DNA of 53,659 bases. It comes from Candidatus Hydrogenedentota bacterium. GTDB lineage: Bacteria > Hydrogenedentota > Hydrogenedentia > Hydrogenedentales > JAGMZX01. Position 1 is the stretch's first letter; each line of letters starts with the position of its first letter. The DNA lies in contig JAKQEQ010000021.1 in the NCBI GenBank assembly GCA_029556545.1, positions 1 through 53,659 of the forward strand, given 5' to 3'. The notes beneath the pieces are model-generated. The model was not told the origin of the DNA. It made no database searches and saw only the letters and a program-made list of their open reading frames with translations. This document shows, piece after piece, positions 1 through 53,659 of the stretch. The translations under genes were made by a program, and so were the position numbers.

Positions 1-49
1 ATGTCCACTGCGGGAACCGCGCGGTTTGCGCGATTTGGCGAAGGGCACG

Positions 50-285
50 GCCCTGAAAGGGCCGGAGAAGACAGCCCAGGGCAACGCCCTGGGAAGAGGG
101 ATGCCTGCTATAAAGAGAAGCCCTGAAAGGGCGAAACACGACGGGAAGATTCCACGCGGGCAGGGAATAAGGGCGCGCCGGATACAGGCCCCTTTTGCTG
201 TTACGCCCTTGCAGGGCTTCACATTGAGGCGCGCACATTTTCCCAGGGCGTTGCCCTGGGCTACTATGTCATGGGCCTTCGGCCC
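50..285. repeat. Cluster of palindromic repeats
   Basis: The unit GCCCTGAAAGGGC occurs at 50-62 and 120-132, with variants at 205-217 (GCCCTTGCAGGGC) and 273-285 (GGGCCTTCGGCCC). A 23-base segment at 73-95 recurs as its exact reverse complement at 240-262, and each arm is itself a hairpin built on CAGGGC and GCCCTG. An open frame that runs through the region only reads the repeats and has no coding character. I see no gene between 1 and 631. The structure is typical of repetitive extragenic palindromes. Confidence 0.75.
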
Positions 286-530
286 TAAATGCGGGAACTT
301 CAGCGCGCGACGCGGACCTAGGGCAAGACACCCACACATCGAGTTCGCATATGTCCCAGAGTAATTATGCACATCGAAGCGGAGTGCTCGTACTTTTTAG
401 TGCGATTGCCCTGGGCGAGTCGCGGGGCGGGTGCGTTTCGCGTGGCGGCTTTGATAGACTTTCGAGGAATAGCCGTTTCTCGATGCGTGCCCGCCGAAGC
501 CGAGTGGCGCGCGCGGGGGCGGCGTAGGGA

Positions 531-606
531 AGGGTGAAGGGTGAAGGGTGAAGGGTGAAGGGTGGAGGGTGGATGCGGAATATGGAATGCTAAATGCGGA
601 ATGCGG
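531..606 (+). repeat. Two adjoining heptamer tandem arrays
   Basis: Six copies of a 7-base unit lie at 531-572 (four AGGGTGA, then two AGGGTGG). They are followed directly by five degenerate copies of AATGCGG at 572-606. The array ends 15 bases before the AAGGA ribosome-binding site of the ankyrin gene. Copy-number change by slippage could alter the leader of that message; this is inference. Confidence 0.8.
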
Positions 607-631
607 CATGGCCGCCAGGGAAGGATATCTC

Positions 632-1930
632 ATGGTTCGCAGGATCGTGGTTGGCGTTGTGTTGGCGGTGGCGGCGCTGGGCGCGGGGGCGGAGACGGTC
701 GAGGCGAAGGCGGCGCCGCCGTCCGGGGTGCCGGGTCTTCCGATTTCGTTGCCGGAGCACGGATTGATCCGGGAGATGGACGCGGCGTCGGCGGAGGATT
801 TCTCGAAGTACGGGTTCCAGGAGGTGCACCGGGCGGCGTGGACCAATGACATGACGCTGTTGGAGCGGCTGCTCGAGGGCGGGGCGGACCCGAACGCGAT
901 CTCGAACGTGAACAGCCGTCAGAGCGTGCTGCACGTGGCGGCGCGGTATGCGGACCCGGACATGGTGCGGCGGCTGCTGGACGCGGGCGCGGACGCGAAC
1001 GCGCGCAATTGGAACGGGGAAACGCCGCTGGGTACGGCGATGTTTGGGTCGGACGCGACGCGGGCGCTGGAGAACGCGGGACTGCTCATCGAGGCGGGGG
1101 CGGACGCGGACGCGCGTTTCGAGGACGGCAGTTCGCCGTTGCTGATCCTGTGCTATGCGATAGGCGTGCGGAATCGGGACGTGGCGGCGCTGCTGATGGA
1201 GCACGGGGCGAGTCCTTACGCCAAGATGTCGGACGAGTTCGGCAATATGGCGTTGCACTACGCGGCGGTGAATGGATTGGTCGAGATCATGACGTATTTC
1301 CTCGAAAAGGGGGTGGACGTGGACGTGCGCAGCAGCCGGGGCTTCACGCCCTTGTTGCTCGCGGCCCAGGCGGGCCAGCTCGCGACGGTCAAGCTGCTGG
1401 TCGAGCATGGGGCGGACTTGCGGGCGCAACCCGTCGACGAGTACGGGCTTTGCCCGCTGCATGCGGCCGCGTTCAACAACGCCGCCGAAGTGGCGCGCTA
1501 TCTCGTCGAGCAGGGAACGCCGGTGGACGCGCGATCGGGCAAGGGCAACACGGCGTTGCATCTGGCGGCGGAAAACGGGGCGATCGATGCGGTGAAGGCG
1601 CTGATTGCGAGCGGGGCCGACCTGTCGGCAAAGACGAGCGACGAGTGGCGCGAGTTGCCGCTGCATCGCGCGGCGTACTTCAGCCAGGACAAGGTGGTCG
1701 CCCATTTCCTCGACCTCGGCATAGACGTCAATGCGAAGGCGGCTACGGGCAGCGTGCCGCTCACGCTCTCGGCGGAGAAGGGCGACCTCGATTTGGTGAA
1801 GCTGCTGCTGGAACGCGGGGCGGACGTCACGGTGAAGGGCGCGCAGGGCCTGACGGCGAAGGAGTGGGCCGCCCGACGCAATCAACAGGCGACCGTGGAT
1901 TACCTCGAATCGTGGGAAAGCCGCCAGTGA
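632..1930 (+). CDS. Secreted ankyrin-repeat protein
   Basis: 432 residues. The ATG at 632 is chosen because AAGGA at 621-625 sits six bases upstream and because the protein then opens with a signal peptide (MVRRIVVGVVLAVAALG, cleaved near AGA/ETVEA). A longer in-frame extension upstream only reads the heptamer repeats. The rest is a solenoid of roughly nine to ten ankyrin repeats with the usual TPLHxAA and VxLLLxxGADxxA pattern, for example around residues 90-125 and 235-265. Export implies a periplasmic or surface protein-binding role; no enzymatic domain is visible. Its TGA overlaps the GTG of the next gene by four bases (GTGA), so the genes are probably translationally coupled. The partner is unknown, but the downstream genes look like envelope modification enzymes. 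Confidence 0.85.
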   Translation: MVRRIVVGVVLAVAALGAGAETVEAKAAPPSGVPGLPISLPEHGLIREMDAASAEDFSKYGFQEVHRAAWTNDMTLLERLLEGGADPNAISNVNSRQSVLHVAARYADPDMVRRLLDAGADANARNWNGETPLGTAMFGSDATRALENAGLLIEAGADADARFEDGSSPLLILCYAIGVRNRDVAALLMEHGASPYAKMSDEFGNMALHYAAVNGLVEIMTYFLEKGVDVDVRSSRGFTPLLLAAQAGQLATVKLLVEHGADLRAQPVDEYGLCPLHAAAFNNAAEVARYLVEQGTPVDARSGKGNTALHLAAENGAIDAVKALIASGADLSAKTSDEWRELPLHRAAYFSQDKVVAHFLDLGIDVNAKAATGSVPLTLSAEKGDLDLVKLLLERGADVTVKGAQGLTAKEWAARRNQQATVDYLESWESRQ

Positions 1931-3837
1931 ATGAGGCGCCGCGTCGCCGGCGCATGATCGCGCCCCGGGAAAGGACGGCCTTGCGCGGGCTGTGCCGCCT
2001 GCTGCTTGTCGCGATGGTCTTGCCGGGGGCCGTCGCGGCGGTGTCGGGTTGCGTGGGCGAGGCCGCCGCGCCGCCGGATCGGGTGATCTGGATCGTGATC
2101 GACTCCTTGCGGGCGGACCACCTCGGGTATATGGGCTACGACCGCCCGACCTCGCCGAATCTGGACGCGCTGGCGCGGGAATCCGTCGATTTTCGGCTCG
2201 CGATCGCGCCGTCGAACGTGACGCGCCGGTCCGTGACGGCTTACATGACGGGCAAGCACTACTCGCACGTCCACGAGGACCCGATGCGGATCGGGCTGCC
2301 GGAGGCGGAGGTGTCGCTGGCGGAAGCGTTTCGCGCGGCGGGCTTTCGCACGGTCGGATGCGTGACCAACTATTTCCTGCGCCCGGAGGAGGGCCAGGCC
2401 CAGGGTTTCGACGTCTACCACACGCTGTACCAGTACAACGCGCCCTACGGCACGATCGAGGAAGTGATCGCGACGCTGCGCGAGCGTTATCGGAGAAGCG
2501 GGGGCCGCGAATTCGTCTATATCCACACGATGGACGTGCACCACCCGTATCGTCCGCCGCTGCCCTATGGCGCGGCCCATATCAAGCCGTATCATCGCCG
2601 GGCCGTGCGCGAGGGCAATCTTTACAACCAGGACGGGTCCGTCGTCATCGGCAATCTGCCGTATTACGCCGAGGGCCATGATGTTCGGGAGGAAGACATC
2701 GAGTTTCTCATGAGCCTTTACGATGGCGTGATCGAATATACCGACGCGCGTCTCCCCGAGTTGCTGCGCGTGCTCGATTACGACCCCTCGCGCGACCTGC
2801 TCGTCATCACCGCCGACCACGGCGAGCAGTTCTTCGAGCACGGGTTCTGGCGGCACGGCGCGTCGCTGACGCTCGAAGAGCTGCATGTGCCGCTGCTGGT
2901 CCGCTACGACGGGTTTCCGCCCAATCGGCACCTCGGCGCGGTGAGCCTGCTCGACCTCTATCCCACGTTCTGCGACCTTTTCGGCCTCGAACGGCCCGAG
3001 GGTCTGGCCGGGCAAAGCCTGCTGCCGGCGTTGCAGGGCGGCGCGATCGCGCCGGACCGCACGGTCTATTGCGAAGCGCCGGACGGGACGGGGCCCGCCG
3101 CCGCCGTCGTGAATGCGTCGTACCTCTACGCGGTCTACTCGGACGTCCACTATCTCCGCCCGGAGGCGGTCTGGCCGTTCGCCGAGTTTCTCCACGACCT
3201 GCGCGCGGACCCCGGCTGCGCCCGCAACGTCGCCGATGAAGCGCCCGACGCGGCGGAGGCGATGAACGCGGCGTTGCGGGGACTGAACACGCGCTGGCGG
3301 CACTTCACGCCCGACGTCATCGCGGGCGGCGACCACGCCGCGACCTTCGGGCCGGACCTGATCGCGGCGGCGTGGGAGGGGATGCCGGACTTGCCCGCGC
3401 CGCGCCTCACGGCGTCGGACGGCGTCGCGCGATTCGACGCGCCCGCCGCCGAGACGCGGGCGACGGCGCGCATCGACGCGCCCGGCGCCGCCCACGTGAT
3501 CGAGATTGCCTACCGGCTGACGTCGGGCGTGCTGGTCCTCGAACTTACCGAGGAGGGCGCGGACCAGCCGTTGTGGCGCCACGAATGCCGCAAGCCGACC
3601 CCGGCCTGGCGCACGGTGCGTCGGCGGGTGTATCCGCAAGGCGCTTCGGTGCGGCTGACGCTGCGCATGAGCGAGCCGGGCGTCGCGGAATTCGAAGCGC
3701 CGCGCCTGCGCAAGGCGGTCCTGCCCGCCGTGCCGCTCGAGTCGCCCATCGCGCGCGGCGACGCGGTGGACGAGGCGCACGGCTTGACCGAAGAAGAGCG
3801 TCAGCGTCTCGAAACCCTCGGGTATCTCGGCCCATGA
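1927..3837 (+). CDS. Sulfatase-fold (alkaline phosphatase superfamily) lipoprotein
   Basis: 636 residues from the GTG at 1927, which overlaps the previous stop; an ATG at 1954 is an alternative. A hydrophobic segment (about residues 22-41) ends in VSGC, a plausible lipobox with Cys42. The fold is marked by VIDSLRADHLG (Asp59, Asp64) and the metal-binding ADHGEQF motif near residue 298. The sulfatase signature C/S-x-P-x-R is not present. Aligning on the following TG places Thr99 at the nucleophile position, with Arg, Arg, Ser and Val after it. Threonine is the nucleophile in phosphodiesterases and phosphoethanolamine/phosphoglycerol transferases of this superfamily, so a transferase or phosphodiesterase acting on envelope glycans fits better than a true sulfatase. 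The C-terminal 200 residues look like a separate beta domain. Stop and next start overlap as ATGA. Confidence 0.8.
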   Translation: MNEAPRRRRMIAPRERTALRGLCRLLLVAMVLPGAVAAVSGCVGEAAAPPDRVIWIVIDSLRADHLGYMGYDRPTSPNLDALARESVDFRLAIAPSNVTRRSVTAYMTGKHYSHVHEDPMRIGLPEAEVSLAEAFRAAGFRTVGCVTNYFLRPEEGQAQGFDVYHTLYQYNAPYGTIEEVIATLRERYRRSGGREFVYIHTMDVHHPYRPPLPYGAAHIKPYHRRAVREGNLYNQDGSVVIGNLPYYAEGHDVREEDIEFLMSLYDGVIEYTDARLPELLRVLDYDPSRDLLVITADHGEQFFEHGFWRHGASLTLEELHVPLLVRYDGFPPNRHLGAVSLLDLYPTFCDLFGLERPEGLAGQSLLPALQGGAIAPDRTVYCEAPDGTGPAAAVVNASYLYAVYSDVHYLRPEAVWPFAEFLHDLRADPGCARNVADEAPDAAEAMNAALRGLNTRWRHFTPDVIAGGDHAATFGPDLIAAAWEGMPDLPAPRLTASDGVARFDAPAAETRATARIDAPGAAHVIEIAYRLTSGVLVLELTEEGADQPLWRHECRKPTPAWRTVRRRVYPQGASVRLTLRMSEPGVAEFEAPRLRKAVLPAVPLESPIARGDAVDEAHGLTEEERQRLETLGYLGP

Positions 3838-5792
3838 GCGCGCGAAACGTGGCGGGCGCCCTGTTCTTCTGCGGCGCGGTTTTTTCCGGCGCTTGCAGCC
3901 TGATCGCATCCGCGTCCTTTTCCGCGAGTACGGCATGGACATTCCCGCCTGAACCATACGGCGCGCCCTTGCTCGCCCTCATCATTACGGCGGCCTACGT
4001 CCCGCTCGTGTCCGCTTGGCTGCGGTGGGAACAGGAGCGCGGGCGTCTCGCCCCCGATGTTCCGAACCCTCTCCGCCTTCGGCGGACTACCCCGCTCCCA
4101 CCGGGCGAGGGAATTGACGCCCTGTTGGCGCGCACCCACGCGCCGCTGTTCGCGTCGTGGGGCATTCTTGCTTTATGGCTGGTCCCGACGGCGAACCTCG
4201 CGTATCTGCGCACAGCGGGGCCTTTCCTGACGCTCGGGCTGTGGGCGCTGTGCCTCGCTTGCTGCATCCACGCTGCCGCGCCTCGCCGGATGCGCGTGTA
4301 TCTACTCATCCTTGTGTTCGTGGCGGCGGCGTTCCTCCGGCTGAAGGAATTGACGCAACAAAGCCTCTGGAACGACGAACTGCTCAGCGTCACGCAATGC
4401 GACCCCGCGAATTCGCTGGGCGTGATGCTGGGCGAGAGCGCCGAACGCAACCACATGCCGCCGCTCTATTTTCTCGCGCTGTGGATGTGGCTCAAGGCGT
4501 GGGGATCGACGGAATACACGGCGCGGCTCCTGAGCGTGGTCACCGGGCTGGCCGGCGTCGCCGTGATGTATCTGCTGGGCAGGAAAATCGCGCGGCCAGG
4601 CGCGGGGCTTATCGCCGCGTTCCTGACCGCCATCAACTGGTCGCACCTGCTCCATTCGCAGGACGCGCGCCCGTACAGCCAGTTGTTTCTGCTGGCGGCC
4701 CTGTCGTACTTGGCGTTCGCGCACCTCGTCGCGCGGCCGGGTCTCGCCGCAGCGACGGGGCACGCCGCCGCGACGCTGCTGCTGGTGTACACGCACTACT
4801 TCGGCTGGCTTATCTGGCTTGCGCAGGCGGGGACGGTCGCCCTGTTTGCCGCGCGGACGTCCGCGCCCGAGCGCAGGGGACTGTTGCGGGCCGCCGTCCC
4901 GAGCCTGCTGGTCGTGATAATCGGTTACTTGCCTTACGTGGGCCGGACCATGGTCTCGTTCACCACGCGGGTATACTGGGTCCCGAGGCCCGAACCCGAC
5001 GCGTTTGTCGATCTATTCCTCTATTTCTTCCACGACCCCGCGTTGGCGCTGCTGTGTGCGGTCTTGATTCTCGCGCTGTGCCTCCGAGAGTATGTCCATC
5101 GCGCGGACCCTGAGTCGGCCCAGGATGCGCGGGCGTTATGGCTGATCGCCGCGTGGGCCGCCGTGGGCTACCTCGTACCCTATGCCCATTCGGTAAACGC
5201 AAACGTGTCCGTCATGGAGCCGCGCTACTTCATGACGCTGTTGCCGGCCCTGATCCTCGCGGCGGCGCTCGCCATCGACCGCGCGCCCGGCCCGACCGCG
5301 CGTGCTGCGCTGATCGCGGCGGTCGGCCTGCTTGCGGCCCTCGACATCTTCTCCGTCGGCGATTACTACCGCCGTCCCGCGCCCCAGGAATATCGCGAGT
5401 TGGTGGTGCGGTTGCCCCACGAGGATGACACGCTCTACTTCGGACGGTATCGGCAGACCTTCAAATTCGAGTACTACTTCCGATTACAGGGGTCGGACGC
5501 GCGCGTCCACAAGGCCGAGCCGGAAATGCTGCGGGAGGTCCTGCGGGACCGCCTTACCGGACCGGAGGTTCCCGTCTGGCTGATCGAGAACATCGAAATC
5601 TACGGCTTGGTCAAGAACGCGGCGGTCCTGCGTTTCTTCGCGGACTTCATGACGCGGGAAGAGGAAATCGAGCGGCGTTGCGTGCGCGCGCGGCGGTACG
5701 TGGCCAAGCCGGACCGCTGGGACGCCCTGCGCAACCTGCTCGATGACGACGCGGCGTGGCGCGCGTGGCTCATCGCCGCGCCCGACGAGTGA
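3834..5792 (+). CDS. GT39-like integral membrane glycosyltransferase
   Basis: 652 residues, starting at the ATG that overlaps the previous stop by four bases. About a dozen membrane segments are visible. The first large periplasmic loop carries SLWNDELLSV, the acidic Asp-Glu pair typical of the GT-C/PMT (ArnT-like, family 39) glycosyltransferases that use polyprenyl-phosphate sugars. The motifs MPPLYF and ARLLS that follow are also family features. A soluble C-terminal part starts at about residue 520. Between about residues 67 and 93 the reading frame passes through palindromic repeat sequence (see the repeat at 4031), which adds a charged Pro/Arg-rich loop between membrane segments. Coupling to the sulfatase-fold and SGNH genes suggests a job in building or decorating a surface glycan. 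The sugar is not predictable. Confidence 0.82.
   Translation: MSARNVAGALFFCGAVFSGACSLIASASFSASTAWTFPPEPYGAPLLALIITAAYVPLVSAWLRWEQERGRLAPDVPNPLRLRRTTPLPPGEGIDALLARTHAPLFASWGILALWLVPTANLAYLRTAGPFLTLGLWALCLACCIHAAAPRRMRVYLLILVFVAAAFLRLKELTQQSLWNDELLSVTQCDPANSLGVMLGESAERNHMPPLYFLALWMWLKAWGSTEYTARLLSVVTGLAGVAVMYLLGRKIARPGAGLIAAFLTAINWSHLLHSQDARPYSQLFLLAALSYLAFAHLVARPGLAAATGHAAATLLLVYTHYFGWLIWLAQAGTVALFAARTSAPERRGLLRAAVPSLLVVIIGYLPYVGRTMVSFTTRVYWVPRPEPDAFVDLFLYFFHDPALALLCAVLILALCLREYVHRADPESAQDARALWLIAAWAAVGYLVPYAHSVNANVSVMEPRYFMTLLPALILAAALAIDRAPGPTARAALIAAVGLLAALDIFSVGDYYRRPAPQEYRELVVRLPHEDDTLYFGRYRQTFKFEYYFRLQGSDARVHKAEPEMLREVLRDRLTGPEVPVWLIENIEIYGLVKNAAVLRFFADFMTREEEIERRCVRARRYVAKPDRWDALRNLLDDDAAWRAWLIAAPDE
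4031..4111 (+). repeat. Intergenic-type palindromic repeat inside the GT39 gene
   Basis: Positions 4031-4057 match 40170-40196 in a non-coding gap at 26 of 27 bases (the GGGCGTCTCGCCCCCG hairpin). The bases after it hold a CCGCCTTCGGCGG hairpin and a CTCCCACCGGGCGAGGG palindrome of the kind seen at 40261. The 81 bases equal 27 codons and keep the reading frame. Confidence 0.72.
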
Positions 5793-7159
5793 GGCGCGAA
5801 CGGGGCATGGGCACGCAACGCTGGAAATGGGCGGCTATCCTGCTCGCGGGCGCGCAAGTTGCGCTCGTCTTGCTCGTGCTGGCGGCGGGCGGGCTTTGGG
5901 GGACGTTCCGCCGCGAAGAGATGGGCAACGCGCTCGGGGCCGTCGCACTCTACGGCGCAGCGGCGTGGCTGGCGCTGGGCGCGCTGTGCCTTGCGCGGTT
6001 CCGTCCGCGCGAGTTCGCGCTGTTGATCGTCAGCCTCGCGGTCACGTGCGCCGTCGTCGAAATCGCCGTGCGCTACGCGATACCCGAGCGCGCCATGATG
6101 CGGTTCCGGTGGCAGCAGTCGCGCCAGTACCATCATATCGCCCCGGCGAACCGCACGATGTTCAAGACCTGGTACGAGGGCAACCCGATCCTCATCATCA
6201 CAAACGAGGACGGGCTCCGGTCCACGTACTCCCGCGCGGACTTCGCCGCGCATCCCACGCGCATCGTCATGATGGGCGACTCGTTCACCTACGGTTACGG
6301 CGTGCGGCAGGAGTACGCCTTCCCCGAGGCGGCGCAGCGGCTGATCCGCGGGCGGCTTGGCCGCGACGACGTCGCCGTGCTCAACGCGGGCATCGTCAGT
6401 TACTCGCCGTTCCTCGCCAACCTCCTCTTCGACGGCGTCGTCCGCGCGTACAAGCCGCAGCTCGTGCTGTATTTCCTCGACGCCACGGACTTCGGCGACG
6501 ACTACTTCTATGCCGCTCAAGCGCAACACGACGGCGACCGTGTGTCCTTCGATATCGACGAGCGGCGGCAGTTCTACTACGGCGTCCTCGGCGAACTGGC
6601 GTACAAGGCGCTCGAACGCCCCCCGGCATCGCGGCTCGTCGACTGGGCGGCGTGGCCCAAGACCTTTCTCGCGCGGCGGCTATGGCCGGGCGGCGCGGAC
6701 GCGGCGAAGGGCTACTACGATTTCGACCTCACCATCGACGGCGTGCGGCAGGGCACCCGCTACTTCATCTACAAGCACCCGCTCGAAAAACTGCGCCCCT
6801 ATTTCGAGGCCACCCTCGAACACGTCAACCGCCTCGAACGCCAGGTCCGCGCCGCCGGCGCCGCCTTCGTCCTCGTCATAGTGCCCCGCTTCCACCACTG
6901 GAACCCGAACGAGTCGCCCGAGTACTGGGAACGCGACGAATACCGCGTCGACGAGCCGCACCAATTCGCTTACTTCGAATTCTTCGACGAGGTCAAGGAC
7001 CGGCTACCCTATCCCGTCTTCAGCCTCCTGCCCGCCTTCCAGGCCACCGACGAATACCCCCTCACCTTTCGTCGCGACGCCCACTGGACCGAAGACGGCC
7101 ACGACTTCGTCGCCCGCGTCGTCACGGACCACCTGATCGAGCAGGGCCTGGTACCGTAG
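5789..7159 (+). CDS. Membrane-anchored SGNH/GDSL-family hydrolase-like protein
   Basis: 456 residues if the GTG at 5789, overlapping the previous TGA, is used; the ATG at 5807 gives 450 and is also possible. Three hydrophobic segments fill roughly the first 105 residues. A soluble domain follows with MMGDSFTYGYG (block I, nucleophile Ser), LNAGIVSYS (block II Gly) and, near the C-terminus, RRDAHWTEDGH (block V Asp and His). These are SGNH esterase/acetyltransferase landmarks, most like the AlgX/AlgJ type that acts on exopolysaccharide. It ends the four-gene overlapping cassette, so an acyl-transfer or deacylation step on the same glycan is likely. Substrate unknown. Confidence 0.8.
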   Translation: MRRERGMGTQRWKWAAILLAGAQVALVLLVLAAGGLWGTFRREEMGNALGAVALYGAAAWLALGALCLARFRPREFALLIVSLAVTCAVVEIAVRYAIPERAMMRFRWQQSRQYHHIAPANRTMFKTWYEGNPILIITNEDGLRSTYSRADFAAHPTRIVMMGDSFTYGYGVRQEYAFPEAAQRLIRGRLGRDDVAVLNAGIVSYSPFLANLLFDGVVRAYKPQLVLYFLDATDFGDDYFYAAQAQHDGDRVSFDIDERRQFYYGVLGELAYKALERPPASRLVDWAAWPKTFLARRLWPGGADAAKGYYDFDLTIDGVRQGTRYFIYKHPLEKLRPYFEATLEHVNRLERQVRAAGAAFVLVIVPRFHHWNPNESPEYWERDEYRVDEPHQFAYFEFFDEVKDRLPYPVFSLLPAFQATDEYPLTFRRDAHWTEDGHDFVARVVTDHLIEQGLVP

Positions 7160-7182
7160 CGGCCCGACGGGCAAGCCCGCCG

Positions 7183-8064
7183 TCAGCGGCAGCCGGTCGC
7201 CGCGATTCCGTATCGCACTAGACCGCCTAGTTGCTCCCACACCGGGCCAAGGTCGCGGCCCAGCACCATCCAAGGAACCATCACTTCCCCCAATTCTTCG
7301 TAGACTGCATGCAGCATGAGAACAACGATATCCTCGGTCGGCAGCGACGCGATATCAATGCCGGCTTCGGCAAGCGCGGCGCGCGCATCGTCGCCGACGA
7401 GCGGCGTCATCGGTAACTCTGGTGCATCTTCCCAATAGATTACGGGCACTGACGGCGTCATGCGCTCCGGGAGTCCCTTGACAAATGTCCCGCGCCGCTC
7501 CGGCAGCGCGTAAATGTCCTCGATGGCCGATGTGTATTGGAGATAGCCGTCAAGAAACACGTGGTAGCGGATGTACTCGTGCACCACAATGCCGTCTTCG
7601 ACGTGATCTATTTCCCAGACGGTATGATCCGCCCACTCGAACGCGCCCCTCACATACATCGCAGAACCGATATCGCAGCACGCCGTCATGTCCCAGAAAT
7701 TCCCCTCCGCCAGCGGCCAGTAGTCGCACAACCACAGGGCGCTGTCGTCAGGTATCTGGCCCTCGGTCCATTCCCCTTCCCCTTCGCCTTCGCCGGCTAC
7801 TGGCGGCTGTTCTCCTTCACCTTCGGCGGGTTGCTCCCCTTCCCCGCCTTCGGCGGACTCGCCCTCAGTGAGTATGGGCGTTTCGCCTTCGCCCTCTCCG
7901 CCTTCGGCAGCTTCGCCCTCGCCTTCCTCCGTCACGCTCGGATTCGGCGATCCGTTCGGGTCAGCCGTCGGCGGGCATGCCCCGAGGAAGAACGCCAGGG
8001 CGCACGATAGGAATACGGTAAGCCCCAGCCCGATTCGGCTTGACGCATGATACTTGGTTCTCAC
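7183..8064 (-). CDS. Lipoprotein with Glu-Gly-rich linker, function unknown
   Basis: 293 residues from the GTG at 8064, chosen because GGGAGA lies six bases upstream and the protein then starts with a short basic n-region, a hydrophobic stretch and the lipobox FLGAC (Cys about residue 28). Residues about 40-105 are almost only Glu, Gly, Pro, Ala and Thr, built from EGEGE and AEGGEGE units. This type of linker is frequent in Hydrogenedentes and Lentisphaerae exported proteins, from memory. The C-terminal 190 residues form an ordinary globular domain with WDMTACCDIG and many aromatic residues, which I do not recognise. It faces the end of the SGNH gene (23-base gap). Confidence 0.75.
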   Translation of the reverse strand: MRTKYHASSRIGLGLTVFLSCALAFFLGACPPTADPNGSPNPSVTEEGEGEAAEGGEGEGETPILTEGESAEGGEGEQPAEGEGEQPPVAGEGEGEGEWTEGQIPDDSALWLCDYWPLAEGNFWDMTACCDIGSAMYVRGAFEWADHTVWEIDHVEDGIVVHEYIRYHVFLDGYLQYTSAIEDIYALPERRGTFVKGLPERMTPSVPVIYWEDAPELPMTPLVGDDARAALAEAGIDIASLPTEDIVVLMLHAVYEELGEVMVPWMVLGRDLGPVWEQLGGLVRYGIAATGCR

Positions 8065-8361
8065 GACAGTTCTCCCAGGCAACCGGATGTACTCAGAAGA
8101 CGACGGAGGGATTGTCGAGGATACTTGCCGCAATTGCGGGGGGGTGAAAATACGCGAGTCCCCTTCGGCTCGCCGCGTCGCGGCGACTCCAACCCTTGGC
8201 GTGTCCCCCGGGCTTCCACGCTGCTTCTCCCTATCCAGATGGATTCAACCTGAACGTATTATAACACGGCCATAAGGCCATGCCAAGAACTATTTTGCGA
8301 AAGTACTACCCCATGTAAGTAATTATCCTGCTTCCACTTAGAACTGGTCGCGCTCGCGGGG

Positions 8362-9489
8362 TTACGCGAGTTCGGCGAGGATGGCCTCGCCGTAGAGGGC
8401 GAGGCGGCGAGGCCCGAGGGCGGCGACGTCGGCGAGTTCTTCGATAGTGCGCGGGTTATGGAGGGCGATAGCCCACATACTGTCGCGTGTAAGGATGACA
8501 TCGGACTCGACGCCGCGGGCGCGGGCGTGGTGCTTGCGCCATTGTTGGATCTTTTCGTAGCGGTCGACGGTCCCGTGGGGCTGGGGCAGGGGCCGGTCGG
8601 GCGGGACGGGCACGGAGGCTTTGCGGCCGTGCTGGACCGCCTGGAGCACCTTCGGGCCGAGGTAGCCGAGCATCCGCGCGGAAAGGCAGCCAGTGGCCGC
8701 GAGGTCCTCGGGGGTCTTCGGCATTACCGCGGCGAGGCGCACGAGCGCCTCGTTCGGGAGCACCTTGAAGGCGGGCACGTCGCGGCGTCGCGCCTCGGCG
8801 TCGCAGAGCAGGTACAACTCGCGCAAGATGGCCATGCGGCGGGGCGTGAGGTCGCGCGCGCCGCGGAGATACCAGAAGCCGTCCGGGTCGAACTCGCGGT
8901 CCAATCCGCGGACCTGTGCGGCGGCGGCGAAGATTTCGCGGGCTTCCTCGATGCGGCCTTTCTCGATGAGGGCCTTCTCGAAGTCATCGCGCAACGCGAG
9001 AAGGTAGTGCGTATCCGTCTGGGCGTAGACGAGTTGTTCGTCGCTGAGCGGCCTGCGCCGCCAGTCGCTCTTCTGGAACCGCTTGCGCTGGTCGACGCCG
9101 TAGAACTCACGCAGGAACCCCGCAAGGCCCATGTTCGAGTAGCCGAGCACCCGGGCGGCCCACATGGTGTCGAAGAGGTTGGCCGCTTCCCAGCCGTATT
9201 GCCGCTTCAGGAGCGTCAGGTCGTATTCCGAGGCGTGGAGCACCTTCTCGGTCTTCGGGCCGGCCAGCAACTTGCCCAGCGCGTCGATGGAGAACCCGGC
9301 CAGCGGGTCGATAATGAAGTCGTGGTCCGCCACGGATATCTGGATCAGGCAGACGGTCTCGCGGTAGGCGTAGAGGCTGTTGGACTCGACGTCGAGGGCC
9401 ATGCGCGGCGCGCGCCGCAAGACGGCGACGCATGCCTGCCATGCGGCTTCCGTGTTGATGTATTGGTAGGGCGGCAGTTCCGACAACAC
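8362..9489 (-). CDS. rnd: Ribonuclease D
   Basis: 375 residues. The GTG at 9489 is preferred over the ATG at 9531 because AAGGA lies five bases upstream and the resulting N-terminus aligns with RNase D proteins. The DEDDy 3'-5' exonuclease motifs are complete: Asp33 and Glu35 in ALDVES, Asp90 in HASEYDL, and Tyr155 with Asp159 in YAQTDTHYL. Two C-terminal helical regions resemble HRDC domains (about residues 205-285 and 300-375). The family trims the 3' ends of stable RNAs, mainly tRNA. The gene is 77 bases upstream of nothing on its strand except the lipoprotein gene about 300 bases away, so it may end its transcript. The 8065-8361 gap holds a CGCCGCG/CGCGGCG hairpin at 8171-8185 and no gene. 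Confidence 0.93.
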   Translation of the reverse strand: MLSELPPYQYINTEAAWQACVAVLRRAPRMALDVESNSLYAYRETVCLIQISVADHDFIIDPLAGFSIDALGKLLAGPKTEKVLHASEYDLTLLKRQYGWEAANLFDTMWAARVLGYSNMGLAGFLREFYGVDQRKRFQKSDWRRRPLSDEQLVYAQTDTHYLLALRDDFEKALIEKGRIEEAREIFAAAAQVRGLDREFDPDGFWYLRGARDLTPRRMAILRELYLLCDAEARRRDVPAFKVLPNEALVRLAAVMPKTPEDLAATGCLSARMLGYLGPKVLQAVQHGRKASVPVPPDRPLPQPHGTVDRYEKIQQWRKHHARARGVESDVILTRDSMWAIALHNPRTIEELADVAALGPRRLALYGEAILAELA

Positions 9490-9566
9490 GCACTTCCTTG
9501 CGTCTGGGCGATCCGGCGACGACGGGGGCATTCTACCGCATCGGTCGCCCGGTGTCGAAACGGGCG

Positions 9567-11654
9567 TCACCCGAAGCGAAAGCCGAGAAGGTTCCAGTAG
9601 TATAGATAGCACAGGAATATGCCGGAAGCGGCGGTTTGCAGGGCGATCAGCAGGCGGACCGGCCATGACCAGGATGCCCGCCGCCACGCCGCAGCCGTCG
9701 CGATCAAGCCCAGGGCCCATGCCGCCGCCGCCGCGCAGGGCAGCGCCAGGATCGCCGTGAGCGCATGGGGAACGCCGTAGCCGAAGGCCTGCGGGTTCAC
9801 GCGAAGTAAGAAAACCGCGAAACCCGCTACAAACGCCGCCTCAAACACGCACGCCAGCCCGCCGAGCCACGCGGCCCAGCGCCATAGTTGCGTCCGGTCT
9901 CCCCCGCTTTGTTGTGGCCGGTCTCCCGCGCTTTGTTGTGGCCGGTCTCCTGACCGAGCCACCGCTCCGACCGAAGGTCTCCAAGAACCCTCACCCTGAC
10001 CCTCTCCCTCTGGGAGAGGGGATAATGTCCGCGGGCCGCGCCAGCCCCGGCGCACAAGCCAGACAAGCGCGCCCCCAAGGACCGCCGGCAGAGCGAATGC
10101 GAGCCCGGCGAGCAGGACGGGCCGGGTTTCGTACCATGCGAGCCGCTCATAGACGTTGTCGTCGATGAATACGTGCGTCACGCGGCCTGTCGGGTCCCGT
10201 TCGAGTGCGACGCGCCCGCGATCGAGCAGTTCCATGGTCTCGGTATTATCGGTGGCTGCGCGCCGCACGCGGCGGTAGTAGTTGGACCCGACTTCGACGA
10301 GGTCCCACGCGTAGGCGGTCCGCCCGAACGACGAGTGGTACGCCAGCCGCAGACGTCCGGGGCCGTTGCCGGGGGCGAGTTCGATTTCGCGGATGAATTC
10401 CGCCGCGACGGTCGCCAGCTTCATGAAGTCGGCGCGCACGTGCCGGTTGTGCCGGAAATGGCCCGAGAGGGTCGCCGCGCGCGCGGTGGTATCTTCAGTC
10501 GGCCTCGCGGGCGCAAACTCCTGCGTGACGCGAAAGAATCGGTCCAGCACGGCGCGGATGACCGCCCACTCGAGGCCGCCGCTTTGCGTGTTGTGCGAGA
10601 CGAATATCCCGAGGCCTTTTTCCGGGACGAGAACCACCTGCGAGATAAAGCCCCAGATGAGGCCGCCCTGGTCGAGGATGCGCAGACCGTTCTCGTACCG
10701 TTCGCCGAACCCGAACGTGCGCCCGGGCAGGGCGGGATGCTGCGTAAACTGTTGCGCCTGCATCGCGCGCGCGGTCGCTTCGTCGAGGATGCGCGCGTCG
10801 CCGAGGCGGCCCAGGCCGAGGTGCGCGAGCAGGAAGCGGGCCATGTCCGCGCCGGTGGTCATCAGGCTCGATGCGGGCGTCGTCTGCGGGAAGTCGAACA
10901 CGGCGGCGCGCCGCTTTCCGAAAAAGTCGGCATATCCCGTGGCGAGGTCGTCCATGAGTTCGGGGACGGGGAAGAATACGCTGCGCGTCATGCCCAGGGG
11001 CTCGAAAATGCACCGTTCGACGTAATCCGCGAAGGTCATGCCCGAGACCGCCTCGACGAGATGGCCCGCAAGGGCGAAACCGTGGTTCGAATAGCTGATG
11101 TAGCGGCCCGGCGGCATCACCCGCGGCGGCAGCCGCCGCGCGAGGTACTCGCCGAGGGCCGGCAGGTCCGCCTCCGTGCGCGCGCCCATGCCGACGAAAC
11201 GGTCGTCAAACCCGGCGGTGTGCGTGAGCAGATGCGCGGACGTGATCGGCTCGGGGAAGGTCGCGGGCGCCTGGAAGCCCGTCAGATAGGCGTTAATGTC
11301 CCGGTGCAGGTCGAGGCGGCCCTGCTCGTACAATTGCATGATGGCGGTGGCCGCGAAAAGCTTCGAGACCGACGCCACGCGGAACAGGGTCCGCTCGGCG
11401 TCGACCGGGCGGCGGGAGTCGAGGTCCGTCACGCCGTAGCCCTTCGCGAAGAGCACGCGCCCGTCGCCCACGATCACGCACACCGCGCCGGGGACGTTGC
11501 GCGCCGGCATCTCCCGCGCGAACAGCGGGTCCAGCATCGCTTCGAGCACGCCGTCCTCCGGCGGCCACGCATCGACCGCCGCCGCTCGCGCCCCGAGCGC
11601 CATCAGGCACAGGACGGGAAGGCAGCGGCTGAGAAGAAGACGGAACGATGACAT
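9567..11654 (-). CDS. Class C beta-lactamase-type serine hydrolase with C-terminal membrane domain
   Basis: 695 residues. The ATG at 11654 is followed by a signal peptide (MSSFRLLLSRCLPVLCLMALG). The catalytic domain (about 30-400) has Ser95-x-x-Lys98 in VASVSKL and Tyr188-Ser-Asn190 in YISYSNHG, the acyl-enzyme motifs of AmpC/DD-peptidase/esterase enzymes. A beta-rich middle region (about 430-530) is followed by four membrane segments in the last 160 residues. Between the first and second of these, the frame runs through three 24-base tandem units and a palindrome (see the repeat at 9887). The likely role is a periplasmic peptidase or esterase; beta-lactam resistance cannot be inferred from sequence. 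The start has only a weak ribosome-binding site. Confidence 0.87.
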   Translation of the reverse strand: MSSFRLLLSRCLPVLCLMALGARAAAVDAWPPEDGVLEAMLDPLFAREMPARNVPGAVCVIVGDGRVLFAKGYGVTDLDSRRPVDAERTLFRVASVSKLFAATAIMQLYEQGRLDLHRDINAYLTGFQAPATFPEPITSAHLLTHTAGFDDRFVGMGARTEADLPALGEYLARRLPPRVMPPGRYISYSNHGFALAGHLVEAVSGMTFADYVERCIFEPLGMTRSVFFPVPELMDDLATGYADFFGKRRAAVFDFPQTTPASSLMTTGADMARFLLAHLGLGRLGDARILDEATARAMQAQQFTQHPALPGRTFGFGERYENGLRILDQGGLIWGFISQVVLVPEKGLGIFVSHNTQSGGLEWAVIRAVLDRFFRVTQEFAPARPTEDTTARAATLSGHFRHNRHVRADFMKLATVAAEFIREIELAPGNGPGRLRLAYHSSFGRTAYAWDLVEVGSNYYRRVRRAATDNTETMELLDRGRVALERDPTGRVTHVFIDDNVYERLAWYETRPVLLAGLAFALPAVLGGALVWLVRRGWRGPRTLSPLPEGEGQGEGSWRPSVGAVARSGDRPQQSAGDRPQQSGGDRTQLWRWAAWLGGLACVFEAAFVAGFAVFLLRVNPQAFGYGVPHALTAILALPCAAAAAWALGLIATAAAWRRASWSWPVRLLIALQTAASGIFLCYLYYWNLLGFRFG
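9887..10021 (-). repeat. In-frame intergenic-type repeats inside the serine hydrolase gene
   Basis: Three 24-base tandem units begin at 9887, 9911 and 9935 (core GGTCTCC, eight codons each). The third extends into a 48-base segment, 9935-9982, which is nearly identical to the non-coding 40102-40149 (about five differences). A CCCTCTCC/GGGAGAGGGG palindrome follows at 10000-10021. Together they encode a Gly/Arg/Gln-rich loop between two membrane segments and keep the frame. Confidence 0.78.
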
Positions 11655-11915
11655 GGGTGTGTAATCCAGGTGATACTTGCTTGTCGCGGCGATAGTAGCG
11701 CATGGAAAGCGCGCGCCACAAAGGCCATCTTGCGGGCCCCGGCGCGGGAAGGAAAGGGACGTAAACGACGAAAAGGACTCAAGGTACAAGTCAGTTGTGC
11801 CCGGACGAGCGGGGAGGTCTTTGCGTCGTAGCGCGCCCGCCCTTTAGGCTCTGCTCGTTTGCGCCGCCCGCACTGCGCCGTCAAACGCTGTCCGGCCTTG
11901 CCTGTCGGGGCCGCG

Positions 11916-13940
11916 TCAGGTGATCACCGCGTCCACAAGGATGAGCAGGAGCAGCAAGGGCAGGTAGATGACCGAGGCGCGCAATACGCGGCGGGCGTCC
12001 TCGTTGGTTTGGGTGAAGCGCCAGCGCGCGCAAACGAGGGCGAACCACAGGCTGCACACAAGCGCGCCGGCGAAGTAGGGCCAGCCCGCGACGCGCACGA
12101 AGGTCGGCAGCAGCGCCACGGGCGCCAGCAGGATCGCCGCGGCAAGGCTCTGGCGCAGCGTGGCCTGTCCGTCCGGCTTCACGACGGGCAGCATCTTGAA
12201 TCCGCCGAGGCGATAGTCGTCGCGGAACATCCATGCGATGCTGAAGAAGTGCGGGTGCTGCCACAGGAACAGGATCATGAACAGGACCCACGCGCCGAGG
12301 TTGAGTTGCCCCGTCGCGGCGGCCCAGCCGATGAGCGGCGGGATGGCCCCCGGCACCGCGCCCACGCTCGTGTTTAGCCATGAATAGCGCTTGAGCGGCG
12401 TGTAGACGCCGACATAGAGCGTCGCGCTGGTCCACGCGAGCGCGGCGGCGAGCGGGTTGACGAACTGGTACAGCACGCCGCCGCCCAGCAACGCCAGCGC
12501 GAAGCCGAACACGCACGCCTTCCATGGAACGACCGCGCCTTGTGGTAGGGGGCGTCGCCGCGTGCGCTGCATGCGCGCGTCCGCGTCGCGCTCAAAGTAC
12601 TGGTTGAGCGCGCCCGCGCCCGCCGCGGTGAGACCCGTCCCAAGGAGCGTAATCAGGTGCAGCGCGATCGGCAGCGCGCCGCCGCGCCCCATGCTGAAGC
12701 CGAAGGCGGTCGTGACCAGCACCATCGCGACGATGCGCGGCTTGGTGAGGGTGAGATAGGCGCTGAGGGTCTGCATGATGGTTGGATGGACGGGATGGAC
12801 GGGATGGACGGGATGGACAAAAGACTCCGATCTCCCCGAGGGAGAGGATGGCGCAGACAACCCCCTTGCACTGGGCGAGGTTTTAGGCGCTGTGCACGCA
12901 TCGGGGGCAAGATGCCCCCGCTCCTGTCCACTCGCCTCGGGCGTCCGGACCCACGCGCGGGCGGCGTAGAGCACGCTCAACCCGAGAAACGCCGCGCCCG
13001 TCACGACGTGCAGGCTCGTTACGAGCGGCGTCTTGGCGGTCCAGACCGTGATCGCGCCCAAGGTCACCTGGACCAGCACAAGAGCCCACAGGAAGCCCGC
13101 AGTGCGGAACAGCAGCGGCTGATCGATGCGCCTACGATACGATTGCAGCGCCAGCGCGAGCGTCGCCCCGAGGACCGCTAAGGCTCCGAGGCGGTGCAGG
13201 AAGTGAATGATTACTTGGCCCATGCCCACGGGTTCGAGTTCGAGCCCGAGCGCGTACGTGTTCTCGAAGCGCCACGCGTTGATCCACGTGAGCATGGCCG
13301 CATCGAAGCGCGGCAACACCTGCCCGCCCGTCGTCGGGAAATCGGGTACGGCTAGCCCGGACCCCGTGTGCCGCATCAGCGCACCCAGGAACAACTGAAT
13401 GTAGACCAACGCAATCAGCACATAGGCCGACCGCAGAAGCGATCCCGCGCCCGCCGTCCGCGCGGGCGGTTCCTCGGGCCTCCAGGTTTTCCACAGGCCG
13501 AACGCGATAATGACCGTGATGGCGAAGAAGGTCTGGGCGAGCAGGGCGTGGGAACTCGAAACAAGCGTCGGCAACTGGAGCAGCACCGTCAGGCCGCCCA
13601 GTGTCGCCTGGAGCAGGACAGCGAACACCGCGAGCCAGCCCATGCGCTTGAGCCACGGCCGCGGCGCGAAGCATTGCAGGAGCACCGCGAGGAGCAGCGT
13701 CAGTGTAGCGACGCTGCCCGCCCACAGCCGATGAAAATGCTCGTGGAAGATATTGCCGACCCAGTCCTGGTAGGGATACGTGATGGGATTCTGCCCGTAG
13801 GTCAGCGGCCAATCGGGCACGGCCAGCCCGGCTTCGTGGCTCTTGACCTGCCCACCGAGAAAGATCAGGCAGAGCGTCGCGCCGCACAACAGAGCGGCGA
13901 CACACCACAACGCGAAATATGTCTTTGCCTTGGCGTCCAC
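11916..13940 (-). CDS. ctaA-ctaB: Fused heme A synthase-heme O synthase (CtaA-CtaB)
   Basis: 674 residues from the GTG at 13940 (GGGAG just upstream); a TTG at 14018 is a less likely start. The N-terminal half (about 1-330) is a COX15/CtaA heme A synthase with eight membrane segments and paired His sites, including HEHFHRLWAG and IHFLHRLGA, plus HALL and SLHVVTG. The C-terminal half (about 388-674) is a UbiA-type protoheme IX farnesyltransferase with NQYFERDADARM and RTRRRP, the prenyl-diphosphate site. The two convert heme B to heme O and then to heme A for cytochrome oxidase. They are one open frame joined by about 55 residues encoded by repeat DNA, including four VHP triplets. An ATG at 12776 could start a separate CtaB, but no ribosome-binding site precedes it. 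No oxidase genes are adjacent. Confidence 0.88.
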   Translation of the reverse strand: MDAKAKTYFALWCVAALLCGATLCLIFLGGQVKSHEAGLAVPDWPLTYGQNPITYPYQDWVGNIFHEHFHRLWAGSVATLTLLLAVLLQCFAPRPWLKRMGWLAVFAVLLQATLGGLTVLLQLPTLVSSSHALLAQTFFAITVIIAFGLWKTWRPEEPPARTAGAGSLLRSAYVLIALVYIQLFLGALMRHTGSGLAVPDFPTTGGQVLPRFDAAMLTWINAWRFENTYALGLELEPVGMGQVIIHFLHRLGALAVLGATLALALQSYRRRIDQPLLFRTAGFLWALVLVQVTLGAITVWTAKTPLVTSLHVVTGAAFLGLSVLYAARAWVRTPEASGQERGHLAPDACTAPKTSPSARGLSAPSSPSGRSESFVHPVHPVHPVHPTIMQTLSAYLTLTKPRIVAMVLVTTAFGFSMGRGGALPIALHLITLLGTGLTAAGAGALNQYFERDADARMQRTRRRPLPQGAVVPWKACVFGFALALLGGGVLYQFVNPLAAALAWTSATLYVGVYTPLKRYSWLNTSVGAVPGAIPPLIGWAAATGQLNLGAWVLFMILFLWQHPHFFSIAWMFRDDYRLGGFKMLPVVKPDGQATLRQSLAAAILLAPVALLPTFVRVAGWPYFAGALVCSLWFALVCARWRFTQTNEDARRVLRASVIYLPLLLLLILVDAVIT
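12783..12920. repeat. Repeat block forming the CtaA-CtaB linker
   Basis: Four copies of a 9-base unit (GGGATGGAC) at 12783-12818, a TCTCCCC/GGGAGA palindrome at 12831-12848 and a hairpin CGGGGGCA-AGA-TGCCCCCG at 12902-12920. The last is the inverted form of the GGGCATCTTGCCC hairpins at 34757 and 42650. All of it is open in the frame of the fusion gene. Confidence 0.8.
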
Positions 13941-14090
13941 GGGACTCCCGGAGTGGGGCGACCGGTCTGGGTCCGTTCCGGACCGTTTGTCCCCCGTCTC
14001 TGGCGGAAACCGCGCCAACAGGGCTGAAAATTCCCGAATTTCCCCGTGTGGCGCGCATAGAGACGTGGTCTTTCGTCACGTCTGGGATAC

Positions 14091-15002
14091 TCAGACACAT
14101 TGCTCGCGGCGCGCGGCGAGTTCCGCCCACGTCGCGAGGATGATACCCTCGTCTTCGATGCACTTGCGGAAGCGGGGGTCGAGCATCACGTCGAGATCGC
14201 CTTGGCGGGTCGGTCCCGAGTCGGTAATCGCCGCGAACGCGTCCGTGACCTCCGTGGCATGCACGATTATCTGCATCAGCCCCGGCCGCATGCGGCGCAA
14301 CACGTCGCAATACGCTTCGAGCTTGCGTTCGAGCGGCCAGTCATAGCCGACCAGATGGCAATCGTCGAGGACGGGCAGCCCCGACTCCCAGACCGCCTCG
14401 GCGACCGCGCCGATCATGTCCACGGGCGCGCCGGGCGGGATGGCGTCGGTTTCGTGCATGTACTGCATGTGGCCGCCGGGCAGGAACACGGGTATCCGGT
14501 GCTCGACGCCGACCTGGATATAGCGCTGGAGATAGTCGACCGAGCCGTAGACCGTGCCCATGTGGGTGTCGAGGTGCGTCGGGCGCAGCCCCATGAACAG
14601 CAGCCGGTCAAGTTGCGCGCGGATTTCCGTCTCGACCTCGTCCGGTGTCGCGTGGGCCAGCACGTCCGGCACATCGGGCCAGAGGCATCCCTCGGGATCG
14701 ACAAGCCCCGGCACGGCCTGCTTCCCCGCGACCGGCCCCCAGCGGTATTCGCTCCACTCGGCGGTGAGCGTCACGTGCAGTCCGGCGTCGAGATTCGGCT
14801 GCGTCTTCCAGTAATGCGCGAACTCGCTCGTCCACGCGCACGGGGCCATCACGCTGCACGACGTCGCCGCGCCGTCCGCGATCGCACGCATCGCGCCGCG
14901 ATTAGATTCGTGCGACATACCCGCATCATCGACGTGGATGATGACGGCGCGGTCTCCTGGTCTCCAGCCCAACCGCTCCGCAAACGTTTCTTTCTCGATC
15001 AT
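14091..15002 (-). CDS. ChbG/YdjC-family carbohydrate deacetylase
   Basis: 303 residues, ATG at 15002 with GGAGAGG upstream. The family hydrolyses acetyl groups of N-acetylated sugars such as chitooligosaccharides, using a divalent metal. Visible landmarks are HVDDAGMS (catalytic and metal Asp pair near residue 25), GLHVTLT (near 93) and THLDTHMG (metal His residues near 142). There is no signal peptide, so it acts in the cytoplasm. It is divergent from the Gfo/Idh oxidoreductase gene, and both would suit catabolism of modified sugars. Neighbouring secreted beta-helix proteins could supply such sugars; that link is inference. Confidence 0.88.
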   Translation of the reverse strand: MIEKETFAERLGWRPGDRAVIIHVDDAGMSHESNRGAMRAIADGAATSCSVMAPCAWTSEFAHYWKTQPNLDAGLHVTLTAEWSEYRWGPVAGKQAVPGLVDPEGCLWPDVPDVLAHATPDEVETEIRAQLDRLLFMGLRPTHLDTHMGTVYGSVDYLQRYIQVGVEHRIPVFLPGGHMQYMHETDAIPPGAPVDMIGAVAEAVWESGLPVLDDCHLVGYDWPLERKLEAYCDVLRRMRPGLMQIIVHATEVTDAFAAITDSGPTRQGDLDVMLDPRFRKCIEDEGIILATWAELAARREQCV

Positions 15003-15225
15003 GTGTCGCGCCTCTCCTCTTCTCGTACTCGCGCTCGTACTCGCCAGCCCCCTTGAATGCCGCGCGGCCGCATTCTAAACTACCGGCTCTACGTGTGGGG
15101 AATCACGGAAGCAGACGACGTGTACGGTATGGAGCGTCTTCCGCCGTTTCCACGCGTGGGGAAAGGTTAATTGTCACCGCAGTCGGCGCGCACGCGGGGG
15201 CTCGCGCGCAAGGAGTATCTCGAGA

Positions 15226-16290
15226 ATGCCGAAACCAGTCAATTTCGCCGTGGTCGGGCTGGGCATGGGCCAGCATCACTGCAAAGCCATCGCGCGGGCG
15301 CGCGGGGCACGGCTCGTCGCCGTCTGCGATACGGACGAGGAACGCCTGCTCCCGGTCGCCAAGGAGTACGCCTGCAAGGCGTATACGAGCTACGCCGCCA
15401 TGCTCAAGGACCCGGAGATTGATGTGGTGAGCGTCGTGACGGAGAGCGCCTGCCACGCGACCATGGGCATCCAGGCCGCGCGCGCGGGCAAGCATCTCGT
15501 CATGGAGAAGCCGGTGGACATCACGCCTGGGCGCATCCAGCGGCTCGAGAGGGCCGTCGCCGCAGCGGGTGTTAAGTGCGCGTGCATTTTTCAGTCGCGC
15601 ATGGACGCCTGCAATATCGCGATTAAGCAGGCCGTGAACGCGGGCAAGCTGGGCAAGCTAATTGGCCTGCACGGATCGTTGCCGTGGTATCGCGGCCCGG
15701 ACTACTTCGCCGGCATTCACGGCACGTGGCGCGCGACCTGGGCCATAGACGGCGGCGGCAGCCTGATGAACCAGGGCATCCACACACTCGACCTGCTGAT
15801 CTTCTTCGGCGGCGCGGTCGAGAGCGTCTGCGGCTTCCACGACGTCCACAACCACAATATTGAGGCCGAGGACCAGGCAGTCGGCTGCCTGCGCTACGCC
15901 AACGGCGCGCTCGGCACGCTCTTCACCACGACATGCTGCGTTCCGGAAGGGCCGCAGGTAATCTACGGCTACGGATCGAAAGGTTCGTTCCGCACCGTGG
16001 CCAACCGGCTCGACCTGTACGCGATGGGCTCCGAGAAGGATCGGGCGCGCATGCTCGAACGTTTCGGGCGCGACGCGGCGGCAACGGACGACGCGATCGC
16101 GAGAGACCCGATGGCCGTCGGCACGGACGGCCACCTGATGATCATCGAGGACCTCGTGCGCGCCATCCGCGAGAATCGCGCGCCGGTTATTCCGTTGTCC
16201 ACGGCGCGGCACGCGGTCGAAGTCGTGTGTGCCCTGTACAAGTCCGGCAGGACCGGGAAGGCAGTTCGCGTCGCCACGGACGGACGCTGA
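15226..16290 (+). CDS. Gfo/Idh/MocA-family oxidoreductase
   Basis: 354 residues, ATG at 15226 with AAGGAG upstream. The N-terminal Rossmann domain shows VVGLGMGQHH (dinucleotide binding) and VMEKPVD with the conserved catalytic-site Lys. The C-terminal alpha/beta domain has DGGGSLMNQGIHTLDLL, with the His and Asp typical of the family. These enzymes oxidise or reduce sugars or cyclitols with NAD(P). There is no signal peptide. It is followed after 59 bases, including a palindrome at 16311-16329, by a secreted beta-helix protein, which suggests carbohydrate use. Exact substrate unknown. Confidence 0.9.
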   Translation: MPKPVNFAVVGLGMGQHHCKAIARARGARLVAVCDTDEERLLPVAKEYACKAYTSYAAMLKDPEIDVVSVVTESACHATMGIQAARAGKHLVMEKPVDITPGRIQRLERAVAAAGVKCACIFQSRMDACNIAIKQAVNAGKLGKLIGLHGSLPWYRGPDYFAGIHGTWRATWAIDGGGSLMNQGIHTLDLLIFFGGAVESVCGFHDVHNHNIEAEDQAVGCLRYANGALGTLFTTTCCVPEGPQVIYGYGSKGSFRTVANRLDLYAMGSEKDRARMLERFGRDAAATDDAIARDPMAVGTDGHLMIIEDLVRAIRENRAPVIPLSTARHAVEVVCALYKSGRTGKAVRVATDGR

Positions 16291-16310
16291 GTGGAGCCCG
16301 CACCCTTCTT

Positions 16311-16329
16311 TCTCCCTCGGGGAGAGGGA
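16311..16329. repeat. CTCCC/GGGAG palindrome between genes
   Basis: TCTCCCTCGGGGAGAGGGA forms a short hairpin in the gap between the oxidoreductase and the beta-helix gene. It belongs to the same family as 10000-10021, 12831-12848 and 40261-40278. Confidence 0.6.
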
Positions 16330-16349
16330 AGTTTGTTGGAGGACGTGGT

Positions 16350-18416
16350 ATGCAGTCGATTGTGCGTCTCATTATTGCCGGGATTCTTTTCGGCCTTGGT
16401 TTGTCCGCCGTCGCGGAGGCACCGCGCATGTTCTATGTGGCGCTGGACGGCGACGACGCGTGGAGCGGCGCGCTTCCCGCGCCGGATGCGGGCGGCACGG
16501 ACGGTCCGTTCCGCACGATCGAGCGGGCAAGGGATGCCCTCCGCGACATGAAGAAGGCGGGGGACCAGCCGGCGGGCGGCGTTCAGGTGCTAGTCCGCGC
16601 GGGCGTCTATTATCTCGACCGCACGCTGAACTTTGCCGCCGACGACTCGGGCACGCCGGAATGCCCGTTCGTCTATTCCGGGTTTCCTGGCGAGGATGTG
16701 CGGCTCGTGGGCGGCAGAGTCGTCAATAACTTCGTTCCCGTGACAGACGCCGCCGTGCTCGAACGGATCGATGCCGCCGCGCGGGACCACGTCGTCCAGG
16801 CGGACCTGAAGGCGCTCGGGATTGTGGATTTCGGCGCGCCCTCGGGCGGCGGCCTCGAGGTGTTCTTCAACGACCAGCCTATGACGCTTTCGCGTTGGCC
16901 GAATGCGGGTTTCGTCAAGATCGTGGACCTTGTGGTGAAGGACGACCACAAAATCCACGGCATTCCAGGCAGTCTGACGGGCAAGTTCCACTACGACGGC
17001 GACCGCCCGAAGCGCTGGATCGGCGAAAAGGATGCCTGGCTCCACGGTTACTGGTTCTGGGACTGGTCGGACCAGCGGCAGAAAATCGAGTCCATCGACA
17101 CGGAAACCGCGGTCCTCGCCGTCGAGCCGCCTTACCATGGCTACGGTTACCGCAAGGGCCAGTGGTATTACGCGTTCAACCTGCTCTCGGAAATCGACGC
17201 GCCGGGCGAGTGGTACCTCGACCGGGACGCGGGCGTGCTCTATTTCTGGCCGCCTTCGCCCGTCGGGGAGGGTCGGACCGTGGTATCGGTCCTCGATTCG
17301 ATCATCACGGTCTCGGACCTGTCCCACGTGACGTTTCGGAAACTGACCCTCGAGGCGGCGCGCGCCGACGCCGTGCGCGTGACGGGCGGTTCGCACGTGC
17401 GCGTGGCCGGCTGCGTCATCCGCAACGTGGGCGGCGGCGCCGTGGCGTTGTCGGGCGCGTCGGACAGCGCGGTCTTCGGCTGCGACCTCTACCAACTGGG
17501 GAACGGCGGCGTCTCGATCAGCGGCGGCGACCGCGCGACACTCACGCCGGCCCGCCTTGCCGCGGAGAACAACCACATCCATCATTATGGCCGGTGGAAC
17601 CGCATGTATCAGTCCGGCGTATCGGTCCAAGGCGTGGGCAACCGCGTGGCGCATAACCTCATCCACGACGCGCCACACATCGCGGTCATGTTCGGCGGGA
17701 ACGACCATGTAATCGAGTTTAACGAAATTTATCACGTTTGCGAGGAATCGAACGACGCGGGCGCAATGTACGCCGGACGCGACTGGACCATGCGCGGCCA
17801 CATGATCCGCCACAACTATCTGCACCAGATCACCGGCTTCGAAGGGCGCGGCTGCGTCGGCGTATACCTCGACGACATGTTCGCCTCCGCGACTATCTAC
17901 GGCAATATCTTTCACGAGGTCACGATGGCGGCGTTCATCGGAGGCGGGCGCGACAACACGGTCGAAGACAATATATTTGTGGACTGTGATCCCGCGTTAC
18001 ACGTGGATGCCCGCGCCCTCGGCTGGGCCCACTATCACGCCGACGAATGGATTGTCGAAGGCCGCGAGAAAGGCACGTTATCAGGCATCGCCTATAACAA
18101 ACCACCGTATAGCGAGCGGTATCCTCAACTGGTCGGCATTCTCGAAGACGAGCCGAAGGCGCCGAAGGGTAACGTGATCGCGCGTAATATCTGCGTCGGC
18201 GGACGTTGGGACCATATCGAGGAAAAGGCACGGCCTTACCTGGCGATCGAAGATAACCTGATTGATGAAGACCCGCGCTTCGTGGACGCCGCGAACCGGG
18301 ACTTCCGGCTGAGGGACGATTCCCCGGCGCTCGATCTCGGATTTCGGCCCATCCCCGTCGAAAAAATCGGTCCCTACGAACACCCCGATCGCGCCTCGTG
18401 GCCAATTGCCCGCTGA
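16350..18416 (+). CDS. Secreted right-handed beta-helix protein, GH141-like
   Basis: 688 residues, ATG at 16350 with TTGGAGGA seven bases upstream. A signal peptide covers about residues 1-25 (LIIAGILFGLGLSAVAEA). The next part, FYVALDGDDAWSG followed by GPFRTIERARDAL, is the usual opening of secreted beta-helix carbohydrate enzymes. The middle has MTLSRWPN and then many parallel beta-helix rungs (VAGCVIRNVGGGAV and similar, about residues 330-560). The DAGAMYAGRDW and GVYLDD stretches resemble GH141-type glycosidases; I assign that by memory of the pattern, so it is tentative. A role in plant- or algal-polysaccharide breakdown outside the cell is likely. A sigma/anti-sigma pair follows. Confidence 0.82.
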   Translation: MQSIVRLIIAGILFGLGLSAVAEAPRMFYVALDGDDAWSGALPAPDAGGTDGPFRTIERARDALRDMKKAGDQPAGGVQVLVRAGVYYLDRTLNFAADDSGTPECPFVYSGFPGEDVRLVGGRVVNNFVPVTDAAVLERIDAAARDHVVQADLKALGIVDFGAPSGGGLEVFFNDQPMTLSRWPNAGFVKIVDLVVKDDHKIHGIPGSLTGKFHYDGDRPKRWIGEKDAWLHGYWFWDWSDQRQKIESIDTETAVLAVEPPYHGYGYRKGQWYYAFNLLSEIDAPGEWYLDRDAGVLYFWPPSPVGEGRTVVSVLDSIITVSDLSHVTFRKLTLEAARADAVRVTGGSHVRVAGCVIRNVGGGAVALSGASDSAVFGCDLYQLGNGGVSISGGDRATLTPARLAAENNHIHHYGRWNRMYQSGVSVQGVGNRVAHNLIHDAPHIAVMFGGNDHVIEFNEIYHVCEESNDAGAMYAGRDWTMRGHMIRHNYLHQITGFEGRGCVGVYLDDMFASATIYGNIFHEVTMAAFIGGGRDNTVEDNIFVDCDPALHVDARALGWAHYHADEWIVEGREKGTLSGIAYNKPPYSERYPQLVGILEDEPKAPKGNVIARNICVGGRWDHIEEKARPYLAIEDNLIDEDPRFVDAANRDFRLRDDSPALDLGFRPIPVEKIGPYEHPDRASWPIAR

Positions 18417-18491
18417 TCGCGGCGCGTCGTCGGACGCCCAACGCCGTCGAAAATCTTCTTGGGGCTTGATCATTTGCGCGGAAAGTAGTCA

Positions 18492-18497
18492 TATAAT
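18492..18497 (+). promoter_or_regulatory. Possible -10 box upstream of the sigma factor gene
   Basis: A perfect TATAAT lies at 18492-18497, 21 bases before the ATG at 18518. The best -35 match is TTGATC at 18466-18471, but the 20-base spacer is long. The untranslated leader would be only about 14 bases. Confidence 0.45.
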
Positions 18498-18517
18498 GGG
18501 TGCGAGGGTGGTGGAAG

Positions 18518-19111
18518 ATGGCCGACGAAGCAGCGGTTGCGGACATTGCCTTGATGGCGCGCGTCCGGCTCGGAGACGAGCGCGCCTTCGAGGAACTGCA
18601 TCGGCGTTACCAACGCCGTGTTTTGGCGTTTTTCTACGGTATGGCGGGGGACGGCCACGCCGCGAACGACCTGTGCCAGGAGACGTTCCTGCGCGTGTGG
18701 AAGGTGCGGCGCCGTTACCGGGCGACCGGCTCCTTTCCCGGCTATCTCTTCGGTATCGCGCGCCTGATCTGGCTCGAACGCTGCCGTGAATGGCGCAAGG
18801 CGCTGCGGCTCGGTCAGGCGACGTCCTTCGACGACGCGTGGGCCACGCTCAGCGACCCGGGTGCGCACCCCGACGACCGGGCCGCGCGATCGGAGACCGC
18901 GACGGAAATCCGGCGCGCGCTCGAATCACTGCCTGAAGAGCAGCGCATCGTCTTCGTGATGCGCACGATACGGGGCTTGTCTCTCGAAGACATTGCCGCC
19001 GCGCTGGACTGCCCGATCAACACCGTGCGGTCCCGCAAGATATTGGCCGTAAAAAAACTGCGCCACGCGCTCGCGCACCTGGTGCCCGGCCCCGTCGGCG
19101 CGAGATATTGA
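18518..19111 (+). CDS. ECF-type RNA polymerase sigma factor
   Basis: 197 residues from the ATG at 18518; an upstream in-frame start at 18500 would add six residues. Region 2 is about 12-80, with DLCQETFLRVWK (2.2/2.3 promoter-melting helix). Region 4 is about 125-190, with PEEQRIVFVMR and the helix-turn-helix SLEDIAAALDCPINTVRSR. No extra C-terminal domain is present. The anti-sigma gene starts ten bases after its stop, the standard arrangement in which the membrane protein holds the sigma factor inactive. Targets are not visible in the window; the preceding beta-helix gene is an obvious candidate to test. Confidence 0.92.
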   Translation: MADEAAVADIALMARVRLGDERAFEELHRRYQRRVLAFFYGMAGDGHAANDLCQETFLRVWKVRRRYRATGSFPGYLFGIARLIWLERCREWRKALRLGQATSFDDAWATLSDPGAHPDDRAARSETATEIRRALESLPEEQRIVFVMRTIRGLSLEDIAAALDCPINTVRSRKILAVKKLRHALAHLVPGPVGARY

Positions 19112-19121
19112 GGAACAAGGC

Positions 19122-19613
19122 ATGACGGATTGCAGGAGCATACGAAGCCACTTCACGGACTATCTGGACGGCCACCTGCGGGCTGCCCGGCGTGAGGCGG
19201 TCGATAAGCATCTGGCGGCCTGCGCCGGGTGTCGCGAGGAATTCGCGGCGCATCGCCACTTCCTCGCCACGTGCGACGAGTTCCTGGTTCCCGAAGAACC
19301 CGCGTATTCGTTCGCTGAACTGCGGCGGCGCATGACGGACGTCGAGCCGCTTGCGGAAATCGTGGCGTTCGTGCCGAAACTTCGCATTCGCGGGCCCGTT
19401 CCCCGGTTTGCCGTGTCCTGCCTGCTTATGCTGCTAGCGGGCGGGCTGCCCGCCACGTTCCGGTTCAGCCGCGACATGTATCATCAGGCCCGCGACCCGT
19501 TCCTTGCGTACAAGGCCCGTGTCGAGGACCAGTACAAGGCCGCGTGGGACCCCCAACACGCCGCGGAACTCGACCGGATCGCGAATCAAGCCCCCGGCAA
19601 CCGCCCGGTCTAA
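19122..19613 (+). CDS. Membrane anti-sigma factor with zinc-binding N-terminus
   Basis: 163 residues, ATG at 19122 with GAGGAA upstream. The N-terminal zf-HC2/ASD motif is present as His30-x3-Cys34-x2-Cys37 (DKHLAACAGCREEF), the sigma-binding zinc finger. One membrane segment lies near residues 97-115 (FAVSCLLMLLAGGLPATF), leaving about 45 residues outside the membrane. It should sequester the sigma factor encoded just upstream. The outer part is too small to suggest a particular signal. Confidence 0.88.
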   Translation: MTDCRSIRSHFTDYLDGHLRAARREAVDKHLAACAGCREEFAAHRHFLATCDEFLVPEEPAYSFAELRRRMTDVEPLAEIVAFVPKLRIRGPVPRFAVSCLLMLLAGGLPATFRFSRDMYHQARDPFLAYKARVEDQYKAAWDPQHAAELDRIANQAPGNRPV

Positions 19614-19933
19614 ACATTCTCCTCTCTCAGGGCAAGGGTGAAGGCTAAAAGACACAACAGCCAAGAAAGCGAGAACGCCACAACCCTGGGAAACGTCGTG
19701 GCGCCACTCACAGATAGAATGCTATGGGACTGATCACCGATTGCTGGGACAAACAACCGGGCGATGTTTGACCGGCGGTGTTCCGGCCCCGACCTCCTTG
19801 TCGTGTTGCCTTGACCTCCGTGTCTTGGCCTCGCATTGATTGTTATCGGCAGAAAGTGCCGTCTCTTGAGTCAGCAAACGGGCATCTCGTATTTGAGATC
19901 TCAGATTTCGGATGCGCGCACGCCGCAGCCGGC
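19614..19933. other. Intergenic gap, no gene seen
   Basis: 320 bases between convergent genes. It holds a fragment resembling the GGGTGAA heptamer (about 19635-19645), the imperfect palindrome CCGGCGGTGTTCCGG near 19771, and ATTTGAGATCTCAGAT near 19889. Open frames here have no ribosome-binding site or recognisable product. No run of T after a GC stem marks a terminator. Confidence 0.5.
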
Positions 19934-21217
19934 TTACGCGGTGTCCGGTGTCGCCCGAGCATGTCGAAACCACAGCAGTCCGATAAGGACCAGGCTCGCG
20001 CCGATGTATATCGCGTACATGATCATAAGGAACGTGTTCGCGAAGCGCCAGTGGACCGGAATGCTGACCAGCAGGCCCGACACGATGAGGAACACCTGAA
20101 ACGCGATGATGGCGCGCAGGGAGAGGCGATAGGGCGCCGTCGCTGTCTCGGGCGTTGCGGTGGCGCGGCGCCGAATCCAGGCCGCAAACACGGGGAGCAG
20201 GCTCAGCACAAACAGCGCGAGGTAGCCGTAGAACGACGTCTCGATGCTGTGCAGTTCGCACAAGCCGTCGTAGAGGCCCAGCAGGACGTTGGCGCATGCG
20301 AACCAGAGGAAAAGGCCGGACCGGAAGAAAGCGCGCGCGAATCGGCCGGGCTGCGCCGGGGCGACGTCGCCGGGCCGGTTGAACAGCCAGAAGGCCAGCC
20401 CGAAGGCGAGCCCGCCGCCGAGCCCGATGGTCATCTCCCAATTCTTCCACCAGTCGATCCGAAACTCGGGATAGGGCTGGGTCTGCCAGTAACCGCCGAT
20501 GGTGAAGGGGATGGCGAAGCCGAGGGCCATGGTCAGGATCATGGCCACGGCGCGGCGGTCGCGGCGGAATATCTCGTAGGCGAGGAAGCCGAGCACCGAG
20601 CCGACGTGAGGCGCGATATTGCGAATCGAGTCCAGGGCCCGGATGCAGGTCTTGTTCTCCGGCACGGCGTAGATGCCCTCGGCGTAATACGGAAGGAACA
20701 GTTGCGGGACGAGACGCACGAACCCGTAGGCCGCCACAGCCCCCGCGACGCCGCACGCGATCCGCGCCGCCCAGTCGACGCCGCGCAGGGGGCGTTTCGG
20801 GGCGCACCAGGCCATGAAGCACCCTGTGTTCCCGCCCCAGTGGATCCCGCAGAAGAAGAGCATCGCATAGCCGGTCCAGGCGGGCACGTCGCGGAGCCCT
20901 TCCGGGTAATTCAGGTGGAACCGCCCGTTAAGCCAGGAAATGTAGACGCCGTATCCGGTGAAGCCGCCGAAGGCGATGCCCAATGCAATCGCAACCAGTA
21001 TCCAAGGGCGATGGTAGGGCCGTCGCTCGGCCCCCGCGCCGTATTGGGAGAAGGCGTACCACAATAGCGCCCAGGCGAATCCCGCGAACATTCCGCCCGT
21101 CTCGCCGCCGTAGCCCGTGGTCCCGCGGATCGCCCAGTAGAACGCGCCCATCAAGCCCATGACGAGCATGGCCAACAGATGGTCCGTCCCGGTCCAAGCG
21201 TTCTTCGAGAGATGCAT
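19934..21217 (-). CDS. Polytopic membrane protein, family not recognised
   Basis: 427 residues, ATG at 21217 with GGGAGGAAG upstream. About eleven to twelve hydrophobic segments are spread along the whole length, for example LAMLVMGLMGAFYWAIRG near the start and FLMIMYAIYIGASLVLIGLL near the end. Aromatic- and Gly-rich stretches such as GTTGYGGETGGMFAGF and HWGGNTGCFMAW lie at predicted membrane borders. It looks like a transporter or a membrane-embedded enzyme. It begins 36 bases after the DUF6807 gene ends on the same strand, so it may import a compound used by the enzymes encoded upstream. No family name can be given with confidence. Confidence 0.75.
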   Translation of the reverse strand: MHLSKNAWTGTDHLLAMLVMGLMGAFYWAIRGTTGYGGETGGMFAGFAWALLWYAFSQYGAGAERRPYHRPWILVAIALGIAFGGFTGYGVYISWLNGRFHLNYPEGLRDVPAWTGYAMLFFCGIHWGGNTGCFMAWCAPKRPLRGVDWAARIACGVAGAVAAYGFVRLVPQLFLPYYAEGIYAVPENKTCIRALDSIRNIAPHVGSVLGFLAYEIFRRDRRAVAMILTMALGFAIPFTIGGYWQTQPYPEFRIDWWKNWEMTIGLGGGLAFGLAFWLFNRPGDVAPAQPGRFARAFFRSGLFLWFACANVLLGLYDGLCELHSIETSFYGYLALFVLSLLPVFAAWIRRRATATPETATAPYRLSLRAIIAFQVFLIVSGLLVSIPVHWRFANTFLMIMYAIYIGASLVLIGLLWFRHARATPDTA

Positions 21218-21253
21218 GGTCTTCCTCCCTTCCCCAAGCAGGGCGTTTCCAGT

Positions 21254-22261
21254 TCAGGGGGCCGCGCTCGTGTAGGCGGCGAAGGCCGCGGGTATTCCCG
21301 CCGCGTCGGCGTCGCCGCGATGTATCCACATGCGGTACCGTAGCGTGACGGACGCCCCGGGGGCCAGCGGGTGGTCCACCGTATGCGGCCAGGACACGCC
21401 CAGGAAGCCGTAGTGCCGTAGAATCCAGCCAGGATGCGGATAGCCGGGGTTCCTCGGGTGCTGGAAGATGGCGACGCCCGACAACTTGTCGTCCTTTCTC
21501 TCGACCGGAAACGATACGTCGCACCAGGGGGTTTCGAGGGAAAGCGCGTCTTCTTTCTCGACGCCGTTGACGGCGGTGAAGCGCATGGGCGAGCGCGTGG
21601 CATCGGGCCGGAGACAGAAGCCGCCGTAGCCCTTCGTGACGCCCTTGTCCTCGGCGGAGGACCCCGAGATAACCACCTCCTCGCCGCTAGCGTTCTCGAA
21701 CGTGAGTTCGAAGTCGATGGCCCGCGTATTTTCTCCGACTGGGTGGACGACGAAACGCACGTGTTCGCGCACGACGGCTTTCCCCGGTTCGTCATCGTAA
21801 ACCCATCCGTTCCGAACCGCGATCACCGCCTCGGCGGCGTCCGCCCGGCGCTCAACGAAGGCCTCGTGGACCTGACGGATGCCCTCGAGCGCCCAAACGT
21901 CCGCCGCCCGTCCGCCGACAGTCGACTTCGGCCACGCCCAGAACACGCCGCGATGATGCCGGTGGTCGAAGGGGAAATCCTGCGTGAGGACTTCGCCGTC
22001 GAGACCGTACAGCGGATGGATGTAACAGGCGCGCCGGAATTTGGCGTCAACCCGCTCCGGTGGCTCGACCATGCCGTAACGGTAGACAAGGACGGGGGCG
22101 TCGTTTTCGAGGATGGTGAGGGCTTGGCCGTCGTCCTGGAAGACAAACGCGCCGAATCCAGACGAAGGGAATATCATGGTGGCGAGCACCAAGAGGCACG
22201 ATGCTGAAGAAAAGCGCAACGTCTTGGCGGTGGTTTTCGCGGTCGGCTTAGCACTGGACAT
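21254..22261 (-). CDS. DUF6807 (PmoA-family) secreted protein
   Basis: 335 residues from the ATG at 22261, chosen because GGGAGGG lies six bases upstream; an upstream in-frame start at 22291 is less likely. A signal peptide-like segment lies at about 20-45. The family signature YIHPLYGLDGEVLTQDFP with DHRHHRGVFWAW is intact near residues 90-120. Databases often call this family methane oxygenase PmoA, which is a misnomer; it is unrelated to methane monooxygenase. The many conserved His residues suggest a carbohydrate-active or metal-binding beta-sandwich. The gene follows the 39-residue peptide gene by 59 bases and precedes the membrane protein by 36. Confidence 0.85.
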   Translation of the reverse strand: MSSAKPTAKTTAKTLRFSSASCLLVLATMIFPSSGFGAFVFQDDGQALTILENDAPVLVYRYGMVEPPERVDAKFRRACYIHPLYGLDGEVLTQDFPFDHRHHRGVFWAWPKSTVGGRAADVWALEGIRQVHEAFVERRADAAEAVIAVRNGWVYDDEPGKAVVREHVRFVVHPVGENTRAIDFELTFENASGEEVVISGSSAEDKGVTKGYGGFCLRPDATRSPMRFTAVNGVEKEDALSLETPWCDVSFPVERKDDKLSGVAIFQHPRNPGYPHPGWILRHYGFLGVSWPHTVDHPLAPGASVTLRYRMWIHRGDADAAGIPAAFAAYTSAAP

Positions 22262-22320
22262 AAATATCCCTCCCGCAGTCTTGGCGCGCATCCGCGCGAA
22301 TCTACGGCGTGGGCGGCTTT

Positions 22321-22440
22321 TTACAACCCGAGTCCGACGCCCGCCGACAAATTGGTGAAAAAACCGATAATGAAGAACACCACGAAGATGATCGCGCCGG
22401 CCACGGCGCCGATGAGGGGATCAACGGATACGTTCAACAT
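22321..22440 (-). CDS. Small membrane protein, 39 residues
   Basis: ATG at 22440 is preceded by AAGGAGGA ten bases upstream, among the strongest ribosome-binding sites in the window. The peptide starts MLNVSVDPLIGAVAGA, has one hydrophobic segment of about 16-18 residues (IIFVVFFIIGFF) and ends NLSAGVGLGL before TAA at 22321. It sits between an enolase-superfamily gene (120 bases upstream) and the DUF6807 gene (59 bases downstream), all on one strand. It may be a small membrane subunit or a translated leader. I recognise no family. Confidence 0.68.
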   Translation of the reverse strand: MLNVSVDPLIGAVAGAIIFVVFFIIGFFTNLSAGVGLGL

Positions 22441-22560
22441 ACGAGACACTCCTCCTTTTTTCGCCTGCCGTCAGGATTACAGCATAGCGCGAAATGTCTG
22501 GCCGAACAAGTGCCGGCAAGAAATGAGCACGGGACGCTGTGGACGAAAGGCGCGAAACCG

Positions 22561-23727
22561 TCAGGCTTGGGCCAATGCTCGCACCTTCGCTTCGTTCACC
22601 TCGACGCCGAGCCCCGGCCCCTTCGGCACGGACGCCTTGCCGTTGATCGGCCGAATGGGTTCGGTGATCACGCTCGCGCCCAGGAATTGCGGTCCGTTCA
22701 ATGCCGCCGGGTAGCAAAGTCTATACGCGCCGTAAAGCGCGAGCGAAGCCGCGAGCGACACGTCCGGATCGGTGAGGCCGCTGCCCAGGAACCACAGGCC
22801 GCGGTCGCGCAGGATTTCGACTTGGTCGCGGGCGGAGCACAGGCCGCCGCAGCGGGCGGGCTTCATCGCGACCCCGTCGCAGCACCCGAGTTCGATGAAT
22901 TCGAGCAGGTCTGTGGGCGCGACCACGCCTTCATCCATTACGATGGGCAGGGCCCCTTGCCGCCGTAGTTTCTGGTAGCCGGTGAGCCGGTTGGGCTTGA
23001 GCGGCTGTTCGAGCACGGCGACGCCCGCGTCGGCCAGTTTGGGCGCGACCTCGAGGGCGATCTCCAACTCATAGCCGCCGTTCGCGTCCGCCCAGAGGAA
23101 TCCGTCCGGGACCAGTTGCTTCACCATGCGGCACATGGCGAGGTCGAACGCGGGGTCCGGTGCGACCTTCACGTTGAAGTGTTGGTATCCGCGGGCCTTA
23201 CCCTGATCGATGAGTGGTTCGAGTTCGTTCAGGTCGCGCGGGTTCAAGGTCCAGCTCAAGACAAGACCGTCCGGAACGGTCCGGCCCCACAACTCGGCCA
23301 CGTTCTTGCCCGTGGCGCGGCCGATGAGGTCATGAAGCGCGATGTCGACGCCCGCCTTGGTTATGGGCGCGCAGGTCGAGAAACAGTTCGCGACCTCGAC
23401 GTTCATGGCGCGGTGAATGTCCTCGATATCGAAGGGATTCATGCCCGTGATAATGGGGATGATGTACTGCCGGAGCGTGCTTTGCGCGCTTTCAAAGGTC
23501 TCGCAGCCCCACCGCGGCACGGGCACGCTTTCGCCCCAGCCGACCGTGCCGTCGCTCGCCGTGATCTTGACGAGGACCGCGGGCCGCCCCGCGCCCGAGG
23601 TCGGCCCCTCGAAGAATTTGAAGCGCATAACCGTCGGGTAGCGCACGGGGAAGATTTCGACGCGATCGATGGTAATGTCCTTGCGGAACGCCTCATAGCG
23701 CCGCGGCGTGGCGATTGTTGTGGTCAT
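22561..23727 (-). CDS. Mandelate racemase/muconate lactonizing enzyme family protein
   Basis: 388 residues, ATG at 23727 with GGAGG seven bases upstream. This is an enolase-superfamily enzyme that abstracts the proton next to a carboxylate. Metal ligands are Asp214 (ADANGGY), Glu240 (LEQPL) and Asp265 (VMDEG). Lys187 in FNVKV is the second Lys of the KxK motif (the first is Asn), and Lys289 in AMKPARCGG is the opposite catalytic Lys. This pairing is typical of the muconate-lactonizing/dipeptide-epimerase subgroup rather than of mandelate racemase. The substrate, a sugar acid, dipeptide or cyclic acid, cannot be told. It lies in a same-strand set with DUF6807 and FmdE-like genes. Confidence 0.9.
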   Translation of the reverse strand: MTTTIATPRRYEAFRKDITIDRVEIFPVRYPTVMRFKFFEGPTSGAGRPAVLVKITASDGTVGWGESVPVPRWGCETFESAQSTLRQYIIPIITGMNPFDIEDIHRAMNVEVANCFSTCAPITKAGVDIALHDLIGRATGKNVAELWGRTVPDGLVLSWTLNPRDLNELEPLIDQGKARGYQHFNVKVAPDPAFDLAMCRMVKQLVPDGFLWADANGGYELEIALEVAPKLADAGVAVLEQPLKPNRLTGYQKLRRQGALPIVMDEGVVAPTDLLEFIELGCCDGVAMKPARCGGLCSARDQVEILRDRGLWFLGSGLTDPDVSLAASLALYGAYRLCYPAALNGPQFLGASVITEPIRPINGKASVPKGPGLGVEVNEAKVRALAQA

Positions 23728-23812
23728 GATGGGACCTCCGGAAGTGTTCAAGGGCGAAACACACGGGAATCCCCGCGACATTTCAGCTTGTGCGACAACC
23801 GGCTACCCGCAC

Positions 23813-24493
23813 TTACCGCTCCGTCACCGGCGCGTCTATCCACGTCTCGTCGAAGATCTTCTTGCGGTCCCAATCCGCCCAGATGCGGTAGCTTGCCCCG
23901 CGTATGGCCTCGAAGTAAGCGGGCGAGAGATAGCCGTGCTTCTCCGAATTGTCGTGGATGATGCGCGCGATTTCGTGTCGGAATGATTCCTTGAGGCCCA
24001 TGCGCAAACGTTTGCCACCGTATGAGAAGACCACCGTGAGCCTTGGCTTCAACACGGGCTGAATGCGGATCAAGTCCTGGCCGTAAGTGCTCCCGAGGGC
24101 CGCCTGAAGGCCATCCGTCGCGCAGGCGAACGGCGTATCGGGTTGCGTCTCTACCTCGACCCGGACGGCCCGACGGGGCGCGTCGAGCAGTTCCCGGGCG
24201 CGCACGCCCATCTTCGCGCCGACAACGGTGTAAACGCCGATGTGCTGGTGGAGTTCGTGGCTCAGGACGACCGCCGCGAATTCCTCTGCGCCGAAGCGGT
24301 CGATAACCCCGGCGCGGATGATAGCGGCGACCTCGTCGCAGTACATATCCGGAGACGTCGGGAAGTGCGCGAACACGGACGTGGGGCCGACCTCATCTTC
24401 CGGATGGTGATGCGGGACGCCGTCCGGCAAGTCGTGGGCGGCCGCCGCCGTGCAGAGTACGACAACGAGAAACAGCAGAATAAAGTGTTGCAT
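23813..24493 (-). CDS. Secreted FmdE-domain-like protein
   Basis: 226 residues, ATG at 24493 with AAAGGA upstream. A signal peptide covers residues 1-19. A His-rich stretch follows (PHHHPEDE, 28-34). The central part resembles the FmdE domain found in formylmethanofuran dehydrogenase subunit E and many stand-alone proteins: HQHIGVYTVVGAKMG (His82, His84) and ACATDGLQAALGST (Cys124, Asp127). The second conserved Cys of FmdE domains (GCT) is Ser135 here. Export is unusual for this mostly cytoplasmic family. It may bind a metal in the periplasm; nickel is a guess prompted only by the nearby nikR gene. Confidence 0.72.
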   Translation of the reverse strand: MQHFILLFLVVVLCTAAAAHDLPDGVPHHHPEDEVGPTSVFAHFPTSPDMYCDEVAAIIRAGVIDRFGAEEFAAVVLSHELHQHIGVYTVVGAKMGVRARELLDAPRRAVRVEVETQPDTPFACATDGLQAALGSTYGQDLIRIQPVLKPRLTVVFSYGGKRLRMGLKESFRHEIARIIHDNSEKHGYLSPAYFEAIRGASYRIWADWDRKKIFDETWIDAPVTER

Positions 24494-24534
24494 GGCTTCG
24501 TGAGTCCTTTCCGTTGTCGGCAGGCGCGCCGTCG

Positions 24535-25497
24535 TCACGTCAGGCCGAAGTGGCCGACCTGGCGCGGAATCCCGTAATTGTTCGCCTTGTCGTCGATAAT
24601 CGGAAACGCCGTATTGTAGCGGATGAAGTCCACGTGCCCGTCCATATACAGCACGTTGCAGCCGCCGGGGATATGGTTGAAGACCACGCCGCCCGCCGTG
24701 TTGACCGCGTCGCCGAAACTGCCGAAGGTGTCGAACATGATCACCAGCGTGCTCTGCGCCTGCGCGGTCGCCGCCGGATTGTTGATATCCGTGATGAAGA
24801 AACGCTCGATGCCCTCGCGCAGGCGCAGCACCTGGTCGCCGCCCGCGGAGCCCGTGCCCAGTATGGCCGTCCATGGCAGCTTCGTCGTGAGCGTGAGGTC
24901 CGGGTCCCAGTCCTTCAACTTGATGGGCATCGTCACCGGGGTTACGCCCACGGGGGCCGCGTCGCCGACAAAGAGGCTCATCCCCGTGCCGTTCCAAATG
25001 CCGTAGAACTCGGCGACATTCGTCATCGCGTAGCCGTGGTACCAATAAGAGCGGCCGAGCGTCGCGGCGAGGAAGTAGCGCAAGCTGAGACGGTCGCCCG
25101 CGGCCAGCGCCGCGGCGACGTGCTCCTCGAGGGTTCCCGCGGGCAGGCGCGCCGAGACCATCTGCCCGGCCCCGTCCGCCCCCGAGTCCGAAGGACACCG
25201 CGCGATGTTCGGGTCGCTGAGATACTCGGGATAGAGACCTTCGGGGTCCGCTGCCGCAAAGATGGCGGCGCCGTTGGCGTTCGAGAACGGGGCCAGCGGC
25301 GGAAACCGCTCCCCTTCGCTCTCGCCCGCGTACATCTTGAACACGAGTCCGAATTCCTTCAAATTGTTCTGGCAACTCGCGCGGCGGGCGGACTCGCGCG
25401 CGCGGGCCAGCGCCGGCAGGAGAATCGCCGCGAGGATGCCGATGATGGCAATCACGACGAGCAGTTCGATAAGCGTGAAGCCCGACTTGCGGTTCAT
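24535..25497 (-). CDS. Prepilin-like protein with N-terminal methylation site and DG motif
   Basis: 320 residues, ATG at 25497 with AAGGAAAG upstream. The N-terminus is a class III/type IV-like prepilin leader, [17 protein letters not shown], cut by prepilin peptidase between Gly6 and Phe7, followed by the hydrophobic assembly helix. The C-terminus has [14 protein letters not shown], the H-X-DG motif of the large planctomycete/lentisphaere pseudopilin-like families, here with ten residues between His and Asp-Gly. These proteins are numerous in such genomes and probably form envelope or secretion filaments. It starts the minus-strand set that continues into the FmdE-like gene 41 bases later. 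The upstream 168-base gap is AT-richer than its surroundings and probably holds divergent promoters. Confidence 0.9.
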
Positions 25498-25665
25498 GAG
25501 TTCTTTCCTTCTCCGACGGTCGTTGGTATTACTAACACAACGAAAATAATACTGACACCGCGCACGGGAATGCAAGCGCCTCGCGCCGCGGCGAAACGGA
25601 CGCCGTGAACCCGACGCCAGCGCGCCTGTATACTGCCGCAAAACCATCGGGTAGGAGACGAGACC

Positions 25666-26082
25666 ATGTCCGGCGTCGCGCGCTTGAGTTTCTCGATTGA
25701 GAAGTCGCTCCTGGACCGGCTCGAGAAGCTGGTCAAGGAGGGGCGCTATGAGAATCGTTCGGAGTTTATTCGGGACCTGATTCGGGGGCGGCTGGTCGAG
25801 CAGGAATGGGAACACGACAAGGAGGCCGTGGGCACGATCACGATGCTGTACGATCACCATCGGCGTGGCCTCTCCGAGAAGCTGACCGAGGTGCAGCACG
25901 ACTTCCACCACGACATCCTGGCGTCCACGCACATCCATCTCGATCACGCGCTGTGCGCCGAGATTGTGATCGTCCGGGGCCGCGCGTCGCGCCTCAAGGA
26001 ATTGGCGGACCTTCTGCGCCGGCACAAGGGCGTGCTCCACGCCGCGCTCTCGATTAGTTCCACCGGCAAGAAGCTTACGTGA
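25666..26082 (+). CDS. nikR: Nickel-responsive regulator NikR
   Basis: 138 residues, ATG at 25666 with TAGGAGA upstream. The N-terminal 50 residues form a ribbon-helix-helix DNA-binding domain ([18 protein letters not shown]). The C-terminal ACT-like domain has the high-affinity nickel site His78, His89, His91 and Cys97, matching the family's His76/His87/His89/Cys95 shifted by two. NikR normally represses nickel uptake when nickel is plentiful. No nickel transporter or hydrogenase/urease gene is present in the window, so its targets are elsewhere, unless the divergent prepilin/FmdE set is controlled by it. A TATACT box at 25629-25634 could be its -10. Confidence 0.93.
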
Positions 26083-26117
26083 AGATCGGCTGATTCAGCG
26101 GCGAAGGAGTCCGGTGC

Positions 26118-26432
26118 TTGGAAATCAACGCGCTAAAGCAGGCGATACGGGACGGCAAGTTTCGCGTGTCTGATCATGCCGATGAAGAGGCTAACGCGGA
26201 CAGCCTGTTGCTGGACGATGTCCTTGAAAGCGTATTGACTGGCGAGATCATCGAAGAATATCCCACGGATTGGCCATATCCGAGTTGTCTTGTCCTTGGC
26301 TTTACAGGAGGCAGGGAGCCCGTGCATAGCGTCTGGGCGTATAATGCAGCCAATGCTTGGGCGGTGCTCGTGACGGTATATCGGCCCGACCCGAGGAAGT
26401 GGACCGATTGGAGGTTCAGGAGAAAGCAATGA
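26118..26432 (+). CDS. DUF4258-family toxin-like protein
   Basis: 104 residues. The start is TTG at 26118, supported by AAGGAG eight bases upstream and no better alternative. FRVSDHADEEANADSLLLDDV followed by GEIIEEYPTDWPYPSCLVLG and the ending VTVYRPDPRKW are the pattern of DUF4258 proteins, a RelE/HigB-like group encoded beside YgiT-type zinc-finger proteins. It overlaps the next gene by four bases (ATGA), as expected for a toxin-antitoxin pair with the toxin first. Activity as an mRNA interferase is inferred from the family only. Confidence 0.8.
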   Translation: MEINALKQAIRDGKFRVSDHADEEANADSLLLDDVLESVLTGEIIEEYPTDWPYPSCLVLGFTGGREPVHSVWAYNAANAWAVLVTVYRPDPRKWTDWRFRRKQ

Positions 26433-26683
26433 AGCCCTTTCCAGAGTGCCCGGTTTGCGGCGGCGAAATGAAGGAACAGACTACGGAAAAGCTCTTGCGC
26501 GGCGGCAGAAACACCGCGGTTATCGCCGCGCCCGCTGAGGTTTGCCTGCGATGCGGCGAGACTTTGTATGCGGTCGAGGTCGTCAGGCGGTTTGAGGAAG
26601 TTCGGTCGAAGCTGGCGGCGGAGGATACGGGGGAATTCGAACCGTTGGGAAAGGCTTTCAGCGCGCCCATAGATCGGTTGTGA
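26429..26683 (+). CDS. YgiT-type zinc-finger antitoxin-like protein
   Basis: 84 residues, ATG at 26429 overlapping the toxin stop; AGGAG six bases upstream lies inside the toxin gene. Two CxxC knuckles, CPVCGG (near residue 7) and CLRCGE (near 38), form the MqsA/YgiT zinc domain. There is no C-terminal helix-turn-helix of the full-length MqsA type, so autoregulation may depend on the complex or on another factor. It is predicted to neutralise the upstream DUF4258 protein. Confidence 0.83.
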   Translation: MKPFPECPVCGGEMKEQTTEKLLRGGRNTAVIAAPAEVCLRCGETLYAVEVVRRFEEVRSKLAAEDTGEFEPLGKAFSAPIDRL

Positions 26684-26767
26684 TACAGCCGACGGGGGCA
26701 CCCCGCCCGGGCGCGTCTGAGACCTGTCCGGCATTTGTCGGCGGTTGTTCCACCAGGAGAGAAGCAT

Positions 26768-27784
26768 ATGGCATCCACGCCGCGCGAGATTGTGTATCAG
26801 GCATTGCAGTTCGAGGGGCCGCCGCGCGCGCCGCGCCAGTTGTGGTCGCTGCCGTGGGCCGAGATGCACCACGGCGACGTCTTGCTCGCGCTGCAACGCG
26901 ACTTCCCGCCGGACATCGTCGGCGCGCCCGGTTTCCCGCGGGAGACGCCGCCCACGCGGGGCGACGCCCACAAGATCGGCGAATACGTCGATGAGTGGGG
27001 CTGCGTCTTCGAGAATATCCAGGAAGGCGTTATCGGGGAGGTAAAACGGCCGCTTGTGCGGAACTGGGATACGGATGTCGCCAAGGTGCACGTGCCGCGC
27101 GAGTGGTTGACGATGGACCGCGACCGGGTGAACCGCTTCTGCGCGGAAACGGACCGCTTCGTGACGGCGGGTTTCTGCGCGCGTCCCTTCGAGCAACTGC
27201 AGTTTATTCGTGGGACAACGGACTTGTACGTGGACCTCATGATCGAGCCGCCGGGGCTCCTGCGTTTCATGGACACGATGCATCAGTTCTATTGCGAGGT
27301 CTTCGAGCGGTGGGCGGCGACCGACGTGGACTCGCTGCAATTCATGGACGATTGGGGCGCGCAGCGCAACCTCTTGATCAGCCCGGACCTCTGGGAGCAA
27401 CATTTCAAGCCGCGTTACCGGGACTACGCCCAGATCGCGCACGGCGCGGGCAAGAAACTCTTCATGCACTCGGACGGGTACATCCTGCCCATCTACCCGC
27501 ACCTCGTCGAGATCGGCGTGGATGCCCTTAATTCGCAAATTTTCTGCATGGGCGTCGAGAACCTCGAGACTTTCAAAGGCAAGATCACCTTCTGGGGCGA
27601 GATTGACCGCCAGCATCTGTTGCCCGAGGCGACGCCGGCCGAGATCGACGCCGCCGTGCGCGAGGTCCATCGGCGGCTCTGGAACAACGGCGGCTGCATC
27701 GCCCAATGCGAATTCGGCCCCGGCGCGAAACCCGAGAACGTGCGGCAAGTCTTCGAGACCTGGGACACTGTCACACGCCGATGA
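26768..27784 (+). CDS. Uroporphyrinogen decarboxylase-family protein, likely methyltransferase
   Basis: 338 residues, ATG at 26768 with CAGGAGAG upstream. The URO-D (MtaA/CmuA-like) barrel is recognisable from FMDDWGAQRNLLISPDLWE, KLFMHSDGYI and WGEIDRQHLLP. The heme-pathway enzyme HemE is shorter in its loops and carries different N-terminal motifs. These divergent copies are abundant in planctomycete-like and Hydrogenedentes genomes and are thought to transfer methyl groups to or from corrinoid or thiol carriers. The gene stands alone and ends 25 bases before a convergent gene. Its true substrate is unknown. Confidence 0.87.
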   Translation: MASTPREIVYQALQFEGPPRAPRQLWSLPWAEMHHGDVLLALQRDFPPDIVGAPGFPRETPPTRGDAHKIGEYVDEWGCVFENIQEGVIGEVKRPLVRNWDTDVAKVHVPREWLTMDRDRVNRFCAETDRFVTAGFCARPFEQLQFIRGTTDLYVDLMIEPPGLLRFMDTMHQFYCEVFERWAATDVDSLQFMDDWGAQRNLLISPDLWEQHFKPRYRDYAQIAHGAGKKLFMHSDGYILPIYPHLVEIGVDALNSQIFCMGVENLETFKGKITFWGEIDRQHLLPEATPAEIDAAVREVHRRLWNNGGCIAQCEFGPGAKPENVRQVFETWDTVTRR

Positions 27785-27809
27785 CATAGGGGCGCGGGAT
27801 ACGTTGTTC

Positions 27810-29153
27810 TCATTCCGCGTCGCCGGGGGCATCCTCATTGGCGTCCGGCTCAGGCGTGTCCGGTGCCCGCAGTGGCAAGAGGGTAATCTCGGGTATTTCT
27901 GCGGCGGGCGCGGGGCCTCTGCCGAAGATCGAGATGCGCTGCAGCAACGATAGATCGTCCGGCGCGGCCTTCGGGATGCGATGGTGGCGGATAACCAGGT
28001 TCGGTCCTTCGGCGCGGACGTGGAAGTAGCCTAGTTCGTAGGAAGGACGATACACGTCCGGGAGCATAAAGAACCGGGAAGAGACGCGGGTCAGTTGTTT
28101 GAGCCATGCGCCGGTATTGATGAGGGCCCGTCCGTCGTGAATATGCAGGTCGGCGGTGTGCGTGTGCCCGAAAACGAAGAGGATCACATCCGGGTGCATG
28201 CCGAAAACGCGCTCCGCGGCGGCGGCGAAGTGGCTTGCCTTTTCTTCCTTGAGCGCCTCGGACAGGTCGACCCCGTAGCGCATAAGTACATTGCGGATGT
28301 CGCGACGCACCAACAGGAGGGGGACCGAAAGCAAGAGGATGGCGATGACCGTGACACCATTGATGAGGAACAGGGCGTCAAGCACGTAACCCGGCGCGCC
28401 AAGGGAGCGGGTGAAGCTCGAGAACAGCCAGCCGTTCGGCAGTACGCCCGCGAGTTCGAGCAAGATGGCCACAACGATGATCGCGCTCGTGCTGAAGAAC
28501 AGCAGAAACGGCACGGCCAGCACGCGGATATAGAGGCTCATCTCGCGGTAGAAATAGTTCGACATGAGCCAGTGCGGCACGGATTCCCTGGGGTAGACGG
28601 ATCCGATATCCTTGATCCATTTCTCGTGACGGCCCTTGACCCGACGACTGGCGCCACTGATGATACCGCTGGTCGCGTAATAGCCGAGGGGGCGGCAGGC
28701 CGGGTTCTCGAAATCGTCGAAACGGTTGTAGGCGTCGTGCTGATTGCCGTGCTCGATCCAGATCGTGCGGCCGTCAATCTCGCGCGTGATGTGGTCCCGC
28801 GCCTCAAGGTGGATGTTGTACACGCGCAGGATATTCGCGAACTCGGGGTCGCCTATGAGTTCGTGGTCGTGATTGCCGGGGATGGCGGTGATGCGAACGC
28901 GCCGGCCCGTGCGTTGGAACTGGAGAAACAACTCCGTGTGCCCGGCGATGATCCCGTGGAGTTTGTCGGGGCCTTCGGCGTAGGTGGTCTCCCACAGGCC
29001 GAACATGTCGCCCGCGATGATAAGCTCGGCGTTCTCGGCGTCGGCCTCGAGGCGGCGCAGCAACGCGATCAGTTCCGCCTCGAACTCGCACTCGTCCAGG
29101 GCCCCGTCGCCGCCAAGGTGCAGATCGCTGATGAAGTGGTAGTTTGTGGCCAT
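27810..29153 (-). CDS. Membrane-anchored metallophosphoesterase
   Basis: 447 residues from the ATG at 29153. The calcineurin-like metal site is complete: ISDLHLGG (DxH), IIAGDMFG (GD), IPGNHDHE (GNHD), EHGNQHD and FGHTHTADLH (GHxH). Unlike LpxH and other soluble relatives, a helical insertion with two membrane segments (about residues 210-240 and 262-285, LLFFSTSAIIVVAILLEL and VTVIAILLLSVPLLLV) splits the domain before the last motif. The C-terminal 60 residues are Pro/Ala/Glu-rich. A lipid- or nucleotide-related phosphodiester substrate at the membrane is plausible. It is convergent with the URO-D-like gene. Confidence 0.87.
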   Translation of the reverse strand: MATNYHFISDLHLGGDGALDECEFEAELIALLRRLEADAENAELIIAGDMFGLWETTYAEGPDKLHGIIAGHTELFLQFQRTGRRVRITAIPGNHDHELIGDPEFANILRVYNIHLEARDHITREIDGRTIWIEHGNQHDAYNRFDDFENPACRPLGYYATSGIISGASRRVKGRHEKWIKDIGSVYPRESVPHWLMSNYFYREMSLYIRVLAVPFLLFFSTSAIIVVAILLELAGVLPNGWLFSSFTRSLGAPGYVLDALFLINGVTVIAILLLSVPLLLVRRDIRNVLMRYGVDLSEALKEEKASHFAAAAERVFGMHPDVILFVFGHTHTADLHIHDGRALINTGAWLKQLTRVSSRFFMLPDVYRPSYELGYFHVRAEGPNLVIRHHRIPKAAPDDLSLLQRISIFGRGPAPAAEIPEITLLPLRAPDTPEPDANEDAPGDAE

Positions 29154-29291
29154 ACGCTGTTCGTCGGTCTCTCCGCATAACCCATTCACGATACGCGATT
29201 CCGGGCCCGGCCTCAAGCGTGGTTGTAGCGCGGCGCGCGGCCCGATAGAATGAAGGGGACCGGAACTGCGCGAGACGGAGGAGAAGAGCGG

Positions 29292-29939
29292 ATGCGCGTG
29301 TTGACGGCGGCGCAAATGCGCGAGGCGGACCGGCGATGCATCGAGGACATCGGTATCCCCGGGGCGGTGCTCATGAACAACGCGGGGACTGCGGTGTACC
29401 GGGAATTGCCGGCGGCGGGTTCCGTCGGCGTGGTCTGTGGGCGAGGGAACAACGGCGGCGACGGCTACGTGGTCGCGCGGCTCGCGCTGCTGGCGGGGCG
29501 GGCGACGCGCGTCGTGTTGGTGGGGCGGCAGGATCTGATTACGGGCGACGCCGCCGCGTTTCTGCGCGTGTATCGGAATCTGGGCGGCGCGATGCGGGCG
29601 GTTGACGACGAGGTTGCGGCGGCGGATGCCGTGATCGGCCTCGCGGACTGTGACGTGCTCGTAGATGCGCTGCTGGGCACGGGGATCAGCGGCGCCGTGC
29701 GCGGGCCGGTCCGGGCGGCCATCGAGGCATGGCCTCGCGTGCATACGGTAGCCGTGGACATCCCATCGGGACTCGATGCGGACACGGGGCAACCCTGCGG
29801 CTGCGCCGTGCGCGCGGACGTTACGGTTACGTTCCAGTTCGCCAAGCGAGGGTTTCTCGCGCGGGAGGCGCGGGGCTATCTCGGGCGTCTGGTGGTGGCG
29901 GACATCGGTATCCCCGAATGTTGCACGGAGGGTTTCTAA
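29292..29939 (+). CDS. nnrE: NAD(P)H-hydrate epimerase
   Basis: 215 residues, ATG at 29292 with GGAGGAG eight bases upstream. YjeF N-terminal domain: MNNAGTAVYREL, CGRGNNGGDGYVVAR (phosphate/nucleotide loop) and VDALLGTGISGAVRG with VDIPSGLDADTG. It interconverts the R and S forms of hydrated NAD(P)H so that the dehydratase can repair it. The C-terminal dehydratase (NnrD) half found fused in many bacteria is absent, so that activity must be encoded elsewhere. It overlaps the next start as TAATG. Confidence 0.92.
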   Translation: MRVLTAAQMREADRRCIEDIGIPGAVLMNNAGTAVYRELPAAGSVGVVCGRGNNGGDGYVVARLALLAGRATRVVLVGRQDLITGDAAAFLRVYRNLGGAMRAVDDEVAAADAVIGLADCDVLVDALLGTGISGAVRGPVRAAIEAWPRVHTVAVDIPSGLDADTGQPCGCAVRADVTVTFQFAKRGFLAREARGYLGRLVVADIGIPECCTEGF

Positions 29940-30514
29940 TGCGGTGTTTTCTCGCGATTCATCCACCGGAGGACGTGATAGACGAACTTGCGGCGCTGCG
30001 AGAACGGATGCGGCGCACGCGCGCGGACGTTTCCTGGCCGGCGCCGGAGAACCTGCACATGACGCTTCGTTTCCTGGGCGAGACGACGGAGGAGCAGGCG
30101 GCGCAGGTGGCGGAGGCGCTGCCGGCCGTGCTGGCCCAGTGCGCGCGCCCGGTGCTGACCGTGCAGGGCATAGGCGCGTTTCCGCACGTGGAGCGTCCGA
30201 GCGTGGTGTGGGTGGGCGTGGACACGCCGGACGATACGCTCGACGAAATCCAGGCGCAATGCGAGGCGGCGGCCTCGGAAGCCGGCCTGAAGCAGAAGCG
30301 GAAACGGTTCACGCCGCACATTACGCTGGGGCGCGTGCGCGGCAGACGCCGCCTTGGGGCGCTCGTGCGGCAGATGCGGGAGGAACGCAACTTCTTCGGA
30401 GGTGAATTCACGGCGTCGGCTGTGACATTATTCAGGAGCGATATCAAGAGCGGGGGAGCGGTTTACACCCCCCTGGAAGAATTCCCGCTGCATGCAGTCC
30501 ATGATCCTGAATAG
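29939..30514 (+). CDS. thpR: RNA 2',3'-cyclic phosphodiesterase
   Basis: 191 residues; the ATG at 29939 overlaps the last base of the nnrE stop. A 2H phosphoesterase with both catalytic motifs, HMTLRFLG (near residue 39) and HITLGRVRG (near 123). The family opens 2',3'-cyclic phosphates on RNA ends and was first named 2'-5' RNA ligase. The last 23 bases overlap the start of the next gene. The run nnrE-thpR-yggT-pcm reads as a housekeeping and repair operon. Confidence 0.92.
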   Translation: MRCFLAIHPPEDVIDELAALRERMRRTRADVSWPAPENLHMTLRFLGETTEEQAAQVAEALPAVLAQCARPVLTVQGIGAFPHVERPSVVWVGVDTPDDTLDEIQAQCEAAASEAGLKQKRKRFTPHITLGRVRGRRRLGALVRQMREERNFFGGEFTASAVTLFRSDIKSGGAVYTPLEEFPLHAVHDPE

Positions 30515-30836
30515 CCTTGCCGTCGCGGCGCAACGCGCCTTCCCCGGCGAATTGGCGGAGCCGACCCAGCTCGCCCTCGCGCCCGGCGCGCAGGCACCCG
30601 GCGCGGCGGTCGGTATCGCGTTGACGCTGTACATGATGGCGATTTTGCTGCGCTGGTTCGGCCCGTGGCTCGAACTCAGCGATCGTTCCTTATGGATGCG
30701 GTGGACAGGCAGACTTACGGACCCGCTCATCGGCTTCATGCGGCGGTTGTTGCCGCCCATGGGCCCCGTGGACTGGGGGCCGCTCGCCGCGTTGATCGTG
30801 GTCTGGGTGGCGCGGATGCTGCTGGTCCGTTATTGA
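30492..30836 (+). CDS. YggT-family membrane protein
   Basis: 114 residues from the ATG at 30492, inside the end of thpR; an ATG at 30501 is an alternative. Two hydrophobic segments (about 40-55 and 93-110) flank the family core RLTDPLIGFMRRLLPPMGPVDWGPL. YggT proteins are short inner-membrane proteins linked in other bacteria to osmotic stress and to division or septum assembly. A second YggT gene lies at 34890. Confidence 0.87.
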   Translation: MQSMILNSLAVAAQRAFPGELAEPTQLALAPGAQAPGAAVGIALTLYMMAILLRWFGPWLELSDRSLWMRWTGRLTDPLIGFMRRLLPPMGPVDWGPLAALIVVWVARMLLVRY

Positions 30837-30861
30837 AGCCCGTGCGGGGTTACGCTTTCCC

Positions 30862-31521
30862 ATGTTTCGACGTTCCCTGGAGGCCAGGCGCGCCCATATG
30901 GTCGAGACGGATATCGCCAAACGGGGCGTGCATTCGCCGCGCGTCCTCGAAGTGATGCGCGAGACGCCCCGGCACCTTTTTGTCTCGCCCGATCAGGAGC
31001 GGCACGCTTACGAGGACCATCCTCTCCAGATCGGCCACGGCCAGACCATCTCCCAACCGTACATGGTCGCCGTAATGACCGAACTGCTCGACCTGCGCCC
31101 CGAGGATTGCGTCCTCGAAATCGGCACGGGGTCCGGGTATCAGACCGCCATCCTCGCGTCGCTGGCCCGCGAGGTGGTCAGCATCGAGCGCCAGCCCGAA
31201 TTGGCGGAAGACGCGGCGGACCGCCTCCACGGCCTGGGCTATACCAACGTGTTGGTGCACTGCGGCGACGGCACCCTCGGCTGGCCCGAGGGCGCGCCCT
31301 ATGACGCCATCCTCGTGACGGCGGGCAGCCCGGGCGTGCCGCATGCGCTCAAGGAACAGTTGGCGATGGGCGGGCGTCTCGTCTGTCCCGCCGGGTCGCG
31401 CGACGTGCAGCAATTGGTCAAGATCGTGCGCACGGAGACCGGTTTCGTCGAGACCACAGGCATCAGTTGCATCTTTGTGCCCCTCATCGGTCAGCAAGGC
31501 TGGCCAGACGGCGCCGACTGA
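30862..31521 (+). CDS. pcm: Protein-L-isoaspartate O-methyltransferase
   Basis: 219 residues, ATG at 30862, 25 bases after the YggT gene. Class I methyltransferase with VLEIGTGSGYQTAIL (SAM loop), the PCMT-specific GHGQTISQPYMVA just before it, and AILVTAGSPGVP. It methylates isoaspartate in damaged proteins to start their repair. There is no signal peptide. It converges with the ABC transporter gene with only 33 bases between them and no obvious terminator. Confidence 0.94.
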   Translation: MFRRSLEARRAHMVETDIAKRGVHSPRVLEVMRETPRHLFVSPDQERHAYEDHPLQIGHGQTISQPYMVAVMTELLDLRPEDCVLEIGTGSGYQTAILASLAREVVSIERQPELAEDAADRLHGLGYTNVLVHCGDGTLGWPEGAPYDAILVTAGSPGVPHALKEQLAMGGRLVCPAGSRDVQQLVKIVRTETGFVETTGISCIFVPLIGQQGWPDGAD

Positions 31522-31554
31522 CCCGCGAAGACCCAGGCGCCCCGGTCGATTCCG

Positions 31555-34479
31555 TCACCAGTAGATGTATTCGAAGAAGGCGTCGCGGCTTGCGGCGTCA
31601 AGTTCATTGAGGTCGACGATTTCGTAGCGGTTGTCGTCGATGTCGAAGATGATGCGCCCGTTCTTGCCGCCCTCGACGACGATGTGGCGCTCCCACCGTT
31701 TGGTGATGAAGGTCTTGTCGCCCTTGTTCGTCTTGACGTGCCACACGAGGAACGCCATGTTGTTCTTATTTTCCTCGATGCTGTAGATCTGCTCGATGTA
31801 GTGGATGAAATAGCGCTTGAGCAATTCGTGCTCGACGGCAAGCCGGGCGCCGGGCGTCAATTCCTTGAGCCGCCGGATCATCCCGATTTCCTTGTGTTCG
31901 AGCGCGGTTGCGCCCGTCCAGAGCGCGATGAACTCGCTCGGGCGGGAGACGGGGAAGCAGCGGTACGCGCGGACGTGGTCATAGGTGACGTCGCGATACG
32001 AGACTTGCAGACCCCGCTCGGAAATGGCGGTGATGTGCAACTCGGCGGGCGTGACGTAGCGGATGCGCGGGATTTCCTGGTGCCGGGGCGGCGGCGCGGC
32101 GGCGCGTTTCTCGGGCCGCTTCTCTTCGAGCAGTTCCTTCTCTTCGTTCAGGTCGTGCAGGCCGTCGACGTTGTCCGCCGTCGCTTTGTTCAATTCGATT
32201 TGCGTCTGCACCAGTTTGTAGTAGATACCGCGCTGGTCCATGAGTTGGTCGTGGGAGCCCTGCTCGCGGATTTCGCCGTCCTCGAAGACCATGATGTGGT
32301 CGCAGTTGCGCAAGGTGGACAAGCGGTGCGCGATCGCGATGGTGGTCCGCCCCCGGCTGAGCGCTTCGAGCGCCTTCTGAATCTCGCGCTCGGCGATGGT
32401 GTCCACGCTCGAAGTGGCCTCGTCGAGAATCAGGATATGCGGGTTGTGCACCAACGCCCGCGCAATGGCCACGCGCTGCCGTTCGCCGCCGGAAAGCCCC
32501 GCGCCGCGCTCGCCGAGGCGGCTGTCGTAGCCGTCGTGGTTGCGCGTGATGAACATGTGCGCGTTCGCCTGGAGCGCGCAATCGAGGATGCGCTCGGGCG
32601 GCACGTCCGGGTTTCCATAAGCGATGTTCTCCGCGACGGTGCCCCGGAACAGGAACGGGTCCTGGGCCACGAGCCCGATCTGGCGGCGGAGGCACTGCTT
32701 GCGGATTCTCTCGACGGGCGTGTTGTCGATGAGCACCTCGCCCTCGTTCGCCTCGTAGAAGCGCATGATGAGGCTCACCGTGGTCGATTTGCCGCAGCCG
32801 CTGTGGCCCACGATGCCGATCATCTTGCCGGGATGCACCCGGAAACTCACGTCCTTGAGGATGGGGATGTGCGGGTCGTAGCCGAACGTGACGTTCTTGA
32901 ACTCGATGGCGCCCTGAATCTCGAAATCGACCGCGTCCGGCGCGTCGTGAATCTCGATGTCCTGATCGAGAATCTCGAAGACGCGATGGGCCTGGGTCGT
33001 GAATTGGGTAAACCACGTGGACATTTGGGTCAGCGAGTTCAACGGCGCGTAGAACATGCCCAGGTAGCCCAGGAACGCGATCAATTCGCCGACGGACAGG
33101 TCGTCGCCAGCCGTGCCGGTGAGAATCTGCGTGCCGCCGTAAATCCAGATGAAGTAGCCGCCCAACTGGAAGACGAAGCCCATCGTCGGATAGAACCACG
33201 CCTGCGCCGCGCCGACGTTGAGCCCCGCGTCGCGGAACCCGCCGCTGATCCCGCCGAAACGCTGTTCCTCGCGCGGCTCCTGCGCGAACGCCTTCACCAC
33301 GCGGATGCCGGAGAGGATCGAGTGCAGCGAACTGTTGAGGTCTGAGCGGCGGCTCCAGTACTTGCGCCACTTGGGCGTCACCCAGCGGGTGAAGAAGATC
33401 GTGAACGCCATCACGAACGGCGCGGGCACGCACGCGATCAGGGCGAGCCACCAGTTCATGCTGAACATCGTGACGGCAACGCCGATGACCAGGAGCAACT
33501 GAAAGCCGAACCCCGAAGTGAGCTGATTGATGAAGGCCTGAAGCGTCTCGATGTCCTGCGAGCACCGCGTCATCAACTGGCCCACCGGCTGCAACTCGTG
33601 GTAGCGCACCGCCATGTCCTGCAATTTGCGGAACACCTCGCGGCGCAAGTCGTAGCCGAGCCGGTTGTTGATATGGACCGCCAGCGATTCGCGGAGAATG
33701 CCGATAATCGACCCGAGCAGCGTCGTCGCCGCGAGCAGGCCGACCAGCAGCCAGAGCCATTCGACGCCCGGTTCGAGGCGGAAGAAGGCCGTCAACGACG
33801 CGAACCACCTCGGCGCCTTGTCATGTTCCGCCTCGAAGACCTGGTCGATCAGAATCTTGACCAGTTGCTGCGGCACGAGCAGGAAGCAGATGGTCAGCAC
33901 CACGAGCGCCATCGCCAGCACCGTGTACGGCCAATAACCCTTCGTGAAGCGGAGGAACCGGAAGAAGACCGTGCCGCGCCGCACCCGCACGTCGGGCCGA
34001 TCGAGGAAGCGCCGCAGTTGGCTCGATTCGCTGAACAGGTCCACGTCCGCGGGCGCGATTTCCTTGCCGCCCGCGAGGTTCTTGATCTGCGCGGCGACCT
34101 TGGCGAATTTTTCGGCGTTCTTGTTCGAGAAGCGCGCCAGTTCCTCGAAGACGCCCTGCGTCTTGATTTCGAGGAAGCCCGAGCCCACCCGCGTGTCCAT
34201 GCGCGCCGACTCGATTTCCTGGATGAGGACTTCCCGCTGGAGGATCGCTTCCTCCTCCTCGGGGTCGCTCAGGAACACGAAGACCTTCTCGCGCGTCACG
34301 ATGACCCAGAGTTCCGAGTACTCGCCGACGATATCGAGGTCCGTATCCGTGCCCACGAGCACGGCGTCCTCGTCGATGCCCCGCTTCGCCAGGGCCTTGC
34401 GCACATGCGGCGGCAGCGGGCTGCGCAGCGTGGTAGGCGGCGGCCCTGGAAGCTCCGGCGGCGGTGTTGTTCTGGCCAT
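31555..34479 (-). CDS. ABC exporter (fused permease-ATPase) with DUF1854 C-terminus
   Basis: 974 residues from the ATG at 34479; a GTG at 34491 is possible. An N-terminal region of about 150 residues (LWVIVTREKVFVFLSDPE) resembles a PH/GRAM-like module. The six-segment exporter domain (about 165-480) and the ATPase (about 500-740) follow, with GHSGCGKST (Walker A), LSGGERQ (signature), ILILDEATSSVD (Walker B) and AHRLST. A charged linker of about 60 residues leads to a 170-residue DUF1854 domain ending FFEYIYW. DUF1854 is known as a separate protein next to cyanophycin-associated ABC transporters in proteobacteria (from memory). Here it is part of the exporter, and no cyanophycin gene is present. 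Substrate unknown. Confidence 0.9.
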   Translation of the reverse strand: MARTTPPPELPGPPPTTLRSPLPPHVRKALAKRGIDEDAVLVGTDTDLDIVGEYSELWVIVTREKVFVFLSDPEEEEAILQREVLIQEIESARMDTRVGSGFLEIKTQGVFEELARFSNKNAEKFAKVAAQIKNLAGGKEIAPADVDLFSESSQLRRFLDRPDVRVRRGTVFFRFLRFTKGYWPYTVLAMALVVLTICFLLVPQQLVKILIDQVFEAEHDKAPRWFASLTAFFRLEPGVEWLWLLVGLLAATTLLGSIIGILRESLAVHINNRLGYDLRREVFRKLQDMAVRYHELQPVGQLMTRCSQDIETLQAFINQLTSGFGFQLLLVIGVAVTMFSMNWWLALIACVPAPFVMAFTIFFTRWVTPKWRKYWSRRSDLNSSLHSILSGIRVVKAFAQEPREEQRFGGISGGFRDAGLNVGAAQAWFYPTMGFVFQLGGYFIWIYGGTQILTGTAGDDLSVGELIAFLGYLGMFYAPLNSLTQMSTWFTQFTTQAHRVFEILDQDIEIHDAPDAVDFEIQGAIEFKNVTFGYDPHIPILKDVSFRVHPGKMIGIVGHSGCGKSTTVSLIMRFYEANEGEVLIDNTPVERIRKQCLRRQIGLVAQDPFLFRGTVAENIAYGNPDVPPERILDCALQANAHMFITRNHDGYDSRLGERGAGLSGGERQRVAIARALVHNPHILILDEATSSVDTIAEREIQKALEALSRGRTTIAIAHRLSTLRNCDHIMVFEDGEIREQGSHDQLMDQRGIYYKLVQTQIELNKATADNVDGLHDLNEEKELLEEKRPEKRAAAPPPRHQEIPRIRYVTPAELHITAISERGLQVSYRDVTYDHVRAYRCFPVSRPSEFIALWTGATALEHKEIGMIRRLKELTPGARLAVEHELLKRYFIHYIEQIYSIEENKNNMAFLVWHVKTNKGDKTFITKRWERHIVVEGGKNGRIIFDIDDNRYEIVDLNELDAASRDAFFEYIYW

Positions 34480-34889
34480 GATACTCACCACACGGACACT
34501 GGATTATGCGCGCGCGGGCCGCATCGGGCCGCAAATGCAACGCCCCCGCCAAAGGGAAAATGCGTGAAATACGGAAGAATACGCCCGCTCGGGGCGCTAC
34601 CGGTGTTTTCCTGGCAGGCTACTGCGTATCGCGGACCCCATCGACTCGTCCGTGCCCATGCACGCGCCACGTCCGTCGGGGCCCTATTGTGGCACGGCGC
34701 CGACGCCATTTCCAGTCAGACGTCAGGGAACCTGCACACACGCGCGCGCCGCGTGGCACGGGCATCTTGCCCGTGGTCCTCAATCACGGGCGGGACGCCT
34801 GTGCCACGACGGGGGCTGCAGGGGGCATCTTTGGCGTGATATCATTGGGGATGAGGCAACTTGTGCGCCTCAAGAACCGGTGATAGGCG
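34480..34889. other. Intergenic gap with one repeat element, no gene seen
   Basis: About 410 bases between divergent genes. The only structure I see is the palindromic element at 34752-34808. Several open frames cross the gap but have no ribosome-binding site and no product. Promoters for both flanking genes should lie here; I find no convincing -35/-10 pair. Confidence 0.5.
34752..34808. repeat. 57-base palindromic element with 8-base inverted ends
   Basis: The ends are CGTGGCAC (34752-34759) and GTGCCACG (34801-34808). Inside are a hairpin CACGGGCA-TCT-TGCCCGTG at 34757-34775 and the stretch CGGGCGGGACGCC at 34787-34799. The same two inner parts recur at 42650-42704, and the hairpin is inverted at 12902-12920. 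When translated, this repeat gives the ILPV and HGRDA strings common in predicted proteins of Verrucomicrobia-like genomes (from memory). Confidence 0.75.
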
Positions 34890-35159
34890 ATGATCACACG
34901 AATCTTTGTGCTTGCATGCGATATCTACTTGCTGGGCCTGATCGTGCTGGCGGTGGCGTCGTGGGTGCAACATCCGACGGCCTACGCCGTGTGTCGCGCG
35001 CTCAATCCATTCTATGAGCCGTTCCTGCGGCCCATCCGCGAGCGGCTGCGCGCGTTTCAGGCGGGAGGCATGCAGATCGATCTCTCGCCGGTCGTGCTTT
35101 TCATCGCGGTGATCGTCGTGCGGGAACTCGTGGTGGGCCTCTTGTTCCGCATCCTGTAA
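34890..35159 (+). CDS. YggT-family membrane protein, second copy
   Basis: 89 residues, ATG at 34890. An N-terminal membrane segment (IFVLACDIYLLGLIVLAVASW) and a C-terminal one (VVLFIAVIVVRELVVGLLF) flank NPFYEPFLRPIRERL and MQIDLSPVV, the YggT core. It is a cleaner family match than the copy at 30492, although shorter. It is convergent with the DUF1667 gene, with only two bases between the stops. Confidence 0.87.
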   Translation: MITRIFVLACDIYLLGLIVLAVASWVQHPTAYAVCRALNPFYEPFLRPIRERLRAFQAGGMQIDLSPVVLFIAVIVVRELVVGLLFRIL

Positions 35160-35161
35160 GG

Positions 35162-35524
35162 TCACGCGCGCGCGATGGTGCGGGTGAAACACACGCGCAC
35201 CCCGGTGTCCGCGAAGTCTTCGAGGAGGACGTCGCCCGCGCGGACGGGCAGGCGCGTCTCGCGCCGGTAGAGTTCCTCGATCAGTTTCGGGATCAGGTCC
35301 ATCACGAGGGGCTTATCCGTCTTCACGGGGACGAAGGGCACGGTGTCGGAGTCGGTGCGCACGACCGCCGTGACGATGCGCTTGGGTTCGAGGAATTCCT
35401 CGCGGCCATAGTCGATGCCGCGGTCGCATTGCTGGCCGAGGACCTCGATGTCGCCGCGGCCGCGTTCCGTCACGCAGAGCCTGCACCCGTTCGGGCAGCC
35501 GAGGCAGATAATCTCCTTTTCCAT
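35162..35524 (-). CDS. DUF1667 protein
   Basis: 120 residues, ATG at 35524 with TAGGAAA upstream. The N-terminus has ICLGCPNGCRLCV, the CxxCPxGCxL motif of DUF1667, which may bind a metal or Fe-S centre. Two further Cys residues follow (QQCDRG and VRVCFTR). Genes of this family form a set with a GlpA-like dehydrogenase and a pyridine-nucleotide oxidoreductase, as in Thermotoga and many Firmicutes (from memory). The same order is found here, and the start is 11 bases downstream of the oxidoreductase stop. It may be an electron-transfer subunit. Confidence 0.87.
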   Translation of the reverse strand: MEKEIICLGCPNGCRLCVTERGRGDIEVLGQQCDRGIDYGREEFLEPKRIVTAVVRTDSDTVPFVPVKTDKPLVMDLIPKLIEELYRRETRLPVRAGDVLLEDFADTGVRVCFTRTIARA

Positions 35525-35535
35525 AGGTCGTTTTC

Positions 35536-36798
35536 CTACTCGATGGCTATTTCGAGCGGTTCCGGGTCGGCGCCTTCGACGACGGGCACGTCGGCGGGCC
35601 GGACCTTGACGTGGATCATCTCGGCGGGCCGGATGTGCCGCAAGGTGCGCCGCTTGACGAGTTTGCCATCCCGTTTGACGGTGATCGTGCCGATGTCCTT
35701 CACGATGAGCGCGCGCAGCGAGAACTGGTTCTCGGCGTCGGGCAGGTAGCGGTGCGGCACGACGTATTTCACGTTCGCGCCGGGCAGTACGCGCCCCTGC
35801 GGGCGGGCCGAGACGCCGTCGCGCAGATACGCGACCACGTAGTCGCCGCAGCGCGTGGCCTCCGCCGAGGCCCAGTCGACAAGGTCGTGTACGTGGAGCA
35901 CGTTGCCGCAGGCGAAGACGCCGTCGATGCTGGTCATAAGCCGCGCATCGACCCGGGGCCCGCCGGTGTCGGCGTCGAGCTGGACCCCGGCGGCCTTCGA
36001 CAGTTCGTTCTCGGGGATCAGCCCGACGGACAGGAGGATGGTGTCGCAATCGAGCCGGAACGTCTTGTCGGGGTCGGGCCGCCCTGCTTCGAGCGGCGTG
36101 ATCTCGACGGCCTCGACGCGGTCGCGCCCGACGATGCGCGACACGATATGGCTCAGGTACAGCGGGATGTTGAAGTCGTTCAGGCACTGCACGATGTTGC
36201 GGGTGATGCCCGACGGGTGCGGTAGTATCTCGACGACGGCCAGCACCTCCGCGCCCACCCACCGCATCCGCCGCGCCATGATCAGCCCGATGTCGCCGGA
36301 CCCGACGATGACCACGCGCTTGCCGGGGATGTAGCCCTCGATGTTGACGAGCCGCTGGGCAAGCCCCGCCGTGAAGATGCCCGCGGGGCGCGTCCCCGGG
36401 ATGCCGAGATTGCCCCGGTTGCGTTCGCGGCAGCCCATGGCCAGCACGACGGCGCGCGCGGTGAGCTTGAGCACGCCGCAGTCGGGGCCGCAGACGAGCA
36501 ACGATTTCGTCGGCCCTTCAGACTGCATTTCGAGGACCGTCGTATTCAGCAGCACGTCGATGCGGTCGGAGTCGACGAGTTGTCCCGAGAACCGTTCCGC
36601 GAACTCGGGGCCGGTCAACTCCTCGTTGAAGCGGTGCAGCCCGAAACCGTTGTGGATGCACTGGAGCAGGATGCCGCCGAGGTGGTCCTCCCGGTCGATC
36701 AAGGCGACGCGGCAGCCGGCGGCGGCGATACGCAGCGCCGCGGCCATGCCCGCCGCGCCCGCGCCAATCACCGCCGCGTCGTATGCTCGTTCTTCCAC
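35536..36798 (-). CDS. FAD/NAD(P)-dependent oxidoreductase of a GlpA-like set
   Basis: 420 residues; the start is GTG at 36798, four bases after the upstream stop, with AGGAATAGGA upstream. Two dinucleotide-binding motifs are clear: VIGAGAAGMAAALR (FAD, near residue 10) and VVIVGSGDIGLIMARR (NAD(P), near 165). LLSVGLIPENEL and DGVFACGNVLHVHDLVD close the FAD site. It resembles the NADH-oxidase-like subunit encoded between GlpA-like and DUF1667 genes. It probably passes electrons between the dehydrogenase encoded upstream and NAD(P) or quinone. Confidence 0.9.
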   Translation of the reverse strand: MEERAYDAAVIGAGAAGMAAALRIAAAGCRVALIDREDHLGGILLQCIHNGFGLHRFNEELTGPEFAERFSGQLVDSDRIDVLLNTTVLEMQSEGPTKSLLVCGPDCGVLKLTARAVVLAMGCRERNRGNLGIPGTRPAGIFTAGLAQRLVNIEGYIPGKRVVIVGSGDIGLIMARRMRWVGAEVLAVVEILPHPSGITRNIVQCLNDFNIPLYLSHIVSRIVGRDRVEAVEITPLEAGRPDPDKTFRLDCDTILLSVGLIPENELSKAAGVQLDADTGGPRVDARLMTSIDGVFACGNVLHVHDLVDWASAEATRCGDYVVAYLRDGVSARPQGRVLPGANVKYVVPHRYLPDAENQFSLRALIVKDIGTITVKRDGKLVKRRTLRHIRPAEMIHVKVRPADVPVVEGADPEPLEIAIE

Positions 36799-36802
36799 GT
36801 TC

Positions 36803-38257
36803 CTATTCCTGAGTTCGCGCGCCGATGCGCCCGATGACGATCCGGCTGCCGTCGCCGCGCTTCGTAATCGCTTCGATGGGCAGTCCCGTCTCGCGGGCGA
36901 GTATCTTCAAGACCCGGTACGAGCAGAATCCGCCCTGGCAGCGGCCCATGCCCGCGCGCGTATAGAATTTGATGCCGTCCAACGTCGCGTGGCCCTTCCG
37001 TATGGCCTCGACCACCTCGGCCTCGGACACCGCCTCGCACCGGCAAACGATGTGTCCGTAGCGCGGGTCCTCGCGCACGAGACCGGCCAGCGCCTCGGGC
37101 GTCAGTTCGCGGACCTTCGGCGTCGCGGGGATCGACGGGTCGAAATGCGTCTTCTCCGTCAGCGTGAGGCCGTTCCGTTTGAGCAGATCCTTCACGTACT
37201 CGCCGATGGCCGGCGAGGCCGTCAACCCCGGCGACTGAATGCCCGCCGCCTGGATGACGTGCGGCGCCTCGGCGGATACGTCGATGAAGAAGTCGTTGCC
37301 CTCCATCACGGGCCGGAGCCCGGCGAAGGAGGTGATGATCTCGCGGCGCGAGATGACCGGTACCATGTGCATCGCCGACGCGAACACCTTGTCCAGGTTG
37401 TCGGCTGTGGTCTCCCGGTCCTCCTTGTCCTCGATTTCCTCCGCCGTCGGGCCGATCATCATCGTGCCCTCGACCGTCGGGATCACCAGCATGCCCTTCG
37501 TGTGACGCCCCGGCGCGGGAAAGATCACGTGATTGGGGAATCCGGCGGCGCTGCGTTCGAGGAGGAATTCCTCACCTTTGCGCGGCGTGATGGTGAACGA
37601 CTCCGCGCCGAGGAGACGCGACACTTCGTCGGCGTAGAGCCCGGCGGCGTTCACGATGTAGCGCGCGCGGACCGCGTCCCCCTGTGTCGAGCGCAGCGTA
37701 TACATTCCCCGTTTGCAGTCGGCCTTCGCCACCTGGAAATCCGTGTGCAGCGCGACGCCGTTCCGCATGGCGGACTCGACCAGCGCGAATACGTAGCGGT
37801 AGGGCTCGATGATGCCGCCCGTCGGCGCGTACAGGCCGCCGACCACGTCGGGATTCAGCTTCGGTTCGAGCAGGAGCAGGCGGTCGCGCCCGCAAACCTC
37901 GATCAACGGCACGCCGTTCCGCACGCCCTGTTCGTACAACTGCTCGACGGCCTTCATCTGCTCGTAGGAAAACGCGACCACGAGAATCCCGACGCGCTTG
38001 AACGGGAAGTTCAGTTCGTGGTGCAGTTGATCGAACATCAGGTTGCCGCGGATTTCGAGCCGCGCCTTCAACGACGTGACCGGGTGGTGGAAGCCCGCGT
38101 GAATTATCCCCGAATTCGCCTTGGACACGCCAAAGCCGACGTCGACGCACTTCTCGAGCAGCGCCACGTCGACCTGGTACGCGGACAGGCGTCGCGCAAT
38201 CGACGCGCCGACGCAGCCCGCGCCGATTATCGCCACGTCATAGACGGGAATCTTCAT
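36803..38257 (-). CDS. GlpA-like FAD-dependent dehydrogenase with BFD-type [2Fe-2S] domain
   Basis: 484 residues, ATG at 38257. A DAO-fold FAD domain (about 1-370) begins DVAIIGAGCVGASIARRLS and contains NSGIIHAGFHH. A C-terminal bacterioferritin-associated-ferredoxin-like domain (about 400-455) holds four cysteines in IVCRCEAVSE and GMGRCQGGFCS. This architecture is known from anaerobic glycerol-3-phosphate dehydrogenase-like proteins and from 2-hydroxyglutarate/hydroxyproline oxidase relatives. The three-gene set supports a glycerol-3-phosphate-type role. No glycerol kinase or uptake gene is in the window, so the substrate remains open. Confidence 0.9.
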   Translation of the reverse strand: MKIPVYDVAIIGAGCVGASIARRLSAYQVDVALLEKCVDVGFGVSKANSGIIHAGFHHPVTSLKARLEIRGNLMFDQLHHELNFPFKRVGILVVAFSYEQMKAVEQLYEQGVRNGVPLIEVCGRDRLLLLEPKLNPDVVGGLYAPTGGIIEPYRYVFALVESAMRNGVALHTDFQVAKADCKRGMYTLRSTQGDAVRARYIVNAAGLYADEVSRLLGAESFTITPRKGEEFLLERSAAGFPNHVIFPAPGRHTKGMLVIPTVEGTMMIGPTAEEIEDKEDRETTADNLDKVFASAMHMVPVISRREIITSFAGLRPVMEGNDFFIDVSAEAPHVIQAAGIQSPGLTASPAIGEYVKDLLKRNGLTLTEKTHFDPSIPATPKVRELTPEALAGLVREDPRYGHIVCRCEAVSEAEVVEAIRKGHATLDGIKFYTRAGMGRCQGGFCSYRVLKILARETGLPIEAITKRGDGSRIVIGRIGARTQE

Positions 38258-38402
38258 ACTTCACGATTTCCCCGAGGCAGCCGTGTGAACAGGCCCGATC
38301 CTAGTGCCTGCCGCGCGCCAAGTCAATGTGCGGTCGGCGACAGGGGCCGCGTAGACGCGGAATTACCGGGCAGAAGCGGACGCATGTTACGTGGGAATTG
38401 GG

Positions 38403-38408
38403 TATAAT
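38403..38408 (+). promoter_or_regulatory. Possible -10 box for the DUF433 gene
   Basis: TATAAT at 38403-38408, preceded by a near extended -10 (TGGG), lies 38 bases before the ATG at 38447. No -35 hexamer at 16-18 bases is convincing. Confidence 0.4.
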
Positions 38409-38446
38409 GGCTCGAGGCGCCGCGATCTTCTTGAAAGGACTTGGTC

Positions 38447-38662
38447 ATGGACGAGACGAGGCTTTTGGAACGCATTACGGTGGACCCTCGCATCTTCGGT
38501 GGCAAGCCCATTATCCGGGGGCGCCGTTTGGCGGTGGAACACGTACTCGGGATGTTGGCTGCGGGCGACACGGAGGAATCGCTTCTTGCAGGGTACCCGT
38601 GGCTCGAGCCGGAAGACATTCGGGCGTGTCTGGTCTATGCGCAACGGGTTTCACTCGCTTAG
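38447..38662 (+). CDS. DUF433 antitoxin-like protein
   Basis: 71 residues, ATG at 38447 with AAAGGA seven bases upstream. RITVDPRIFGGKPIIRGRRLAV and LLAGYPWLEPEDIRACLVYA are the typical DUF433 pattern, a short winged-helix-like fold. DUF433 genes normally sit just upstream of a DUF5615 PIN-like toxin gene. None is present here; the next gene, 43 bases on, encodes a secreted beta-helix protein. It may be an orphan or have another role. Confidence 0.85.
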   Translation: MDETRLLERITVDPRIFGGKPIIRGRRLAVEHVLGMLAAGDTEESLLAGYPWLEPEDIRACLVYAQRVSLA

Positions 38663-38705
38663 TGTCGCCAGACCGCGTATTCTGGGTCCAAGGGGACAAG
38701 GCATC

Positions 38706-40019
38706 ATGAGAATCCGGGCTAATCACACGTTTTTGCGACGGCACGCCTATACGCTGCCGCTCATCCTGGGCGTCGCCATCGCCGCCGCGGCTCACGCGGG
38801 ATCACCGGAGTTGGCCGCGCGGGCGGAAGCCGGCGAACTCGAGGAAGCCAACGCGGCATGGTGGGGGTTCACGCCCGAGGACGCGACGGCGTGCCTGCAG
38901 GCGGCCATCGACTCGGGCGCGCGGCGTCTGATTGTGCCGTACATGGGCGCGGATTGGACCGTGCGCCCGGTACGGCTGCGCGGCGACCTCGAAATGTTCT
39001 TCGAGCCGGGCGTCGTCGTTATGGCGAAAGAGGGCGCGTTCCGGGGGAAAGGCGATTCGCTTTTCTCCGCCGCCGATGCCGCGAGCATCCGGCTTATCGG
39101 CTACGGGGCGACGCTCCGCATGCGGAAGCGGGACTACCAGAACCCGCCCTATGATCGGGCGGAATGGCGCATGACGGTGAGTCTTCGGGGGTGCTCGAAC
39201 GTCCACGTCGAGGGGCTCCGTCTCGAAAGCAGTGGCGGCGACGGCATCTACATCGGGGCGACCGGCGCGCAGCCGTATTGCCGCGACGTCGTCGTCCGCA
39301 ACGTCGTTTGCCACGACCACCATCGCCAGGGCATCAGCGTGATTAGCGCCGAGAACCTGCTCATCGAGAACTGCGTCTTCAGCGGCACGCGCGGCACTGC
39401 GCCCCAGGCGGGCATCGACCTCGAACCGAATCGCCCCGGGGAACGGCTTGTCAACTGCATCATTCGCAATTGCATTATGGAGGACAACACCGGCGCGGGC
39501 ATCCTCGTCTATCTCAAGCCGCTGGAGGCGGAGAGCCCGCCGGTGTCGGTCCGATTCGAGCATTGCTTCGTGAGGAGCGGGTCGGACCAGGGCCTGGCCG
39601 TCGGCGCGGTGCGCGACGGCGTGCGGGGGAGCATCGAGTTCGTGAATTGCACCGTCGAGAACACGAAACGCGGGGGGGCCTTCGTCTACGACAAGTCGGC
39701 GCAAGGCGCGCTGGTTCGTTTCACGAACTGCAACTGGCGCAACGTGGCGACGGCCCCAGCGCTGCGCGGCCCCCGCGCGCCCCTGCTCCTCTCGCTTATG
39801 CGCGGCTCGATCACCGAAGAATTGGGCGGCATCGAATTCACCGACTGCGTCGTCTACGACGATCAGGACCGGCCGGCGCTCGTTGCCGAGTGCGACGTCG
39901 CCGGCGGGCGCATCGGCGACATCCGCGGCAACCTGTCCATCGCCAACCCCCACGGCGTGCGCGTCCAAATCGGCGCCGAGGACAAGGCGCCGGCGAGTCT
40001 TACCGTAAGCGCGCTGTGA
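38706..40019 (+). CDS. Secreted right-handed beta-helix protein
   Basis: 437 residues, ATG at 38706. A signal peptide of about 31 residues ends AAAAHAGS. The rest is a parallel beta-helix of the pectate lyase/GH28-like class, with rungs such as SNVHVEGLRLESSGGDGIYIG (written here as the first part of a longer run), NVVCHDHHRQGISV and NCIIRNCIMEDNTGAGILV. FEPGVVVMA near residue 100 is typical of the GH28-related start. The catalytic Asp residues of polygalacturonases are not obvious, so the enzyme class is uncertain. It is likely an extracellular polysaccharide-active or binding protein. Confidence 0.82.
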   Translation: MRIRANHTFLRRHAYTLPLILGVAIAAAAHAGSPELAARAEAGELEEANAAWWGFTPEDATACLQAAIDSGARRLIVPYMGADWTVRPVRLRGDLEMFFEPGVVVMAKEGAFRGKGDSLFSAADAASIRLIGYGATLRMRKRDYQNPPYDRAEWRMTVSLRGCSNVHVEGLRLESSGGDGIYIGATGAQPYCRDVVVRNVVCHDHHRQGISVISAENLLIENCVFSGTRGTAPQAGIDLEPNRPGERLVNCIIRNCIMEDNTGAGILVYLKPLEAESPPVSVRFEHCFVRSGSDQGLAVGAVRDGVRGSIEFVNCTVENTKRGGAFVYDKSAQGALVRFTNCNWRNVATAPALRGPRAPLLLSLMRGSITEELGGIEFTDCVVYDDQDRPALVAECDVAGGRIGDIRGNLSIANPHGVRVQIGAEDKAPASLTVSAL

Positions 40020-40046
40020 GTCCGAACCAAGGGGGCGAGCGGCCAA

Positions 40047-40283
40047 AGGAGCGGGGGCGTCTCGCCCCCGAACACGCCATCGTCCGCAAGACCCTGGCGT
40101 CGTTGTGGCCGGTCTCCCGACCGCGCCACCCGACCGACCGAAGGTCTCCCTCGTTCTGAGAGACCGGGCACAGGAGCGGGGGCGTCTCGCCCCCGAACGC
40201 GGCATCGTCCGCAAGACCCTGATCGCGCCGCGCGAGTGAGCGGGCAGTTCCAGCCAATCCCTCTCCCCGAGGGAGAGGGCAGG
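40047..40283. repeat. Repeat-rich intergenic region
   Basis: The 426-base gap before vapB has no gene. It holds two 50-base direct repeats at 40047-40096 and 40172-40221 (each with the GGGGGCGTCTCGCCCCC hairpin), a 48-base element at 40102-40149 that recurs inside the serine hydrolase gene at 9935-9982, and a CTCTCCCC/GGGAGAGG palindrome at 40261-40278. These are likely the intergenic form of the units found inside genes elsewhere in the window. Confidence 0.82.
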
Positions 40284-40383
40284 GTGAGAGTTAACAGGAA
40301 TGTGGGGGCGGGACGCCCCACCTCCTGTCCGCGTTCAGCGGACCGGAATCCCCGCTGCAGCCGACCGACACTTGCGGATACGC

Positions 40384-40425
40384 TTGATTTCCCTGCCGGG
40401 TCGATATATACTCGGATATATACTC
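40384..40425 (+). promoter_or_regulatory. vapBC promoter with tandem operator-like repeat
   Basis: TTGATT at 40384-40389, a 17-base spacer and TATACT at 40407-40412 make a good sigma-70 promoter. GATATATACTC occurs twice in direct repeat, at 40403-40413 and 40415-40425, with a 12-base period, so one copy covers the -10 box. This is a natural site for repression by a VapBC complex. Confidence 0.72.
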
Positions 40426-40445
40426 TGCTGCCAGGAGGCTTGCTC

Positions 40446-40676
40446 ATGAACACAGCCAAGGTGTTTCCGAATGGCCGGAGCCAAGCGGTCCGGCTGCCGA
40501 AGGAGTTTCAGTTCTCGGCGGACGAGGTGTACGTGAACAAAGTGGGCGGCGTGGTCATGCTCTTCCCGCGCGAACAGGGCTGGGCAACCCTTGCGGCGAG
40601 TCTCGATCAGTTCACGCGCGACTATATGAAGCGGCGGGACCAGGGAGGCCCGGCCGAGGACCGCGCGGCGCTATGA
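40446..40676 (+). CDS. vapB: VapB-type (AbrB-fold) antitoxin
   Basis: 76 residues, ATG at 40446 with AGGAGG seven bases upstream. TAKVFPNGRSQAVRLPKEF is the swapped-hairpin AbrB DNA-binding pattern of VapB. The acidic/aromatic C-terminal tail (about 45-76) is the part that blocks the toxin in this family. The stop overlaps the toxin start by four bases (ATGA). It should bind the tandem repeat in its own promoter. Confidence 0.9.
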   Translation: MNTAKVFPNGRSQAVRLPKEFQFSADEVYVNKVGGVVMLFPREQGWATLAASLDQFTRDYMKRRDQGGPAEDRAAL

Positions 40677-41074
40677 TTCGCTTCCTGCTGGACACGAACA
40701 TCTGTATCGAGTTGATTCGCCGCCGTAACGCGAAGGTGCTCGGTCGGCTTCGACGCCATGCGGTGGGCGAAGTCGCAATTTCGACGATCACGCTGGCGGA
40801 ATTGGCGTATGGCGTCGAGAAGAGCGCAAGACCCGAACAAAATCGGATCGCGCTCAGTCTGTTCTGCGCGCCTCTCGATATCCTCCTGTTTGATGATGCC
40901 GCCGCGACCGCCTACGGCGTGGTCCGCGCGGACCTCGAGCGGAAAGGGCGGCCCATCGGCCCGATGGACCTGCTCATTGCCGCGCACGCGCTGTCCGCGG
41001 GGCTCGTGCTGGTGACGAACAACGAACGGGAGTTCCGGCGCGCGAGGGGGTTGCGCGTCGAGAATTGGGTGTAG
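40673..41074 (+). CDS. vapC: VapC-type PIN-domain ribonuclease toxin
   Basis: 133 residues, ATG at 40673. PIN-domain acidic residues are Asp7 (LLDTN), Glu43 (LAELAYG) and Asp99 (GPMDLLIAAHA), with TNNEREF closing the site. The pattern GPMDLLIAAHA is that of the VapC group that cleaves initiator tRNA. The toxin length is typical. Between its stop and the MATE gene, a CCCGCC-TTC-GGCGGG hairpin lies at 41165-41179 without a T run. Confidence 0.92.
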   Translation: MIRFLLDTNICIELIRRRNAKVLGRLRRHAVGEVAISTITLAELAYGVEKSARPEQNRIALSLFCAPLDILLFDDAAATAYGVVRADLERKGRPIGPMDLLIAAHALSAGLVLVTNNEREFRRARGLRVENWV

Positions 41075-41210
41075 GCGGCATTCGGCGTGGTCGCGTGATT
41101 CGTCGGGTACCGCGGCGGTGGAGCCGTAACTTGGGGAGATCGTCGGTCGTTGCCGTGGCGCGGTCCCGCCTTCGGCGGGCAAGCAGGATACCGGCCACAA
41201 CGATGGGGGT

Positions 41211-42593
41211 TCAGTGTTCGAGTTCCACGCGAACGCGCGTCCAGCCGCCGCGGCGAAAGACGCCATACGTCATGAGCAGTCGACTGAATTGCGTGGCGAG
41301 GATGGCGAGCCAGACGCGGTTCGGGGTCAGCATGTCGAGGGAGAGCAGCGTCTGGCAGATGCCGAGCAGGATGACGATCTGGCTGATGAAGGCGATGTAC
41401 ATGGGCTTCTTCGTGTCGCCCGCGCCCTGGAGCCCGCCGGTGAAGGCCAGCGAGGTGGCGAGGAATATGCCCGATATGCTCAGGGTGCGCAGGAGCGACG
41501 TGCCGAATTCGAGCACGTCGCCGCGGGCCGCGTCGAAGATGTGCAGCAGGCTGACCGGGAAGAACCAGAACAGCAGGCCGATGGCCGCGGCCCACACCGC
41601 GCCGAAGAGGGCGGCGCGGTGGACGCACGCGCGCGCGCGGTCGGGCTTGCCCGCGCCGAGGTTCTGGCCGGTGAGCGTGCCGGTGGCCGCGCGCAGGCCG
41701 AAGGAGGTCCAGGTGACGAGCGAAAACAGTTGGGAGTAGCAGATGGTGAAGGCGGCCTGGGCGGCCGCGCTCGACGGCAGCGATCCGATGTAGCGCAGCA
41801 GGAGTACGCCGCCGAGATTCAGTAACACGCCTTGGATGCCGGTGGGCACGCCGATGCGCACGACGACCTTGAGGACGCGAAAATCGGGCGCCAGCCGGAA
41901 CCGCTCGGGCGGCTGCAGGATCATCTTTCGGCGCAGAATGAGCGATATCGCGACGACCACGGTCACGAACGGGGCCAGCACGGTGCCGATCGCCGCGCCG
42001 ATGGTTCCCATTTTCAGGACCGTGATCAGCACAAAGCTGATGATGATGTTGAGGAACGTCGTGAGCACGCCCAGTTTCAGCGGTGTCTTCGGGTCGCCGG
42101 AGGCTTGGAACGCGCCGGTGAACATGAACATGAGAAAAAGGGGCGCGCCGAAGAGGAAGAGGATGCGCAGGTAAGGCAGCGCGTGTTGGCGTACGGTTGC
42201 GTCCGCGCGGACGAACTCGAGCAGGCGCGGCGCCAGGAAGTAGCCGGTCGGCCCGATCACGAAGACCAGGACGATCACCGCGGCGAGGAACGTCTCGTAG
42301 GCGACGCGGCTCATGCGCGCGCGGTCCTGTTTGCCCGCGTAGCGGGCGATAAGCACGTTCATCCCGTGAAAGAGCGAGGCGGTGAACACGACGAGCACGA
42401 GGAACACCTGCCACGCCACGCCGATGGCCGCGTTTGCGGCGTTCGTCTCGTCGGGCACGAAATGGCCCACCAGGATATGATCGACAATCCCGTGCAGGCC
42501 GTTGACCAGGTTGAGCAAAATCAGCGGCCACGCGAGTTTCCACACGGAACGCACCGGACTTCCGCTGATGAGTTCTTGATCGAAAGGTTTCAT
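41211..42593 (-). CDS. MATE-family efflux transporter
   Basis: 460 residues, ATG at 42593, with twelve membrane segments in two MatE halves. The N-terminal half shows WPLILLNLVNGLHGIVDHILVG, and the second half shows the matching GLRAATGTLTGQNLGAG, both typical of NorM/DinF-like proteins. These export cationic drugs or metabolites using sodium or proton gradients. The ribosome-binding site is weak. A repeat element (42650-42704) lies between it and the SDR gene upstream, so it may be transcribed separately. Confidence 0.9.
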   Translation of the reverse strand: MKPFDQELISGSPVRSVWKLAWPLILLNLVNGLHGIVDHILVGHFVPDETNAANAAIGVAWQVFLVLVVFTASLFHGMNVLIARYAGKQDRARMSRVAYETFLAAVIVLVFVIGPTGYFLAPRLLEFVRADATVRQHALPYLRILFLFGAPLFLMFMFTGAFQASGDPKTPLKLGVLTTFLNIIISFVLITVLKMGTIGAAIGTVLAPFVTVVVAISLILRRKMILQPPERFRLAPDFRVLKVVVRIGVPTGIQGVLLNLGGVLLLRYIGSLPSSAAAQAAFTICYSQLFSLVTWTSFGLRAATGTLTGQNLGAGKPDRARACVHRAALFGAVWAAAIGLLFWFFPVSLLHIFDAARGDVLEFGTSLLRTLSISGIFLATSLAFTGGLQGAGDTKKPMYIAFISQIVILLGICQTLLSLDMLTPNRVWLAILATQFSRLLMTYGVFRRGGWTRVRVELEH

Positions 42594-42649
42594 GCCGAGG
42601 TTCCGCCGCCGCTTGATGAAGGCGGCATGATACCACGCGCGGGGCGCGG

Positions 42650-42704
42650 CATGGGCATCTTGCCCATGTCCGCCGCGGGTGGATTGAATCTCGGGCGGGA
42701 CGCC
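42650..42704. repeat. Second copy of the GGGCATCTTGCCC element
   Basis: Hairpin CATGGGCA-TCT-TGCCCATG at 42650-42668 followed by CGGGCGGGACGCC at 42692-42704, the same two parts and order as at 34757-34799 and similar spacing. It lies between the SDR and MATE genes. Confidence 0.72.
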
Positions 42705-42725
42705 CGCGCCTCGGGGCGCGCCGCG

Positions 42726-43457
42726 TCAGGATGCGCCGAGCGGCGTGCTGTCGAAACGGCGGATGTGCAGCACATCGGTCGTCGCGCGGGGACTCAGCGT
42801 GGCCAAGTACAGCGCGGCCTGCGCCACGTCCTCGGGGGTCATCCAGTCGGCCTTGTCGCGTTCGGGCATGGCCTCGTCGGCGAGGCGCGTCGCGACACCG
42901 CCGGGGCACAGGGCGTGCACGGCGATATCATAGGCACGAAGTTCGAGCGCCAGCGCGAGCGAGAACCCGTTCAGCCCGAATTTCGAGGCACAGTACGCGC
43001 TTTGCTCGGCGATGGGCTTGAGACCCGCAACGCTCGACACGTTGATGATGCGTCCGGAACGGCGGGCAATCATGGACGGCAGCACGGCCTGGGTCACGAG
43101 GAACGGCCCCGTCAGGTTCACGTCCAACGTGTGCCGCCACTCATCGATGGCGATCTCCGTAAAGGGCTTGAAGCAAGCGTAGCCGGCGTTGTTCACGAGA
43201 ATGTCGATATGCCCGAACCGATGCAACACCATGTTCACGGCGTTGTCCACCTGCGACGGGGCCGCCACGTCGCACACGCAGGGAAACGCCTCGCCGCCGA
43301 GGTCGGCGGCCAACTGCGTCGTCTCGTTGAGTTCGTCCAGGGTGCGCGCCACCAAAGCGACGCGGCAGCCCTCGCGGGCGAAGGCCAACGCGATGCCGCG
43401 GCCGATGCCCCGGCCCGCCCCCGTGATAAGCGCCGTCTTGTCTTCGAGCAGTGCCAT
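42726..43457 (-). CDS. Short-chain dehydrogenase/reductase
   Basis: 243 residues, ATG at 43457 with GGAGGA seven bases upstream. Classical SDR: TGAGRGIGRGIAL (cofactor loop), LVNNAGYA, NVSSVAG and the catalytic YCASK (Ser, Tyr, Lys). VARTLDEL after the second strand, with Arg, suggests NADP preference. FabG-like length. It starts 19 bases after the stop of the YihY gene, so the two are likely co-transcribed. Substrate unknown. Confidence 0.91.
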   Translation of the reverse strand: MALLEDKTALITGAGRGIGRGIALAFAREGCRVALVARTLDELNETTQLAADLGGEAFPCVCDVAAPSQVDNAVNMVLHRFGHIDILVNNAGYACFKPFTEIAIDEWRHTLDVNLTGPFLVTQAVLPSMIARRSGRIINVSSVAGLKPIAEQSAYCASKFGLNGFSLALALELRAYDIAVHALCPGGVATRLADEAMPERDKADWMTPEDVAQAALYLATLSPRATTDVLHIRRFDSTPLGAS

Positions 43458-43476
43458 GACAAGTTCCTCCGTTGCC

Positions 43477-45111
43477 TCAGTCGCGCGTCTCGACGCGCGC
43501 CGCAAGTTCCGCGATAGTGGCGTTGAGACAGGCCGCCTTGCCCGCCGCCAGACCTTCGTATACCGAGGCGTAGGGGCCGTCCTGACGCAGCAGCGACGGG
43601 TTCTCACCCGCCTCGCGCAATGCCCGGACCACCTCGCTGGTCCGTGTGGTCTCGGGCGAGCGGGCGGGCTGATACGTCACGGGGTCGGTGGCGCAGCGAA
43701 TCACGAACCGGGCCGCGACCAGACATTCGAGCGTCTCATGGACCAGTCGGCTCGGCACGTTCCAGGCGTCGGCCATCTCCGTGGCCGTGAGGCCGGGCAG
43801 CCCGTCGCGGAATCGCCGCGCAAGTTCAACGACCACGCGAACGGCCAGCGCCTCCTTGTACGCGAAGGAGGCGACATCCGAGAAGCGCTCCATGGCGAAG
43901 GTTTTTTCGTTCTGATACGCGAAGGTGATAAGCGCGCCGAGGAGGAGAATGATCCAGCTTGCGTAGACCCACATCATCAGCATAGGAAACAGGGCGAACC
44001 CGGAGAAGAACGGCGTGTAGCGCGCGAGGCCGATCTGGAATTTCACGTAGGCCCATGAATTCAATACCCAGAGGCCGCCGGCAACCAGCCCGCCCAGCAG
44101 CGCGTAGCGCTTGCGCACCGGCGTATTCGGCACGAGCCAGTTCAACAGACTCATCGTGAGGCAGACGACCGCCAGTTGCACGCCGCGCAGCCCCGTAGCC
44201 AGCGAACCGAGCGCCTCCTTGATCGCCTCGCTCTCGAGCGCGGCGGTCATTGCAAGCACGGCGGCGGCGACAAACGGCAGCAGCAGCGTGATCATCATGT
44301 AGTCGCTGAGGACGCGAAACCAGTGCCGGTTGCGCGCGACGCCCCAGATGGCGTTCACCGAGGTCTCGACGTTGCGCATCAGCCCGAACACGGTAGTCAG
44401 CACAAACACCAGGCCCGAGAGGCCGAGCGTCGGTAAATCGCGCGCGCCCTGCTCCGCCATGGTCACGAGCATCTTCACGGGGTCCACGTATCGGGTGTCG
44501 ACGCCGACGTTCGCCTGGGCGACGCCGAGGAGGACAAAGTTCATGATGCTGCGCTTGAGCGCCTCATTGTCCCGCTCCCGATCCTTCTCGCCGCCGCGCG
44601 CCAATGCGGCCGCCCCGTTCCGGCCGGGCGACTTCACGGCGGCGCGAAGCGGCCCGCGGACGTTCGGGAGAAGACGATCGGTATTAACGCGCGCGAGTTC
44701 GCCGAGGTCCCCTTCCTTTTCCAAGACATACGCGGCGCGCGCGGCGGCGGGAAGCCGCTTCACAACCTCTTCGCCGCGGATCATCATGGCCACTTTGGTC
44801 AGGCGTTCGTCGAGTTGCTCCGACCAACGGCGATAGACGCCCTCGCCCAGGTTGAACGTGGTGATGAAGAAGAACATGAACGTGAGAAACGGAACGATGA
44901 ACAGGAGCGTGGCGAAGGTCAAGGCCGACGCCCTCAGCAGGAGCGTCTCCTCGATCAGGCCGCGCATGATTAGGATCGCGACGCGCACGTGCTTGATGAT
45001 CAGGCCGTGCGGCACCTGCTCTCCCGGCCGCCCGATGCGCCATACGTCATAGGTGACAAAACGGCGGCCCCGCTCGAGCGCGGCGATCATGCCTTGGAAG
45101 CTTTGGGTCAT
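43477..45111 (-). CDS. YihY/BrkB-family membrane protein with winged-helix C-terminus
   Basis: 544 residues, ATG at 45111. The YihY/BrkB core (six membrane segments) is shown by RASALTFATLLFIVPFLTFMF, IWGVARNRHW, LNWLVPNTPVRKRYALLGGLVAG and FSGFALFPMLMMWVYASWII. A long extracytoplasmic insertion (about residues 95-190) separates the first and second segments, larger than usual. After the core, about 120 cytoplasmic residues include a winged-helix-like stretch (LTATEMADAWNVPSRLVHETLECL), as in the longer YihY proteins. Function of the family is unsettled; it was once misnamed RNase BN. Confidence 0.88.
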   Translation of the reverse strand: MTQSFQGMIAALERGRRFVTYDVWRIGRPGEQVPHGLIIKHVRVAILIMRGLIEETLLLRASALTFATLLFIVPFLTFMFFFITTFNLGEGVYRRWSEQLDERLTKVAMMIRGEEVVKRLPAAARAAYVLEKEGDLGELARVNTDRLLPNVRGPLRAAVKSPGRNGAAALARGGEKDRERDNEALKRSIMNFVLLGVAQANVGVDTRYVDPVKMLVTMAEQGARDLPTLGLSGLVFVLTTVFGLMRNVETSVNAIWGVARNRHWFRVLSDYMMITLLLPFVAAAVLAMTAALESEAIKEALGSLATGLRGVQLAVVCLTMSLLNWLVPNTPVRKRYALLGGLVAGGLWVLNSWAYVKFQIGLARYTPFFSGFALFPMLMMWVYASWIILLLGALITFAYQNEKTFAMERFSDVASFAYKEALAVRVVVELARRFRDGLPGLTATEMADAWNVPSRLVHETLECLVAARFVIRCATDPVTYQPARSPETTRTSEVVRALREAGENPSLLRQDGPYASVYEGLAAGKAACLNATIAELAARVETRD

Positions 45112-45261
45112 GACTCCATGCTACCCATGCGTGTCCGATGGAGACAAATCGCGCAATTCCTGACTCGTACTCGTACTCGGCCATCTCTCACCCCCTCCCG
45201 CTTTTACGTCAAGCATACTCAGGAACCTGCGCGTACAAGCGCGGCCAAACTGCAAGGTGGA

Positions 45262-46749
45262 TTATCGGATGGTGACGGGTGTCCCGATTGCGCATAGGCG
45301 GAAGAGCGTCGCGGCGTCGTCGGGATACATGCGGATGCAGCCCCGGCTCGCGTCGCGCCCAATCGAGGCGGCCTCCGTCGTCGGATGTATGCCGTAGCTG
45401 GTCGGTCCCCCGTCATTGCCCAATCCCATCCAGTACGCACCGAGCGGATTGGCCGCGTCCCCGGCCTTGACGGTCCTGCCCGCATTGTACCAGTCGGGAT
45501 CCGTTAGCTTGTTCGCGATATGAAAGTCCCCGGTGGGCGTCGCACCGTGCCGGCCAAGCCCCACGGGAAATCGCGCGGCAAGCGTCCCGTCCCGGTAGAC
45601 GGCCAAGATGTGATCGCGCTTGCTGATAACGATCGAGAATGCCGGGGCGACCGTCGCGGTGGGCACGTTTCCCAAGGCGAACGCGTCACGCAGCGGCGGC
45701 GGCAGCGTGCTCGGTATGGCGCCCGCGCGCAACGCATCCCACAAGGCCGCGGCGCGACCGCGCCACAGCGGGTCGATCTCCGGCGCGACGGCGAGGGCTT
45801 GCTCGATACGCCGCATCGCGTCGCCAATTCGGCCTGCTGCCGCGAGGCTCCAGGCCTTATCGAGTCCCATACTGAAGCGCGCGGCGGGTGAAGGCGCATC
45901 CCGCGGCGGTATGGAGACCTGCGCTGCCAGCGCCGTTGAACCGACTTCGGGGAGAAGGTCGATGGCGGCGAATTCCGGCATCGTCGCGGCCAAGAGCGGC
46001 TGGGTATCGACGATGGTGGACGTGTATACGATGCCCGCTTCGGGCGTTGTAACGGCCCGCGAGACGCCGTTCTCGGCCGGCGCCACCGGAATGGCGGACG
46101 GCGCGGCGTCGGCATGCGCCGACCGGACGTGGTTCGGGAAGCTTGCGGATTCCGGCCAGCGAAAAGAGGTACCGGCCCGGTAGCCGACGAGCCCAAGCAA
46201 TAACAGCAGGCTCAAGAGGAGCAAAGCCAGGGCGCGTTTGCGACGAGCCCTTCCTTGTGGCCGGTGCGGGGCAGGCGGCGCGTCCGCCTGGCGCAGATGC
46301 TCGACCATCGCGATCGGGGAGGGCCCCGCGCCGGCCCGCCGCGGCAGCGCGCGCTCGATTCGTTCGAGCAGAAGACGCGCATCGGAGGGGTCTGTAATTT
46401 CCAGCGTCCCTATATGCTTGGGCGCGGGAGCAATCAGCCGTATCCCGATCAAGTACTCACCATCGTCTACAGCCGTGATGTTGGCGACACGGCCACGTAC
46501 GAGGATGAGAGATTCTTCGCGTTCGCCGCCGGTTCCGCCAATTTCGACCTCGAGCGGTGCGCCCACAGGTTCGCGGGTACGGCACCGTAGGCGAAGTCCG
46601 GTGAGACTGACGTTTTCAACAGTGGCGCGCGTGAGAATTGCGGGTTGATCGATGCGCGCGTACACGGCGGAGCGTTGCGTCAATGCGCGCTCGTGGCGTC
46701 GCCGGTCCGGCGTAATGTCGTTTCTTGCGACCGCAGCCTCGTTGCCCAT
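45262..46749 (-). CDS. PilZ domain-L,D-transpeptidase fusion
   Basis: 495 residues, ATG at 46749. The N-terminal PilZ domain (about 14-120) has both cyclic-di-GMP contacts: Arg17-x3-Arg21 and Asn46-x-Ser48-x2-Gly51 (NVSLTG). A basic stretch and one membrane segment (about 170-190) follow, then a 180-residue linker with a TPR-like helical pair (about 285-355, AWSLAAAGRIGDAMRRIEQAL). The YkuD L,D-transpeptidase domain (about 370-495) carries His455 (YGIHPT) and nucleophile Cys471 (SRGCIRM). The topology puts PilZ in the cytoplasm and the transpeptidase in the periplasm, where the family makes 3-3 peptidoglycan cross-links or attaches proteins. It is divergent from two MshEN-domain genes. I know of no described protein of this layout. 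Confidence 0.9.
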   Translation of the reverse strand: MGNEAAVARNDITPDRRRHERALTQRSAVYARIDQPAILTRATVENVSLTGLRLRCRTREPVGAPLEVEIGGTGGEREESLILVRGRVANITAVDDGEYLIGIRLIAPAPKHIGTLEITDPSDARLLLERIERALPRRAGAGPSPIAMVEHLRQADAPPAPHRPQGRARRKRALALLLLSLLLLLGLVGYRAGTSFRWPESASFPNHVRSAHADAAPSAIPVAPAENGVSRAVTTPEAGIVYTSTIVDTQPLLAATMPEFAAIDLLPEVGSTALAAQVSIPPRDAPSPAARFSMGLDKAWSLAAAGRIGDAMRRIEQALAVAPEIDPLWRGRAAALWDALRAGAIPSTLPPPLRDAFALGNVPTATVAPAFSIVISKRDHILAVYRDGTLAARFPVGLGRHGATPTGDFHIANKLTDPDWYNAGRTVKAGDAANPLGAYWMGLGNDGGPTSYGIHPTTEAASIGRDASRGCIRMYPDDAATLFRLCAIGTPVTIR

Positions 46750-46826
46750 AACATCCGTGCCTTGCCTGGGACCTCCGAAACCAGTATACCATGCGATGCA
46801 CGGACCCTTGCCGCTGATTGCGGCTG

Positions 46827-46855
46827 TTGCGGGGGCGTCGCCGTCTCCCTATAAT
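46827..46855 (+). promoter_or_regulatory. Promoter of the first MshEN gene, -10 box inside a palindrome
   Basis: TTGCGG (46827-46832), 17-base spacer, TATAAT (46850-46855). The -10 box is bracketed by CTCCC and GGGAG (46845-46849 and 46856-46860), a symmetric site that a repressor could use. The start of transcription would be near 46862. Confidence 0.65.
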
Positions 46856-46902
46856 GGGAGTCGTCGGTCCTTGGCGGGTATGAGAACATGTGCGGGAGGC
46901 AT

Positions 46903-48096
46903 ATGGCGCGGGACGCAGAGCACTCCATCGAATCATCGGAATCCGCGGCCAGGAGTTGGAGCGCCTTGGTCAGTGGTGCATACCCCGACATCGAGCGCGC
47001 CCTCGGGAACACCGCCGAAGCTATTCGTCGCCTTGAGCAGTGGGCGCGCCGCCGTCCCAAGCTCGATCCCGAGCGCTTGCGGCAACGCACAAGCGCGGGA
47101 AGCGCCCCGGATGGAGACGCGGAGGCCGCTGCCGCACTGCGAGAGGGATTGGGCGATTTCCAAATCGAGGTGGCAACCCTTGAGGCCCAGGCCAAACGCG
47201 CGCTCGAATCGGGCGCGCACCTGATTCGCGCGCTTAAACCCCTCTGCGGCGAGGAGCCGCCGGCGCAGACCGTGTCTTCCTCGCGGGACGTGCCTGCTTC
47301 CTCGGACGCGCTTGCAGAAGAAAACGCAGCACTGCGCGCGGAGGCGGCCCGGCTGCGCCGGGAGATCATCGAGGCGCAAGCCCGCCCGACGCCCCTGAAA
47401 GCCGCGACGGAACCCAGCCTGCGCGAGCACGACCTGGAGGCGGAAGTCGAGCGGCTGCGCGCGAAACTTGCGGAACTGCATCACGATCTCGCACACGTGC
47501 GCGAAGCGCCTGCGGCGCTCCCGGCGGACGTGCAGGAGGAACTGGCGACGCTGCGGGTCGAAGCGGCGGCGCTGCGGGAGACGAACGAACGGCTGCGCCG
47601 GCCGTTGCCCGGATCGAGCGACGAACGGTTCGACGTGATCGCGAGTCAGGCGTTCGACCCGGAAGGCCGGCGAAAACTGCTCGGACAGATTCTCGTGGAC
47701 GCGGGTGTTATCCGCAACGAACACCTTGAAATCGCGCTGTATGAACAGCACAGTTCATGGCGACGGCACTTGGGCGCGATCCTGGTGGACCTCGGGTTTG
47801 CCAGCGAGGAAGACATTGCTCACGCGCTGGCCGCGCAGCTCGCGCTGCCTTTTATCGACCTGCGCATGGAGCACGTCAGCGAGCAGGCGCTGGCGCTCGT
47901 CAGCCGTCAGTTGGCCATCCACCATACCTGCATTCCCTTGCGGATCAACACCGCGGGGATCACAATTGCCTTTGCGAACCCCCACGACCTCGTCGCGCTC
48001 GATGACTTGCGTCTGGCCACCGGTCGCCCCGTCCAGCCCGTGGTGGCCACCGCCGGCCAAATCAAGTACGCGATTCGCGAGCATTACCTCATCTGA
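46903..48096 (+). CDS. Coiled-coil protein with C-terminal MshEN domain
   Basis: 397 residues from the ATG at 46903 (GGGAGG just upstream, spacer short); the ATG at 46888 adds five residues. The first 240 residues are Ala/Glu/Arg/Leu-rich and predicted coiled coil (for example 138-160 and 175-232). The last 150 residues are an MshEN (GspE/PilB N-terminal) domain with the two 24-residue motifs at 259-282 (LLGQILVDAG...) and 289-312 (HLGAILVDLG...), then LALPFIDL and ITIAFANPHDLVALDDL. MshEN domains bind cyclic di-GMP. The leading Arg of each motif is Leu259 and His289, so binding may be weak or lost. No ATPase domain follows. A 9- to 17-base-precise promoter precedes the gene. Confidence 0.83.
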   Translation: MARDAEHSIESSESAARSWSALVSGAYPDIERALGNTAEAIRRLEQWARRRPKLDPERLRQRTSAGSAPDGDAEAAAALREGLGDFQIEVATLEAQAKRALESGAHLIRALKPLCGEEPPAQTVSSSRDVPASSDALAEENAALRAEAARLRREIIEAQARPTPLKAATEPSLREHDLEAEVERLRAKLAELHHDLAHVREAPAALPADVQEELATLRVEAAALRETNERLRRPLPGSSDERFDVIASQAFDPEGRRKLLGQILVDAGVIRNEHLEIALYEQHSSWRRHLGAILVDLGFASEEDIAHALAAQLALPFIDLRMEHVSEQALALVSRQLAIHHTCIPLRINTAGITIAFANPHDLVALDDLRLATGRPVQPVVATAGQIKYAIREHYLI

Positions 48097-48105
48097 TCCC
48101 ACGCA

Positions 48106-48134
48106 TTGATCGCGCTTTTCACCGCGCCTATAAT
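48106..48134 (+). promoter_or_regulatory. Promoter of the second MshEN gene
   Basis: TTGATC (48106-48111), 17-base spacer, TATAAT (48129-48134), 47 bases before the ATG at 48182. It lies just after the previous stop, so the second gene can be transcribed on its own. Confidence 0.7.
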
Positions 48135-48181
48135 CGCCGCGGGCGCGCTGTCCGCCGCCCGTCGCAAAGGAAAAGCTGCCA

Positions 48182-49144
48182 ATGGGCGCATCGGATCAGG
48201 TTGTATTCGAACAACTGGCCACGGCCATCGACGACTGGACCGTCCAGCTTCAGGCCGCGCATGAGGAACTGGGGGAGACCTTCGCGTCGGCGATCGCGCG
48301 TGCCGGAAGCCGGGCGCAACAGGCGCAGGGCGGCCCGGAACCCCCTTCGGGGGAAATCAACGCGCTCCGCGAAGAACTGGCGGCGCGCGATGCTCGAATC
48401 GTGGCGCTCGGCCATGAAGTGGCGGAACTGCGCGCGAACGAGGCGGCCGCGTGCGCGGAATGCGAGGCCCTGCGTCGCGCCCTCGAACACGCGCGCGAGC
48501 AACTTGCCGCGCACTCCCCTGAGCGGTTCGAGGAACTCGAGCACCTTCTGGCGGAGGAACGCGACCATGCGGGCGTACTCGAGGCGCAATTGAATCAGGC
48601 CCGTGAAGAATGCGAGCGGCTGCGTATGCAAAGCGACGCGCCCGATCCCATTGTCACGGACCGCGCCGCACCGACGGGCGCGTCGCACATCCCTGCGTTC
48701 GATGCGAAAGGCCACAAACGGCGCATGGGCGAAATCCTCGTCGACTTGGGCGTTCTGACGCATGATCAACTCATGGAAATCCTTGACGAACAGATTGCCG
48801 ACCCACAGCGACGCTTCGGCGCGCTCGTGGTCGAGCGCGGGCATACGGACGAGGAACTGGTGGCCCGCATTCTCGCGGCGCAAAGCCGTCTGCCCTTCGT
48901 GCGCCTGAGTGAAATCGACATTGACACGAAGGTTCTCGGCAAGATAACGCCGCAACTGGCGCGCACGCGCCGTTGCGTGCCCATCGCCATCGAGGACGAC
49001 CGGCTGCGCGTCGCCATGGCGAACCCGCTCGACTTGATTGCCGTCGAGGACATCGAGATTACGACCAAGCTTCGCGTCGAGCCCGTCGTCGCCATGCTCG
49101 GCGAAATCGAAGCCGCCCTCGACAGTTACTACGGCGGGCGGTGA
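48182..49144 (+). CDS. Coiled-coil protein with intact MshEN cyclic-di-GMP motifs
   Basis: 320 residues, ATG at 48182 with AAAGGAAAAG upstream. Residues about 55-150 are coiled coil. The C-terminal half is an MshEN domain with both 24-residue motifs complete: 181-204 starting RMGEILVDLG and 211-234 starting RFGALVVERG, each with Arg at position 1, Gly at 3 and 10, Leu at 21 and Gln at 24. RLPFVRL and LRVAMANPLDLIAVEDI follow, as in type II secretion and type IV pilus ATPases, but the ATPase itself is missing. It is a paralogue of the preceding gene and probably a free-standing cyclic-di-GMP receptor. Partner unknown. Confidence 0.86.
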   Translation: MGASDQVVFEQLATAIDDWTVQLQAAHEELGETFASAIARAGSRAQQAQGGPEPPSGEINALREELAARDARIVALGHEVAELRANEAAACAECEALRRALEHAREQLAAHSPERFEELEHLLAEERDHAGVLEAQLNQAREECERLRMQSDAPDPIVTDRAAPTGASHIPAFDAKGHKRRMGEILVDLGVLTHDQLMEILDEQIADPQRRFGALVVERGHTDEELVARILAAQSRLPFVRLSEIDIDTKVLGKITPQLARTRRCVPIAIEDDRLRVAMANPLDLIAVEDIEITTKLRVEPVVAMLGEIEAALDSYYGGR

Positions 49145-49258
49145 AGGTAATGGCGGACAGACGCGACGCAGCCGTTTTCTACGTTGCATGACGTGTCAAG
49201 CGAGTCGGCCGCGCCGGAGAGCGCGCATATCGAATCCGCATGCCACAGGAGGCCAATT

Positions 49259-49858
49259 GTGGAGGGGTTGCCTTGTCTCAAGGGCGCGTTGCACACGCAT
49301 ACGACGTGTTCGGACGGGCGGCTGACGCCACTCGAGGTGTTGCGCGCATACCGCGACCTCGGTTACGACTTCGTCGCGCTCACGGACCATGACTTCCTGG
49401 TGAAGCCGGATGCTTACGCGGCGCTCCCGGACCGGTTCGAAGACATGCTGGTCTTCAAGGGCGTCGAGAAGACCGTGTTCGCTCGTGGCTACGTGCACGT
49501 CAACGTCATCCCCGGCCGCGAGGAAACACTGCACGTGTTCAATCATCCCGCCGAGTACGGATACAGCGTCGCGCAGTTGCTTGAACGCATCGCGCTGGTT
49601 CAGCAGAATATGCCCCTGCACGCCATCGAGGTAACGGCGAAGGGCTTCTATACGCCCGAGTACGACATCGAGTCCCTCGCGCTGCCTAAGGTCGCGTCGG
49701 ACGACAGCCACACGCGCGACATGTGCGGGCGCGCGTGGATCACCGCGCAGGCGGAAAGGGAACATGACGCGGTACTGCGCGCCATCAAGGCGGGACAGGC
49801 CCGCGTCCACTATGGCGCGGTTGCGCGACAACGGTCGTGGGCCCATTTTGGCGAGTAA
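49259..49858 (+). CDS. PHP-domain metal-dependent phosphoesterase-like protein
   Basis: 199 residues. GTG at 49259 is chosen because AGGAGG lies six bases upstream and the PHP domain starts at once; starts near 49184 have no such site. The motifs are KGALHTHTTCSDGRLTP (metal His-x-His, Asp), FVALTDHDF, HVNVIPGREE with HVFNHPAEYG, and PKVASDDSHTRDM near the end. These match stand-alone PHP proteins related to YciV and histidinol phosphatase. Action on a phosphodiester or nucleotide is likely; the substrate is unknown. The thiolase operon begins 40 bases later. Confidence 0.87.
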   Translation: MEGLPCLKGALHTHTTCSDGRLTPLEVLRAYRDLGYDFVALTDHDFLVKPDAYAALPDRFEDMLVFKGVEKTVFARGYVHVNVIPGREETLHVFNHPAEYGYSVAQLLERIALVQQNMPLHAIEVTAKGFYTPEYDIESLALPKVASDDSHTRDMCGRAWITAQAEREHDAVLRAIKAGQARVHYGAVARQRSWAHFGE

Positions 49859-49898
49859 ACTCCGCGGCGAACATGTCGGGGAACGGAGGGCAGGCATC

Positions 49899-51041
49899 GT
49901 GACAAGCCGGGTCGCTATTTGCGCGGTTGCCCAGACGAAATACGAAGCGGACAAATGGGACGTCCGCATGCAGGGCATGGTCTGGGAAGTCGTTAAGCAG
50001 GTGCGGGCGCAGACCGGCCTCGACTTCGGCGATGACGGCATCGAGGCGGCGGTCACGGTATCGGACGACGTTTTCGATGCGCGCACCATATCCGACAGCG
50101 CCGTGACAGACGTAGTGGGCGCGCATTTCCGGGGTGAGGAAAAGGTGGCTTCCGACGGCGCGCAGGGTGTTTACTACGCCGTCGCCACGATCCTGTCCGG
50201 CAAACACGACGTCGTCTTGCTGGCGGGCCACTGCAAAGAGTCCCAGGCCGCCAGCCGCAATATGGTCACGCACCTCGCATTTGACCCCTTCTTCACCCGA
50301 CCCGTCGGCCTCGATTATCTCGCCGCCGCCGCGCTTCAGGCGGACGCCTACATGCGCAAGACCGGTGTCACCGAGGATCAGTTGGCCGACGTGGTCGTAC
50401 GATCGCGACAGTGGGCCGCGAAGAATCCCGTCGCTCGCGACGCAACGCCGCTCACGCGCGATGATGTGCTTGCATCCCCCATGCTCGCCGACCCGATACG
50501 CGAATCGTTCATGTATCCGATCACGGACGGCGCCGTCGCCATGATTCTCGCTTCCGAGGAGCGTGCCCGCGACATTACGGACCGGCCGGTCTGGGTGACA
50601 GGACTCGGCAACTGTTACGACAGCTTCTTTCTGGGCGAACGTGACCTGGCGGGCAATTTCGCGCTCGAACGCGCGGCTGCGCGCGCTTATTGCATGGCCG
50701 GTATCAAGAACCCGGTAACGGCGTTCGACGTCGTCGAGTTGTGCGACCAATGCGCGCACCAGATGCCGCAATGGGCGGAAGGCCTCGGCCTGTGTGCGGC
50801 AGGCGGAGGCGCGGTTTGGCTTGCGGAGGGCGGCCCTGACTGCCATAGCGTGAACCGCTCCGGCGGCATGCTCGCCGGCAACCCGCTCATGCTGGGCGGC
50901 ATGGCGCGTGTCGCCGAGGCGGTCCTTCAGTTGCGGGGCGACGCGGGCGCGCGGCAGGCGCAGGGTGCGAAGCGCGCCCTTGCCCACGGCTGCTGCGGTC
51001 CCGCAGGCCAGTTGCAGGTGGCGGTTGTACTGGAAGCGTAA
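49899..51041 (+). CDS. Thiolase-like protein, probably catalytically inactive subunit
   Basis: 380 residues; GTG at 49899 with GGAGG nine bases upstream. The SCP2/archaeal-type thiolase fold is recognisable from AICAVAQTKYEAD, DGAVAMILASEERARDI, FDVVELCDQCAHQ and the C-terminal NRSGGMLAGNPLMLGG. The expected nucleophilic Cys is not found: at the place of Cys96 in the next protein there is Tyr92 (GVYYAVATILSG). It may be a structural partner of that protein, as in two-subunit thiolases and aldolases. The gene order then continues with two DUF35 genes, so the four products probably form one complex. Confidence 0.85.
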   Translation: MTSRVAICAVAQTKYEADKWDVRMQGMVWEVVKQVRAQTGLDFGDDGIEAAVTVSDDVFDARTISDSAVTDVVGAHFRGEEKVASDGAQGVYYAVATILSGKHDVVLLAGHCKESQAASRNMVTHLAFDPFFTRPVGLDYLAAAALQADAYMRKTGVTEDQLADVVVRSRQWAAKNPVARDATPLTRDDVLASPMLADPIRESFMYPITDGAVAMILASEERARDITDRPVWVTGLGNCYDSFFLGERDLAGNFALERAAARAYCMAGIKNPVTAFDVVELCDQCAHQMPQWAEGLGLCAAGGGAVWLAEGGPDCHSVNRSGGMLAGNPLMLGGMARVAEAVLQLRGDAGARQAQGAKRALAHGCCGPAGQLQVAVVLEA

Positions 51042-51054
51042 GGAGACCTCCTTC

Positions 51055-52251
51055 ATGAAGCGCAAACGACGCAATGTGGCGGTTATCGGAAGCGGCATGT
51101 CCCACTTTTCGAGCCATCGCGAGGAGGTGAACCAGCCCGAGATGATCCACGAGGCCGTGGTCGAGGCGCTCGACGACGCGGGCATGACGCTCGACGAGGT
51201 GGACTGCGTCCTTCACGGCAACATGGAACTTTTCGAAATGGTCCACCAGCCGGACATGTGGCACGCCATCGCCTCGGGTGTATGGGGCAAGTCCGGACTG
51301 CGCCTGACCACCGGCGGCACCACGGGCATTACGTTGGCCTGCGCGGCGGACAATCTGGTGGCTTCCGGCCTGCATGACGTGGTCCTCGCTATCGGTTTTG
51401 AGAAATTGCAGGAGGGCCACACTACCGGCGGCATCACGAATATGGCCGACCCGCTCTGGGGGCGCAGCATCCAAACGGGCGCGTTGACCGGCACCACGGC
51501 GCAGGCCGTCATCGACGAGTTCGGCGAGGAACGCGCCAAGCACGCCGCGATGAAAATGCGCATCATCATGGACGAACACGCCATGCTCAACGAGAAAGCC
51601 CACCGACGCCTGGGCCTTGACCGGCAATTCATCAAGGAGATGGCGGACAACTCGCCGCCGCTCGTCGGCGAATTGCGCATGCTGCACATGTGCTCGCAGA
51701 GTGACGGCGCGTGCGCGGTTGTATTCGCCTCCGAAGAGAAGGCCGAGGCGCTCGGCGCCGCCCCCGCGTGGGTCGTTGACCACGAAACGGTCCACCGTGA
51801 AGAGACGCTTATGTTCAGCCCCGAAAAGACGACCATGCGCGTCGCTGCGGAGCGCATGTTCACGCGCAACGGCATCACCGACCCGCGCCGCGATATCGAC
51901 GTGTTCGAAATGTACGACCCTTCCGCGTGGTGGGGGCTCGATTGGCTCCGTGAATTTCTTCTCCTCGAGGGCGACGAGCACCTCAAGATGGTCGAGAACG
52001 ACGAAATCCGCATTGACGGTGCCTTTCCGCTCAACCCCTCGGGCGGCGTCCAGGCCAGCAATCCAATCGGCGCCACGGCGCTCGTGCGCGTCGCCGAGGC
52101 CGCCATGCAAGTGCGCGGGGTCGCCGGCGGCCACCAAGTGCCGAAACCGGTTCGCCGCGCGCTCGCCTCCGGATTCGGTGGTACACTCTGGACCGTGCTC
52201 ATGTTGCTGTCTCGCGAAAAACCGGTTCTCGGAGGACACTGCGATGCCTGA
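51055..52251 (+). CDS. Thiolase-family protein with catalytic Cys
   Basis: 398 residues, ATG at 51055 with AAGGAG nine bases upstream, 13 bases after the previous gene. RRNVAVIGSGMSHFS opens the fold. Cys96 in GITLACAADNLVASG is the likely nucleophile. DGACAVVFASEEKAEAL and INPSGG-like PLNPSGGVQASNPIGATALV complete the family pattern. Together with the upstream copy and the DUF35 proteins it should carry out a carbon-carbon bond-forming or -breaking step on an acyl-CoA (thiolase or retro-aldolase). The last eight bases overlap the next gene. Confidence 0.88.
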   Translation: MKRKRRNVAVIGSGMSHFSSHREEVNQPEMIHEAVVEALDDAGMTLDEVDCVLHGNMELFEMVHQPDMWHAIASGVWGKSGLRLTTGGTTGITLACAADNLVASGLHDVVLAIGFEKLQEGHTTGGITNMADPLWGRSIQTGALTGTTAQAVIDEFGEERAKHAAMKMRIIMDEHAMLNEKAHRRLGLDRQFIKEMADNSPPLVGELRMLHMCSQSDGACAVVFASEEKAEALGAAPAWVVDHETVHREETLMFSPEKTTMRVAAERMFTRNGITDPRRDIDVFEMYDPSAWWGLDWLREFLLLEGDEHLKMVENDEIRIDGAFPLNPSGGVQASNPIGATALVRVAEAAMQVRGVAGGHQVPKPVRRALASGFGGTLWTVLMLLSREKPVLGGHCDA

Positions 52252-52723
52252 CGACAAGAAAGCGGAACTCATCGTGTCGCGGCAGGTGTTATCCATCCCG
52301 CAGCGCTTCGCCACCGGCCCGATCATGGGTCGATTTCTTGCCGAACTGCTCGACAACCGGCGAATCATGGCCGTGCGCGCGCCCGGCAGTCGCTGCCTGC
52401 TGCCGCCGCGCGAGGTCGATGCCGTCACCATGCAAGAGGCTGTCGAATGGGTCGAGGTCGGGCCGGAAGGCACGATTCGCGACTTCGACGTGGTTTACTA
52501 CGCGAGCCCGGACCCGCTTACCGGCGAAACGCGCGACGTACCGTACATCATTTGCTGGGTCGACCTGGACGGAGCGGGCGAAGGCGCGCCCCTCTGGCAT
52601 CTGCTCGATGCGCCCGATCCGGGCAAGGTGCGCTGTGGCATGCGCGTGCGTGCCGTGTTCAATGACGAGCGGTGCGGCTGTATGGAAGACATCAGACATT
52701 TTGAAATAATCGAGGAGACATAG
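52244..52723 (+). CDS. DUF35-type OB-fold protein with degenerate zinc ribbon
   Basis: 159 residues; ATG at 52244 overlaps the thiolase stop by eight bases, with GGAGGA upstream. DUF35 layout: an N-terminal helix, a rubredoxin-like region, then an OB fold (WVEVGPEGTIRDFDVVYY, GMRVRAVF). In the ribbon only one Cys remains (GSRCLLPPRE) where four are usual, so zinc is probably not bound. DUF35 proteins position acyl-CoA in thiolase, HMG-CoA synthase and steroid aldolase complexes. Confidence 0.84.
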   Translation: MPDDKKAELIVSRQVLSIPQRFATGPIMGRFLAELLDNRRIMAVRAPGSRCLLPPREVDAVTMQEAVEWVEVGPEGTIRDFDVVYYASPDPLTGETRDVPYIICWVDLDGAGEGAPLWHLLDAPDPGKVRCGMRVRAVFNDERCGCMEDIRHFEIIEET

Positions 52724-52730
52724 GGGCGTC

Positions 52731-53189
52731 ATGAACCACGACCAGCAATCGTGCTTTGTTATCGAGGGCCGGATGGCGTTGCCATACCAATATTTCGCCG
52801 GTGCCGTGGGCAGCCGATTCATCGTTGCGCTCCGAGATGACAAGAAGATTCTCGCCGTGCGCGGCGCGAAGAACGGCACAACCTTCCTGCCTCCCCGGCA
52901 GACCTGCGAACGCACCTTCGAGTCTCTGGAAGACAACTGGGTCGAGGTCGGGCCGGACGGCACGGTGACGGGCTTCACGGTCATCCGATACCGGGAGCCC
53001 TACCAGCCGCAGGAACCGCCTTATGTCCTTGCGTTGATTCGACTTGACGGTGCGGATGCCCCGATAGTGCATCTGGTGGAGTGTGGCGAGGTTGCCAGTA
53101 TGCGTGTAGGCATGCGGGTCCGGGCGGTATTCGCTGATGACCCCGTCGACAATATTCTTGCTATTCGCCATTTCACAGAGGTAAAGTAA
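52731..53189 (+). CDS. Second DUF35-type OB-fold protein
   Basis: 152 residues, ATG at 52731, seven bases after the previous stop. A paralogue of the preceding protein: IVALRDDKKILAVRG then TTFLPPRQTCERTF, WVEVGPDGTVTGFTVIRY and GMRVRAVFAD. One Cys (QTCERTF) is left of the zinc ribbon. The two DUF35 copies match the two thiolase copies, suggesting one per subunit or a mixed four-part complex. Confidence 0.84.
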   Translation: MNHDQQSCFVIEGRMALPYQYFAGAVGSRFIVALRDDKKILAVRGAKNGTTFLPPRQTCERTFESLEDNWVEVGPDGTVTGFTVIRYREPYQPQEPPYVLALIRLDGADAPIVHLVECGEVASMRVGMRVRAVFADDPVDNILAIRHFTEVK

Positions 53190-53233
53190 TGTGAGGTGCG
53201 GAGGGGCCGCCGGGACAGGTGGAAAGTTTGGCA

Positions 53234-53239
53234 TTGACA
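53234..53239 (+). promoter_or_regulatory. Possible -35 box before the last gene
   Basis: A perfect TTGACA at 53234-53239. The best -10 at 18 bases is TATGCC (53258-53263), which is poor. The gene starts at 53433, so the leader would be about 160 bases long. Confidence 0.3.
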
Positions 53240-53432
53240 ACCGGGGTTCGGATGGTGTATGCCATTACTTATCAGGGTTCTATGTTGGGTGCTGCCGGGC
53301 CGTGGCGGTTTCGTATTCACGGGGTCGCGCGGGGCGGTGGCGTCTATGAGTGATATGAGTGAGCAGACGAGTGTTGCGACAAAACGTCTGGGGAATACCC
53401 GCGCCAGTGGGTTCAAAACGGAGGCTCTTCTG

Positions 53433-53659
53433 ATGAACGCGCAATTTCTCAAATCCCGTGAACAGCATTACGGCAAGACCGCGCGGCTGTGCTTGCCGCT
53501 GCTGATTCTTGGGCTACTCGCCGCGGCGCCGGTATGGGGCCAGATGGTGATGACGCGTGAGGTGGCTGGTTTGGACGCGAACGGGTGGTTGATCCCGGGG
53601 ACGACGGAGTTGTCGTTCACGGTGACGTTCGACTACAGCGGCGCGGAGACGGTGACGGC
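53433..53659 (+). CDS. N-terminus of a large secreted protein, cut by the window end
   Basis: 75 complete codons are visible. The ATG at 53433 has GGAGG eight bases upstream; an in-frame ATG at 53346 lacks one. The signal peptide has a long basic n-region and a core LCLPLLILGLLAAAPVWG ending near WGQ. The mature part begins MVMTREVAGLDANG and continues WLIPGTTELSFTVTFDYSG, a pattern of extracellular beta-sandwich proteins with repeated domains. Its size and function lie beyond the window. It is separated from the DUF35 gene by about 240 bases. Confidence 0.75.
   Translation, partial: MNAQFLKSREQHYGKTARLCLPLLILGLLAAAPVWGQMVMTREVAGLDANGWLIPGTTELSFTVTFDYSGAETVT

Follow-up and report, generated by a model that had tools for sequence, protein, structure and literature searches.

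Recurrent divergent genes for a PilZ-fused L,D-transpeptidase and coiled-coil MshEN proteins in Hydrogenedentota suggest a link between cyclic di-GMP and the cell wall

Most known outputs of cyclic di-GMP (c-di-GMP) signaling concern pili, flagella, exopolysaccharides or transcription. In Candidatus Hydrogenedentota, we found genes placed repeatedly back to back, one encoding an L,D-transpeptidase fused to a PilZ domain and one or two encoding coiled-coil proteins that end in an MshEN domain (CC-MshEN proteins); as read from sequence, this arrangement suggests a direct link from c-di-GMP to cell-wall remodelling. What is new, going by the binding-motif residues, is that a canonical receptor and an arginine-less paralogue are combined in all six tandem pairs of CC-MshEN genes (A-B pairs).

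Results

The window, which is the whole 53,659-nucleotide stretch of DNA analyzed, is contig C112 of a 6.1 Mb Candidatus Hydrogenedentota genome (G000). A PilZ-TM-YkuD gene (P0001; 45262-46749, - strand) is divergent from two + strand genes, CCM_A (P0002; 46888-48096) and CCM_B (P0003; 48182-49144). A first-pass annotation of this DNA had reported these three open reading frames and their domains; the open reading frame list and Pfam matches bore it out, and the domain identities of the three products are virtually certain.

P0001 is a 495-residue PilZ-TM-TPR-like-YkuD protein with a PilZ domain at residues 15-106 (Pfam, E 1.3e-6) and a YkuD domain at residues 372-494 (PF03734, E 1.1e-22, 81.7 bits), both over the Pfam cut-off. 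One hydrophobic helix with positive charges before it starts at about residue 172, and a weak TPR-like region lies between the helix and YkuD. The PilZ motif was found as RRHER (17-21, RxxxR) and then NVSLTG (46-51, D/NxSxxG), and the YkuD catalytic motif as GIH (His) and SRGCIR (the SxGCxR Cys motif). The catalytic domain and SxGCxR signature are common to B. subtilis YkuD and E. coli LdtE, to which P0001 adds the N-terminal PilZ domain and membrane anchor. We examined the motifs and the hydrophobic helix in 26 relatives and also made an alignment of 25. The canonical D/NxSxxG motif was present in 23 of the 26 transpeptidases compared and the catalytic Cys in 25 of them. Conservation of the PilZ motif makes it likely that the PilZ domain of the transpeptidase binds c-di-GMP. 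The PilZ-transpeptidase of G017 (L092:7411-8919, - strand) has SQGYVR in place of the catalytic Cys motif and is either inactive or the product of a sequence error. In two f4 genomes, G044 and G050 (L091:8557-10248 and L096:3278-4867, both + strand), YkuD is kept and the PilZ region lacks D/NxSxxG. The structure model of the PilZ-transpeptidase was of low confidence (mean pLDDT 57) and too poor for a fold search.

A collection scan was performed for relatives of P0001. All named genomes with full-length relatives were Candidatus Hydrogenedentota, which places the genome of the window in this phylum, and matches outside this phylum covered the YkuD end of the protein only. The scan patterns came from an 8-row subset of the 25-row transpeptidase alignment, the full alignment having no stretch conserved enough; they were derived from Hydrogenedentota sequences, and distant PilZ-YkuD fusions could therefore be missed. 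None of 42 YkuD open reading frames of other phyla had a PilZ-like motif by regular expression, which is weak evidence of absence. Neither a PilZ-fused L,D-transpeptidase nor a stand-alone coiled-coil MshEN protein was described in the literature searched, coverage of which was incomplete.

Both CCM proteins consist of an N-terminal helical element, a coiled coil and a C-terminal MshEN domain. CCM_A (402 residues; start at 46888 or 46903, both possible) has a degenerate MshEN domain by the motif table and falls in clade A, and CCM_B (320 residues) has its N-terminal element at residues 1-49 and an MshEN domain of the RMG...RFG type. Pfam (PF05157, cut-off 23.1 bits) placed the domain at residues 319-400 of P0002 (E 8.7e-19, 67.7 bits) and 236-319 of P0003 (E 2.4e-19, 69.6 bits). 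This model spans the C-terminal half only, and the c-di-GMP motif half lies just N-terminal to it (P0002 264-317, P0003 181-234). The nearest known sequences were NfrB, PilB and the NCBIfam domain NF053729 (cut-off 38 bits), for which P0002 scored over the cut-off at 55.6 bits and P0003 just under it at 36.0. Neither protein matched an ATPase family in Pfam, and MshEN ends both. The first-pass annotation had placed MshEN normally at the N-terminus of secretion and pilus ATPases. This is right for the ATPases, but the C-terminal position, although unusual, has a precedent in E. coli NfrB (PMC8669469).

The AlphaFold2 model of CCM_B had a mean pLDDT of 88, about 96 over the MshEN domain, and an overall pTM of 0.52, a low value such as would result from loose placement of the helical part. 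A check of the MshEN fold had been proposed with the first-pass annotation. It was made on CCM_B, the C-terminal domain of which was confidently modelled, had the MshEN fold and resembled 5htl (MshE with c-di-GMP) with a Foldseek TM-score on the target of up to 0.85 (chain 5htl_B); domains of T. thermophilus PilF and the X. citri PilB-PilZ complexes (7lko/7lkm) were also among the best matches. A test of coiled-coil periodicity gave mixed results, being significant for P0002 1-60 and some other parts but not for P0003 55-152, and the label "coiled coil" is therefore based on the prediction of long helices and on weak matches in Pfam, including those of P0003 to coiled-coil families.

A conserved N-terminal segment of about 50 residues (consensus RLExAIxxWN...) opens most CC-MshEN proteins. 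A profile built from 18 of these proteins had matches in 40 of 68 genomes, most of them located at CC-MshEN loci and some occurring twice in one long protein, and found none at its threshold in families f6 and f10. In the genome of the window it detected P0003 and a paralogue on contig C156; P0002 matched a broader version of the profile weakly.

Compared with the reference MshEN motifs (two 24-residue motifs with Arg9/Arg38, Gly11/Gly40, Leu25/29/54/58 and Gln32/Gln61; PMC5013675), CCM_B has R, M, G, G, L, L, Q and R, F, G, G, V, L, Q, with conservative changes only. CCM_A, in contrast, has L at Arg9 and H at Arg38, with the other positions kept. In most other CC-MshEN proteins, too, both half-sites are intact at the Arg, Gly, Leu and Gln positions, and the equivalents of Gly11, Gly40 and Gln61 are invariant across the 30 CC-MshEN proteins of the motif table. 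The six A-B tandem pairs were in G000, G001, G008, G014, G034 and G037. The B member was R/R at Arg9/Arg38 in all six, whereas the A members were L/H, M/H, P/H, P/A, P/P and V/P. In the five pairs with an adjacent transpeptidase gene, A was always proximal to it; in G001, A was at a contig end. Where a single CC-MshEN gene was present at the transpeptidase locus, it was R/R in G015 and G021 and M/R in G020; that of G007 was R/H and had two more changes. In the tree, a 99/97 branch separated the A rows from the B rows, which thus form separate clades. A profile of the clade-A N-terminal segment matched eight genomes, seven of them training rows; in the eighth, G005, the A protein is P/H, and no transpeptidase match was found in this 63%-complete assembly.

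By tree position and motif residues, CCM_A is an ancient, separate paralogue that has kept the fold residues and lost both stacking arginines. The first-pass annotation had described two receptors with coiled coils. The description suits CCM_B, the motif of which is intact, better than CCM_A, in which both guanine-stacking arginines are missing. The two domains therefore differ in kind, and the pair is probably one receptor (B) and one degenerate paralogue (A). From its motif residues, CCM_B can be expected with good confidence to bind c-di-GMP. In a degenerate MshEN domain of T. thermophilus PilF, proposed to be a "landing pad", the motif-II arginine was required for restored binding and reverting it abolished binding (PMC12002112). 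Because a non-arginine residue in motif II has this effect, weak or no binding of c-di-GMP by CCM_A is likely, but unproven.

The transpeptidase was present in 32 of 68 Hydrogenedentota genomes (E <= 1e-25), and P0003 had a match in 60 of 68 (E <= 1e-20), some of these matches being ATPases. Conservation of the neighborhood, another check proposed with the first-pass annotation, was found in part: a CC-MshEN gene lay within 5 kb of the transpeptidase gene in 11 of the 32 genomes, from six families (f1, f4, f7, f8, f9 and f11), and was divergent and upstream in every case. About 0.13 adjacencies would be expected by chance, a rough figure that takes no account of shared ancestry and is based on a hand-assembled list of CC-MshEN matches and one fixed genome size. 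The genomic association of transpeptidase and CC-MshEN genes is, with very high probability, non-random. The remaining 21 genomes had no adjacent CC-MshEN gene, and several of these absences are uninformative because a contig ends close by. In the same-genus genome G001, the A-B pair is on another contig than the transpeptidase block; in most f3 and f4 genomes, the transpeptidase is kept but no CC-MshEN gene adjoins it; and some genomes without the transpeptidase do have CC-MshEN genes, for example G009 with a B-clade protein and G005 with its CCM_A. The association is thus loose and not universal. In a search for recurrent neighbors of CC-MshEN genes away from the transpeptidase, the clearest signal was the block of transpeptidase and BrkB/YihY genes, at loci that were partly chosen around this block.

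Downstream of the transpeptidase gene are a gene for a BrkB/YihY-family membrane protein (43477-45111, - strand; Pfam Virul_fac_BrkB, E 6e-37), which the first-pass annotation did not name, and, as the third gene of the same-strand run, one for an SDR oxidoreductase (42726-43457, - strand; Pfam adh_short). BrkB/YihY was a more frequent neighbor of the transpeptidase than CC-MshEN (16 of 27 clustered transpeptidase loci vs about 10), and the SDR family was present in 10 of the 27. The gene after the SDR gene is often a RecD2 helicase in relatives. At four loci, a gene for a glycosyltransferase-2 and TPR protein (L093:13124-14437, - strand, and relatives) is convergent to CCM_B. At 49764-52723 of the window (+ strand), a PHP-domain gene is followed by a run of three genes, two of them thiolase-like and one for a ChsH2-like OB-fold protein.

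The divergent promoter region (46750-46902) was read by eye. An extended -10-like element, TGGTATACT (TATACT), faces the transpeptidase at about 46784-46792 on the - strand, and a TATAAT at about 46850 faces CCM_A; similar AGTATACCATG and CTATAAT elements were read in several relatives. A consensus scan made no call of these -10-like elements. Between CCM_A and CCM_B there is a sigma-70-like promoter, TTGATC-17-TATAAT (48106-48134, + strand), which agrees with the consensus at 10 of 12 positions; shuffles of the region would be expected to give about 0.6 sites of this quality. No c-di-GMP riboswitch was found near the three genes at Rfam gathering thresholds. The only Rfam match in the window was an Acido-Lenti-1 RNA at 242-286 (+ strand; 38.4 bits vs a gathering threshold of 37).

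The genome as a whole has 11 GGDEF, 9 PilZ and 15 MshEN loci. The MshEN loci comprise six traffic ATPases, two MshEN-HDOD proteins, five proteins with C-terminal MshEN after a coiled coil (including one with an additional Bac_DnaA domain), one with a DnaA-like ATPase region and one with a cyclic-nucleotide-binding-like region, these labels being read from sequence. L077 encodes DnaA, coiled coil and C-terminal MshEN, and further MshEN fusions are at L009, L014, L010 and L012. On the contig of the window, the only MshEN domains are those of P0002 and P0003, and no GGDEF domain, pilus ATPase or other cyclase was found. The claim that the locus has no ATPase or cyclase thus applies to the whole contig but not to the genome, with its 11 GGDEF loci and six MshEN ATPases.

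Discussion

The neighborhood is best read as a c-di-GMP-responsive envelope module: PilZ would gate or position the transpeptidase, CCM_B would sense c-di-GMP and CCM_A would dock. We hold this reading tentatively and place it slightly short of probable. The PilZ domain would be cytoplasmic and YkuD periplasmic, on either side of the hydrophobic helix, and c-di-GMP binding to PilZ would change the activity, clustering or location of the transpeptidase, which is predicted to make 3-3 cross-links or attach ligands to peptidoglycan. CCM_B, which is predicted to have the MshEN fold and retains the residues typical of c-di-GMP-binding MshEN domains, would bind c-di-GMP. CCM_A may be the docking partner; its most likely target would be the PilZ domain, as in X. 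citri, where a degenerate MshEN-like domain of PilB binds PilZ (PMC8389850; 7lko/7lkm), although a contact of CCM_A with the PilZ domain in particular is an unlikely guess by analogy. The coiled coils would unite A and B, and occupancy of B would control recruitment of the membrane-bound transpeptidase. We infer physical coupling of the three proteins; a functional effect of the CC-MshEN proteins on the transpeptidase is a nearly even prospect. Cyclases encoded in the genome count in favor of the module, and the promoter-like site of CCM_B's own counts against it. A more specific version, in which receptor CCM_B and degenerate CCM_A form a two-tier device, joined by coiled coils, that recruits or gates the PilZ-transpeptidase through an MshEN-PilZ contact, with one messenger controlling peptidoglycan cross-linking by way of two receptor folds, is improbable in full detail.

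These results allow more than one scenario. The proteins could be independent c-di-GMP effectors that have only a divergent promoter region and the second messenger in common, the transpeptidase responding to its own PilZ domain only and the CC-MshEN proteins acting elsewhere (e.g., on pili, polarity or other envelope machinery). That most Hydrogenedentota genomes have CC-MshEN genes, in diverse surroundings and also without the transpeptidase, is in keeping with this scenario, as are the separate A-B pair of G001 and the divergent sigma-70-like elements between the genes. However, adjacency in six families with constant orientation argues against it, and so does the use in f4 (G062 and G063) of transpeptidase-adjacent CC-MshEN genes from outside the main B clade, although the independence of this adjacency is without tree resolution. 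We consider independent effectors a serious, if somewhat doubtful, possibility. Alternatively, the core unit could be the transpeptidase and BrkB/YihY, with SDR and often RecD2, acting on the envelope, and CC-MshEN a lineage-specific addition. BrkB/YihY is the more frequent neighbor, as counted above, and the BrkB/SDR order is retained in f3 and f4 genomes that have no adjacent CC-MshEN gene. However, BrkB/YihY was not found beside the transpeptidase in G002, G004, G014 and G029, and the literature search gave no paper linking this family to L,D-transpeptidation, which leaves such a core rather improbable.

Loss of c-di-GMP binding could also have left the MshEN domains here as vestigial protein-binding modules. 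CCM_A lacks both arginines, and XpsE, X. citri PilB and T. thermophilus PilF GSPII-A are non-binding degenerate examples (PMC5013675, PMC8389850, PMC12002112). However, CCM_B and most CC-MshEN proteins retain the residues of both half-sites, and the genome has 11 GGDEF loci; loss throughout is very improbable. The small response module of three genes put forward in the first-pass annotation, with the CC-MshEN proteins as putative adaptors, is partly supported as a whole. Neither of the two outcomes named there as refuting it was obtained, and the adjacency is non-random, but the association is loose and the transpeptidase often has no CC-MshEN gene next to it.

The envelope module has partial counterparts in known systems. 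NfrB of E. coli, a glycosyltransferase and the best NCBIfam match of the P0002 domain, likewise has a C-terminal MshEN, which there controls an envelope function (PMC8669469); its effector domain is in the same polypeptide, whereas the CCM proteins have only the coiled coil and N-terminal helical element. The MshE/PilB/PilF ATPases share the MshEN fold and the two 24-residue motifs with the CCM proteins (PMC5013675), which differ in having no ATPase domain, a C-terminal MshEN and, in CCM_A, a degenerate motif. The X. citri PilB-PilZ-FimX system (PMC8389850) also joins a degenerate MshEN-like domain to a PilZ partner, as in the pairing of CCM_A with the transpeptidase, where the contact is putative. 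In X. citri, PilZ is a stand-alone adaptor of the pilus ATPase; here, the PilZ domain with its canonical c-di-GMP motif forms one polypeptide with the transpeptidase.

The conserved combination of a canonical MshEN domain and a paralogue without the arginines is a simple, testable case of division of labor between receptor and pseudo-receptor. Should the proposed module prove right, c-di-GMP would act directly on peptidoglycan cross-linking, and the pairing of MshEN with PilZ known from the X. citri pilus would have a counterpart in an enzyme of the cell wall.
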